Shown here piece after piece: positions 1-64,000 of a stretch of DNA of 64,000 nt. Position 1 is the stretch's first letter. Every line of letters begins with the position of its first letter. The notes below the pieces were generated by a model. That model was not told the origin of the DNA and did no database searches. It saw only the letters and a list, made by a program, of their open reading frames with translations. The translations under genes were made by a program, and so were the position numbers. The stretch is from assembly GCA_964058805.1 (NCBI GenBank), contig CAXKVV010000022.1, positions 744,001 through 808,000 of the forward strand, read 5' to 3'. This DNA is from Schoenoplectus triqueter. Lineage: Eukaryota > Streptophyta > Magnoliopsida > Poales > Cyperaceae.

Positions 1-49
<49 letters not shown>
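1..49. repeat. (TA)n microsatellite
   Basis: An uninterrupted TA dinucleotide run at the window edge. Its true length is unknown because it may continue to the left. A shorter AT run lies at about 453-478. Confidence 0.95.
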
Positions 50-52
<3 letters not shown>

Positions 53-451
53 TGTTTATTGTGTTTTCGGTAGCACTTCGGCCGAAAAAAATCTCACAAA
101 ATTAAAGTTCAAATTGCCAATTTAATTCATCCAACATAAATTATATATTTAAATATTATGGAATATCAAATTTGATTATATTTGAAGCTTTCTAACTATT
201 TTTTTAGATTTTTAAAAAAATACCCAAAATAATAATAAAGTAATCATATGTGCACCTACAAAATATCATCTTTCAAAAATTCAAAAAAAATAGTTATAAA
301 TCTCTAAAAATAGTAAAATTTTGTTTTCAATAAGTTTTCAATATCTAAATTATAATGGACTGATTAGATTGATATTTCGAACTTTCGGTATATTAGATTT
401 GAAACTGAAACAAAACACATCTTTACTTTGCGAAGCATCATAAAATCTTCT

Positions 452-482
<31 letters not shown>

Positions 483-1849
483 AATCTGCCACGTTCATGG
501 CTTAATTATTATTAATTTAATTAACATCTCATGCGTAAAAGATAAACAATTCTAACATCAAGTTCCGAAAAAAAACATAAAAAGAAATATATTCTGTAGT
601 TAATTGAATTTCTTTTTTAAAAAAAGTCTAATAAACTGTTGGTCACGTTTTTTTTTATGTAAATAGATCTTTGATAGATAAAAATTAAGCCGATTTATTT
701 CGACCTTGCATCCCATTCGCCATCAAATTTCTCGTTGAGTATGGTCTGATCCCTTCTACTGCATTAATCTAGCCAAAACACTTCACTACCTGATATAATA
801 TATCCTACAAGACATAATATATCCTTAATGTTTTTAAAATATAGAACCCTCTTACGTACGTCATTAGAGGTCAATAAACCCTAACAAAACCCTTGATGAT
901 ATTTCATGAAAAATAAAAAAATCCTCTTGCACCATTAATTAGAGGTCAAGAAATCCTAACAAAATAGATGGGAAGAAATAGGAAATATCAACTACACTAC
1001 ACGAAACGATGATTCGTGTAGGAAAGAGGAGGGAAAGTTCGTGTTGTCTCGATGCAAGATCCCGATGAAGGATGGGTTGTGGGTCTGATAGAGGTACAGA
1101 GCATCTCCGGTGAATCAGAGGGAAAAGGAATAAAGAAGAACATAGTAAGTAAGAGGTGATAGTAGAGGAGGTCGACGCGCCGCCCCTCTTCTCAAGAGGT
1201 GGATGGATCATGGATCCCACTTAAGATCTTCACAGAACTAATTTGAAAGATCAATTTCTTAATTAATAACAATTATATATTAAAATTTTAAGATAATGAT
1301 ACCAGTGAAATGTAAAATAATTGTAAAAGGGACCCCATTAGTTCATTTAATTTTAATTTCACCAATTGAGCCATTATTTTTTAAATAAAAATATAGATAA
1401 TGATTCCATTAAAATTAAATCTTAATTCCGTCACTGCTGCCTCTCTAAGGATTTTTTACTTTCAAGCTTTTAACTTTTTTGGCTAAGAGCAAACGAGCCC
1501 GATTCGCATACTTGGACAAGTCTCAACACAAAACTCATTAAATTATAAAAATAAATGGGTCTTCATCCTTGAACAAGTCTCAATACAAAACTCATTAACA
1601 TACAAATAAATGGGGTCTTTATCCTGTCAGTGTCGGTCACGAGTTAAAGGTGCAAAAATAAACATGCATATAAATCAAAAGCGATGTAACATATGTGAAC
1701 ATGTCGACTAAGAGTGTGTTCTGGAAAGAATCAAAAGCGAAAAAAAAAATATTCTTGTGTGAAGGTTTTGAACTTTCGAAATCCGGATAAAATATCTTTA
1801 TAAATAATTATAAAATTTGAGAATTTAACTTTTATCTTTTGGATAAAAA
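50..1849. other. AT-rich intergenic DNA, no gene seen
   Basis: No open frame here has recognisable protein similarity. A 93-codon minus-strand frame at 939-1220 has no features I recognise and no family I can name. The only structure I can support is an AT microsatellite near 453-478 and a short tandem duplication at 1511-1625, listed separately. Confidence 0.6.
1511..1625. repeat. Two-copy tandem duplication, ~58 bp unit
   Basis: Unit one (1511-1568) and unit two (1569-1625) share the order GACAAGTCTCAACACAAAAC, CTCATTAA, AAATAAATGGG, TCTTCATCC with scattered substitutions (for example GGACAAG against GAACAAG). Their divergence means this is not a recent duplication. Confidence 0.75.
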
Positions 1850-1940
1850 AAAGAGTTTTTCAGATAAGAACTTGTTTGTTTCCTCTATCTCTTCTCTCTA
1901 CTACTATATGAATTGTATCCACTATTAAATATACTCAACA
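1850..1940 (+). repeat. 5' LTR remnant of copia A
   Basis: This matches the end of the 3' LTR (about 4200-4290) almost base for base, including CTCTTCTCTCTACTACTATA and the terminal ATACTCAACA. Upstream of about 1850 the similarity stops. The seven bases after both LTR ends are also the same (AAAATAT), which may be chance in AT-rich DNA or microhomology at the internal deletion. Confidence 0.85.
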
Positions 1941-1981
1941 AAAATATAAAAAATATACATCAAAGGAGTTTGTGAATTTTT

Positions 1982-3820
1982 GTGAACAAAAAAGGTAATA
2001 GAAGGTTCTTAACAGCCCCTTATTCACCTCAAAAAAATGGAGTGACGGAAAGAAAAAATCGAACCATACTCGACATGGTTCAAAGCATGTTAAAGAGCAA
2101 AAATATGTCGAAGGAATTTTTTGGCCGAAGCGGTGAGGTGTGCGGTTTACTTATAAAATTGATGTCCTACGGCGAGTTTGGAGAATATTACCCCACAAGA
2201 AGCATGGTGCGGTGTGAAGCCATCAGCAGTTCATTTGAAGGTGTTCGGAAGTGTGGCTTATGCTCACATTGAGATCAAAAGCGTACAAAACTTGATGACA
2301 AGAGCAATAAGCTGATTTTTATTGGCTATGATGAGAAATCTAAGGCGTACAATATTTATGATCCGCTTACTAAAAAGGTACATGTGAGTTGTGATGTGCA
2401 GGTCAATGAAAAAAGCATGTGGAATTGGAGTTCCATGGAAGAGATGTCTCATGAAGAAGGAAAAGAAGCGACATCAACAATTATTTCTACACCGACAAGT
2501 ACAACTACATCGACAACATCACAAGCCGAACCATCTTCACCTTTATCCGATGATGAAGATGAGCCAAGGACACCAAAGACAAGGAATTTGCGAGAAATAT
2601 ACGAGGCGACAAGTGAATTGCATTTGGTGTGTCTTCTGGCGGATGCGGAGGACATCATATTCGAGCAAGCCGTAAAAGATGAGAAGTGACAAGCCGCTAT
2701 GCAAGCGGAGATGAAAGCAATTGAGAAAAATGACACTTGGGAACTTGCGACGTTGCCTAAGGGTCACAAGCTGATTGGTGTTAAATGGATTTATAAAAAA
2801 AAGATGAATGTGCAAGGTGAGGTTGAAAGATATAAGGTGAGAATAGTGGTGAAAGGGTACAAGCAAAAGACGGGGATTGATTATGAAGAGGTGTTTGCCT
2901 CGGTAGCAAGAATGGAGACAATCTGACTACTAATCTCGTTGGCGGCTCAAAACAAATAGAGCATTTTTCAAATGGACGTGAAATCGGCGTTTCTAAATGG
3001 AGTGCTTGAAGAAAAAGTCTACATCAAGCAACCTTCCAATTATATGAAAGTTAACAAAGAGCACACGGTGTTGAAGTTAAAGAAGGCGTTGTACGGGTTG
3101 AAGTAAGCGTCAAGGGCATGGAACACTCGAATTGATGCATACTTCAAGGAGCATGGGTTTGTGCAATGCCCATATGAGCATGCGCTATATTTGAAGGTAT
3201 AAAAAATGACATTTTATTTGTGGCCTTGTATGTAGATGATTTGATTTTTACGGGAAATAATAGAGATATGATTGAGAAGTATAAGTTGGAAATGACAAAG
3301 GAGTTTGAGATAACCGATTTGGGTCTCATGTCTTATTTTTTGGTGTTAGAAGTGAGACAAAAAAATTCTGAAATTTTTTGGGGTTAGAAGTGAGACAAGA
3401 AAATTCTAAAATTTTTGTAGTTTGAGATAACCTATTGTTACTTTGTCCACATGTGAAACGGAGTATGTTGCCGCATCTTCTTGCGTATCTGACTCTCTTT
3501 GGCTACACAAGTTACTAAAGAAGATGAACTTTTCTCAAGAGAAGGCAACGAATATTCAAGTGGATAACAAGTCGGCAATTGAGTTGGCGAAAAATCCGAT
3601 GCATCATGAAAGGAGCAAGCACATAGATGTGCGTTTTCACTTCATACGAGAACATGTGAAGAATGACGATGTGGAGATGAACATAGATGTGCATTTTCAC
3701 TTCATACGAGAACATAGATGTGCGTTTTCACTTCATACGGACATATTCACCAAACCACTACCGGCAAAATTCTTCAACAAGTTCAAGAATTTGCTCAAGA
3801 TGCAAGCCAGAAATAATTAA
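1982..3820 (+). pseudogene. Broken copia A pol (integrase, RT, RNase H)
   Basis: Fragments in several frames follow copia pol order. At 2010-2120 is the end of the integrase core with NGVTERKNRT, whose E is the third catalytic acid. A chain from 2280 to 2690 gives the integrase C-terminal region and a low-complexity Ser/Thr linker. At 2699-2926 is the RT start (GVKWIYKKK, then VVKGYKQK, usually VAKGYxQ). At 2973-3090 is MDVKSAFLNG, and at 3220-3250 the RT active site reads YVDD. At 3443-3820 is RNase H (STCETEYVA, DNKSAIELA, SKHIDVRFHF, DIFTKPLP). Stops interrupt the RT, including one in the usual YGLKQA motif. Between about 3420 and 3443 a stretch of coding sequence between RT and RNase H is missing. 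It is beyond function. Confidence 0.88.
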
Positions 3821-3833
3821 GTTTAAGAAGGGA

Positions 3834-4290
3834 TGTTGAAAATATAAACTTAATTAATATTTTCTTGAAGTTTGTTGTTCAGTCAACAGAATTTAAGAAT
3901 GATTCATTAAGGATTTTGACAGATCATCCGAACCTTATTTTAGTACTGTGAGTTATGGATTTAAATCTCTTTAAGTCTAGATTTTAATGGTTTAAGTTTC
4001 AAGTCGATTGGATTTTTCTAGAGAAAAATATAACAATTTTAATAGAGATAGGTCAGATATGACTGGACTGCTTAGTTTTCTGTTTTTTATATTTATTACG
4101 AATTCTAGAGTTTTCTTTTGATATTTTGGCTCTATAAATAGAGTTGTAATTTGTTGCTTTGTAAGACAATGTAAGAGAGATAATATAATAGAGAATTATA
4201 AAGAATTTTTCAAATAAGAACTTATTTGTTTCCTCCATCTCTTCTCTCTACCACTATATGAATTGTATCCACTATTAAATATACTCAACA
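3834..4290 (+). repeat. 3' LTR of copia A
   Basis: A 457-bp LTR bounded by TGTTGA and TCAACA, a perfect 6-bp terminal inverted repeat. A TATA box sits at 4133-4140 (TATAAATA) inside the palindrome CTCTATAAATAGAG, a usual position for an LTR promoter. The end is shared with the 5' stub at 1850-1940. Confidence 0.88.
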
Positions 4291-4429
4291 AAAATATGTT
4301 GTGTCTTCGATTATATAGAATAATGGTATTGCAATGAATAATTAATATTTTTATTCTCAGCAAGGAATTTTTTTTCTTGTTTCTTTAAATTGAACAATAA
4401 TTAGTTATGCTTATATGTCACTACACCAC

Positions 4430-4612
4430 AAAAGGGTTTTTACAACGGTTATCTCCCCAGTTAGCAGCAGTTGTACAACCACTGTTATTGGGAGCGCTGC
4501 AAAGTTTAACAACAGTTTTGTTAAAAACCGCTGCAAAGTGTTTACAGCGGTTTTTCACTAAAAATCGCTGTAAACATGACCTTTTACAGAGGTTTTTACC
4601 TTAAAAACCGCT
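4430..4612. repeat. Left subterminal repeat array of outer CACTA
   Basis: At least four short units built on TTACAGCGG/CCGCTGTAA in both orientations, separated by T- or A-rich spacers, so that neighbouring units form small inverted repeats. In CACTA families such arrays are known binding sites for the transposase accessory protein. The same motif recurs at the right end (8970-9175), and a close relative at 29492-29632. Confidence 0.85.
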
Positions 4613-5006
4613 GTAATTTTTTTTTCAAAATTATTTTTTTTGTTTCTGACTAGCTCATATATGCTAGCCATATATAATATTTTCATCACATGCATTTTCA
4701 CAAAAATAATAATAACTACATTTAATTACTAATTAACTACATCTAATTAATTAATTTATCTAACATACACACATAATACTACATAATATAATAAAATATA
4801 ATAAATATTTATAAAATATTAAAACTTGATAAAAAAATATCAAAATGAGAAAATTACAAACTCAACCCAAAGTTTTTTACTTCCTCATACTCGGTCGATG
4901 TCAAAGGATTGTAGGTTTTGATGCTCTGAAAAAAGAAAATGATTAGTACGTAAATATATATTGAAAGGTTAATAAATTTACTAGGGTATATTTAATTTCT
5001 ACTCAC

Positions 5007-7270
5007 TTTAGGAAAACAATTTAATGGGTAATTCTTGATGATTTCAATCATGTTTCGCATGACATAATATCTGCACTCGATGCCGCTAGGTTGTGTAGGG
5101 CACTAATAATAATTATAAATATAACAATAACATGTTAATACACATAATTATGCATGCATGTACAAGGACCTAATTAATTATAACACTAATTATATAATAT
5201 GTAACCATACTGGAATCTGTCGAAAAACAAATGAATCATTTACTCCCACAATTTTACTTGAGTTGCACAGTTGCCAATAACGCTTGCACGGGGCAAGCGA
5301 ATTTTTAAGATTTATACAAATGTTTGAAAATTGAACTAAGTATGAGAATACTTACACATTCAGAGCAAACTTGAGCGTGAACTCCGAAGGATTGACTATG
5401 AGGTTCATTGAATTCGCATAATATAATATACAGCTATGGTAATGCACAACAAGAAGAAGCCAATATTTACTACAATTAAAGGCTTGTTAATTAGATGCAA
5501 TATATATACACTACAACAAAAAAAAGAATAAGTAACGGTTGTTTTTACCATTTAATAACGGTTTATGGACCATTATTGAATGGGGGGTTACTAAAACTCT
5601 AAAAGAACCGTTATAAAATTGTGTGTCTATCAAATCGGGCGGGATACATTCAGTAACGGTTTTTAGATAAAAATCGTTACTGAATCTCGAGTTACAGTAA
5701 TGATTTTTACATAAAAATAGTTACCGAATCTTGAGAATTAGTAACGATTTTTACATAAAAACCGTTACTGATTATAATAGTGCTGAAAAAAACTTTTATT
5801 ATATTTTTTTACACCTTTAGTAACGGTTTTTCTCAAAAAATCATTATTGAATATATATATTTTTTTGGAGCAATCTGTTTTTCTGGCCAGCCCAATTTAT
5901 GCTAGCCATATACATAATTTATTTACACATACTAGCAGAAACTTTCAATATAACATATTATTTATTTATTCAATAATTAATATGAAAGAAATACAATTAT
6001 ACATCAAATGAAAAAATATTTACTCAACAATACGCATACCTTGCTCATGCAATAATGTGAAAATCTATACAATTTATAAGGAAAAATAGAAAAAAAAAAC
6101 ACAAAAGAACAGAAAAAACTTCAAATGCATTTTTAAAGGTCAAGATGAGGTTTTTTGGCCCCTAAAATGGCGGTAACGATAATAGATGTTAAACTTGTAG
6201 ATCTCGTCGTGAGCTTTTTGTGGTCGTGTAACATACCTCAATCAGAGTTTCCTATCAAAAGTTATGATCGTTTGAAGTTGAGATGGTGGAATTTTAATTT
6301 TTATTTCTTCTATCTGATCTCTTCTTTCTCTCTCTGTCAGTCATCTCTCCTTTTATATGTGAAAATAGATGAAAAGGGGTTGGTAATCTGTGAAACTTCA
6401 GTTTTTGAATTTAAATTTTTGGATCATTGGATTGGGATGAACGAATTGTGAGATGAAAATATCTCACAATTCGTGAGATTTAATGCCATTGGTGGAGAAT
6501 AGAACAAACAATAACGTGTGCTAGGGTTAGAAACTTTTAATAACGGTTTATACTAAAAAACCGTTACTAAAATAATCAATAACTGTTGTTAAACAATAAT
6601 CGTTATTGATCTTTTATATTTAATAATGGTTTTTTAAAAAAACCATTACTAAAAGTTCTGCCGAAAAATATGTCCGAAAAATACACTTTTCGGTAATGGT
6701 TTTTATTTATAATCATTACCAAAATGTTATCAAATATTACCAAAATGCCACCGACCTTCTCTACTAATGGTTTTCTTAATAAACCATTAGTAATTGGGTG
6801 TTAGCAAAAGTCATTTCTGTTGTAGTATATATATATATATATAAAGGCTATTTAACTAGGATTTTAGAATAAGATCGAGTAATTCTTACTCCTGTATATA
6901 TGGCAAAAAGATGTATTCGTCGTCCTTCATGAACTCTGCAACTCGTAACACGTATCTCATCGTTGTTTTACCATGATCCTGCTTCATTAGCTCATACGAG
7001 CACAAGACATGATCCATAATCTTAAATCTCCTGCAGGTAATGAAATAAATTATTATTAACAATCGAGATAGTTAACAATCGAGATAGTTATTTTGAAATT
7101 ACTCACCAACACCAAATCTGCATGGTCTGCGTGGAGACCCAATCATCCGTGAAGACTTCCATGATTTCATTCATGGTTAGCAGCATTTGGTAAGTTTGCG
7201 TGCCCTTGTCATACACACGGAACAAATCAATGGGAAATGTTAGCGTGAACTGAGTTTCACCTGGAAAACG
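5007..7270 (-). pseudogene. Ulp1-like (C48) cysteine protease relic in CACTA
   Basis: Read on the minus strand, exon-like blocks run from about 7270 down to 5007. Block one (about 7270-6890) has FPIDLFRVYDKG and TMQIWCW, where the sequence before the core usually lies. A 1.3-kb CACTA insertion follows. Block two (5473-5356) contains YWLLLVV and YYANSMN, matching the usual HWxLLVI...LDSLN region. Block three (about 5310-5222) has YWQLCNSSK. Block four (5102-5007) has CPTQPSGIECRYYVMR, the Q-x(n)-C active-site segment. Good splice-like signals flank blocks two and four. The Cys is kept, but the His position reads Tyr and the Asp position reads Asn, so it is very probably inactive. Ulp1-like genes in plant CACTA and Mutator elements are well known. 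Confidence 0.7.
5509..6828. mobile_element. Nested small CACTA element, non-autonomous
   Basis: The left end reads CACTACAACAAAAAAAAG and the right end, on the other strand, TACTACAACAGAAATGAC, so the last base differs from the canonical C. Subterminal repeats built on TAACGGTTTTTA occur at both ends (about 5530-5840 and 6535-6790). They differ from the AGCGG type of the host element, so this is a separate family. Target sites lie in a TA-rich run, ATA on the left and TAT on the right, so the 3-bp duplication is not decisive. It interrupts the Ulp1-like relic of the outer element. No transposase frame is visible; a 98-codon frame at 6155-6451 has no family I recognise. Confidence 0.85.
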
Positions 7271-7394
7271 ATAATCAGTTGTTAAATAAATTGTAGAGAA
7301 TAAAAACGATTATCAACGACCCAATTAGCTTGACAAATCACCTGGCGGCTGGAACATCAGAACGGAGTGTAGGGTATGATAATAACTCGCCTTT

Positions 7395-8133
7395 CTGGCC
7401 ATAATTTCATCAAGAATCAGCGATTGTGGCCCAAACGGGAATTCTCTTCGCTTCCATCATCAAAGGACATAATATTTTTTTCGCCTTGTACGTCGAATCA
7501 GGTATCTCATTATTTTCAGAAAGGATTTCTTTTAAAGTTCGAGTAACGACGTAAAACTCTTATCGCTCCATCCATTCTTTGCTTTCAAGTTATACAATTT
7601 AAAAATAGTGATAGTTTTTGTACGTTTCGTACCGGGATATAACGATATGATCATTTCTTTACCTAAAGTTTCAAATATTTCGGGAATATCAGCAAATTCA
7701 GGTTTAACATCATGCATCATTTCATCCAAATTATCATTAATACAGTACTGATCATCATCTAAATTTTGTACATCAATCTCAATATTTCTACATCTCAATT
7801 CTTCTCATACATCAATACCTGAATCTATATTATTTTCAGCCCCCAATTCTTACTGTACATCAAAACCCGAAGCTACATTCCCTACATATTCTTTGGGCTC
7901 TCTGTGCCTTTCCATAGGGTGTACCCCGATTGAAATCCATCAAAAATTAAATGATCTTTCAAAACTTTGATAGTGGGTTGTCTCAGAACATTCTGGCACT
8001 TTCGGCAAGGACAAGGAAGATGTCGCTCACCGATCACACTTTGATTTTCTCTAGCACACTCTAAAAAATCATTAAGTTCGGTCATATATTCATCTGTGTC
8101 TCGCCTGCCATACATCCAATTTCTTGAATCCAT
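7395..8133 (-). pseudogene. TNP2-type transposase N-terminal part (Transpos_assoc)
   Basis: The minus-strand frame 8133-7882 starts MDSRNWMYGRR, continues LPCPCRKCQN and ends with FDGFQSGYTLW. This is the transposase-associated domain of En/Spm TNP2 proteins, with its paired cysteines. A second frame (7798-7532) carries LYPGTKR and KLYNLKAKNGWSDKSF. The reading continues in about 7530-7440 with STYKAKKILCPL, all in TNP2 order. A stop then ends it, and the Transposase_21 catalytic domain that should follow is absent. The next minus-strand sequence is the Ulp1-like relic. The piece may once have been part of a chimeric gene; it is now too short to act as a transposase. Confidence 0.85.
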
Positions 8134-8969
8134 CTGAAAAGGTTAAAAATACGTACATGTCATATATCTGGTATAAGGTCCGCATGTGTTTTCGGGCTGG
8201 CCAACCATCCTAACCCACTCTCTGAATACTTTATCTCATTAGCGAGCATACACTCGTCAAAATCGTGTTTGAGAAAAATTCGGCAGCATTTCCCTTAAGC
8301 TCCCCGCGTACGCCAACGCACAATTACATGTATGTACGTACTCGTGGGAACAAAAGGGAAAACGTTGAACTAAATCTTTCTCATACACTAGATCAACGAG
8401 CGTACGCTCACTAAACCTAAATGAGACAGAGTATTCAAAGAGCAGTCCCAAACGGAGACTATTCGAGATTAATCCCTATTGGATTAATCTCGAATGGGTA
8501 CTGACCTAAATTAGCTCAATTCCGGTGAATTGGTCATACATGACAATACTACTAAATTACAATGCATCAATTACATGCTCTAAAATTAACAAAATTAATG
8601 CATAATCAAATCAAAAATTTATTTAAGCAAATCAATTAAAAAATTTAAAAATTAACCTTAATGCTCGCCACAGCCCACTGCACGCCGCTGCCCGATCTCG
8701 TTTGCTGCTGCCGAGGTCCCGCTTATCGTTGCCCACTCCGGACCCGCTCCAATCACCCACTCTGATCCGCTTTCGTAACCCACTACTTTTGAGAGAAGTT
8801 TGTTGTTGAGACAACAAGAGAAGAGAATGGAAAATTTGATCAAATTTGGTGGAATTTTGTGTTATTTCGAGCTCAAAAAAATGCTCAAATTCGGAGCTCC
8901 TTTAATGGTGGCGGCTGCTGCTGGTTGGGGGAGAGAGAGAGTTTGTAACTAGGGCAGCAATACTTATTA

Positions 8970-9175
8970 GCAACTTTACAGCGGTTTTCAGCTAAAAACT
9001 GCTGTAAATAAGTTTTACAGTGGTTGTTAACTAAAAACCGTTGTAAAATCATTTACAGCGGTTTTTAACTAAAAATCACTGTAAATTAGCAGCGTTTTTC
9101 ATTTAATAACCGTTGTAAACACATTTACAGCGGATTTTAGCTGAAAACTGCTGTAAATTGTGCGCTGCAAAAGAG
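8970..9175. repeat. Right subterminal repeat array of outer CACTA
   Basis: Four to five units of the form TTTACAGCGGTTTTTA, a short spacer, then TAAAAACCGCTGTAAA, each nearly its own reverse complement. The terminal GCGCTGCAAAA segment then leads to the end at 9191. Confidence 0.85.
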
Positions 9176-9194
9176 GTATTTTGGCGTAGTGTGT

Positions 9195-10668
9195 ACACAT
9201 ATAATTCGTCAAAATTATAAATCGAATCATTTAAAAATATGGTTTCGATGTGTTTTAAGTTATGATAATTGATTAGAATTGAAGTAATATAATCCTATTA
9301 TTATGAATTAAATCAGTAATAATAATTAAATGAAATCCAATTAGTTCGACTCGTGAGCGCCTCTCAAATATGATAATATATATAAGATTTGAAAAGGAAA
9401 ATTAAAGTTCATAAATTATTATTCAAATTAATATTATTTAAATTAGATAATAAAAAAGACTACAAAATAAGTTATCAAATACCCAAGCCCACCATTTCGG
9501 GGGAAAAACTTTTCAGCGCAAACTACAGTATTTAATTTGAACATAAAGAAAAAAGTGGATAACGCTTTCCCTAAAAAGTTACTTCCAAAAATAATTAAAA
9601 GGTGGACCTCACCTTGGACTCTCCAACTCTTTTTTCTCTTGTTTAAAGGCAGTGATACAACGCCCGTGTTCTGTCCCAAGCTTCAACGATGATGTGAAAA
9701 GATATGAACTCATTGTTGAATTATTTATATAATTATGAAGTGTGATGATAGTAGTTTGTACTGGTAAGATTTTGAAAGTTAGCACAAAAACAATGAGTTT
9801 ACTGTTAGAAGTTAGTTACATTATAAATTTTTACCATTGTAAATTCTTATCGTGTCTATAAATTATGAAGAACTGATGAAATATATATATAATATAATGA
9901 ATAATGTATAATAATAATCATTGACTCAAATATATAATATAATAAATAGTAGATAATAATAACAAACTTTTTTTAAGTTGCAGCCAACCTTAATATTTTT
10001 AGGTTCTAATGTAACCTCATTAATTCAAATAAAGAATAAACTAATTGTAATACAATTAAAAATTATAACTAATCATCAAGAAAATTAACATTAAATATAA
10101 TTAAAATAATGCATGGAACATCCTTAACAATGTTGCAACTATCTTACAAATATTTCACAATTGCATTTTCGTGTAATAAACTGACAGATGTAATTAAAAT
10201 TTAATGTAATTGAAGTGACAAATAATTGCAAGGAATAAAGATTATTAAATATTTTCTGCAGTGTATCTCACCGTCAAGCTGATAATAATATGATGCGGGC
10301 AACAAATAACTAAAATGAAATTAATTTTGGCCGGAAGTTTTCTCAATACAAAGATCAAAATTTTAACACCAAGACATCAAAATTGAGGGGCAGATTGGGG
10401 CATTTTATATTTATTCTGTGTATATACCAGTGGGCAGTGTCTCAGTGGCCAATGGATCAGACTCAAAACAGTCGTCAGTACTGAGCAGTCAGCAGTCATG
10501 TGTCTCCAGAACCTTTTGACTATCAAGTATCAACAATTCAAATACTGTGTTACAGGTGTTCGTTTTCTGCGACGAATGATGATGCAGTTGATTTGTCAAA
10601 AAAGAGAAAAAAAATGTTATTAACTTATAATCACGTCACCGATCAGAGGAATGCTGATGGCTAGTGTT
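9195..10668. other. AT-rich intergenic DNA, no gene seen
   Basis: Simple-sequence-rich DNA. A 78-codon minus-strand frame at 9443-9679 has no recognisable motif. I see no transposon ends or RNA gene here. Confidence 0.55.
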
Positions 10669-11028
10669 AGAGTCCGTTTGGCAAATTAAGGAATAGCTCT
10701 GGAAGAGTGATAGAATAATATTTTTTTTGGAAGAGTGATATTTTTGACTATTCGGAAAAGCGAAAATATCGTTTGACAGTTGTTACTCATAATAGTTAAA
10801 ATATGAATAATTATGATACTAATAATGATGATGATGATGATAATAGTACAATAATAATCATAATAGTAAGATAATAATAATAATAATAAAGTAATAAAAA
10901 ATAATCATAATAAATAATAATATTATAATAGTAATATAATAAAACTATAAACATAATCATAATATAGTAATATAATAATAAAAAATTATAATTACAATCA
11001 TAATTATAATAATATAATAATAATAATA

Positions 11029-11430
11029 GAGTGAGGCTATGGTGCTTCGCGAAGCACAAAACCTCCCGTGCTTCGCATCCGTATCTCGAATTTGAAAGTT
11101 CATACGCTCGATCCAAACCGTTGAACATGATCTTCATATTGAAATATCTTTGGAGATCAAATTTTATATTTTTTTGAATTTTTTGCTATTTTTTAAATGA
11201 GTATAAAATTTGCTGATCTAACGATTTCTGCACCATCCAAAACTAGCGATTTTGTACCCATCTAAAAAATAGCAAAAAAATTCAAAAAAATATAAAATTT
11301 GATCTCCAAAGATATTTCAATATGAAGATCATGTTCAACCGTTTGGATCGAGCGTATGAACTTTCAAATTCGAGATACGGACGCGAAGCACGGGAGATTT
11401 TGTGCTTCGCGAAGCACCATAGCCTCACTC
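11029..11430. mobile_element. Foldback / MULE-like MITE with ~170-bp arms
   Basis: Both ends read GAGTGAGGCTATGGTGCTTC inward, and the arms stay complementary for about 170 bp with few mismatches, around a ~60-bp centre. Within each arm GTGCTTCGCGAAGCAC is itself a palindrome. Both flanks are ATAATAATA, compatible with a 9-bp Mutator-type duplication, but the surrounding DNA is an ATA repeat, so this proves little. A transcript through it would form a long hairpin. The central part shows no coding sequence. Confidence 0.85.
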
Positions 11431-11971
11431 ATAATAATAAGTAATCATAATTTTAATAATATAATCATAATATAATAATCATAATCATAATCATGATAAT
11501 AGTAATTATAGTCATAATCATAATAATATAACCATAATCATAATCATAATAATATAATAATAAAAATATAATCATAATCATAAATATAATTATAAATAAT
11601 TATAATTATAATAATATAATAATAAATTAATCATCGCTACAATCAACATATAATAATATAATACAACATAATAAAATAATAATAAGTATTAATAATCATA
11701 ATCATAATCATCATAATATAATAGTATAATAATAAATAATCTTGATCATAATAATATAATAATAAACTAATTATATTTATATTCATAATATAATAATATA
11801 ATATTAAAATTATATTTATAATAATAATAAATAATAATCATAATTTTAATATAATAATAAATTATATTCATAAATATAATATAATAATATAATAATACTA
11901 AATCTTAATCATAATCATAATATAATAATATAATATAATATAATCAAACAATAATCGCTATTCCGACGAGA

Positions 11972-12014
11972 GCTAATCCGGTATTCCACCTACAAGTTGG
12001 TATACCGGATTAGC
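11972..12014. repeat. Short imperfect palindrome
   Basis: GCTAATCCGGTATTCCACC is followed after five bases by GTTGGTATACCGGATTAGC, giving a 19-bp stem with two or three mismatches. It lies beside the hAT-like right end and may be part of that element. Confidence 0.7.
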
Positions 12015-12408
12015 ACTATTTCGCACTCTTCTACTTAGTCTAAAATTCGTTTGGCAAATTAATTTGTCGGAATAGCTATTCTATTCTAACTTTTTGCTAT
12101 TCCATTGAGTGCCAAACACTCCCTTAAAGAATTGTACGTTGTTAATCTCCGACCAATTGAATCGATTTGTCTTTAAACAACGTTTTACCAGGCGATCATG
12201 ATTGAACGTCGCAGAATAATTTAGCCAGAACATGATCAGAACGTGCTTGAACTTTTTGTTGTAAAATGCACCTTTCGTTAGATTTTGGTTCCAAAAACAA
12301 ATTGTCAATTCAGCATTTATTTTTTTCTGATTACTGAACAGAGAAAATTATGATTTTCAGGATGTATGAAATGTTTAGATAATCATTGTATAAAAAGAGA
12401 TGAATAAT

Positions 12409-13079
12409 TGTTACTAGTTGTAGTAAACTCCAAGTTCCGATCCCGAAGGATCAAGAACTCGGGATCCCGACCACCTCAAGGAACCTCATATCAAAACCAA
12501 GGAGGCAGCAATAACAGATGAGCAGAAGCCAAAGGCAAAATTCGAGGTAGACTGGAGCTTAATAGGTCGAGAACATCAAGGAGCTCGGGGATGAAGCCTT
12601 TGCAACGAAAGATGGACAAGACACTTCTGACATCTGTCGCATGTATCAAAGACAGCTGATGAAAGCGGCAGTGAAGTGACAAAAGTGTGGCTAGATATTT
12701 AATGCCATGTATCTAGGATTAGACAGCTAGACTAGATATTATATAAGATTATAGGTACATTAATGACACCAAACACTATAAATAGAGGAGTAGAGTAGTG
12801 TAGAAATAAGAGAGAGAGAGAGAAAACACTTGTAAACAGAGTTTATAAAGAAAACAGCTTTCGGAGAAAGAAGAGACAAAGAAAATAACTTTCAGAGCAA
12901 TCTCTTCCTTCTCCCAGATCTAATTAATTATTTTTATTCTCATTTAATTCAGTTCGTCGCTTGTTCTTGTGAGTTGTAGTAAAACTTTTGATCGGACCTC
13001 GAAATTGTACTGTCGAGTTCAAAGAGTTCGAGATCGCATTTCGAGATAGTTCGAAAGGAACAAGTAGTTTAAAACAACA
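12409..13079 (+). repeat. 5' LTR of copia B
   Basis: About 671 bp, beginning TGTTACTAG and ending CAACA. The first ~120 bp match the start of the 3' LTR at 29333 (TAGTAAACTC, TCCCGATCCCGAAGGA). A TATA box, TATAAATA, lies at 12777-12784. The start is set by alignment with the 3' copy, which reads TGTTGGGAG, and may be off by a few bases. Confidence 0.85.
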
Positions 13080-13082
13080 AAT

Positions 13083-13094
13083 TGGTATCAGAGC
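13083..13094 (+). other. Primer binding site of copia B
   Basis: TGGTATCAGAGC, complementary to the 3' end of plant initiator methionine tRNA, three bases after the 5' LTR. This is the normal minus-strand priming site of copia elements and fixes the LTR end at 13079. Confidence 0.93.
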
Positions 13095-13096
13095 TT

Positions 13097-13843
13097 ATGG
13101 CTGGTTTCGAGAACAACTCATTCGGAATGATGGTGCCCAAGTTGACGAAGTCGAACTATAACAATTAGAGCATCCAAATCAGAGCCCTGCTCAGAGTGCA
13201 GGATGTGTAGGATATAGTTGAAATAGGATGTTGAACCGGAGATCGGTGTTGTCCTGAACGTGCCACAGACGAAGGCACTCAAGAAGAAAAGAGTACGGAC
13301 AAGACGACACTCTACATCCTATATTAAGGAGTAGATGAAGCCGGGTTCAAGAAGATTGTCGGAGCAACCTCAGCAAAGGAAGCGTGGGAAATATTGCTCA
13401 CAACATACAAATGAGCTGACCGGGTAAAACAGATCAAACTCCAAACTCTACGAGGAGAGTTTGAGTTGCTGAGGATGAACAACATAGAGGGTGTTTCAGA
13501 CTATATCACCAAAGTGCAGACAGTGTCGAACCAACTGAAGAGAAATGGAGAAAACCTCTCGGAGCAGAGGGTGGTGGAGAAGTTCTTAAGGTCACTGATC
13601 GACACGTTTAAAAATGTGGTCTGTGCGATAGAGGAGTCGAAAAACTTGGCCGAGTTATCCGTTGATGAACTCGCCAGCTCGCTCTTAGCGCATGAGCAAG
13701 GAAGAAGCTCAAGAAGAGAGAAACTCTCGAGGAGTCCCTTCAAGCTAAGGTGGTTCTCGAAGAGAAAGCACTGTATGTGCAGAAGGCACAACAGACACGC
13801 AACCATGGAGGTCGTGGACGACGTGGCCGAGGAGAATCGAGCC
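13097..13843 (+). pseudogene. Copia B gag, 5' part, split by insertion
   Basis: It starts MAGFENNSFGMM three bases after the primer site. An in-frame TAG at 13166-13168 replaces the Trp usual in the NYxxW motif, and further stops or frameshifts follow. The open stretch 13466-13843 has the UBN2-type gag region (VSDYITKVQTVSNQLKRNGE, then LSVDELASSLLAHEQ). At 13844-13848 the AATAG target site is reached and the reading is cut by the LTR element. The 3' part of gag resumes at 26123, with a CCHC zinc knuckle CYNYGKHGHIARDC at about 26190-26240 followed at once by a stop. Not functional. Confidence 0.88.
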
Positions 13844-13848
13844 AATAG
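13844..13848. repeat. Target site duplication AATAG, left copy
   Basis: AATAG directly precedes the TG of the inserted LTR element. The same five bases follow its last CA at 26118-26122. Five base pairs is the usual duplication length for LTR retrotransposons. Confidence 0.95.
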
Positions 13849-16800
13849 TGTCACACCCCAGAAATAAATGAATCGGGTTAGGGGTGCTAAATCCCGCCAC
13901 GTACGCACGACGAGACGTGCGTACGAAAGGCTAAATGAATAAAATAAGAAAATCACAGAATAAACAAAACAATAATAATATAGTATACATGACCATACAG
14001 TCCAGAATGAACAAAGAGAAATACAACGCCGACATCGGCGGGGCTAGCTCCATCGGAATAGGCAGCAAAATCTCTCAAAGAAAAACCCAAAAGAAAGAAA
14101 TAAAACTCGAAACCCGATAGATCCTAATCCACTACCCTGCTCACATGCGGAAGCGGCGAAGCATCTCTGTCACCACACAGGACTGTCCCTAGCCCTCACT
14201 CTAGCCAAAAATCCCGAACCTGAAAATACCTGGATCCCACAACCACCGTGGAAACGTGAGTAATTTTATAAATTACTCAGTACGGATTTAGATCCAGCCT
14301 TAAGATTTAATCTTCTTTCCTAGACTGGACCCAAAAACCGATACTGATGTTTGAACAGCGAAAGTAATATTGATAAGTGAATATAATAATATTATTATGC
14401 ACATTGACCTACATGATATGATATGATATGGTAAAGAAACCCGAAATAGAAAATTCTGTGGAAATAATAATAAAATATAAAGTATAAGATACAAGAGTCA
14501 AACACCCGTAATAAATACCCAGATTGTAAATTTATCAGACTCATCCCGAGCGGGCACTACCAGGGCCCAACTTACTAACTTAGGACTTTATGTTTGTGCA
14601 GCGACAACGCCGCACAAACGACAATTCGGGCTCCCGGGGCGATGACGCCCTAGGAGAGTGAACGGCTAATAAAGCACGTACTCTGGTCTGCTGAATCTGG
14701 TAATTCACCTTTCAAAATATAAACAAATGGATATAATATGTCTTCAGTTGCCATATCGTAAAAAGGAGATAACTACCCGTGAATTAACAAAACGGAAACA
14801 AATGGGAGCCTACACTGGACCAACCAAGGGTCAGAGGACCGCATCCCGTAAAAGTATCAAAAACGAGATATAACAAAGGGGAGCCTACACTGTACCCACT
14901 AAGGCCAGTGGACCGCATCCCGACTTTCTCTGTACCAACTACGGGCCAAAGGAGAAAGCCCTTCGGACAATATTAGGATCCTAAATACGCCGGATAAATA
15001 TAATAATATAGTATCACGAAATAGATTCCAATCTCGGATATGGCCGCCCACACTAAATACTGAAGTACACGGTATCCTAAATCGCTCAAATTTGGATTGA
15101 AAATTTAATCATATAAAGAATAATAATAAGATATATAATAAAGATCAAAAGAAAACACTCCGACACAGCCGAACCCGCCAAATGACGGGATCGGTGGATA
15201 ATCCGACAGGCGAGGATGCGCAGTGCATATACAGACCGGTGGGTCCCACGGGCCTATGGGTCACCGTACGTAACCACAACGGTCTGGTTATGCAAGGCAA
15301 CTCTGACTGAGAATTACCCGGTCCGCCTCTCAGCACTCCCATGCATTTAATGCATGATTAACTACCTGACTTAATTAATAATTTGTGATAGTAATAATAT
15401 TTTCCTAATAATTATAATCTTCAACTTGGATTATTTAAATCTATCTGTTCCTATCTCGGGACTATTTCCCGAGATCCTACTCCTATCCTGTCTACGTGCA
15501 GTATGACATGATATGACATGTAAAAGCGGGTATGTCTCGAATATGCTGGTCAATTTACCGGATGCAGATGACAGATCAGATTTTGGTCTCTACTCAAAGT
15601 TTGGTCAGAAAATACCGCAATTCAGTTTTTATTTAAAAACGGTTTTGTTTTCGGTTTGGGTTCCTATTTCTGAAGAAAGAAAATTAAATCCCAGGAAACC
15701 ATACCTGGGAATAATTTGGTTAGGTCAGAACGTCAAATTGCTAAATCTCGGGTGGCGCATCACGATCTTGTCAGATGAGCCGTTTCATCTCGAGTGTATT
15801 CGTTTGTCGGCTCGTCAAGATATTTTCGAAAACCTATGAAGTCAGAAATAGATTAAATGGACGAGTATCATATTCACATTGGGTCTGGTTAGGTCAGGGT
15901 ATACCGGACTCAAAGGCGGGAGTATTATTATTTGAAAATTATAATCATATTATGTTTATTTTGATAAATATAATTAACTAAATTTTATTTAGATTTATTA
16001 AGTTATCTTAACATTATCACTTAATTATTTTAATTATAATTAGAAAATTCAATTATTTAGAAATAGAGAAATTAATTAATATATATTTATAGTATTTGTT
16101 ATTATCATTATTGTTTCCATTTGTATTCTTAATAAATAGAGAAATCGATTAATATATATATTTTATAATATAAATTTTTATTGTATTTTAATTATTATTT
16201 TGTAAATCTTAATTATTTAAATTATTTTCTTCAATTATATTTTATTTACATACTAATATTATTTTTATAATTTATAGGTTTGTTATATGAAAATAAAATA
16301 GAAGTGACAGACATTAACAAAACTTGATTAACTTAATTTAATTAAATTAAATATTATTATTTTAGTAAGTGTGTTGGTGTTTTGAGATTATATTATTCGA
16401 TTAATGTAACTAATTTAATTTATTTAAAATAATTAAGTTAGCTTAATGTTATCCCTTAATTAATTTAATTATAATTAGAATAATTAATTATTTAGACATA
16501 AAGAATTTGATTAATATATATAATATTATATAATTAATATTATTCTTATTAAAAATAGAGAAATTGATTAATATATATTTTATGTTATAAATTATTATCA
16601 TACCTCAATTATTACTTTAAAATTTCTAATTATTTATATCATTCTCTTTAATTATATTTTATTTTATATATTTATATTATTTTCATCAATTAGAAAATAT
16701 ACTACATAAAACTAGAATTTAAATTAAAATAAAAACTAAATGAAAGTATTTAAATTCAATTAACTTAATTTTAAATTAAACGTTTTTATTTATTTAAACG

Positions 16801-17407
16801 TGTTGGTGTTTTAATGTGTTTGGGATCATAGGCTGCCTCCGAAACCATTGTATTTGTTCGGATTTTCATTATTGAGACAGATCATATAATCATCTCCCAA
16901 ATTCAGGTTTAAGTATTAATCAATTATTAGTTGCGCACGTTTTTAAGTCTACGGCACTTGCTAATTAGTCAATACATACTTTCAACCCGCTTATACCTTT
17001 TGGCCCATTTAACTCGATCAATTTATTTTTCGTATCCGTTCAGTTATGATTATCCGTCAAGGTGTTATTTTGCGCATATAACCCTTTAAGAGGTTATTAC
17101 CACAAATCCATTTAGCCCCTTGAATTTATCAGTTTTCACAATTTGACTCCTAACTCATACGAGCTTTACAAATCAGCCCCTACATTCATTATATTTTCAA
17201 TTCAGTCCCTGACAAGGGATATACCATATCAACAAAATTGCATAGTAGCAACAGAGGGACAAAAAGGTATACGGGTATAACAGTCAAGATCAGCAATCAC
17301 AATATGCCAAACAACAAAGCGAAGTCAGCAGGTGTCAAAACCCCACAATGGCACAGCTCAATTCAGCAAGAGGAACCAAGTCCGCAAAATTAGGGGCACC
17401 CCCACTT

Positions 17408-17684
17408 CACTGGTACCGACCGGTACCAGTGTACCAGGGGCTCAATTCGCGACAGCAAAATAACATAGTAACTAAAGGCATCACAAAATTGAACCAGACA
17501 ACTCGTACACTGGAAGAACATACCAAACACAAATTTCAGTACCAACAGAGTCAAAAGGGGCAGAAACCAGGCAGCAAGAATTGCAGAGGCATCACAGCCG
17601 ACACAAGAGACCAGCGAGGCCATAGAGGGAAAATAAGGGCACAGAACTAAGTCCTCGCTTCACTGGTACCGATTGGTACCAGTG
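17408..17684. repeat. Two GGTACC near-palindromes inside the LTR
   Basis: A 24-bp near-perfect palindrome starting CACTGGTACC and ending GGTACCAGTG lies at 17408-17431, and a second copy with one or two changes lies at 17661-17684. A degraded third (CCATGGTACCACTGGTACGG) is at about 17804-17823. The other LTR repeats them at 24438-24461 and 24691-24714. They could be protein-binding sites or relics of an internal duplication; the sequence does not decide. Confidence 0.75.
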
Positions 17685-18414
17685 TACCAAGGAACGACAA
17701 TAATCCAAGAAAAGACAATTACAACCAGCACTGGGTCAGGGATCAATCAAATGCAGAACAACAATTCTAAGCAACCAATAACCAGCAACGAAACTACACA
17801 CAGCCATGGTACCACTGGTACGGATTGATACCGCCCCAAACAACAAGCAAGCAACCACTACAGGGAAAATTCACAAATACAAGTGCGGCTCAGCCGGCAC
17901 AAGGCCTACACGGCCAGAGGAGGGAAAGGTGTTACCAGGGAAGGCACAAGGTAGCAAGGGAATCAATTACAAGAGGGGCGGCAAGGGAAGAAAAGCGCGT
18001 CAGAGGGTGGCTGGCTCGGTTCTGATGGCGCCGAGGAGTGTGGCCAGCGGGGTGGTTTGAGACGGAGGTTGTTGGTCTCGGTTCAGTGATCGGAGCGGAG
18101 AGCTACAAGATCGAGTTAGTGGGGCCGATTCTGGTCGGAGGTGGATGACCCTGGTGCAGCCACGCCCAAACTGGTTGTGTTGTCAACTCCAAGGACAACA
18201 GGAAGAAAGGTGAGGTTGCTGCGGTGTTCGGCTGAGAGCTCAGCCAAGCTCGATCTGGGGGGTTTAGCGGCAACTCTGATTTATTACAGAGGGGAAAAAA
18301 AGAGAAAAAGGGGTTTACGGAAATGAGAAGAAGAAAGAAGGGGTGAGGGATGGTGTCGCCAGCGGAAGTCAGAGGGGGAAAAAAGAAAAGGAAAAAAGGG
18401 TTTCTGGGTAGGGA

Positions 18415-18430
18415 GGGAGAGAGAGAGAGA

Positions 18431-18472
<42 letters not shown>
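18415..18472. repeat. (GA)n-rich tract in LTR
   Basis: A GAGAGA tract broken by GGGA, which reads as CT repeats on the element's own strand. The other LTR has it at about 25445-25495, six bases shorter. CT-rich leaders are common in plant 5' untranslated regions, so it may mark the transcribed leader. Confidence 0.85.
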
Positions 18473-18473
<1 letters not shown>

Positions 18474-19090
18474 GAGGGAAATGAATGGAGAGAGAGAGTG
18501 AGTGATGGATGGGATGGGTGTTAAAGAGGAGAGAGGGATGAGATTGGGATCTTCTGTGGCGGATTTGTACGGTCGTTTGCGTGACAGTCATAAGTCTTAA
18601 TTTAATTTATCCATTTCTTATTTTATTGATGATTCGATTACCAGAACTTGTCGCAACTAACCGATCTATATTCTTTAAATTTAATCGTTAATTTAGATTT
18701 TATAAATCCATAATTTTTCTTTTAATTAATTATTATTTTATTCTGTTGTAAGAGACGAGTTTGACTTTAATATTTTAGATTTCGTTATAAATGTTATTTC
18801 TTTAATTTAAATTAGATCAACATGATTTGTGTTAGTTATTGAATATAATGTTATAAAATTTATATTTTTATAACTTTTAATTTGATCTTTGGTTCTATTA
18901 TTAGATATCTATTCTCACTTAGCTTTATTTATCGATTTATTATTATTATTATTATTATCATTATTATTATTATATATATATTCTTTTATATCATTAATTA
19001 ATAGTTCAAGTTATTTATTAATTTATGCTAAATTATTTTAATTATCCTCTTAATTATTATTGTTGTTTAATTAAATTTTATGGTTTAACA

Positions 19091-19129
19091 TTTCACCCCC
19101 CCTCAAATGAATCGTTTCGTCCTCGAAAC
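19091..19129 (-). other. Polypurine tract and chromovirus-like pol-end signature
   Basis: On the minus strand, TTTGAGGGGGGGTGAAA (19107-19091) directly abuts the LTR start TGTTAAACC. Just before it is GTTTCGAGGACGAAAC (19129-19114). The polypurine tract primes plus-strand synthesis, so it fixes the element's orientation. The preceding phrase is a known neighbour of the polypurine tract in Tekay/Del-type gypsy elements. Confidence 0.85.
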
Positions 19130-20813
19130 GAACCACTTGATTGACAAGTTATTATTACATTCACTTTATTGTAATTAAATAACTTTCGAATATATATGGG
19201 GTTTAATACTTTGACGCTTACATTAAGGTTTCATAAATATCATGTGCAGCGCTTCATTTATTTATTAAATAATAAAACTTCTATTATTTTTACTAGTACT
19301 TTAATAATGATTATTATGCCATTTATTTAAGCTCTTTCGATTTTGATTAGTGAATTCCAATTTAAGAACATCTTGATAATATTTTTTTTTTACATTTGCT
19401 TAAATTATTGAGGCATTACTGTTTTTTTTTCCCTAATTAGATTATCAGGTTTAAATACTATTGCAGGCATTAGTTTTGATTTCTAATTTATTTGATATAC
19501 AAATGTTAATTATATATATGTACCTATTATCATTTAAATATTTTGTGGCACATAAGTCAATGTGAAATATTAATAAGCAGTATAACTTTTGCGGGACAAT
19601 TAATATGGTAGTGTGCACGTCTTAAATTTGACATTTGTTGAGGAATCATTGAACTCGGAGAGGATCAATTTGGTCAAATACGAGTCAACCTGATCAGTAC
19701 GACACTAATCTCAGAAACAAAGTTGATCAAAGATCTAGGTGAAGTATATATCGAAAGAATATAACTCAAACGGATAAACACAATTCACACTTGGATCAAC
19801 AGATCGAAAAAATCAAGATAGACATGCGGAAGCAATTTGATCAAAGAGAATTTACTCAAATTTAAATTGGTTTGGACCTATATGTATCACTAAAGCTGAA
19901 GATAACAATACGACGTATATCGAACATCAAGGAATGGCTCGAATAAGAAGTCGAATATCACGTAGATACAAATCTCTTAGAATCTCGTGTAGTTAAATGA
20001 TAATTTGTTTAGATAATTTCCAAAAAGAGTTGAATTAAACTTGACATCATCGAATGTTTAGTCGATGTCAAGCGTGATAGTGAAATTTATGGGCTAATTA
20101 CATATTAACGGTTATCCATATCTGAAATGATAATTTATTTCTACGTCCTAGAATCGATTAAGTTGATCCTAAATTGATTAAGGTTGAATCGACTAGATAG
20201 TTCAGCGATAACACATAAAAAATTTATTAATTTCAAGAAGCCACGATTTAAGTGAGTGAATTATCCTTAGCTAATGCCTACAGATCTCCTCGAATTAAGT
20301 TAAGAGTAGATAACATTGATAGCAAAATATAAATGTTTAGATATGAAGATTAACTTAAATGAAAATTATAATTATTAATTATTATTATTATTATTATTAT
20401 TCTTTAATTAAAATTTTTATATTCTTATTAGTTCTATCAAATTGGAAAATTTAATTATATATATATATATATATACATATAATTACGTTGCTATTTTTTG
20501 TCAGAAAAAAAAAATCGGGTCGAGACGGAAAACGAAAAATCTGGAAAAAGTAATTTCAATTTAAGTTGTCAAAATCTATATTATTAACTGTTTGTAATGT
20601 ATTTATTAAGTTTTATCACGTCCGAGTAGTGGGATCCATAAGGACCGCGAAGTCACGCGTGTACTAACGTGCAACGCTAGCCCATTTTCCTAGACATACC
20701 CCTCACAGACCTATGTCAAGTACATATTATTGTTTTATTTATTTATTCATCTTCTCGGGATTTTCTAGATGTTACCCTAGCATGATTTATATGAAATCGG
20801 ATTATAAATTCAC
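19130..20813 (-). other. Interior of LARD-like element, no gag-pol found
   Basis: About 1.7 kb of AT-rich DNA without an open frame of useful length on either strand and without gag, protease, RT or integrase motifs that I can see. The part beside the primer site (about 20580-20813) is less AT-rich and may hold packaging signals, by analogy with other non-autonomous elements; this is inference. An AT microsatellite lies at about 20455-20478. Confidence 0.7.
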
Positions 20814-20825
20814 GCTCTGATACCA
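20814..20825 (-). other. Primer binding site of LARD-like element
   Basis: The minus strand reads TGGTATCAGAGC, complementary to initiator methionine tRNA, eight bases from the end of the adjoining LTR. It is the clearest proof that the element runs on the minus strand, opposite to its copia host. Confidence 0.93.
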
Positions 20826-20833
20826 CCGAAGGA

Positions 20834-23800
20834 TGTCACACCCCAGAAATAAATGAATCGGGTTAGGGGTGCTAAATCCCGCCACGTACGCACGACGAGA
20901 CGTGCGTACGAAAGGCTAAATGAATAAAATAAGAAAATCACAGAATAAACAAAACAATAATAATATAGTATACATGACCATACAGTCCAGAATGAACAAA
21001 GAGAAATACAACGCCGACATCGGCGGGGCTAGCTCCATCGGAATAGGCAGCAAAATCTCTCAAAGAAAAGCCCAAAAGAAAAAAATAAAACTCGAAACCC
21101 GATAGATCCTAATCCACTACCCTGCTCACATGCGGAAGCGGCGAAGCATCTCTGTCACCACACAGGACTGTCCCTAGCCCTCACTCTAGCCAAAAATCCC
21201 GAACCTGAAAATACCTGGATCCCACAACCACCGTGGAAACGTGAGTAATTTTATAAATTACTCAGTACGGATTTAGATCCAGCCTTAAGATTTAATCTTC
21301 TTTCCTAGACTGGACCCAAAAACCGATACTGATGTTTGAACAGCGAAAGTAATATTGATAAGTGAATATAATAATATTATTATGCACATTGACCTACATG
21401 ATATGATATGATATGGTAAAGAAACCCGAAATAGAAAATTCTGTGGAAATAATAATAAAATATAAAGTATAAGATACAAGAGTCAAACACCCGTAATAAA
21501 TACCCAGATTGTAAATTTACCAGACTCATCCCGAGCGGGCACTACCAGGGCCCAACTTACTAACTCGGGCCTTGCCTAAGCGGGCACTACCAGGGCCCAA
21601 CTTACTAACTTAGGACTTTATGTTTGTGCAGCGACAACGCCGCACAAACGACAATTCGGGCTCCCGGGGCGATGACGCCCTAGGAGAGTGAACGGCTAAT
21701 AAAGCACGTACTCTGGTCTGCTGAATCTGGTAATTCACCTTTCAAAATATAAACAAATGGATATAATATGTCTTCAGTTGCCATATCGTAAAAAGGAGAT
21801 AACTACCCGTGAATTAACAAAACGGAAACAAATGGGAGCCTACACTGGACCAACCAAGGGTCAGAGGACCGCATCCCGTAAAAGTATCAAAAACGAGATA
21901 TAACAAAGGGGAGCCTACACTGTACCCACTAAGGCCAGTGGACCGCATCCCGACTTTCTCTGTACCAACTACGGGCCAAAGGAGAAAGCCCTTCGGACAA
22001 TATTAGGATCCTAAATACGCCGGATAAATATAATAATATAGTATCACGAAATAGATTCCAGTCTCGGATATGGCCGCCCACACTAAATACTGAAGTACAC
22101 GGTATCCTAAATCGCTCAAATTTGGATTGAAAATTTAATCATATAAAGAATAATAATAAGATATATAATAAAGATCAAAAGAAAACACTCCGACACAGCC
22201 GAACCCGCCAAATGACGGGATCGGTGGATAATCCGACAGGCGAGGATGCGCAGTGCATATACAGACCGGTGGGTCCCACGGGCCTATGGGTCACCGTACG
22301 TAACCACAACGGTCTGGTTATGCAAGGCAACTCCGACTGAGAATTACCCGGTCCGCCTCTCAGCACTCCCATGCATTTAATGCATGATTAACTACCTGAC
22401 TTAATTAATAATTTGTGATAGTAATAATATTTTCCTAATAATTATAATCTTCAACTTGGATTATTTAAATCTATCTGTTCCTATCTCGGGACTATTTCCC
22501 GAGATCCTACTCCTATCCTGTCTACGTGCAGTATGACATGATATGACATGTAAAAGCGGGTATGTCTCGAATATGCTGGTCAATTTACCGGATGCAGATG
22601 ACAGATCAGATTTTGGTCTCTACTCAAAGTTTGGTCAGAAAATACCGCAATTCAGTTTTTATTTAAAAACGGTTTTGTTTTCGGTTTGGGTTCCTATTTC
22701 TGAAGAAAGAAAATTAAATCCCAGGAAACCGTACCTGGGAATAATTTGGTTAGGTCAGAACGTCAAATTGCTAAATCTCGGGTGGCGCATCACGATCTTG
22801 TCAGATGAGCCGTTTCATCTCGAGTGTATTCGTTTGTCGGCTCGTCAAGATATTTTCGAAAACCTATGAAGTCAGAAATAGATTAAATGGACGAGTATCA
22901 TATTCACATTGGGTCTGGTTAGGTCAGGGTATACCGGACTCAAAGGCGGGAGTATTATTATTTGAAAATTATAATCATATTATGTTTATTTTGATAAATA
23001 TAATTAACTAAATTTTATTTAGATTTATTAAGTTATCTTAACATTATCACTTAATTATTTTAATTATAATTAGAAAATTCAATTATTTAGAAATAGAGAA
23101 ATTAATTAATATATATTTATAGTATTTGTTATTATCATTATTGTTTCCATTTGTATTCTTAATAAATAGAGAAATCGATTAATATATATATTTTATAATA
23201 TAAATTTTTATTGTATTTTAATTATTATTTTGTAAATCTTAATTATTTAAATTATTTTCTTCAATTATATTTTATTTACATACTAATATTATTTTTATAA
23301 TTTATAGGTTTGTTATATGAAAATAAAATAGAAGTGACAGACATTAACAAAACTTGATTAACTTAATTTAATTAAATTAAATATTATTATTTTAGTAAGT
23401 GTGTTGGTGTTTTGAGATTATATTATTCGATTAATGTAACTAATTTAATTTATTTAAAATAATTAAGTTAGCTTAATGTTATCCCTTAATTAATTTAATT
23501 ATAATTAGAATAATTAATTATTTAGACATAAAGAAATTGATTAATATATATAATATTATATAATTAATATTATTCTTATTAAAAATAGAGAAATTGATTA
23601 ATATATATTTTATGTTATAAATTATTATCATACCTCAATTATTACTTTAAAATTTCTAATTATTTATATCATTCTCTTTAATTATATTTTATTTTATATA
23701 TTTATATTATTTTCATCAATTAGAAAATATACTACATAAAACTAGAATTTAAATTAAAATAAAAACTAAATGAAAGTATTTAAATTCAATTAACTTAATT

Positions 23801-25460
23801 TTAAATTAAACGTTTTTATTTATTTAAACGTGTTGGTGTTTTAATGTGTTTGGGATCATAGGCTGCCTCCGAAACCATTGTATTTGTTCGGATTTTCATT
23901 ATTGAGACAGATCATATAATCATCTCCCAAATTCAGGTTTAAGTATTAATCAATTATTAGTTGCGCACGTTTTTAAGTCTACGGCACTTGCTAATTAGTC
24001 AATACATACTTTCAACCCGCTTATACCTTTTGGCCCATTTAACTCGATCAATTTATTTTTCGTATCCGTTCAGTTATGATTATCCGTCAAGGTGTTATTT
24101 TGCGCATATAACCCTTTAAGAGGTTATTACCACAAATCCATTTAGCCCCTTGAATTTATCAGTTTTCACAATTTGACTCCTAACTCATACGAGCTTTACA
24201 AATCAGCCCCTACATTCATTATATTTTCAATTCAGTCCCTGACAAGGGATATACCATATCAACAAAATTGCATAGTAGCAACAGAGGGACAAAAAGGTAT
24301 ACGGGTATAACAGTCAAGATCAGCAATCACAATATGCCAAACAACAAAGCGAAGTCAGCAGGTGTCAAAACCCCACAATGGCACAGCTCAATTCAGCAAG
24401 AGGAACCAAGTCCGCAAAATTAGGGGCACCCCCACTTCACTGGTACCGACCGGTACCAGTGTACTAGGGGCTCAATTCGCGACAGCAAAATAACATAGTA
24501 ACTAAAGGCATCACAAAATTGAACCAGACAACTCGTACACTGGAAGAACATACCAAACACAAATTTCAGTACCAACAGAGTCAAAAGGGGCAGAAACCAG
24601 GCAGCAAGAATTGCAGAGGCATCACAGCCGACACAAGAGACCAGCGAAGCCATAGAGGGAAAATAAGGGCACAAAACTAAGTCCTCGCTTCACTGGTACC
24701 GATTGGTACCAGTGTACCAAGGAACGACAATAATCCAAGAAAAGACAATTACAACCAGCACTGGGTCAGGGATCAATCAAATGCAGAACAACAATTCTAA
24801 GCAACCAATAACCAGCAACGAAACTACACACAGCCATGGTACCACTGGTACGGATTGATACCGCCCCAAACAACAAGCAAGCAACCACTACAGGGAAAAT
24901 TCACAAATACAAGTGCGGCTCAGCCGGCACAAGGCCTACACGGCCAGAGGAGGGAAAGGTGTTACCAGGGAAGGCACAAGGTAGCAAGGGAATCAATTAC
25001 AAGAGGGGCGGCAAGGGAAGAAAAGCGCGTCAGAGGGTGGCTGGCTCGGTTCTGATGGCGCCGAGGAGTGTGGCCAGCGGGGTGGTTTGAGACGGAGGTT
25101 GTTGGTCTCGGTTCAGTGATCGGAGCGGAGAGCTACAAGATCGAGTTAGTGGGGCCGATTCTGGTCGGAGGTGGATGACCCTGGTGCAGCCACGCCCAAA
25201 CTGGTTGTGTTGTCAACTCCAAGGACAACAGGAAGAAAGGTGAGGTTGCTGCGGTGTTCGGCTGAGAGCTCAGCCAAGCTCGATCTGGGGGGTTTAGCGG
25301 CAACTCTGATTTATTACAGAGGGGAAAAAAAGAGAAAAAGGGGTTTACGGAAATGAGAAGAAGAAAGAAGGGGTGAGGGATGGTGTCGCCAGCGGAAGTC
25401 AGAGGGGGAAAAAAGAAAAGGGAAAAAGGGTTTCTGGGTAGGGAGGGAGAGAGAGAGAGA

Positions 25461-25497
<37 letters not shown>

Positions 25498-26117
25498 GAG
25501 GAAAATGAATGGAGAGAGAGAGTGAGTGATGGATGGGATGGGTGTTAAAGAGGAGAGAGGGATGAGATTGGGATCTTCTGTGGCGGATTTGTACGGTCGT
25601 TTGCGTGACAGTCATAAGTCTTAATTTAATTTATCCATTTCTTATTTTATTGATGATTCGATTACCAGAACTTGTCGCAACTAACCGATCTATATTCTTT
25701 AAATTTAATCGTTAATTTAGATTTTATAAATCCATAATTTTTCTTTTAATTAATTATTATTTTATTCTGTTGTAAGAGACGAGTTTGACTTTAATATTTT
25801 AGATTTCGTTATAAATGTTATTTCTTTAATTTAAATTAGATCAACATGATTTGTGTTAGTTATTGAATTTAATGTTATAAAATTTATATTTTTATAACTT
25901 TTAATTTGATCTTTGGTTCTATTATTAGATATCTATTCTCACTTAGCTTTATTTATCGATTTATTATTATTATTATTATTATTATCATTATTATTATTAT
26001 ATATATATTCTTTTATATCATTAATTAATAGTTCAAGTTATTTATTAATTTATGCTAAATTATTTTAATTATCCTCTTAATTATTATTGTTGTTTAATTA
26101 AATTTTATGGTTTAACA
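20834..26117 (-). repeat. 5' LTR (minus orientation) of LARD-like element, 5284 bp
   Basis: Nearly identical to the copy at 13849-19090. By eye I find about 14 substitutions, a 45-bp tandem duplication at about 21536-21610 that the other LTR lacks, a GA tract six bases shorter and one extra TTA unit. Those indels account exactly for the 42-bp length difference. Confidence 0.93.
21536..21610. repeat. 45-bp tandem duplication present in one LTR only
   Basis: CGGGCACTACCAGGGCCCAA and the bases after it occur twice here, 45 bp apart. The other LTR has one copy (about 14550-14580). It arose after insertion, or was lost there after insertion, since the two LTRs are made identical at insertion. Confidence 0.9.
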
Positions 26118-26122
26118 AATAG
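26118..26122. repeat. Target site duplication AATAG, right copy
   Basis: AATAG follows the final CA of the LTR at 26117, matching 13844-13848. The copia gag reading resumes across it. Confidence 0.95.
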
Positions 26123-29100
26123 TCAGGTTAATTGAGCTCAAACTCGCCAGGATGAGGGAGCCGAAATGGTAACAGTAGAAGAAAACCCGATGTAGAATGC
26201 TACAATTACGGGAAACACGGGCATATTGCTCGAGATTGTTGAGCAGAAAAGAAGGTAGAAAGTAAAGCCAACTACGCTGAGGTGATAGAAGACTAGAAAA
26301 TGCTGTTGATGGCACAGCCACCGTCGACCTCGGGATGTGACACTGTGTGGTATCTAGACACAGGAGCCAGCAATCACATGACCGGTCACAAGCATTTATT
26401 TGCTGATATGACTGAGTTAGCCAGAGCAGTGTCCTTCGGAGATACCTCAAAGGTGGAGGTCAAAGGAAAATGATCTGTGAAGTTTCTCCAGAAGAATGAG
26501 AAACTTGGGATGGTAGAAAATGTCTACTACATTTCGGAGATAAAGAGCAACATTTTGAGTGTAAGCCAACTGATGAAAAAAGGGTTTGAAATTTTCATGA
26601 AGAAGAGAACTCTACATTTGAAGGATAGCCGAGGAAGAGCTATCACTTGAGTCGAAGTAGGGGAGAACATAATGTTTAAGCTGAACTTACGAAGGATCGA
26701 GGAGAAATATCTCAAGATCAACAAGAAAGACGAAGCCGGGTTATGACACATGAGGTTCGGACATCTGGGTTACAGTGGCCTCAGAGATTTAGTAAAAAAA
26801 CAATCAGTGGAAGGACCGCCGAATCTCAACTTCGAGAACAAGTTCTACGAAGGGTGCGTGATAGGGAAATAGACGAGAAGACAATTCGGGAAGACTAAGT
26901 ATTCGGCAACTAGACCCCTCGAGTTGATCCATACCGACATCTGTGGACCGATCACCCCAGGCTCATACAGTGGGAAGAAGTACTTCATCACTTTCATCGA
27001 TGACTATTCAAGAAAGTGTTTGGTGTACTTCCTCGAGAAGAAGTTTGAGACATTTGAGAAAACAACGGGAAAGAACATTCGGTTTCTGAGATCGGACAGA
27101 GGCGGTAAGTACCTGTCCAATGAAATCAAGTCATACTGCGAGAATCATGGGATCCACAGATTTTTTACAGCATCTTACACACCACAGCAGAATGGCGTCG
27201 CTGAGAGAAAGAACAGGACAAATCTTGACATGGTGAGATCAATGATCAAAACCAAGGAAATGCCGAAGGAATTTTGGGCCTAAACTGTGCGATGTGCGGT
27301 GTACATACAGAACCGATACCCGCATGCATTTCTCAATAACAAGACCCCCCAAGAACTCTGGAGTGGCAACAATCCAAATGTTGCACAACTCAAGGTATTC
27401 AGGAGCATAGCATATGGAAAAATCCCAGACCCGAAGAGAACCAAGCTCAAAGACAAAAGTAAGAAGTATGTGTTCATTGGATACAATGAAAAATCCAAGG
27501 CATACAAACTCTATGATCCAATCGAGAAGAAACTCGTGATTAGTAGAGATATCGAGCTGAATGAGGATGCTCGTTGGGACTGGAAGAACCAGCAAGAAGA
27601 GATGCCAACTGAGGAAGTCGAGTTGAGACTCCTAGTTCGAAATGGTGGAGCTTCGAGTTCGAGAAACTCTGAAGAAGACTCCAATTCGGGAAGCTCAGAG
27701 GAAGCTGAAATCGAACCAAGAAATCCAAGATTTCGGGATCTTTGAGATCTCTATGAGACAACCGGTGAGGTGCACCAAGCATGTCTGCTAGACGATGCCG
27801 AGACTATCTCATTCGAGGAAGTAGTTCGAGATTCAAAATGGAAAGCTGCGATGGACGAAGAGATGAAGGGAATCGAGAAGAATGAAATTTGGGAGATGAC
27901 AAATCTGCCCACAGGGCACAAACCGATTGGTGTGAAGTGGGTGTACAAGAAGAAAATTACCCCACAAGGCACAAGATGAGACTCGTGGTCAAAGGATATC
28001 GGCAGAAGACCGGAATCGACTATGATGAGGTATTTGCCTAGTAACACGAATTGAGACAATTCGACTGCTGATCTCGCAGGCTGCACAGAATGAATGGCCG
28101 GTACATCAGATGGATGTAAAGTCGGTGTTCCTGAATGGTGTGCTCGAAGAGGAAGTGTACGTTGAACAACCCCTCGAGTACATGAAGCTCGAGAAAGAGC
28201 ATAAGGTGCTCATACTGAAGAAAGTGTTATACGAGTTAAAGCAAGCCCCGAGAGCGTTGAACACTCGTATTGATAGCTACTTCAAGGAGAATGACTTCAA
28301 ATAGTGTCCCTTCGAAGCGGTCATCTATGTGAAGGCACACAATGATGAACTCCTGATCGTCGCACTGTATGTGGATGATCTGATCTTCATGGGTAACAGC
28401 CAAAGGCTCATTAACGAGTTCAAAAAAGCGATGAAACTCGAGTTCGAGATGACAGACATTAGGATGATGAGGTACTTTCTCGGTCTTGAGATCAAACAGG
28501 AGAAGTCGGGAATATTTGTATCTCAAGGAGCATATGCCCGAGAAATTCTCCAGAAGTTTGGTATGCATGATTGTAACCCGGTAGCAACACCGATGGAACT
28601 CAATGCCAAGTTATCAAAACTCGAAGGAGGAGAGGCTGTGGACTCAAACACCTACCGGAGTATAATTGGAAGTCTAAGGTACCTGACTTGCACAAGGTCT
28701 GACATAGCATTTATCGTGGGGGTCGCAAGCCGATTCATGGAGGACCCGAGACACTCACACTTGAAAGCTGTGAAAAGGATTCTCAGATATGTCAAAGGGA
28801 CAGAGGACCTCAGGTTACTTTACCAAAAGACTGACATTTTTGAACTTGCACGTTATGTAGACAGTGACTGATGCGGTGACATTGATAATCGAAAGAGCAC
28901 CACGGGATATACATTCTTCATGGGAGGCATTGCCTTCACATGGCTATCGAAGAAGCAACCCATCGTCACATTGTCGACCTGTGAAGCCGAGTATGTCGCA
29001 GCATCACTCGGTGTGAGCTATGTAATCTGGCTCAGAAGACTGTTGCAGGAGCTGAAGTGCCCACAACTTGAATCGATTGAGATTAGAGTTGATAACAAGT

Positions 29101-29312
29101 CGGCTATGGAGTGAGCCAAGAACTCGATATATCATGAGAGGAGCAAATACATCGATGTGAGTTTTCACTCAATCCGGGAACATATCAAGGATGGGGAAGT
29201 TCGAGTTGTTCATGTGCAGAGCAATGAACAAGCTGCAGACATTTTCACAAAGGCTTTGCCGAAATCATTATTTGAGAACTGCAAGCAGATGCTCGGGATG
29301 ATGAATAAGTGA
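26123..29312 (+). pseudogene. Copia B gag end, protease, integrase, RT, RNase H
   Basis: The order is that of Ty1/copia. The CCHC zinc knuckle is at about 26200. Protease at about 26350 has WYLDTGASNHM with the catalytic DTGAS. The pre-integrase zinc region at 26745-26880 has HMRFGHLG, but the first Cys of the usual CEGC reads Tyr. The integrase core at 26924-27283 has all three acids (HTDICGP, RSDRGGKY, NGVAERKNRT). Next come the integrase end and linker at 27287-27745. RT spans 27770-28570 with GVKWVYKKK, MDVKSVFLNG and YVDDL, and RNase H spans 28900-29312 with STCEAEYVAAS, DNKSAME and DIFTKALPKSL. In-frame stops and at least one frameshift (about 27976) disrupt it in every domain. The frame closes with a stop at 29312. 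Confidence 0.9.
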
Positions 29313-29320
29313 GACTTGAG

Positions 29321-29332
29321 TTTAAGGGAGGA
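29321..29332 (+). other. Polypurine tract of copia B
   Basis: TTTAAGGGAGGA lies immediately before the TG of the 3' LTR, as expected for a plus-strand primer. Confidence 0.85.
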
Positions 29333-29455
29333 TGTTGGGAGTAGTAAACTCGAAGTCCCGATCCCGAAGGACCAAGAACTTGGGAACCCGACCACCTCGA
29401 GGAACCCCATACCAAAATCGAGGAGACAGCAACAGCAGACGAGCAAAAGCCCATA
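29333..29455 (+). repeat. Truncated 3' LTR of copia B
   Basis: It starts TGTTGGGAG and follows the 5' LTR for about 120 bp at roughly 85-90% identity by eye, then stops matching near 29455. About 550 bp of LTR is missing. The next bases (about 29467-29486, TGCTTTCACTCAATCCGG) resemble the RNase H stretch at 29162-29178, so the break was a rearrangement and not a clean deletion. Confidence 0.82.
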
Positions 29456-29491
29456 CCGAAACCAATGTGTGCTTTCACTCAATCCGGTAAA

Positions 29492-29632
29492 CTTACAGCG
29501 ATTTTTAGCTAACAACTGCTGTAAACTTAACAGCGATTTTTTTTTAACAACCGTTGTAAACTCATTTACAACGGTTTTTAACTGAAAACCGCTGTAAATG
29601 GTGCGCTGCAAAATGAGTTTTCTGACGTAGTG
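29492..29632. mobile_element. CACTA terminal relic
   Basis: Subterminal units (ACAGCGATTTTTAGC, TTTACAACGGTTTTTAAC, GAAAACCGCTGTAAATG) are followed by GCGCTGCAAAA and the end GACGTAGTG. This closely matches the right end of the CACTA element at 9191, so it belongs to the same family. The rest of this element is absent; its left side joins the truncated copia LTR. Confidence 0.85.
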
Positions 29633-31085
29633 AATGTTAGACCCAACAAATGAGATCCAAGCACAACCTGCCAATGGTGGCAGATGGAGCTTTGACGAAG
29701 AGTTCCTTCAAGCATTGATCAAGGATGCCCCATAGTCAAAATACAAGGAGCACGTATAAGCACTGCTTGGTAAGTCTACAATGGTCATGGTGGACCATAT
29801 AATCACTCAGCAGTCGCCACAATTGAGTCTACTTCGTTAACAGATAATGCTAACTCGGCAACACCGTTATCAATCACTATAGGAAAGCAACAAGTGCCCC
29901 TACCTTGTCGTGAATCTTCAAGGGTTGCACTATTATCTAATACAACTCTAGAAAAGAATGACTCTAACTATACAAAAAATAAAGAAGTATGCACTCCAGT
30001 TCAGGATGGAAAAAATTGATTCAAGGTAAAAACTCATTTTAAAATTTATATTAAGGGTCGATCTGCGGCAAGCTCAGACAGACAGCGCACAGGGGGCTCA
30101 GAAGCATAGTCTGGTCCGAGTGTAGGCCTATAGCTCACAGGGGTACAAACATTACAAAAGGAAAAGTTGTCCTCAGCCCATCCCCAAGCATGATAAAGAA
30201 AAGGCTTTTTATGGGTTTCATTAATTAGCCCAAAGAGTAAACCTTCCAAATCGGCTGAGGTAATTGCACCTTCACTCGACCCCTATTCCAAATCCAACAT
30301 GTGGGCTAACCACGCAGGGCTCATCCATAAGTAAGGCTTAAGCGGCACAGGTCAATCTCCAGCACAATACTTCAAATCCATCTGTGATCCACCAACATGA
30401 GCAAAGCACCGAAATTTCTCCCAGCAAAAGGCCAATCACACTTGTCAAAAGAAAGCAAAGTGGCAACTGGAATATTCGGCGTTTGTTCTCCGTCATAGTG
30501 CACGCAAGGTCAAGAAATCATAGCTATACTTAGGGATTATTTTGACTCCAACAAAATTATGCACAAAGTCCAATACTAAGAGGCTGGAGGTCGGTAAGGC
30601 AATAATGCAACATAAAATCATCGAGATTCTTACGACGAAATAAATATCCGTGAAACTATTGTCACCTCAACAAATTATGGTCATGCAGGAGCTCAGTGGC
30701 ATAGGAAAGGAGAAACCTGATCTCATGGAGGAAGAACCAACTGAGATGAGCAAAGTGAAGGGGAAGGAACTAATGAAATGGGGGACTAAGAAGAAGAGGA
30801 AGGGTACATGTTGTTTGACGATGATGAGCTAATTGATGTATACTTCCATATGGAGGAATACAAGAACGAGTATGGTAATCAGGAAGAGGACAAGATGCTG
30901 GATGAAGACCTTCATGATGAGGAAGAGCCGTTGGCAAAGGCAAAGGGCGATTATGGCAACTGATGTCATTGCTTCGACAATGGGTTAGTTCAATTTTGTT
31001 ACCAATAAGGTAGAATCAGCTAATTGTATGCTGACTGGTAAAGATTCTTGATGAGTTTGTGTTGCTTTTGTTTTTATGTTTTTTC

Positions 31086-31874
31086 AATGAATCTCAGATC
31101 TATCTCTATTCTCAATTGGAATGTACATAGCATTGGAGATCCGTAAAAATGCTGATTTACGGATCATAATTGTTTTCCTATAGGCATATAAAATCATCAT
31201 GGAGATCCGTAAAACAATTATCTTTTCACATGATGATTTTATATGCCTATAGGAAACAAAATGGGTTGGATATGATATGTTTAAAATTCGAAAGCTGACT
31301 GGTAGACATTACAATCAATTTGTAGATATTGATGCAAAACACATCATTCATGGGACATGTCAGGGGAAGAATTCTAACATTATTAAGTGATAAAATTTTA
31401 GCTATTAACATCATATAAAACACAAAATACACTTTCTATTTATGTCCAAATAGAAATTAGTTTTACTTTTGTCCTTACTAATGTATATGTTCCGTCCTCA
31501 CCATTACTCGAGTTAGCATTCATTAATGAATATTGAAGGGAACTTAGTATAAGATTTGATTTACCTTGGAATATCTAGACTTCAATTTAATACGATCAAT
31601 GAATGATACAATCTCCTCAAATGTCAATATGGGACACATCTTAGAATTTAATTATCTCTTTAGTGTTACCGGGTTGCAAAAAATTCCTATAATAGAAAGG
31701 ATTTTTAATTACACTAACAAACAACCTACTCCAACCCTTTCAAAACTAGACCATATCTTTTACAACACCCGTTGTCTTCATGAGTCTATGCAACAACTAC
31801 AACCGTCACTAATTGACTTACCAGTAGGTACTTCTGATCATATGCCCCCCTTTAATTACAGATCAAAAGGGTAA
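31086..31874 (+). pseudogene. LINE ORF2 endonuclease relic
   Basis: The N-terminus reads ISILNWNVHSIGDP, the usual start of an APE-type LINE endonuclease (xSWNxRGxG), and then a stop. A foldback rearrangement at 31134-31260 disrupts the next part. At 31566-31874, YLDFNLIRSMND, PTPTLSKLDHIFYN and GTSDHMP correspond to the last third of the domain, including the SDH catalytic motif. Confidence 0.8.
31174..31256. repeat. Snap-back inverted duplication in LINE
   Basis: A 27-bp perfect stem: TTTCCTATAGGCATATAAAA plus seven more bases at 31174-31200, and its complement at 31230-31256. GGAGATCCGTAAAA also occurs directly twice (from about 31134 and at 31201). The arrangement looks like a template-switch event in the LINE sequence. 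Confidence 0.85.
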
Positions 31875-32310
31875 ATGCACATCGAAAAAGGTCTTTAAAA
31901 CTAGAAAGATACTGGTTAAGATATGAAGAGGTCAAGGAACCGGTTCAAAACATTTTGGTTCAACCGGCTAACACAAACAACCTTGCGATTAACCTGATAA
32001 TCAAGCTTAAATGGATAAAAGCGGGCTGTGACAAATTGAGCTACAAGAAAAATTTATAATATAAATCGTCACATAAAAAGATGCAAACAAATGGTACAAT
32101 TACTGGATAGAGTAGAGGAAAATTGGAACCCAACCATGTTAGAATTCCAACTATGTATTCAACTTAGGGAACACATTTTTCAACTAGCTACCATGCATAC
32201 TTGAGATTAAATGGCAGCAATGCACATCGATCTTCTGGTTAAAACTAGAGGACAAGAACAATAGGTACTTCTACACAGTGGCAACTGCTCGAAAGAAATA
32301 TAACACAATA

Positions 32311-32760
32311 TCTTTTTTTTTTGAAGTAGTGGGCGATTGCTGATTTCATTCAAGTTTAAAATATTTATAATAGTTACATAATATCCGTACAAGAAGAAAA
32401 ATAAGAAGAAAAGAAAGAGAGATACCGGAACCTTATAAGATAGTCAATTATTATAAATCTAAAAATTCTAAAACTCTTCAAGAATGCTCACTGCTCCTAA
32501 TTTTTTGTCATAACTCAGCGTCGAGGATCACCTTCATAGTTAGACTATAAGATGTCAGGCTCTTATTTTCGAAGATGCGTCTATTTCTCTCTTTTCATAT
32601 GTTCCAGCAGACTACTGCGTATTTGCTTGCTACTCCAGAGTTTGCTAGCCTTCCAGCATCCAGTATGCGGGAGAGATATATGACAGAAGATGGAAGCTGG
32701 TGATTGTTTGGTAGGATGTCGTTTCAGGTCCGTCGTGTGAAGGAGCATGATAAGAAGATG
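32311..32760 (-). mobile_element. 3' end of a second LINE, inserted antisense
   Basis: Read on the minus strand, the sequence gives KERNRRIFENKS in the frame YAVVCWNI-stop-KERNRRIF, matching the WxIWKERNxRxF motif near the end of plant L1 ORF2 proteins. It continues for ~250 bp of 3' untranslated-like DNA and ends in a ten-base A run (plus-strand T run 32313-32322). It is a 5'-truncated copy, as usual for L1 insertions. The target duplication was not identified. It interrupts the RT region of the plus-strand LINE. Confidence 0.7.
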
Positions 32761-32923
32761 TGATATGTCATAAATGTTAGACCAAACACTCTAAATACAC
32801 ATCCTTGTATAGCATATACTTTCACTGAATACTACAAAAGGACTTCTTGGGTCAGCTCATAATTTCACATCACCATTCAACCTTAACATACTAAACTTCA
32901 AAGATATTGATCTTCATAGTTTA

Positions 32924-34160
32924 GTGCAACCCATTACAAAGAATGAGATCAAGAAGACGTTCTCCTTGGCAAAAGGGAAGTTAGCAGGGGCAGATGAATT
33001 CCCTGCTGAATTCTTTCAACAATATTGGGAAATGGTCAAGGGAGAGGTATGCCAAGCTGTATATGCCTTCTATCGAAATGAGTTAGATTTATGGAGGGTT
33101 AACCAAGCTACAATAATATTGGCAGCTAAGAAACAAGGGGCCAGACAGTTGGATCATTATTGACCAGCTAACATAATACCATACCTAATTAAGATTATAT
33201 TTAAGCTGCTAGCAATACGGTTGAAACCTCACATGCCAAAATGGTCCATGAAAACAAAACAACTTTTACTAACAATAGGTCGATCATGAAAACCTTTCTT
33301 ATGCAAGGGAATCAATAACATCCAGCAAAAATGCATAATTCCATCCGTGCCATTCAAAATTGACTTTACTAAAGCTTTCAATTCAGTTTGGTAGGAATTC
33401 AATCTTAAATTACTTTTCAAAAAGAAATTCCCAACGACATGGGTTCAGTGGGTTAAGAATTTATTCATATTGATAAATGGGATACTATCACAACCATTCT
33501 ATCACAAATGAGGGTTGAGAGGGACCCAGTCTCGTCCCTAATTTTTGTTTTAGTGACAGATGTTCTACAAAGAATAATACAACACTCTCGAATAGAATTG
33601 CTCACACTACCAATGGTGCAAAATATAGCACTACAATTCACCGATGACACATTGATAATCTCGGCCGCACACCCAAATACCCTGAAAACTATTACCAAAA
33701 TCTTAAGGGTTTATGCTCAAACAACTGGACTCACTATTAACTTCCAAAAAAAGAGTTCATACCTATAGCTATTCCAACACATTTGCACAACATGGTCGAA
33801 GCTCTATTGCAATGTCACAAAAAAAAATTCCTATTCGGCATCTCGGGTTATCACTATCATACAAGAAACTAATCAAAGAAGACTTCTTGCTGATAATATC
33901 AAAGGTACAATCAAGACTAGCAGGACGAAAATTAGATATTCTTTCACCAGCAGGACGTAGAATTCTACTGAACTCCATTTTTAATGAACTTCCAATGCAT
34001 TATATGCAAGTGTTTAAATTGTCTTCTTGGCTATTAGGCATCTTGAAAGAGAAGCAAGAAATTTCTTTTGGAGAGAAGAATAAATGTATGGGTGGTTATT
34101 GCCTCATCAATTGGGAAAAAGTGTCTTCCAAAAATACGTTGGGGGTTGGAAATTCTTAAT
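32924..34160 (+). pseudogene. LINE ORF2 reverse transcriptase relic
   Basis: Frame 32924-33163 has KGKLAGADEFPAEFFQQYWE (usual kAPGPDGFpxxFFqxyW) and NQATIILAAKKQGARQLDHY, with a stop at the RPI position, continuing weakly to LLAIRLKPHMP at about 33230. Frame 33508-33768 has RDPVSSLIFVLVTDVLQRII and FTDDTLII, the FADD active-site box with T for A. Another frame (33713-34159) has IRHLGLSLSYKK and LSPAGRRILLNSIFNELP, the conserved part after RT. Frame changes between these blocks show decay. Confidence 0.85.
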
Positions 34161-34600
34161 ATTAGAGTACAGAACATCGCCTTTCTGCTCAACTAATTAT
34201 GAAAAAATTGAGGGCTCAACCCGATTCTAAGTGGGCCACAATGTTGTTTCAGCACTATGGGACTGCACCGTTCACTGACCAACACGATATGTCATTCTTT
34301 ATGAAGGACATTTCGCAACTAACACCGATTATAAATGCAGCTATTACAGAACAGGGGACACTTGCGATTTGGGATTGAGATAAAATAAGATCTTTCACAG
34401 TAGCATCTGCCTACAGAATGCTGATCCATCCAGGTGATATATAATACTCGCCTATCAGGAAGCTAAAGATCTTGAGAGAGTTAAAATATTTGGGTGGCTT
34501 GTTAAACTCAATAGATTTCTTACTCAGGATAATTTGATCAAGAGATGATGGCCGCATCAACCGCAATGCATTATGTGTGCTGTACGTAGGGGTAATTGAG

Positions 34601-36250
34601 ACAGCTCATTGTCTCCTCTTACATTGTCAGCCAGGTTCTTGTAGTCTATCACCAACGCAATCTGATGAGGTCTACGCATACTGGCAAAGAATGTGATAGG
34701 GTCGCCAAGGACAGAGTCAAAAGGAATGGGACACCTACTTCTTCGCCACAATCACTAGAAAGAAAAAAGGGATTTAGCATGACCATCATGTTTTGCACAA
34801 AGTTCATATAGGTCTAGCTATATGCGGTCTAGCAAGGTGCTATAGCCAGAGGGATTAGTGATGTGGGTAAAGATCAAAAATTTGATGTTGCAACGTAGCA
34901 ACACTCTGTTCTTTGAGATATTGCAAGAGTAGTTAGTCTTGTTAGATTTCTTTCCTATTAACTATTATGCAATGGCATAAATGTATTTTTTTTCATTCAT
35001 GTACACTCTTTGCAACACCTATTGCTGTAATCAGCCACACACGATTATTAACTTTTTGGAAATTTAGATTTATTTGACAATATTCACCAATTTCAACCAT
35101 ATATGACATTTCAATTATAATTAATGATAAACAGTAAATTTATAAATTCAATTAAATCTCAGTCAACTGATTTACATTATACCAGGGAAACAAAAATTTA
35201 CAAAAGATATAATACAATCTTTCCTATGACTAAATTGTCAAGAACTCAAATTCAATTGTTCTTAACACATTACTATTTATTTCTTCCAAGTCTTCATGAT
35301 AGATGTAACTCTTTCAAACAACTACCCCTTTGATGTTCATCTCTCTTCAACCAACTTAGCTTTGTCTTCAACAACTTTGACTCAGATTCAAGCTTTCTAG
35401 CACATCTTATGAAGTCATTCATTGAATAATAAGTATTTAGGATAAAGCAAGGAAGACTGATAATGAATAATAAGATTAAAATGATTGAGTTCCCAGAAAC
35501 GGTGTTCTTCATAGGGGTAAATCTTACATGATACTCCAGAGTTATATGCATGGTAGACAGTTTTGGAAAATATATATGCTTCATCATGCAAAATTATATA
35601 AATGGTACTTAAAGCCAACAAAAAAGGGAGAAGATAACTTACAGAAAAGCAAGCTTGTCTCTTGTCGGTTGCCATCGCACACGCCTCACCTCTTTAATTC
35701 CAAATTCGACGACTCAAACTCAAAGCGGTGACTTCATTAGGGGAACAAAAGACTTACACAATATTGATGCAATTGCCAGCCTGACTCGAAGATACACAAA
35801 ATCGAGTGCTATCTGAATAAAATACATGAAAAATCAAATCGAACGAAACTTGAACTATACCAGTGGAAAGCATGACTGCTTTGGATCTTTCTAGTTGGGC
35901 AGTTTATGGTAAATGACCTAAACTATCCCTCCATTAAGGCTACAGGTGTTAGATTCATTCAATTAGTGATATCACTAAAATGCTAAACTTACTCTTCCTT
36001 GTTTTTTAAAGGAACCACATTGAACAAAATGCTAAACTCGGGAAGCCATTTTGAATTATCCTGAATAGAAAGGAAAAAGGGAAGGGTAAATACTGGATGA
36101 TGCATTTGAGCACATTCAAACTTAGGCAAGAAGGATGAATGAAAAGCTGAGAGGCCTTATCAGCACCTGTTGATAAGCTTGTTAAGTATACAATTGCAAT
36201 AAAAGAATATTAAAGATAACATCAAAAGAGCCCATTCTAGAAGATGAATT
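34601..36250. other. Intergenic, no gene that I can support
   Basis: Short frames occur but none is convincing. On the minus strand, 35294-35430 reads an open NDFIRCARKLESESKLLKTK tail ending in a stop, and 35650-35680 reads MATDKRQACFS. These resemble protein sequence, but I cannot join them into a gene or name a family. They may belong with the RAD51-like relic to the right. Confidence 0.45.
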
Positions 36251-36544
36251 ACCATGATAACAACGAATCCATCAATTGTAGATTCTGGCCCCATATAAGC
36301 ACCTATTGATAACCATATGCCTGTAATCCACATAAATGAAAAAAAATTGAAAGATAATAGTTGAAAATGTGAACAAGGTCAATGCAATACCAGGTGAATC
36401 ACTGCCACGGAGTAATATTAGTCAACTTCTGAAGACTTCTAAGGAACTTGGCAAGATGCATTTGCCTTGCTAACGGCTCTCATCTTCCTAAAAAAAATTG
36501 TTCTATACAGGGCAGTAGCATTGTCTACTATAATAAGAGCAAAC
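36251..36544 (-). pseudogene. Degraded RAD51-like recombinase gene fragment
   Basis: On the minus strand an exon starts at 36544 behind a good acceptor (TTAACAG). It reads FALIIVDNATALYRT, then after a frameshift ARQMHLAKFLRSLQKL (to about 36440). These are the Walker B strand and the following helix of RAD51, in which the usual link is DFSGRGELSARQMH. After a short intron a second block (about 36325-36251, behind GGATTACAG) keeps a shortened, mutated copy of the next RAD51 exon, with GGGCCAGAATCTACAATTG standing where GPQIKPIGG is normally encoded. The intron is kept, so this is a DNA-level copy and not a retrocopy. Frameshift, deletion and loss of other exons make it a pseudogene. It is RAD51 and not DMC1 by ATALYRT and RQMHLAKFLRSLQ. 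Confidence 0.75.
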
Positions 36545-36559
36545 CTGTTAAAGAAAAGG

Positions 36560-39340
36560 CATTTGATGAATAACTAAAAATTCATACAAGAACTAAGGAT
36601 CACTAGCTTTGCTTTCATATAATATTTTCAATACAAGTTAAGAAAAAGAAAATGATCAGACATCAATATTATGAAAAACTAGAATATATCATAACACTGC
36701 AAATGAAATTAAATCAATTAATAAGCATCTTTGTATCAAAATTTTGGACACTTGTGTGTGCTGCTGAGAGCAATTATGTGACCACCTCTTTGTCAATATT
36801 TTATAAAATTTTCAAAATAAGAACAAGCAGACAAGATGAAAACTCAAGTGAGCAATTAAAACTATATTTTGTGAAATTCAGCTTGCAAAAAGTAGAAATG
36901 AAGGTAATGTACACTCTTTGCTTTTATGGTGTAGCAACTCAAAAATGTTCTTATTTCTCATCATCTTCACCTAGATATTTATACTGCAGTAGAAATTCAA
37001 TATATGTTGTAGAAGTGGCAGAAATTTGTAAAAAAATTGTAAGAATTACAGTAAACCAGCTCAAAATTAAGCATTGAGTATATAGAAAAATGATTGCTGA
37101 CTACTACTGTATTCATTACCAGAAAGTTGACAAATATTCAGTACCTTCTTATTGCGAGTACGAGACAACTCATGATGATTTCCAATTATAACCAAATCAA
37201 AGCAATAGCCAAAACATCAAAACATCACAAAGGCTCATCTCTTGGTTAATCAATCAGCAAACGAGCACAAGGGGGCCAAGCAAGCACCAAGGAACCAAAT
37301 CAAAGCAACAAGACCGGTACAAGGTAGGGGTGTACCCGTGTCACAACAATAGAACTAGGGGGTCAAGCAAGCGACAACGACAAAAAAGGCACACCAGGCC
37401 AGTATCAATTTAGTCCCTATTTCGTAGTAACTAGTCTCAAACCAAGCAAACTAGCAACAAGTAATAACACAAAAGCACAAGGATATCCCGGCAAGCAAAA
37501 ATACACACGGTCAAGAAAAAGAGAAAAAGGACATGACTCAAATCGTACCAGTAAGCAAGCAAACACAACAATGAGAGTCAATCAGCGCCGGCCCCAAGCA
37601 AGTGAGGGAGGGGAGTCAGCGACCATATTTGGAAAGGGGAAGCGGTGGCAAGGGCAAGGATAAAGAGGCTCAATGAACAGGCGAAGGGAGCGCGAGAGAC
37701 GATAACTTCTCCACATGCGCAGAAGAGAACGGCGTGGTGGGTAGAGATCATCACTCTCGAGCAAGTCACAGGAGATAGAGATAAGCGGAACAGTCGAAGG
37801 AGAGAAAGAAAGGCATAGATGTAGAGAAAGCATGGAGGGGGGAGGGGGAGGCTAGGGTTTTGGAGGTCAGCTTTAGCGGCACAGGCGGCATTCAGACCTG
37901 GGTTGAAATTTTAGAGGGATTGGGGGAGGAGATCCAGAGGGAATTTGCAAAATTTTGGGAGAAAAGAGTGAAAGCAATTCTCATATACTTGTACGTCATT
38001 TTTCTCTTGCTATTAAGTGTTGCAACATACATATTTTTGGCATTAAAAAAAAATTCTCAAAAGTTACATATTACACAACACAAGCCCGTGATTTTGCTGC
38101 TTGATGTTGCAAATGGGAAAATAGCTACATCAAGCTGAAGCTTTTGCTGTGTTTCTTTTGCTAAATCCCTTGTTTCTACCAGTGAATCTGAAATCTACGG
38201 AAAGAGTGGAATAACTGCATATTTCAGAGGAAAGCAATTACACAGGGACTATTCTAATTGGAAAGTGATATAATAGATAAGTTTTAAGTTTTGTCTTGAC
38301 ATGTATATCCTTCCTCAAATACCTGTATATGTACTTCTTTCTCTTTTTATCAATAAAATATTAAGGTAGACTATTGGCTTACCTTATAAAAAATACATTA
38401 TGAAATGTGTCGTTCATACAATTTTTTTAACGATGGAGTTATTAATTTCTCTTATCTCGAACTAGCTAAAAAAATATTTCACCGATAATATTTCATCAAT
38501 AATATAAATATTTATTTTTTAATTTATACAAATTATATAAAGAAATAAGCTATGATCAAGAACAATATTTTTTATATGCAAATAATAATATATCAGTATA
38601 ATAATAAATTGAAAATTTCTTACATATGTGTCAGAATTTTCTGACGAGCTAAAAACGTTGTATTAAACCAAAGATGAAACTTCATATTACCACAACAGTG
38701 CTCAGAATTTTCTCTGAGATTGAGTTTAAAACTTAGTCCGAGAGGTTGAAATCGAATTTCAAACTCAATTCGGACCGGAAGTGCAAAAATTCACTGCAAT
38801 CCTACTATGTTTTCGTTTTATTTATTATATTTATCAACAAAAAATATGAGGAAAATAGACATTATCAACTATCTCTAAATATTGTTCCATGGATCTCGTC
38901 GGAGAATCACGCACTAGTTTCTCTTAAGAGGCCAGAGGCCTTCTTAAATTGAGGCCTGCTCATAGTTTCACTTAAAGAGCGCATATTTTCGATGGGCCGA
39001 CGACTGCCGACAAAATCAGACCTTCGGCCTCCATGCTCTCCCGTTCCATTTCATTTCCATGAATCAAATCTTGAACCGGAAACGTTTAAGCTTCATTTTG
39101 CGCCCACATGTCAGTCTGGGATTCAAGGTACTATTGAAATGGTTCGGATCTTTACGCCTGTTCTACTTGAATTTTTATTCTTCAAGAAAATAATGGATGG
39201 AATTACCCATTAGACCAGGTCTACTTATGTATGATACTATTTGGTCGAACTGAATTGTGGTGCCCGCCTGAATCATCCATTAAGATGGTCCCACTGTAGG
39301 TGATTCAGTCTCTTAAGTAAACCCAGTCTACTGATTGTTC
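36560..39340. other. Intergenic, low-complexity DNA, no gene supported
   Basis: A 141-codon plus-strand frame at 36652-37077 has a composition typical of chance frames in AT-rich DNA. From about 37250 to 37860 the base composition changes to AGCAA-rich, G+C-richer sequence like parts of the large LTRs at 17.3-18.1 kb, but I see no direct match, so a different LTR fragment is possible. The stretch 38140-38960 is AT-rich without landmarks. The last few hundred bases are the upstream region of the next gene. Confidence 0.5.
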
Positions 39341-39342
39341 TC

Positions 39343-39348
39343 TATAAA
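39343..39348 (+). promoter_or_regulatory. TATA box candidate of coiled-coil gene
   Basis: TATAAA within TTCTCTATAAACACC, 225 bp before the start codon. It would place the transcript start near 39375 and give a ~200-base leader with CT-rich parts. Confidence 0.5.
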
Positions 39349-39572
39349 CACCTCGATTTTCATCTTCGGCTCTTCACATCCCTTTACTCTCGACTTGCAC
39401 AAATCTGCGTCTGCCATTGAATCGGAACATTACCTGGCACTGCACCTCAAAACCCTACTTCGGGGCCTTCGTGCTAGACGGGTATATCCCCGAACGAATC
39501 CTTCGATTTGGTTCTCGAAACCCTAGAATTGTCATCCGAACTAGAGCGATCGTGAGCGGAGATCTCTTTACA

Positions 39573-42500
39573 ATGGAGACTTCCTCAGCTCGAGGTGGGT
39601 CACTTCTCGCCTCCTCCTCCCAACCGCCACGGAAGGAGTGGAGAGCTGTGTCTGACAGTTCATATCGCGCCAGTGGAAGCGAGGTTCGTATTATTTCTGC
39701 TTGTATTTAGATTTTCTCAATGTAAAGCGAAATAAACATAGATGTTGTTTGGATATTGCTGATTTGTTGCATCTGGAGTGCTTATTGTATTGTGACGGTG
39801 TTCCATTATTATTTTTCTTAGTAAAAGTGCAACAGAAAAATCTCCTAATTTACAATGCAACAGAAAAGTAAACACAGCATCACACAATCACATCACAATC
39901 TCTTTGTGAATAGCACCAACTGAAGGTTTTCTTAGTTAGAATTTTATGATCTAGATACTCTTTTCTGTGTTTCCTGTGTTTCCTGTGTTTCTTTTCCAGG
40001 AGAATGAACACTGTAGTTTAGGAGAATCAGATGAAAGAACCATATATGAGGTTAAAAAAACACAGCGACCTTCAACGAAGGAGGCATGTGCAGTTAGTCA
40101 AAATACCAAAATGTATAAGCAAAATTCTCTTTGTATGGACAGGAGGGAACAGATATGGAGTTTTGCTCTATTGCAATTGACGGGATCAATGGTTTGAGCA
40201 ATGAATTACTCCTGCAGCGGCTGCAGGAAGTGTCACGGCAGCGGGAAGATATACAGAATTTGGAGGTTGAGTTGAGGGCCCAGGCAATAGCACGGACTCA
40301 AATTGCAGAGGCGCGGGATAGTTTTGATGCCCAACTTAAGGAACATGCAGCTGGAAATGCTAAGCTAAAGGTTATTTAATCGGATTTCGGATACGTACTA
40401 TTTTTTTTCCCTGCATTTTCTAGAATGTTTATATAAATGGCAATCATTTTGTTTTGATAATAGGAACAACTGCAAGAAAGGGATAAGTATATTCTTGACA
40501 TGGAGTTGAAGCTTCAGGATAAAGATAGAGAATTGCATGCTCTTCAGATTGACAATGAGGCGGTTTGTTTTAAAATTTTAGTCATGGACTTCCTTATATG
40601 TTCTTATCATTTTTTGTGTAAATTGTTTTTTTTTCATTTTTCTCTCCTGGGTAGGCTTGGGCTAAAGAGGATCTTCTTAGGGAACAGAACAAGGAGCTCG
40701 CAACATTCAGGTGCCTGCCATGCTTTCTGTATTTATTTTGTGCAGTAGAAAGCTACTCTAGTATATATGTATTTTGAATTAATAGTTATATATGTGGATG
40801 TGGGTTTAATATGTGCAGGAGAGAGCGAGATAACTCAGAGGCTGAGAGAGCTCAACATCTTAAACAGATCCATGATATGCAAGAAAGACTCCGAGAAAAA
40901 GAAAGACAGCTTCTTTCTCTGGAAGAACAAGTAAAAAAATTCTGTTTTCTTTTCTCCAGACTTTGTGATGAGATGAATCAGTGACTGAATAACATATTGT
41001 GTATGCTCTCAGCATAGGGTTACACAGGAGAGTTTACTTTTCAAGGAGGAGCAGCTGAGGGAGGCACACACATGGATAAGCAGGGTGCAAGAAATAGATG
41101 CTCTCCAGTCCACCACTAATCAGACTCTCCAGGCAGAGCTTCGTGAGCGCACTGAACAGTTCAACCAATTCTGGCTGGGTTTCCAAAGACAGGTATGTAA
41201 TCTGTTATTTTATGTCATGCAACCATTTCATGATACCCTTTTATTTGTGGAATACATGTTTTCTAAATGTCCATAGTATGCGGAGATGGAGAGGCATCAC
41301 ATGCAAGCCATACAGCAACTTCAGTTAGAACTAGCACTCTATAAGGATGGTTCCAAAGCTTCACATGAAAAGGCAGATGTTTCACAAATGAAACCCAAGA
41401 CTAGCAATAACAACATCACTGTAAATGGGAGTAGTGCCATCTCTAATGGCAATGCTGATGGTTCTAAAAAGGTATATTCTTTGCAACTGATTTAATTTGT
41501 TAAATTATTAGACTTAAAAAAAATAATTTGGTGTTCTGCTATTTACAGACAGAACAAGCCACTACCTTACCACAGGTTGGGCAGTCACCATTTCTAGGCA
41601 TAGGTCCTACATACATCCCACCACCGCAGATCACATACATGATGCATCCTTCTCAAGGAATTCCTTCTCAGTCTCTCTCTCCAACCACTTCCTCTCTTCA
41701 ACTTGGTTCTTTTCAGGTTGTTCCAGCTATTCCATCAATTCCCACACAATTTTGGCCAGCCCCAGAGGTTAGTGAAGATTGTTTGTATCTTAATTGATTG
41801 TATTTAAAAGTTTGGCTGATAATGATCAGGTTCAAGTTAAGTATATCTGGTGATTGGATCTGACCTGATGCTCCAGCAGGTAAGAAGTTTCTCTTGGCAG
41901 GTCGGTCCATCCAATGGATCTGCACTTGCTAAATTGTAATAGAGTTATTTTTGGATGCATCCAAGGATGTAAACATTATTGTATATATTTGTGAATAATC
42001 AATTGGCAATCTTTGCCATAAAATATACTTGGGTGTAGATATGCTGAATCAGATGGTGAAGTAATCCTTATTAAAACTCATTATTGTTCCATTTGGTCTT
42101 CTTTGGCTGGCTTGGGTTTGTTCAACTAGTATTATCCCTGCTAGGTCATTTTCTTATTGAATTCTTGGTATATCCCTATGTATATATTTTTTAGGCTGTG
42201 CCTGAAGCAACAGAAATTGCCACCCATGAAAATTTTGAACAATCACAAACTGATGAAAACCTTGGAAGGCAGAGTAGTATCCAGAGTCAGGTAGATCTTT
42301 CAAACCAGCAGAAACAAATATCTGGTCTTATGAGCATCCCACCAGGTGAAAAATTGCAGGTTGTAAATTCCCCATTCTGATTTCTGTCAAGTTTCACTAG
42401 TCATTATTTTGGACGTGTTTTTTCTAATTTCGCTTAGGAATTTCAGGTAATTGATCCAAATAAGACACAATCATCTGCCCAGAAAGAGGCTGAAGGGTTT

Positions 42501-44609
42501 GCAAATGTGAACTCCAATTATAATTCTGGCACTTCTGGACTGCAGTTTGGTTCTGCAGATCTGACCAATGCACTAGAGGTCTATTTTCTTTACTTACATT
42601 TTATAATTATACAGGCTTAGATTTTGGTACTGTACCGAGTAGAATTAAAATTTCTGTTAGTAGTTCTTGCCTACTTTTGATATGCTTTTGTACATTGAGT
42701 TTTATGATCTACAATTGAACGTTCCCATGAAATAGAAATAATGGAGAATGAGTGAATATTCATTGCTTAATAGATTTCTTTGATTGTGCGGTGGCTGAAT
42801 AGTTACAAACTGCAAATATGACTGAATAAATTTGGCAACTTTGAGTGATCATGCTAACCATAAGTATTGAAATTGACTCAGAATCATGAGAGCAGCACAG
42901 TTATGAGTAGCCAGATACAAGAGCTAAATGGCACTGTAGAAGGAAGCAAGAATGGTTTGAATTTCACTGATGTAGCGTCAAATGTTACCATGGCAAAGGT
43001 GTTGCCTCTCTTAGATGAAAGATCTCTTCTTGCTTGTGTTGTCCGTGCTATTCCCCCAGGACCCAATAATCAGATAAAGATCAGCACTACTGTGAGTGCT
43101 CTAGTTTTCTCCATCTAAACATTGAAACATTATGTGTTGTGTACATTGGAACAGTGAATTTTTCTCCCAATGTTGCCTTACTGTGCTTGCATTGGAACAC
43201 TGATTACATGTTTTGTGTATTTTGCAGCTACCAAACAGGCTTGCAAAGATGCTAGCTCCTCTTCAGTGGAATGATTATATGAAGCACTATGGAAAACTTG
43301 ATGAGTTCGTAGCTCGGCACCCTGAGGTGTGTTCCTTAATCCATTTATACTCCACACCTCTTTTGCAGATATTTGCAGGCTTCAGAAAGTACCAAAATTA
43401 TTGTTTATATTGTTCTTTTTCAAGATTTATGGGGTTCCTATGTCGTATTATGGTTTTCAATTTTGGCTGCTAAATGGAGTAGATTCTGGATCTCATATAT
43501 GTTATGGTGCTGTATCTTCTTCTGCATTTTTCTTCAAATCTCTACAAACCCTCGTGCATTTTATGACTCAGTTAATCCTTGGAACCATTTATCGTGAGTA
43601 GCCATCAATTGTGAAAATTTAGCCTTTATTTTCCCATTACATCCTCAAATTCATCATAAAAAAGTTCAGTAGAAAAGAAACAAACAACACAGGGAAACGA
43701 AAAGAATTTTGTTAGGAACACTGTTGATGAATGTCACTGATCACATTCTAAATCTTTATATTATCCCCTTTTTGCAAACATAGTTATTTGTGATCGAAGG
43801 AGACTTCATTCGACTTAGAGAGGGTGCGCACCAAATAATATCTGCAACTACTGCTGCGGCCAAAGTTGCTGCTGCTGCTGCTGCAGCATCTCCCGCATCT
43901 TATTCTTCTTTCCTTCCTCCAGTTGTGTTAACTCCAGTTGCCCAAAGCAGCCGCCAGAAGAGAGCTCCAGATCAGCAGGCAAACTATGTGAATGGTGTTC
44001 CGTTGGTTCACAAAAAGAGTGAGCAAATACAGCAACAGACAGCTCTTGGTTTTAATGTGATTCAAGGGATCGCTGATGTCCGAATTTCGAATAATGGGGC
44101 TGCTGGTAGTAATGTAAGACAAGGTTTTGGAGGCAAGCAGACTGCAAGGTAAAAAGTAATAAAAAAATAAATATTTTGGGGTTGGGGGCTATGAGACTTC
44201 ATTTTGTCAAAAGCCAGTTTGAGGTCGGCTTGTTTTCAATTGTAACTTACCATCTCAAGATTGAATCTAGTGTGGCATTTTAACTGGCAAGCAAATACGC
44301 CAAGTCTTATGCTGAGTTGAATAGAGGCTAACCATGGAAGAAACAGCTTGCAGCCTGGCCAAGTAGTTTGAAGTCCAATAGAATACAAAAATAAGAAAAC
44401 ACTGATTACATGTATTGCCATTAGCCCATTACTCTACTGGTACTGAAACAGTAAATAATGGGCCAGTATATTTTTCAGTAAAGGTCAGTGCAGTGTGGCA
44501 CAAAAACAGTTAAGCTTTGTCGTGAATTCTTGGTCCTTTTTATTGAAATGAACATTTTTTTTTTCTGGATGTCAGGTCATCTGCAACTCCATCAGTTTCA
44601 AGAAGATAA
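39573..44609 (+). CDS. Coiled-coil protein with conserved plant C-terminal domain
   Basis: I join 15 exons: 39573-39683, 40000-40050, 40143-40370, 40464-40562, 40655-40710, 40819-40930, 41013-41192, 41277-41471, 41549-41767, 42195-42359, 42438-42578, 42882-43091, 43228-43326, 43784-44148 and 44576-44609. All have GT-AG borders and an unbroken frame, giving 754 residues. Residues ~70-300 form a long Glu/Gln/Arg-rich coiled coil (QRLQEVSRQREDIQNLEVEL, KEEQLREAHTWISRVQEI). A Ser/Pro/Gln-rich linker follows. A compact domain at ~560-645 has LPLLDERSLLACVVRAI, NRLAKMLAPLQW, FVARHPE and LFVIEGDFIRLREGA, then an Ala run. It resembles a plant-specific protein family, some members annotated rho GTPase-activating gacO-like on poor grounds. 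The domain's layout recalls winged-helix folds (inference). Function unknown. Confidence 0.9.
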
Positions 44610-44734
44610 GTAAGTGCACGTCTTAAACTAACTTTTAACTTTTTTTGTTATTATTATAAGCAGTATAAGAAAAAGGTGCCATCTGTGGATAACTCAACGG
44701 ACATCTATTCTTTTATTTTTCTCAAGAAAAAAAA

Positions 44735-45222
44735 TTATCTTTTGTTTTTACCCTTCTCTCTTTGGAATTCGAATGTTTCCTGCTCTTTTCTTCATTGAAA
44801 TCTTTGTGACATAGTGGGATTTTAAATTGTGCAGATGAACATTTCTATTTGAAAGGAGGAAGTGCAAAGAGAAACTTGATTTTAGCCATATATTCATTGC
44901 TGGTGTTCTTAAATAGCTTCAATTGTTTGCATTTATCCATTCTCTGGAATGCTGTTTAAGATTTTTGAATGGGAGCTCCAACTTTTTTATCTTTTTGTTT
45001 TTACACTTTTCTCTTGGAACTCGAATGTCTGCAGAAGCACTTTTCTTCATTGAAATCTTTGTGACGTAGTGGAATTTCAAATCAAGATTCTATTTGACAG
45101 AAGTGCAAATAGAAACTTGATTTTAGTCGTATATTCACTGTTGGTGTTCCTAAATAGTTTCAATTGTTTGCAAGTTGTCCATTCTCCGGAATGTTGTTGA
45201 AGATTTTTTGAATGGGAGCTCT
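44735..45222. repeat. Tandem duplication (~245 bp) after the coiled-coil gene
   Basis: Copy one (44735-44980) and copy two (44986-45222) share TTGTTTTTAC, TTTTCTTCATTGAAATCTTT, GAAACTTGATTTTAG, TTCAATTGTTTGCA and GAATGGGAGCTC in order, with moderate divergence. Copy one begins about 125 bp after the stop codon, so it may lie in the 3' untranslated region. Confidence 0.85.
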
Positions 45223-46444
45223 AAGAGACGCTATTTCAGAAATATCTATTTAATCTTATCATGTTTTGCAATTTCTTACTTTGCATATGATAAATGGTAA
45301 TACATAGCTTGATCGTTTCAATGGTTAATACTCGGCCATTAATACCCTATCTCAAGCTCTGCGTAATAATTGACGATCATATTTGCTTATGCAGAGCTTG
45401 CATGATATGTTACGAAATTACAGGAATGACGTCTGCATGGGTTCACGTCAACAGTCATTATACGTTAGCTACTCGGCTGTTTCAGATTTATGACAGTCCG
45501 ATTGAGTCTTAATGAGCTGAATTAAGTTCTTATTATGGGTATTTCATTTTTTTATTACTTGTCATTAAAATAATTACATCTGGCTGCGATTGTCAACTGT
45601 GACAGCAAACTTTAATTAATGTGTACATTTAAATAGGCTGTTATTTATGTCAATGATTTTATTATATAATTTGTTTTATACAGTATTTTTATTATCTAAA
45701 CCACTATTTTGAATAATAATTCATTTTAAGTTGAGTAACAAATATTATATAAAATAAATTGCATAGAAAGATATTAACTCGAATAATAATTTATTTAATT
45801 TGAGTAATAAATAAAGATATAATAAAAGTATTGATACAAAAATAATAATATTGTGTCAGGTCTCTGAAACCTCATTCCATCAGTGTCAAAATGTGAGATA
45901 TTTAGCTCAATCTCAGTATGATTGATGTGAAGTCAAAAAGATCGGAACTATTAATTGGCAACCACTCTTCTAGTCAGCTCTCGTACACCGATACAAGAGA
46001 GGATATTATTCGGGATGGCGATTTTGCAAATCCAAATAGAACATGCAAAAAGAAGTATAAAACACTCAAATTGTGGCCCGTGATAGGCCTCCACCTACGA
46101 TTTTAAAATGATCTGATCCAACCTCTCTCTAACCCACCTAACCATCTCTCTTTATTTATTGTTATTTCACTTTTTCACATATAAGCAACCCATATTCCAT
46201 ACAAACGATTCTTTAATTTGTTTCAATATACCGCAATTTGCCGACGTTTGGGCGCTGCATACCGAGGAATTCAGTGGAAAATCACATGATAATTATTTAT
46301 TTTTTGACTATCTTCATATTTCTAAAAGTGAGTTTAGAATTAAAATCTTGATTTATATAATAAACGTATTATTTTATAAAATCATGCAGATCAAATGCAT
46401 ATCATGTTAAGATAACTATTAACAAGTGGTCTCTTGGTCCCTGT
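45223..46444. other. AT-rich intergenic DNA, no gene seen
   Basis: Short frames only. The stretch 45650-45850 has loosely repeated ATTTTGAATAATAATT-like blocks, too diverged to delimit as a tandem repeat. Confidence 0.5.
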
Positions 46445-46452
46445 ATTAAAAC

Positions 46453-46718
46453 TAGAGGTGGCAGAACCCGACCCGATCCGACAAACCCGTCCGACCCGTC
46501 CGGACCCGAACTCGACCTGACCCGATTTGTTAAGAAAGTCAAACTGACCCGACCCGACCCGAGATCAAATAGCCTTCAATCGAATCGAAATCTATCAACG
46601 ATCTGAAAAAACACAACATGTAAATTGATCCGACCCGATTTCTTTCAGAAAGTCAAACTGACCCGACCCGTCCGACCCGAACCTGAACCCGACCCGACCC
46701 GCCCGATTGCCACCTCTA
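46453..46718. mobile_element. hAT-type MITE, GACCCG-rich
   Basis: A 266-bp element with perfect 11-bp inverted ends TAGAGGTGGCA / TGCCACCTCTA and a perfect 8-bp target duplication ATTAAAAC (46445-46452 and 46719-46726). Ends and duplication length fit the hAT superfamily. The interior is made of GACCCG and CCGACCCG repeats and contains GAAAGTCAAACTGACCCGAC twice. It has no coding capacity. A diverged, truncated relative lies at 50355-50586. Confidence 0.92.
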
Positions 46719-46726
46719 ATTAAAAC

Positions 46727-47270
46727 GTAGAAAACCAAGACTTTATGCTTCCTTTTTTTATTATAGATGGATTTTCCTAGCCCAAATTATGAAACTTTAT
46801 CGTGTAGTTATTACAAGGGAGAAGGAAGAGTTGATATTTTTGCACTATAACATTTGACGGGGTTTATCTTTGCAGCTGGTAAGAGAGAAATATATTATTA
46901 CTGCATGAGCCTATAATTTATTATAAATCGGTTGTCTTAATTCTTTACATATTTCATAAACAATTTGTTCTGCACAAGGTCTACATCATCTCCTCTATGC
47001 TTCTTTACACTTATTATACTCTTTCAATATTCAGAAAAACAACAAAAGAAATTATACACTATCAAACAAACAATGAACTCCACCAATATCTTTTTTCCTG
47101 CTTGGCTGTTCCCTAACAACTTGCAGTGTGATCATCCATGTTGCCCGTTTCTTCACCATAAACAGACACTCTGTGTGGCTTTGCAAAAGACCAAAGTCAC
47201 CAAATTGATAAACTAGGCTTTTAAGATCCCCTAAAAGCAAGGACTTGATTTTGCACAATTTTTTCTTATT
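46727..47270. other. Intergenic, probable 3' region of methyltransferase-like gene
   Basis: No gene supported. The minus-strand gene ends at 47271, so its 3' untranslated region must lie in the right part of this stretch. Confidence 0.5.
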
Positions 47271-48608
47271 CTATTCATGGGGCTTAGGTGAAAGCACCCA
47301 GTGCTGACCGTGGGGCCGCACTGTCAGCCCCTTCATCTTGGCAAACAGAGTGACTGCTCGCCTGACCCCCCTATTATCGGCCACAGTGAAATAGTCGTGC
47401 CCAAATAACACACCCCCAGGTCTGAGCACGGCATATGCTCGGTTTATGTCAGCCCATGCCGAGTGGAAGTCGTGCCCCGCATCCACCTCAATCAAGTCTC
47501 CATATATCCCCCATTCACATAATGCCATAAGTGCTGAACCAGTTGAGAATGGGATTGGGATGATGCGGTGGGATTCGCTGGCTGCTTTGACATTTGCCAT
47601 GAACTGTTGTAACAGCAATGAATCAGCGTGCCAGTTCTGGGGTACATCACGGTGGAATCTGCAACATCGAAATGGAATTGATTACCTTTTTTTACATGAA
47701 GTTAATTAATCTTTTGCCATATTATATTGGATCATAAGCTACAAACTGTACTGTCATCACCACATATCTAAAAAAAGGAAATACTCAGACTATGATATAT
47801 ATAGTTAATCCGGGGGCATGCATATGGAAATATTTAAGACCCTTCCTTATGTACCAGGACAGGACCAGCTCAACGTTCTTAAACTAACTTAATTAAAGAA
47901 CACAAAAATGGTTGGGCTTTATTTTATTTTTATCTCAGTAGGGTTAGGAAAACTTTTCAAAACTATTCATTTTCATAAAAACTATAATTGTCTTGAACTT
48001 TATATAACTTACCGGAGGCGGAAATTAGGCCATCCACGAAAATCATCAACCGCGAGAATTAAAGTCGAAGGCAGGGAAATGTTATTTGTGACCCCTGCCA
48101 TGTGTAGCGCCGACGCACCTAAAAATGACCCGAGCTCAATTATGACACCCGGTCGAACCACTTCGATCAAGTCACGGAACACAGCCCCAGTAGAACCCCA
48201 CCCACGTGGGTGCTCTGCCGGTTTATGAATAAGTGACTTGACTTCTGAAGATGGAAAGTCTTTATATGGTTGAATTCCTTCAAACATGTTCGTTTGGATT
48301 GTGTTAATGATCTCCGATTGTGGTATTGCATTTGCGCAGCGTGTTTTGAATTGGAGAAGATCATGTGGAGGTGGCACGGTCCGCGATTCATGTTCTTGTA
48401 CTGATAGGGTTTTTATGTCAGGATCAGTCATGGTGCAATTGGACTGCAATTGGGGTTGGAAGTTGATTTGGGAAATTGAGGACAGATAACCCATCATATA
48501 ACCAGCAGAGAAGAGGAAGAGGAAGAAGGCAGCACGGGCTAAGTGAAGCCGGAGTTTGAATTGTGTAAGAATTGGTGATTGCGGTGACGGCAGCCATGCC
48601 GGTTTCAT
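47271..48608 (-). CDS. Membrane-anchored SAM methyltransferase-like protein (Methyltransf_24 type)
   Basis: Two exons on the minus strand, 48608-48013 and 47658-47271, joined across a GT-AG intron within a CGA codon, give 327 residues. The start is the first ATG of the open frame. Residues ~24-46 (ARAAFFLFLFSAGYMMGYLS) form one hydrophobic segment after a basic N-terminus, as in type II proteins of the secretory system. A variable stem follows. The Rossmann-type domain has VIIELGSFLGASALHMAG at ~155-172, in place of motif I, then LILAVDDFRGW at ~183-193, IYGDLIEVDAGHD at ~250-262, and VLRPGGVLFGHDYF at ~277-289. These are the usual blocks of plant class I methyltransferase-like proteins of this length. 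The substrate cannot be told. The gene looks intact and is convergent with the coiled-coil gene. Confidence 0.9.
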
Positions 48609-48707
48609 GGTGTAGCTGTTAATTCGGAAGATTTAGAGATTTGTCAGAGTGATACTCCAACTTGGCAAGGGGTTGGGCTGTTGGTGGTGTGTTTGTTAAT
48701 TGTACCT

Positions 48708-48714
48708 TATAAAG
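48708..48714 (-). promoter_or_regulatory. TATA box candidate of methyltransferase-like gene
   Basis: The minus strand reads CTTTATAAGG, about 100 bp before the start codon at 48608, a normal spacing for a short leader. Confidence 0.5.
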
Positions 48715-48719
48715 AGACA

Positions 48720-49221
48720 GTTAATATAAATTACAGGGTTTTGGTAAGGAGAGAACTTGATAGGAGACTCAAATTGCGTCCCTCGCTTGAAACTCATGAT
48801 GTGGTGTCTAGGATGATAGCAACATCAGTGGTTCCTTTTTTTCCTTTTGTCACATACAGAGTTAAGTATTATATGAGAAATGCTATGCAGCTACCAGCAT
48901 AGCTACGAGAAGGGGTCGTGAATCAATATCAATTTCGGAGAAACTATATTCAGTGAAACTAGATAATATGTTTTATCAGATAGTATCAATTTCTGGTCTA
49001 ATTACTATAATGATATTTTTTTTTTGCGGGAGTCTGCGGATTTCGAGACATGTCTTAGAGATCCATTGTGAATATTTAATTAAAAGATAAATACTGTAAC
49101 TCTTCTTTTTTTAATCTAAGAAGAAGAATATGTTTTATGTCAATGTTAATAATTTAGATTCAAGTATTACTTTCATGATAAATGCTAAATTACCTGACCA
49201 TGTCTGAAGCATCTAAGTCAC
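48720..49221. other. Intergenic upstream DNA, no gene seen
   Basis: AT-rich DNA between the methyltransferase-like gene and a foldback element. No frame of note. Confidence 0.5.
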
Positions 49222-49597
49222 GGGAGGGATCCTTGACGATGGGTTATTTTAAAAATCTTAACAATGAATTTTCAAATAAACATGAAAAAAATCTCTTAAA
49301 AATAAAAAAAGTTTATAAATATATTCTTTTACTTATAGATTGATAATAATTTAAAGTTCATACAATTCCATTATTGTTGATAGTCTATCAAAGACCAACA
49401 AAATTTTATGTAAATTGCAACAGTTTTAATTTAACGGTCTTTATGAACCATCAAATATTAATAAAATTGCATGAAATTTAAATATATACGTAAAAGGACT
49501 TATCTATCATTTTTTTTATTTTAAAAATATTTTTGAATTTATTTCAAAATTCATTGTCAAAATTATCAACATAACCATTGTCAAGTGATCTCTTCCC
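49222..49597. mobile_element. Foldback MITE candidate
   Basis: The left end GGGAGGGATCCTTGACGATG and the right end on the other strand GGGAAGAGATCACTTGACAATG stay related inward for at least 60 bp (AACAATGAATTTT on both sides). The pattern GGGATCxxTTGACAAxxG resembles the better preserved foldback at 54542-54937, so the two may be one family. No clear target duplication. Confidence 0.65.
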
Positions 49598-49599
49598 TC

Positions 49600-50354
49600 A
49601 AAGTTAACCCCATAAAATAATATGAACAGATTACACCAATGAAATGAAGATTTAGACCATTATCCAATATGGCATAAAACTGTAATATGATTATGCTATC
49701 TTCCTGTCATTTTTAACCGCGAGTATATTCCATCTCAACTAATGTTGCATACAAATGAAACAATACTAATTTTTATCTTTGATGGAAATTCAAGAAACAT
49801 CAAATTTATTTCATCAAGCGTCAAGCGTCAAGCGTATCTATCGGAGTTAGAATCAACACCGTTAGTAGCTTAGCTCTATATCAGAACAATCAACAAATGC
49901 TGAAGAAGCAAGTGTGCGCGCTTAATGATGAATCAACTTGACCTTACACAAAATAAATTCGTGTTTAACACTCATTCAATAATGTGATTTTGCCCCGATG
50001 CTCCTTTCGGGGGACAAATTTTTGGGGGAGGAAGCATAGCATATGCATCCATCTCCTTTTCATATTGCGATGTGCGAGGGGATGGTTGGTTGGTTCCCTT
50101 GCAAGTGTGGCATTAGGCGAAAATTAGATGATAATGACTAGGGTCAGATCTGGATGGGCTACTTATTGGGAACATAAATGGTGAAATCGGATCAGTAATC
50201 AACTAATCATACCGCTCATAACTGGTACACTAATTAAAGGGTTCCTACTTGTGATAAACAATTAGTTGTGTACTCTCAAGTCTCAACTATTATACACTTA
50301 TATAGTTAGTAATTTTTCTGGTCAATTGAATATATATTGGTCTATAGTCTATAC
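49600..50354. other. Intergenic, no gene seen
   Basis: No coding or repeat structure of note, apart from a threefold repeat of CAAGCGT at about 49815-49835. Confidence 0.45.
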
Positions 50355-50586
50355 TAGATGTGGCAGAATCCGATATGATCCGAAAAATTCGTCTAATTCG
50401 TCTGAATCTGAACCCGATCCGACCTGATTTAAAAAAAAAATCAAACTGACCGACCTGATCCGAATCCGTCCCGACCCAAAATTAAATGATCTTCAATCCA
50501 ATCAAAATCTATCAAAAATCTAAAAAAACACAACATATAAATTGATCTAACACGACTCGACCCGATTTATTTAGAAAGTCAAACTA
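50355..50586. mobile_element. Truncated relative of the GACCCG-rich MITE
   Basis: It starts TAGATGTGGCAGAATCCGA, matching the TAGAGGTGGCAGAACCCGA start of the element at 46453. It then follows the same order (CAATCxxATCxAAATCTATCA, AAAAAACACAACAT, AAATTGATC, AGAAAGTCAAACT) with many C-to-T or G-to-A differences. It stops at about 50586, so the right end is lost. Confidence 0.8.
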
Positions 50587-51873
50587 AGGGAAGAAGAGGA
50601 TGATAATAATATGATCGACTTGTTATATTATCTTAAATGCAGTTGGTTTGAGGAAATGATAAATTTCATTTGTATCTCTCTCGTATGTTAATACATTTCA
50701 TGGAAAACCAAAGATCATGAGCTTTGCTTTTTTATATTTTTATTTTCTTCCTTGTTTTATTTTATGAGCAATTGTACCATTTATATAGTCATTCTCTCAT
50801 TGTCTTGGTTGGTAAACATTTCTAAATTAACTAAGGTTTCATCAAAACAAACCCAATCCCATCAATCTCATGTATGTAGATTCACACAACAGACAACAAC
50901 CAGTAAGAAAACCCAACAAAGGTTTCTCAACGCAGGTGGGTATAGACGTATTTATGTGAATATATCCAATGCTGGTGACTGCATTTGACATAATTTGTTG
51001 TTTTGTTCTCTTACGCCTTCAACAGTCAACTAGAGTTGTCCTTTTATGCACACCTTCTTGATCACAAACTTCACTTTCTTTATCTCTAATATTTCCCCCA
51101 TCTTGTAACGATGAAATAGCAAAAAGCTGTGTAGTAATCGGCACACAAATTCCTGCATTACCTGGTCACAGGGAACCGAGCCGAATTATATTATAGCCTT
51201 CATTTATAATTCCTAAATTTGTGGGTCATATGGAAGCTCAAAAGTGACAATCTCATACAATTCCACTAAATCTTTATTTATTCAGGATCACGACATGACA
51301 AGGATCGGATATAACTTGTATATAGACCACCACATCAGATTAGACAAATACTACATACTGTGAGGTTTAAATGGAATTTTAATTTTGGTTGATAGTTACA
51401 AACAAGTTACTTTTTTTTCGTTTCTTGCTAACAACTTCCTACCTACCAAATAAAAAACCTAAGAATCCTTCTTTCATCCAAAAGCTATAGACTTTGTAAA
51501 TTTTCTTTTGTCCGTATTGGATTTTAATGAGTAATTAGTTCAGCCGTCGAGAAATAATATAGTATTTGGATAATTCAATATTGATTAAAAAACTAATAGA
51601 TAAACAATATCTATTATCATATATGGTTCTTCATAATTTATTTTTAATAGCATTTAAATTCATTTTTATTGTTTAGCTGTTTAATTTTTAATATTTATGT
51701 ATATAAATAATATATAACTGCACCCATATTATTTTTTGAAAGTTATCTTATCATCACATTTAAATCGTATTAGATAAAATATTTACACCTACACCTGTAC
51801 AACATAGTTGAATATGGTACCCAAAGAATAATTTTAATTTGAAATAAAAGTTTTGGCATTTTTATTTTTTAAA
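50587..51873. other. Intergenic, no gene that I can support
   Basis: A 78-codon plus frame at 50752-50988 begins with a hydrophobic stretch but has no further support. The rest is AT-rich. Confidence 0.45.
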
Positions 51874-52690
51874 GGGAGAATTCATCTTTTTGTCTGAACT
51901 TTCATTAAAAAAATCTAGTTAGCCCTTAAACTCAATTGCACCAAATTGGTCATTGAACTTTTTAAAAAACACCAAATTGATCATTAAACTTTTTCAAAAA
52001 AATCAAATTGTTCCTTAAACTTTGAAGTACACCAAACAAATCCTTAAACTTTTAATATAAAAACTAATGGGCTCCGAACTTAAAAAAAAACTAAGCATAC
52101 TTAAAGTTTTATTTTAATATTATTGTTTTTTAAGAAAACAATTGTCAAATCACTGGCCAATGTTGTCTTATTTCGAGTCTCGAGTCAGTTCAGATCAAGT
52201 TTCGCGTTCATCCAACTCAAGTCATTTGAGGTTTTGGATCATTCGGGATCAAGCCGAATTGGATTTCAAGTAGTCTAATCTTGTTACTCTCGGATTTCAT
52301 GTAGGGTGAGTTCAAACGACCTAAAATCTGATTTAATCAGATCCCAAACGATCCAAAATCTTTGATGACCTGAGTTTAGATGAACTTGAAACCTAACCCA
52401 ATCCCAACTGACCTCGAACTAAAAAAGAGCCGACATCGAGATAAAAATAATAATAAAATAAAAACTCTTAGGATTAGTTTAGATTTTTTTTTATTGAAAG
52501 TTTAAGGATCAAATTATTTCTTATATTAAAAGTTTAAGGATTTATTTAATGTACTTGAAAGTTTTAAGAATAATTTATTTTCTTAATAAGTTCAAGGACT
52601 AACTTGGTATAACTGATAGTTTATAAGTTTAAAGACTAATTTGATTTTTTTTTTAAATTGAAGTACCAAAAATATGAGTTCTCTTTTTTT
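51874..52690. mobile_element. Long foldback element with internally repeated arms
   Basis: The left part has GAGAATTCATCTTTTTG and repeated blocks such as CCAAATTGGTCATTGAACTT and AAATTGATCATTAAACTTTT. The right part, on the other strand, has GAGAACTCATATTTTTG with TCAAATTAGTCTTTAAACTT and AAGTTAGTCCTTGAACTT. So each arm (~200-250 bp) contains several copies of a ~35-bp unit, and the two arms are inverted. Such long, tandemly built arms are known from foldback and Mutator-related elements. The centre (52140-52440) is not AT-rich and has no reading frame. Confidence 0.7.
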
Positions 52691-53124
52691 TCTATTCAAA
52701 CAAGCAAAAATAATTTAACAATATTTCTAGTAGCAGGTATAAGCGAGTTCCTTCTATAAAATGGCAGAGGCGCAGAGCAAGAGCAACCATGCCGAAGACA
52801 ATCATGCTTTCATGGGCTTTCGACGAATAAAGATATTCTATGGGCTATATAGAACTTTTAATTCTCTTCTTAACTATCCAATTACATCTAATTATCCAAA
52901 CAACCTCTTACAAACTCCCAAAAGGCATCAATCTTAATTTCGGGCTTTCGGCCCAAAATAATACTAATTACTAATATATCTAGTAAGGACCCAAAAACTG
53001 TATCGGTATTCTTATTTAAAGGGAAAAGCGAAAAACTCAAGCGAACTGTAATTTGGAAAATGTTCAGGGGAATCTGAGACTTTACCATTTCATTGCCGCT
53101 GCTGATCTGAGAGCGTGAGCTCTA
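52691..53124 (+). other. Upstream region of MFS transporter gene
   Basis: No gene. A weak TATA-like TTATTTAAA lies at 53012-53020, about 105 bp before the start codon. Confidence 0.4.
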
Positions 53125-56100
53125 ATGGCAGTGGTCATAGAGAGAGAGGAATGGGAGATCCCCTCCTCTGCTTACTATCTCCTCTTCTTCTCCTGCTTCG
53201 CTTCGCTCTTCGTCTTTCCTTTCTTCTCCAGTCGATCCTCTTCATTCTCTCCCCGTGCTTTCGATCATGCCCAGGCTTCGTCTTTCCTCCGTTTCCAAAA
53301 GGGCTTCTTGCTCGTCTATTCTCTTGCTTCAGGTACGTCGATTGATGCTGGTCTTGTTCAGGGCCTGTAACAGTTGATAACGCTTTGTCAGGTTCAATAC
53401 CGGTTAATGCCAGTGTTCGAATTTCACATTTTCAATAAGATGAGGACTGATATGCTAATGTTCCAGTTAAGTGGATTATTTTTTCCTGTAGAAATTACAA
53501 TTTGCACACATCACCCTATAAAGAACCAGCAGTACTACCAGTGGGACAACTCTGTCGTTAAAATAACTTGCTATAATTATCATAAGGAAAAAAATGACTT
53601 CCCTTTTGTTTGCAAATACTGTCAGTGGTGGGTGGCATGCAATTGGTATGGGGAGAGGACGAGTTTGTGCGGTTTGGGCTGAGTAGAGAACAGATTGCAC
53701 TTGTGTTTTCTGTGGGTTCTGCTGTCTCTTTCTTTATTGGTTCATTTACTGGAATCTTTTCTGATATAACGTAAGTTGCACACAGAATATTTTTCGATTA
53801 CATTCAACATCTACTGTTTTTTTGCACCTAATACCTACACTTGCTTGCATGGAGATCCAGATGTTTTGGTTCTCAATTTGGATAAAACTGAACTAATTAA
53901 GAAAAGTCAAGTCAATAAAAAGACTAACATTGCCATCAATATACAAGCCTGTGTTCTTAATCCTTATTAATACAGAGAATATTCATGGTACTTGCTAGAT
54001 ATTCTGAAAAATAAAAACCACTGTATTCACAATTAATAGTTGCTTGAACTATTAGAAGGTCGGAACATTTAAACTAAACTGCAATTCACCTCAATCAAAT
54101 GTTATGATATATCTGATGGGGAAAAACAGTCAAAATTTTATAGAATTTACCTTGTTCATTCCAGTGAACTATGTTTGTTTGACTGAAATATACAAGTCTG
54201 CTGATCTGGTTGAGTGTTATTATTTTAGCTCTAAAAGCGAACTGACGGGCTGCACCTCACACAAAGCACCACTTAAATTCTAATCATTTGGTGTCTATTT
54301 TTCTTACAGAGGTCCGAGGAAAGCATGCCTACTATATTGCATGTTTCATCTTCTCGCAGGCATGTTAAAATGCAGTAACCGTCTTACATTTGTGTGGCTA
54401 GCAAATGCTCTTGTGGCAATTTCATCTTCTCTTTTCTCCTTTTGTTTTGAGACTTGGATGGTCACTGAACATGAGAAGGTTCCTCTCTTTTATTATTATA
54501 ATTAGAATGGTGATGATGATGATGATGATGATATTTATTATGGTGGGGATCCCTTGACAACTATCTATTTTGACAACCTTGACAACCAACTTTATATAAA
54601 TTCATAAAAAATCTTAAAATGGGAAAAAAACTTTACACACGTATTTTTACAATTATGGTTTGCTTTTCAGATCTGGTGCAATTTGAGTGTCATTTTGATA
54701 TTCCATCAAAGACCATCAAAATTATATAACAATTTTAATAGTTCAAATTTAATGGACTTTGATGGAATATCAAATGACACTCAAATTGCACCAAAATTGA
54801 AACACAATCAATCCTTAAGTGTAAGAATATGTTTGTAAAGTTTTGTTCCATTTTTAAGATTTTGTATGAAACACAATCAATCAATAAAGTTGGTTGTCAA
54901 GGTTGTCAAAATAGATAGTTGTCAAGGGATCCCCACCCTTTTTTAATTGTTCTTTATCATGTCATCTTCAGTATTTTTTATTCCATTCGCACCTCTTATA
55001 TGCACAAGAAGTGTTACGTCTGCCATACGAAACATGGATCTTTATTGTTTTCCTTGCCAATTGGAAAATTCCAAGATTACCCTTCCATCCTAATGTCCCT
55101 GAATAAGTGATAAAGAAGAAGATGCCTAAAGGTAGGCAGAGAGTGTCATGTTTGTCTTTTGCATCGTTTGAATCAGGTAGATGAGATTTTCTCATCTTCC
55201 TTGCTAATTTTGAAACTTCAGTCCTTTTTGACAAAATTATTTTTCTTCATCATGTTAGAAGATAGCAGAGCTAAACTTCCAATAATAATCATATTTTTTT
55301 TTTGCTTTTCTTTTGAAAATGGAAGCAAGGGCACAGAAAGGATCTCTTAACCAACACATTTTGGCTGATGACATTTTTCGAGTCAATTTCTCTTCTTGGG
55401 AGCCAAATCCTGGCAAATTTAATAATAACAGATATCAAAGATGGAACTTCATTTCCTTTTGCTTTAGCAGCCATGTTGGCCATTCTGGGGTTTTTTTATA
55501 TCAGGAGGAAATGGAGTAAAAGTCAGGAATTGTTGGCCATTTGGAGCTACCGCAAGTCATTTTTATCTCATGTTCTTCGAGGTAAATTTGTTAAGTGTTT
55601 GACATTCTTTTGCTCCTCTAAATGGATCATGAGTATTCAACATGGTTATTTAGGGAAACAAAGTATACGTGCAAAATTTCATTGAACAATACATGTACAT
55701 AATTTACCGAAAATCTCAAGTTTATTTCCTAGTAAAGAATTAGATATATTGATATTGTTTCTCTCTCCCTGCCATTCTCATAGACAAGAAAATATGGGCT
55801 TTAGGCTGGGCTCAAGCAAGCATTCATTTTTCGACGTCCAATTTTTGGTTGTTATGGGCACCTACAATTGTGGTATGTTCTTATCTCTATAACTATTTTC
55901 CATTGAAATTATTACCAAGAAATAATTTAGAAATGACTCGCAAAAAAAAAAAAACTCAGGATCAAGGTTAAAGCAATTGGCTTGTATCTCAAGTGTTGAG
56001 CTGCTTAATACTATAAATTAGAGGCTCTGGTCTTAAACTTCAAGCCCATAAGTCAGGAATTATGGATATGCAAGCAGTGAGCTCTTTCAGTGAAACAAGA

Positions 56101-57806
56101 ATACAATGTGTTGTAAACTCAACAAACTTGCATTAAAGAACATGAGATGAAGCCAACTTGTTTTAATTGCAGATAACTAACAATTAATTCTTATTTCCAT
56201 TTCTTCTCTTGAATAACCATATTTTGGTTTTACGAGTACTAAGATACACCTGCATGCTCATGGAAATGTTAAACTTCCTTTCCGCATTAAAGATTTTAGC
56301 TCCATTTTTTCCCATAAAGGACATTTTGATGTCTATTTGCAGCCTGGCTTGGCATGTAATTTGATATTCTGTTCTTTCATATTTATATTTTTGTTTTATC
56401 ATTCTTTTTTGTTCTTTTTTTTTCATGTGCTTGGTTGTGTCATAGGCAGATGGGAGAGACGTGCAACTTTCAAAACTATATCCTTTATTTATTGGGTCAA
56501 GGGTTCTTGGGAGTACCATGTTTCCATGGTTTTACGACTCATCATCACCATACTACAGTCAAAATAGCCTCACAAGTGCATTTGCTATTGTTGGTTTGGC
56601 TCTGTCAGTGATAGCTTATGATTATCAGGTGTTAAAAACTACAATTAAAGAACAATTCAAATGTTAAATCATCTGATTGAGAAATGTAATTGCCTTTTTT
56701 TTATTTTTCCATCTCCAGGAAATTGGCGTGTTGCTTATCCTGTTTTGTATATTTCATGCTTGTGTTGGTTTTATTTTGCCTTCACTAGCTACTCTTAGAA
56801 CAATGTGAGTCAATTCTTTTTTAATCAGGCCCTACTTTTTCCATATTTCCAAATAAACTCGGCATTTGGCATGCAACTAAATTCAACTTCTTTTTTTTTT
56901 ACATTTACATATGCAGCCAACTCATAATCTATGTTGACAAATTTCTGGTGCCGTGTTGAATATTTCTTTTTAATGCAAAAAAGTTAACATCAAGGGACTA
57001 GTGAACTTCTTATTCTGAAAACCTAGTTTGAGCAACCTTAATATATCAAGCCTGTTTCTTTTTTTTCTCTGTAAGATTTTATATGTTGTTTGGTTGTTAT
57101 ATTAAAACATGCCCTCCATAACACAGTTTGGTTTGAACATCTGTCTCCAGTTTCCAACAAAAATTATAGTTTGTTTGTGTTAATATTAAAAAAATGTTGA
57201 AGGTTACATGGTCAGCTTTTGAGCCAACCATTATTTAACAAGTTGAGTGTTTCATGCAAACAACCCTTGGAGATGTTCTTAGTTGGTTGCAACTCCAAAA
57301 AATAGTGCTTTCTTCACAAACTTCTTTTTCCATGCTGCAACCATATCATTATATGTGAGTATGTGACTTCCATTACCCTGTTTCAAAGTAAATCCGTGAC
57401 ATTGACTTATTTAGGTACTTGCCAAATGAGGTACGAGGTGGCATGATAACCATGTCTATGGGACCTGCTAATGTTGCAGTACTTCTTGTTTTACTGGCTG
57501 TATGTATCTCTTCCCCTCTCAGCACAACTTCTATTTGTGTTTCTTTAGCATTAGTTGAAAACAAGGTTTATTCTCGTTTCCTGCTGATTGTGTTTATCTT
57601 CGTAAAAGATTAATTATCTGTTGCCTTTCCTTATTTTACTATTTTTCATACTTCATATGTGCTGTGCCATTGTATAGGGGACTAATCACAGAGCTATCGC
57701 GAACTCAGCAATTTTGGGAGTATCAGCATTTGCTTTACTGACAAGTTCTGGTTGTGTGTACATGTTGAAACAATCAAGAAAGCATCAGAGTTGGCATCAT
57801 TTGTAG
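53125..57806 (+). CDS. MFSD5-like major facilitator transporter
   Basis: Nine exons (53125-53332, 53626-53770, 54310-54478, 55326-55581, 55784-55872, 56446-56628, 56719-56804, 57415-57499, 57678-57806) with GT-AG borders and matching phases give 449 residues. There are about ten to twelve hydrophobic segments over the whole length. Residues ~58-117 (KGFLLVYSLASVVGG, FGLSREQIALVFSVGSA, GSFTGIFSDIT) and ~164-194 (FETWMVTEHEKQGHRKDLL, FWLMTFFESISLLGSQ) match the plant family related to animal MFSD5, often called molybdate-anion transporter-like. Late blocks include LYPLFIGSRVLGSTMFPW, ACVGFILPSLATLRTMYLP and EVRGGMITMSMGPANV, as in that family. It should be an integral membrane protein; the substrate is not settled by sequence. 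The third intron holds a foldback MITE. The last residues are Ser/His-rich. Confidence 0.92.
54542..54937. mobile_element. Foldback MITE within an intron
   Basis: Both ends read GGTGGGGATCCCTTGACAAC inward and match for about 54 bp without mismatch. Further in, the complementarity resumes (GGTGCAATTTGAGTGTCATT and its complement), so most of the 396 bp could fold on itself. It lies in the third intron of the transporter gene, away from the splice sites. No plausible target duplication was found. The near-perfect ends suggest a fairly recent insertion. Confidence 0.88.
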
Positions 57807-58984
57807 TGTAGGCAATATTTTGCTCATTGTTTTTCCCAAATCGCCAAGTACATGTTTTTTTTTCATTTCACCATTTAGAGCCCTTTGTATTATCATATCA
57901 ATTTTGTAGAAGAATTTATTTTCCACTGGTTAAAGCAACATCATTCATTAATTATAGTCAATTGGGAAGATCTGTCGCGCTTTCTTTGAAAGTTGAAAAC
58001 ATGTTCAACACGTGTTGCATAATTTAGAGTATAACTCTTAATTGCTGCACCATTCGGTTTCTATGGAATGTCTGGATTTTTATTTTATTAAATGCTATTA
58101 AAATTATGTAAGGAAGTTAATTCGTAATTTTAGCTAGAATGTTTGTCATTAAAATATGGTTTGTATTAATTTTAGTTCAATTTGGCATTTTTTTTTGTCA
58201 TTCATTAACAACTCGTTAAATCTAACCGCCCATAATTGAAATTGTTTAACGAAAACTAATAAATCTTCCAATTTATCACGTTCTTTCGTTGATGAAAAGT
58301 GCGTTCATATTTTTGAAATTGCATAATATTATTAAATATATCAAATGGGTATTTATAACGGATTTGAATTATGTATGTATATTCAAAAAGTAAAGTGAAT
58401 TATTTTTTAAGATTATATGTGGATCCAATAAATTATTAAATAATTTTTTTAGATCTACATGTGAATCCAACAGATTCTGATCATATTTTCAGATTTTAGA
58501 TATCCATCAGCAGTCCTACAAACAGCCAAGACTGGAGCCACCCGAGGAACCTTTGAAGTTTGAAGAGAGGAAAGAAACAAGCAGGAAAAAAGAGAAAAAG
58601 TTCAAGATGTTGCTACAAGCCTACAATCTATGAAAAGATACTGAAGGCGGCCATTGTACTGTGAAGCTAAGAGACTAAGATCTAGAGACATTGCGTTACG
58701 ATTCGTGTTGTATCCAATCAACGATCCTCTGTAAATCAGTCAAGGGGGTCCTGCGCAGCACTGACGGAGAGCAACCCGCATGAAGCTTCCCAGCGTCCCA
58801 CCAATCGCAAGTTGAATGCTGCAATCTATGACCGGGAATAAAAAAAATACAGAGCGAAATGTTTTTTTTTTCTTTTTTCTTTTTTGTAGTAGGGAATACG
58901 GACCGAAATCTCATTCTCACCATTGTTTGGAGAGAAGTTCTCCATTAGTATCTAATAAGCCGCTTCCAATTATTTTATTCATTT
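57807..58984. other. Intergenic with one unassigned coding-like patch
   Basis: Mostly AT-rich. From about 58500 to 58830 the DNA is richer in G+C. Its minus strand reads CDWWDAGKLHAGCSPSVLRR then TPLTDLQRIVDWIQHE and a stop, while its plus strand reads PRLEPPEEPLKFEERKETSR. Either could be a gene relic; I recognise neither and do not call a gene. Confidence 0.45.
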
Positions 58985-59478
58985 TTTTCTTGAGAATATT
59001 ATTTATATACTCATTAAAAATTAGTATTTACCCATCAAATTTTAAATTAGTTATTTATCCATTAAAAATTAATATTCTTTTAAATTTCCCCAATAGTCAC
59101 ATTAAATATATTATCATTAATTATTAATAAAAGAACAACTTGTCTTCATACGCCTTTAAATAAAAAAAATATCTGAAAAAGGGTAATGTTGGCATCTAAT
59201 ATATCTCCCCTCTGTTATGAATATATCGTGAAACCCTGTACAATGAAAAATTATTTTCTCTGGGTGTCAAATTTTCTTTTTCTTTTCAAATTTAAATATA
59301 AGGATATATTAGTCAATTTGTTCTTTTATTTACAATAGTAATCTTTTTAATATGACTTGTGGGGAAATTTTAAAAGAAAAATCCGCATTTAATGGGTAAA
59401 TAACTATTTTTAAAGTTTTTATGAATAAATATCTAATCATAAAATTGTTAATGGGTATATATATATTTTTTTTCTTTT
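58985..59478. mobile_element. Foldback MITE candidate with ~150-bp diverged arms
   Basis: The left arm has TTTACCCATC, TTAGTTATTTATCCATTAAA, AAATTTCCCC and AATAAAAGAACAA. The right arm, on the other strand, has TTTATTCATA, TAGTTATTTACCCATTAAA, AAATTTCCCC and AATAAAAGAACAA in the same order. The ends run into T-rich DNA, so the exact limits and target duplication are unclear. Confidence 0.7.
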
Positions 59479-60332
59479 TGTTGATTTGTACGTATTGAAA
59501 ATATTCTGCATGGCACTTATCCAAAAACTCATTTCTTTTGTTCTCTTTTGTATTATTGGGGTGGAAATAAATCTGATGCTCTTCAGACTCACAAGCAGGA
59601 TCTTGCACCTCGGATCGGACAATTGAATCATGAATCATCGATGCTACAGATGTTAACCATGATCGAATTTATGCTGCTTCCAAAATCTAACTCCTGGCAC
59701 TGAAGCAAGTGAATGGACTCTTAGATTTAAATACTATGTTACAAATCGCAATAAATAAAGAAAGAGACCAACAGCTGCATGAATCTAAAAAAAAAAAAAA
59801 AATCAACTCTCATCGTCGGATCACAGAGAGCAGATTCCTAATTGCTGAACCGAATAGCAGCAGATTTTGTTCCTATTTGGATACCTCTTTTTCGAGATTA
59901 TTTCTTCGTATGGACGTTCCGCCAAAAAAAAAATCTAAATTCTAAACCGCAGGCACTTGGTTCTTTTTATCAACTGGAGATATAAAAAAAAATCTGCCAC
60001 CATGACAAACTTCCCTTTTATAGCATCACAATCAGCCGTAATAAAATTAAAATATAAAAACACCAGCAGCCGAAATCTCAACTAAATTCTTTGTGGCACA
60101 ACATAGCAACGCTATGGTTTAGTAATTTGCTGACATCCTTGAGAATCTCTTGTTTGTAATCAATCTGTAGAGGATCATTTGTTAGACAGTCGTTACAAAT
60201 TTATTTCAGGGACCATCTGTTAGGGACTTGCTACATTGTGGGGCACATTGAGAGGTGCACAACGCAATTTGGTTAACCTTTTTGCAGTCTTTCTAGACCA
60301 AAACACAAGTATATATCTACTTGACGACACCA
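59479..60332. other. Intergenic, no gene that I can support
   Basis: Short frames of uncertain meaning. A minus-strand stretch at about 59540-59640 reads SIVRSEVQDPACESEEHQIY but has no continuation that I can find. Confidence 0.45.
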
Positions 60333-60340
60333 TATATAAA
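60333..60340 (+). promoter_or_regulatory. TATA box of small membrane protein gene
   Basis: TATATAAA within CACCATATATAAAAACG, 86 bp before the start codon. It implies a leader of about 50 bases, which would hold the C run at 60373-60390. Confidence 0.65.
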
Positions 60341-60372
60341 AACGACAGGATCTGAAAGTAATACCCATTACA

Positions 60373-60390
60373 CCCCCCCCCCCCCCCCCC
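60373..60390. repeat. Poly(C) run of 18
   Basis: Eighteen C residues between the TATA box and the start codon of the next gene. Homopolymers of this length are often mis-sized in assemblies. Confidence 0.9.
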
Positions 60391-60418
60391 AACCACGAAA
60401 ACACCCAACCCCTCTCGC

Positions 60419-60769
60419 ATGGAAGAACCGCAACCAAATCTGACACAAAACCAACTGCATCCTCAACCTGCCCCTGGTTCAGTTGATAATCATAATCCGA
60501 CTAAAGTCCTCACTGTCTGCTCTCTGCTAGTTTTTCTCTCTGGCACAGCAGTTATCGTGTGCTGGTCTATATTTTTCCATCCATCAAACCGGCAACTATG
60601 GATGGTGCCATTTGGATTGATCTTGATTGGTACACCAATTATTGTTTGGTGTTCTATTTTAGCTTCGGATTCAAGCCGACTGATGGACCTCGTGCCAGGT
60701 CGATATGGCCCACAGCGGAGGTTGGTTGTGCCGGAAATGGCAGACGTGCCGCTTGACTTAGAGAAGTGA
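60419..60769 (+). CDS. Small protein with two membrane segments, function unknown
   Basis: A single open frame of 116 residues with a TATA box 86 bp upstream. The N-terminal ~28 residues are Pro/Gln/Asn-rich (PNLTQNQLHPQPAPG). Two hydrophobic segments follow, residues ~30-53 (VLTVCSLLVFLSGTAVIVCW) and ~61-82 (MVPFGLILIGTPIIVWCSIL), separated by a short polar turn with HPSNRQ. The tail is soluble and ends VPEMADVPLDLEK. A two-pass hairpin membrane protein is the likely form. I do not recognise the family. The ordered structure, promoter and lack of repeat features favour a real gene over a chance frame. Confidence 0.7.
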   Translation: MEEPQPNLTQNQLHPQPAPGSVDNHNPTKVLTVCSLLVFLSGTAVIVCWSIFFHPSNRQLWMVPFGLILIGTPIIVWCSILASDSSRLMDLVPGRYGPQRRLVVPEMADVPLDLEK

Positions 60770-61620
60770 TATGTTAGCTGGTCTATACTTGTTTCTATAT
60801 AACAGTAAGGGATGAATACTGTATATTTGCTCATATTTTCTTTTATTGGCTTTGCTTGGAATTACATGGCTGTTTGTAGCATATAGAATATACTCTCTTT
60901 TTGAGATAAATATGGAAACTTATTAAATACAAACCAGTCCTCTCCATGGATATTTCCTTCTTTTTGTTCTCGGGTTTAATTAAGCTACTAAAATAGTGCC
61001 CTAATCCTATATATTATATATGTATATATACCAGCTGAAAATTGCAACCAAAATCAGTTCATTTTGGTTAATTAATTTGCTTTGTTTAGATAAGCTGATC
61101 ACTAAATCCAATGTGATGCCATAGCGAATTATTGCAAAGGTAAGCAGCAGTCTGTTTCATTTTTCTTTCTCTTTTCTGATCTCCTTTTATTCACCATTTT
61201 GAAACAAACCCTACTCTTTTAGGAAACCCTGACACAATAATTAATACCCATGTTTTAACGTGAAAATTTACCATTTTAATCTACCACCCTTATTTTAAAC
61301 TTTTGTATTTTTACTTAAAAATTTATATGTGGCGTTTATTGTAATACTCATTAATTTCTTAATTAAAAAAAATAAAAACATACAGAGAGAATTACAAAGG
61401 CAATTACGTTCTTTTTGGAGTTTCAGGTCGAACTGCTGACGCATACAATTTTGATGGTACCAGAATGAATGGAATGTATAAGTGGCTTAGACGACTAGTG
61501 TTGATTGTCCATCCATCTTTTCTGTTCATGTGTTAAACATGCCAATTCGTGTGTCAATATAAACTGAGTTAGTGTTTTAACATATATATATATATATATA
61601 TAAAGTAAAGAGCTTAATTA
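60770..61620. other. Intergenic, no gene seen
   Basis: AT-rich DNA including a TA microsatellite at about 61582-61602. It contains the presumed 3' region of the small membrane protein gene. Confidence 0.5.
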
Positions 61621-61972
61621 CGGAGGTCATCCGTGAGTTTAACTCAAAAAATATATTAAATTATTTTTAAATTTTAATTTATCATTCTCATTAAATTCTT
61701 TATATGAAAATCTTATGGAATGCAAATTTAAAGTGTTTTGAGATTTTTAAATTATTATTTTTAATTTTTAAAAATAATGTTCAAACATTAAATATTTTAT
61801 AATTATTTTTAGAGCTGATTTTCAAAAATTAAAAACCATGACTTAAAAATCTCAAAACACTTCAAATTTTTGCATCCCATAAGATTTTCATATAAAAAAT
61901 TTAATGAACATGATAAATTAAAATTTGGAGATGATTTGATATAATTTTTAAGTTAAGCTCACGGTATCTTTA
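61621..61972. mobile_element. Foldback MITE with ~160-bp arms
   Basis: The left arm begins at CCGTGAGTTTAACTCAAAAA and the right arm, on the other strand, at ACCGTGAGCTTAACTTAAAA. Both continue with TTTTAATTTATCAT, TATATGAAAATCTTATGG and GTGTTTTGAGATTTTTAA. The arms meet after a short AT-rich centre. A second copy of the same family starts at 63915 and runs off the window. It has no coding sequence. Confidence 0.85.
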
Positions 61973-61989
61973 CTATATATATAGAGAGA

Positions 61990-62376
61990 GAGAAGGGATC
62001 AAATTACCATTTTTTTGATGCCCATGGTGCCTATTTATTTATTTATTTATGTATAAATTTAAAAATATGAACCTTTAGATATATTCTATATCATCTCAAT
62101 TGTATGTATATGAAAAATCAAATTTTTTTTAACTTTATTTGAATAACCATCAAGTAACATGTCTAAATTGTAAAATTTGGTCCGTTGATTTTATTAACGC
62201 TTGATGCCTATATAAATAATATCGAAATGATATAATTTTTTGTATACATATATAAGATGATATTTATAAAATATTCCTTCAATTAGTTTTGTTATTTAAG
62301 AATTTAAATAATAGTTATTTGATATTTAATTTTAATGGCACCGATGTGGCACCAAAATGATGGTAATTGAATCCCT

Positions 62377-62380
<4 letters not shown>
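61990..62380. mobile_element. MITE with ~45-bp inverted ends
   Basis: The left end GAGAAGGGATCAAATTACCA and the right end, on the other strand, GAGAAGGGATTCAATTACCA, continue with TTTTxxTGGTGCC-like sequence for about 45 bp with a few mismatches. AT or GA microsatellites flank both sides, which hides any target duplication. Confidence 0.8.
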
Positions 62381-62412
<32 letters not shown>

Positions 62413-63116
62413 TTATTAAAACTACAGCCATCAAACTTTTTGACATTAGATATAGACCAATATTTGTGCTTTCATTTGTATTTCTGTCTATATACTAACA
62501 ATTTAAATTCTATTTTTTTACAGTCTTTGAACTATTAACTTGAGTCATTAGCGTATTGACCGAAACACAAGTGGAAGCATGTTAGCAAATCTCAGAGAGA
62601 AATAGATTAATTATTACTTTCTTTTATCAATACTTATTAGTATTTTATTTAACACGAAGTATAGTTATATATATTTAAAGTTAAGATCAATTGACAATTA
62701 TTTATCTTGAATACTCTAACGACGCGCGCTTTCTCATATCAGGCCAAAAGAAGAAGAAAAACTTAAAATAGAAGGGAAAAAAGACGTTATTAACATGTTT
62801 GTTTCCGTATAGATTGGTTATCACAATTTTTATATAATTTTACTAATGACCCGTCAAATAACATTGAATATGAACTATTATAATTTCATTTTATTGATGA
62901 ACAATCTTGCTAAAAATAATTACATAAAAAAATAGAACTTGCTAAAATTTATCAATTTTGGGTAAATTTTAGTATGTTTGAATGTTGATTCAAAAATTTT
63001 TAAATTGAGGAACGCAATATAAGGTTTTATCTCAATTTAAAATTGTTGATATAGGAGTTTGAATTTTGTATAATGATATTGTTGGTGAGATTAGAATTTG
63101 ATATTAGTATTGTGAA

Positions 63117-63175
<59 letters not shown>

Positions 63176-63914
63176 GATAATTTATATTGTTTGTGAGTTA
63201 ATGAATGACGCACAAATCAGAATAATATTTTAGAAAAAAAAATGAAACTGATAAAATTTTAAGAAAAAATGAAGGTTAAAGTGCAGTATATCGATCATTA
63301 TGTCCGTCAGTGAAAGTCATCGCAATAAAGATCATTTGTGACAATGCTGACGTCAATAGGGAGTACCTGCGAGGGTCTATGTGCGATCATGCCATCTGCG
63401 ATAGAATACAGTCACAAATATTAGTTTTGTGACTATTTTGACCATAACGGATACCCAATTTTGCTGTATTAATTACTACAAATCTCATGTTAATTCTAAT
63501 TTCTACCTACCTCTATATAGCAGCTTAATTTTATGCATATGCAGATTCTTTAGATCCTGACCTATGTACTATTGATGATATTATCATTATTGCAATAATG
63601 AATATCCAATTTATATTTATTTTTCTATAATTAACGATTGTGATCTCGGCCCCAATATTTAAAAATCCTGACTTTGTCCCTTGCACTAAGGTAACACTTG
63701 TCTAATTTGCATCAACGTTTTAACATACTTACATTTATAATTGTATGCGTAAATATTCATTAAGAATGATTTTTTTATTTCAAAAACTATCTCAGGTTTT
63801 CAATAGATATCATATGTTTTGGAAAAAGTTTCAAATAGATCTCATTATTAAACATGAACATGATATGTACACTTCTTAGTCTCAGCTAGAATATATATAT
63901 ATATATATATGAGT
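62381..63914. other. AT-rich intergenic DNA, no gene seen
   Basis: It starts with an AT microsatellite (to about 62411). The only other landmark is the ATT repeat at 63119-63174. The G+C-richer patch at 63280-63480 shows no reading frame that I recognise. Confidence 0.5.
63119..63174. repeat. (ATT)n microsatellite
   Basis: About 18 uninterrupted ATT units. Confidence 0.95.
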
Positions 63915-64000
63915 GGAGATACCGTGAGCTTAACTCAAAAAATATATTAAATTATCTTAAAATTTTAATTTATCATTCTCATTAAATTCTAATGAGAATG
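63915..64000. mobile_element. Partial foldback MITE, cut by window end
   Basis: GGAGATACCGTGAGCTTAAC and the next ~65 bases match the arms of the element at 61621-61972, especially the reverse complement of its right arm. Only the first arm is within the window. Confidence 0.82.

Follow-up and report, generated by a model that had tools for sequence, protein, structure and literature searches.

LARDs, such as Sukkula of barley, are described as large LTR elements with a non-coding interior that are assumed to move in trans, and their interiors have been described as having conserved RNA structure (PMC7215508). In wheat, several Sabrina variants carry unrelated sequence in place of the gag-protease part, and partner switching has been proposed for the Angela sub-families, in which LTR and interior trees conflict (PMC9744471). 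For wheat Cereba and Quinta, the stated pairing criteria are the same PBS, the same LTR termini and the PPT (PMC11302176). Del chromoviruses had LTRs of 1,143-4,831 bp in a ten-genome survey, and a type A U5 att motif, with GGG at -8 to -10 and conserved positions -1, -2, -3 and -6, was described for this lineage (PMC4029996).

The window, i.e., the whole 64,000-nucleotide stretch of DNA analyzed here, contains a complete and structurally intact LTR element in minus orientation at positions 13849-26117. Its anatomy, its gene-less relatives and the presence in the same genome of gag-pol copies sharing its cis signals are demonstrated. From these we conclude that the element is very likely a young, non-autonomous LTR retrotransposon moved in trans by a Tekay/Del-like gag-pol partner, with which parts have been exchanged. 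The features are as follows.

20834..26117, minus strand: 5' LTR (element orientation), 5,284 bp
13849..19090, minus strand: 3' LTR (element orientation), 5,242 bp
19091..20833, minus strand: interior, 1,743 bp, without gag or pol; longest frame 56 aa
13844..13848, no strand: target-site duplication (TSD) AATAG, left copy
26118..26122, no strand: TSD AATAG, right copy
20814..20825, minus strand: primer site (PBS) TGGTATCAGAGC, 12 nt, Met-CAT tRNA; LTR end 8 nt away
20684..20833, minus strand: leader adjoining the PBS, candidate packaging region, 81-91% identity to gag-pol copies C505, C912, C2081 and C806
19114..19129, minus strand: inverted repeat GTTTCGAGGACGAAAC upstream of the PPT, present in 17 of 18 PPT-side loci
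19091..19104, minus strand: polypurine tract (PPT) GAGGGGGGGTGAAA
20834..22740, minus strand: U5-side LTR module of the 5' LTR, 93.9% identity to gag-pol copy C806
22740-22719, minus strand: inverted repeat TCCCAGGtacggtttCCTGGGA, start of the U5-side module in the 5' LTR
13849..15710, minus strand: U5-side LTR module of the 3' LTR, end placed from the offset between the two aligned LTRs (7,030)

The element thus adds another case to a familiar class of genomic parasites and is LARD-like, being a large LTR element with a non-coding interior and belonging to a multi-copy family with related interiors. Barley LARDs usually have a longer interior than the 1.7 kb found here. A further difference from LARDs is that the likely partner of the present element is seen in the same genome. 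Likewise, the gene-less and gag-pol kinds agree in the features by which Cereba and Quinta were paired (PBS, LTR termini and PPT). However, Quinta is described as encoding GAG (PMC11302176), and a similar difference applies to the wheat Wilma/Sabrina/WHAM group, for which short proteins (Sabrina variants) and GAG plus protease (WHAM) are described (PMC9744471); the present element encodes nothing recognizable. Among the titles listed for literature searches naming sedges, none concerned such a gene-less/gag-pol pair.

All components of an intact LTR retrotransposon were found, namely, an LTR pair with TG..CA ends, a TSD, a PBS and a PPT. The preliminary description, made from the sequence alone, had reported near-identical direct LTRs, an AATAG duplication, an initiator-tRNA primer site and a PPT (here 19104-19091), the last two in minus orientation, and each of these was recovered at the positions listed above. 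The PBS is complementary to the 3' end, with CCA added, of tRNA-Met(CAT), the gene for which was taken from the same genome, where it was the sole match to the initiator-type pattern searched. LTRs make up 85.8% of the element, in agreement with the earlier figure of more than 85%. However, what was then called extreme holds for the short interior alone, as the gag-pol partner also has very long LTRs and only the interior is reduced.

No protein-coding capacity was recognized in the interior, in which the longest stop-to-stop frame is 56 aa. A Pfam profile scan of 10 of 16 interior frames gave nothing above the cut-off (best E = 0.034), and tblastn with pieces of gag, PR-RT-RH and INT from the same family gave a best match of only E = 3.3, compared with 1.8e-26 to 0 for two positive-control loci. 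The earlier statement that gag and pol are absent from the interior is thus borne out. Hidden genes were also considered for the LTRs, and were rejected in both regions on the basis of the frames scanned, as eight LTR frames likewise gave nothing above the Pfam cut-off. No Rfam match reached the gathering score anywhere in the window.

Matches to the PBS junction numbered 37, and 30 of these were examined as loci: gag DNA was present in 10 and absent from 20. Such counts are among the matches listed, genome searches scoring about the best 40, and the assembly contains duplicate contigs. The distance from PPT to PBS was approximately 1.5-2.5 kb in eight pairs and 5.1-5.2 kb in five gag-pol pairs. 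The gag-pol copies with the same LTR ends that the preliminary description had predicted were found in the same assembly, as were other copies with matching ends. An example is C505, a gag-PR-RT-RH-INT copy with LTRs of ~5.39 kb and an interior of ~5.15 kb. A second apparently fresh gag-pol insertion, C440, was rejected as a duplicate contig or allele, since 1,579 bp including flank are identical to C505.

The element and the gag-pol copies have in common the LTR ends, the PBS, the leader, the pre-PPT inverted repeat and the PPT. The PBS was present in 30/30 loci, the U5 end with its spacing in 29/30 and the pre-PPT inverted repeat in 17/18; as loci were chosen via junction matches, the presence of these signals is partly by construction, whereas their co-occurrence in loci with and without gag is not. 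A G-run of five or more occurred at the PPT of 8 of 10 gene-less and all 8 gag-pol loci. These agreements are also what would be seen if a gag-pol copy had suffered a one-off internal deletion and had been caught young, but we regard this explanation as highly improbable. As gag is absent from two-thirds of the PBS-side loci (20/30), the element belongs to a gene-less family. Furthermore, past the initial 250 nt, stretches shared between a gene-less interior and one of the 10 gag-pol loci were at most 60 bp long; the interior is therefore other sequence rather than cut-down gag-pol. Gene-less interiors are instead linked with one another as a patchwork. The middle of the present interior was found on six contigs, with longer matches to other elements at 75-84% identity, and these related interiors elsewhere in the genome refute a simple deletion derivative.

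The partner encodes gag with a zinc knuckle (Pfam), protease-RT-RNase H in a single 817-aa open frame, and an integrase with SH3_Tf2-1, for which the integrase core match was below the Pfam cut-off. A chromodomain-like match was found at the same place in seven of eight integrase pieces, at 20.4-22.8 bits against a cut-off of 25.1. The U5 end GGGGTGTGACA agrees with what was described as a type A att, as a sequence motif only. Together with long LTRs and the Gypsy domain order, these features are consistent with a Tekay/Del-like chromovirus, as had been guessed for the parent, with the chromodomain-like matches all below the cut-off. Named gag relatives were from Rhynchospora and Carex (42-48%), and unnamed metagenome proteins reached 93%. 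For host genes, the closest matches with a species name were to Rhynchospora pubera (72%) and Juncus effusus (61%), so that the source is probably a cyperid. Both LTRs of the element (5,242 and 5,284 bp) and those of C505 (~5.39 kb) are longer than the 1,143-4,831 bp reported for Del (PMC4029996), while those of sister copy C1150 (4,481 bp) are within that interval. The interval comes from a survey and does not define the lineage, and no length record is claimed.

Movement of the gene-less element by proteins borrowed in trans from this partner is the most likely reading of the sequence data. The element LTR would produce an RNA containing leader, PBS and PPT, which Gag of the Tekay/Del-like chromovirus would package via the common leader. 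Promoter activity and packaging are assumed here, as most of the element's U3-side LTR and interior does not resemble the gag-pol copies used for comparison. The partner reverse transcriptase would then copy the RNA, primed by Met tRNA, and its integrase would insert the product via the common LTR ends, giving the 5-bp duplication. The same dissimilarity of U3-side LTR and interior could suggest that another LTR family, and not the gag-pol copies found here, moves the element, and a Met PBS is common, occurring in 39% of the plant elements surveyed (PMC6317226). However, LTR ends, leader, inverted repeat and PPT jointly match the gag-pol family found here, and mosaic LTRs link the two kinds, which makes a helper from another family quite improbable.

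The family is mosaic, which is the new aspect of this locus. Across 1.9 kb on the U5 side of the LTR, the present element (C22) is 93.9% identical to C806, the LTR start of which is unreliable (no TSD match), so that no C806 LTR length is claimed and comparisons from the junction onward are independent of that start. Over the same 1.9 kb, C362, a gene-less copy, matches C505 at 96% identity. The pairing of each gene-less copy with a gag-pol copy of its own has 134 sites in its favor, versus 6 and 4. Directly upstream of the common junction, gene-less copies resemble each other, as do gag-pol copies. The junction lies at the identical place in C22 and C362, at window position 22740, with a small inverted repeat and a donor-like site (CAG|GTACGG). 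Because the mosaic LTRs tie gene-less to gag-pol copies, an exchange of parts between parasite and helper is well supported, perhaps taking place in mixed particles. Both kinds of RNA in such particles would occasionally swap parts, mainly the U5-side 1.9 kb, and this would keep the parasite's ends compatible with the helper.

A more far-reaching reading, which we put forward tentatively and consider somewhat less probable than its negation, is that gene-less and gag-pol copies form one reassorting population, with the U5-side 1.9 kb as a cassette that is exchanged via strand transfer inside mixed particles at the fixed junction and the gene-less parasite continually re-acquiring its helper's end. 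If so, position 22740 would mark an RNA start or processing site, and co-packaging would be recorded in the genome itself. The junction is one candidate RNA start; pyrimidine-rich stretches, which lie 470-800 bp inside the LTR in 5 of 6 LTRs inspected, are an alternative.

Gene conversion among genomic copies could also produce mosaics and near-identical LTRs, in which case the insertion would be older than it appears. In wheat, both template switching and gene conversion have been named as routes (PMC9744471), and LTR copies are numerous in this genome (191-373 first-look candidates in several searches and 755 in one). We consider this unlikely, however, as a junction at the same place in two copies is unexpected from scattered conversion tracts, the TSD is perfect and the differences between the LTRs are spread over their full length. 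These differences comprise 13 substitutions (11 transitions and 2 transversions), close to the ~14 sites counted by eye, and three indels of 45, 6 and 3 nt. The earlier age estimate of ~0.1 million years was reproduced at 1.3e-8 (96 ky; Poisson 51-163 ky), but this rate is borrowed, and 7e-9 gives 178 ky. The element thus appears young and recently inserted.

When the joined flanks (300 nt) were used as query, 23 genome rows were obtained, 19 of which crossed the join at 66-86% identity; the remaining four comprised both halves of the window itself and two short fragments. None of the 19 was a near-identical match, i.e., an empty allele was not seen in the assembly. As 19 rows span the joined flanks, the element is nested inside an older repeat of Copia type, the flanking domains being gag PF14223 and rve PF00665.

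One genome thus holds an intact young element without genes, the gag-pol partner that probably serves it and their common cis signals. What the parasite may need is narrowed to a short list by the features that both kinds retain, namely, leader, inverted repeat and ends, and the mosaic LTRs offer a testable record of parasite-helper exchange in a sedge-like plant. The family may plausibly still be moving, because the ~4.48-kb LTRs of C1150 are nearly identical, differing by one mismatch and one 8-nt gap.

Self-comparison of the window placed the element's long terminal repeats (LTRs) at 13849-19090 (5,242 bp) and 20834-26117 (5,284 bp), flanked on both sides by AATAG, in agreement with the two near-identical direct repeats of about 5.2 kb and the target-site duplication (TSD) of the preliminary description. 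Its by-eye figure of about 14 LTR differences conveyed this near-identity, but the exact count is 13 substitutions and three indels. Together the LTRs account for 85.8% of the 12,269-bp element, as the earlier share of over 85% implied. The order of its parts is as follows:

minus strand: TGTTAAACC ... GGGGTGTGACA, eight bases, TGGTATCAGAGC, interior, GTTTCGAGGACGAAAC, GAGGGGGGGTGAAA, second LTR

The 12-nt primer-binding site (PBS) is complementary to the 3' terminus of a tRNA-Met(CAT) gene found in this genome, which bears out the proposed initiator-tRNA primer site in minus orientation.

A Copia-type gag (PF14223) lies in the flank to the left of the element and an integrase core (PF00665) in that to the right; the element is nested within an older Copia repeat. 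The joined flanks with one AATAG returned at least 23 genome rows: 19 crossed the join at 66 to 86% identity, two were the window's own halves and two were short pieces. Since none of the 19 was near-identical, no insertion-free allele is visible in the assembly among the matches listed. Elsewhere in the window, self-comparison detected two fold-back repeats that are perhaps MITE-like, at 10985-11476 (about 450 nt, 89% self-complementary) and 54542-54937 (about 400 nt, 82%). A host methyltransferase-like gene (47271-48632, minus strand; PF13578 in one exon) is closest to Rhynchospora pubera (72%), then Juncus effusus (61%), and this one gene suggests a cyperid-like host.

The reported lack of gag and pol between the LTRs was upheld by both searches made. 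The longest reading frame of the interior is 56 aa, and no Pfam match above the cut-off was obtained for ten of 16 listed interior frames or for eight LTR frames (best E=0.034). Likewise, the gag, PR-RT-RH and INT pieces of the element's own family found no match in the interior (best E=3.3), while the same pieces do detect two control loci.

The assembly (82.1 Mb in 2,086 contigs) holds many relatives, whose counts are lower bounds because each genome search scored no more than roughly its 40 best matches. At least 37 matches to the PBS junction and at least 19 to the polypurine tract (PPT) junction were found, and the 19 include the outer end of an LTR in the window itself; other copies with matching ends, which the preliminary description had sought, thus exist. 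The gag-pol copies it predicted with the same LTR ends are also present: among the 30 of 37 PBS-junction loci in the gag census, gag DNA was present in ten (782 to 1,366 of 1,366 nt) and absent in 20. Some contigs are duplicates. C505 and C440, one locus among the ten gag loci, share 1,579 identical bp including flank and represent a duplicate contig or allele, so copy counts may be inflated; two of the 20 gag-less loci, both on contig C380, are identical.

The domains of the gag-pol kind were read from C505, which contains gag with a zinc knuckle and a single 817-aa open frame spanning zinc knuckle, protease, RT and RNase H. In its integrase, the zinc-binding and SH3_Tf2-1 domains score above the cut-off; the core and the chromodomain score below. 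Six of seven further integrase pieces matched a chromodomain (7/8 overall, every one below the cut-off); the exception, L051, is shorter at its end. These domains are consistent with a Tekay/Del-like partner. With C505 LTRs of about 5.39 kb (TSD GTATC), long LTRs characterise the family, and only the interior of the gene-less element is short; the LTR proportion earlier called extreme therefore stands as a number, but reflects a reduced interior. Del elements of ten genomes have LTRs of 1,143 to 4,831 bp in one survey (PMC4029996), a range exceeded by the C505 LTRs, with no record implied.

Spacing separates the two kinds. PPT-to-PBS distances, computed from junction matches (C202, at about 15 kb, excluded), were about 1.5-2.5 kb in eight pairs (C22, the element itself; C1150, C1459, C362, C2062 twice, C1365 and C1587) and 5.1-5.2 kb in five gag-pol pairs (C505, C912, C413, C806 and C2081). 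U5 ends on one contig lay 6.7-7.0 kb apart in C22, C1150, C1459 and C362, and 10.3-10.5 kb apart in C505, C912, C2081 and C101; pairs on C1463 (5.3 kb), C101 (7.2 kb) and C362 (4.9 kb) fell outside both classes. Same-orientation junction pairs likely represent LTR-interior-LTR-interior arrays; these are of the gene-less family on C77 (14275, 20898) and C380 (4196, 10589), 6.4-6.6 kb apart, and of the gag-pol type on C2081 (PPT junctions 135220 and 145725), 10.5 kb apart. A solo LTR of 5,452 bp (L070, C835:3100-8800; TSD TTGTT) has the element's U3 type (88% over 625 columns), and the outer edge of a further LTR copy overlaps with a MULE transposase frame (PF10551; L005 628-1644, minus strand, on C2061).

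Both kinds carry the same signals. All 30 loci contain the PBS 12-mer, and 29 of them the U5 end at its usual spacing. Because the query that found these loci spans both signals, what carries weight is their presence in loci with and without gag. The leader adjoining the PBS is 81-91% identical between the element and C505, C912, C2081 and C806. An inverted repeat ahead of the PPT was retained in 17/18 loci; in L046 both outer bases are altered together, and by eye pairing is kept. Past the first 250 nt, the gene-less interiors (ours and 20 loci) share at most 60 bp with any of the ten gag-pol loci, and compared among themselves they form a patchwork. The 601-bp middle of our interior gave at least eight rows on six contigs. 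All six also carry a PBS or PPT junction of the family, so the matches listed reveal no source of the interior outside it.

Exchange between the gene-less and gag-pol kinds is well supported by mosaic sites, junction queries, trees and the ends of two gene-less copies. The last 1.9 kb of the element's LTR (20834-22740) is 93.9% identical to gag-pol C806 and 87.8% to C505, whereas the same block in gene-less C362 is 96.0% identical to C505 and 87.2% to C806; 134 informative sites group C22+C806 against C362+C505, versus 6 and 4 for the other groupings. Immediately upstream of the junction at 22740, whose position is identical in all four LTRs, agreement follows kind (C22/C362, 77.8% over 550 columns; C505/C806, 75.5% over 1,178 columns). 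Farther upstream, cross-kind matches occur (C362 with C505 and C806, about 570-600 columns at 72-76%; C22 with C806, 347 columns at 69%), so this part is not wholly separate by kind. The best 40 of 326 candidates for the element's junction included gene-less C22, C853, C77 and C362 and not one of the ten contigs with gag. The best 40 of 191 for the gag-pol junction included gag-pol C505/C440, C912, C234, C101 and C202 and also gene-less C380, so LTR type follows gene content closely but not invariably. Mapped on the U5+leader tree, the gag label must change at least four times across well supported branches, and the tree's five changes were equalled or undercut in 7/500 shuffles; the U3-side tree needs two (0/500 as low). 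The label is thus clustered, yet not a single clade, on both. Finally, gene-less C2062a and C1365 have U3 ends closest, among gag-pol copies, to C505 (76-77%) and U5 ends closest to other copies. Exchange may have taken place either in particles or between genomic copies.

The element's LTRs differ by K = 0.00249 per site. Substitution rates of 1.3e-8 and 7e-9 per site per year, borrowed from outside this plant, give ages of 96 ky (Poisson 51-163 ky) and 178 ky; the earlier estimate of about 0.1 million years is reproduced at the faster rate, but depends on that choice. The LTRs of gene-less C1150 (TSD ACTAT) differ over 4,481 columns by a single mismatch and an 8-nt gap, which at the borrowed 1.3e-8 corresponds to about 9 ky, with 48 ky as the approximate upper bound. 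Judged from LTR divergence, the family has likely moved recently.

On its sequence characters, the element is a LARD-like non-autonomous element with a putative Tekay/Del-like partner, and its kind and logic are already known. Close parallels appear in wheat (PMC9744471): Sabrina variants carry unrelated sequence in place of the gag-protease part, and LTR and interior trees of Angela sub-families conflict, for which partner switching via template switching or gene conversion was proposed. No title on this element family was found in the open-licence literature among the matches listed.

Two further LTR features were observed. Gag-pol type LTRs contain an exon-like 133-bp block (L066 1886-2018, minus strand, equal to C505 LTR 3354-3486; also L067 and L071-L089) with an acceptor-like start (AG/GTGATA), 30 codons plus TAG and a donor-like end (CCCAG/GTACGG). 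Across 21 aligned copies (one of 22, not oriented, left out), its variation was 0.031 versus 0.072 upstream (97 columns) and 0.061 downstream (59 columns), and 0.019/0.022/0.038 by codon position; an LTR-internal exon would be unusual in a chromovirus. Both LTRs of the element also contain a CT-rich stretch (element position 580-800, window about 25317-25537). In each LTR it yields a Ser/Leu-rich frame of 165-167 aa, and it may mark where transcription begins instead of being coding sequence. C505, C806, C1150 and C835 have comparable stretches at corresponding positions, with none in C362 at the threshold used.
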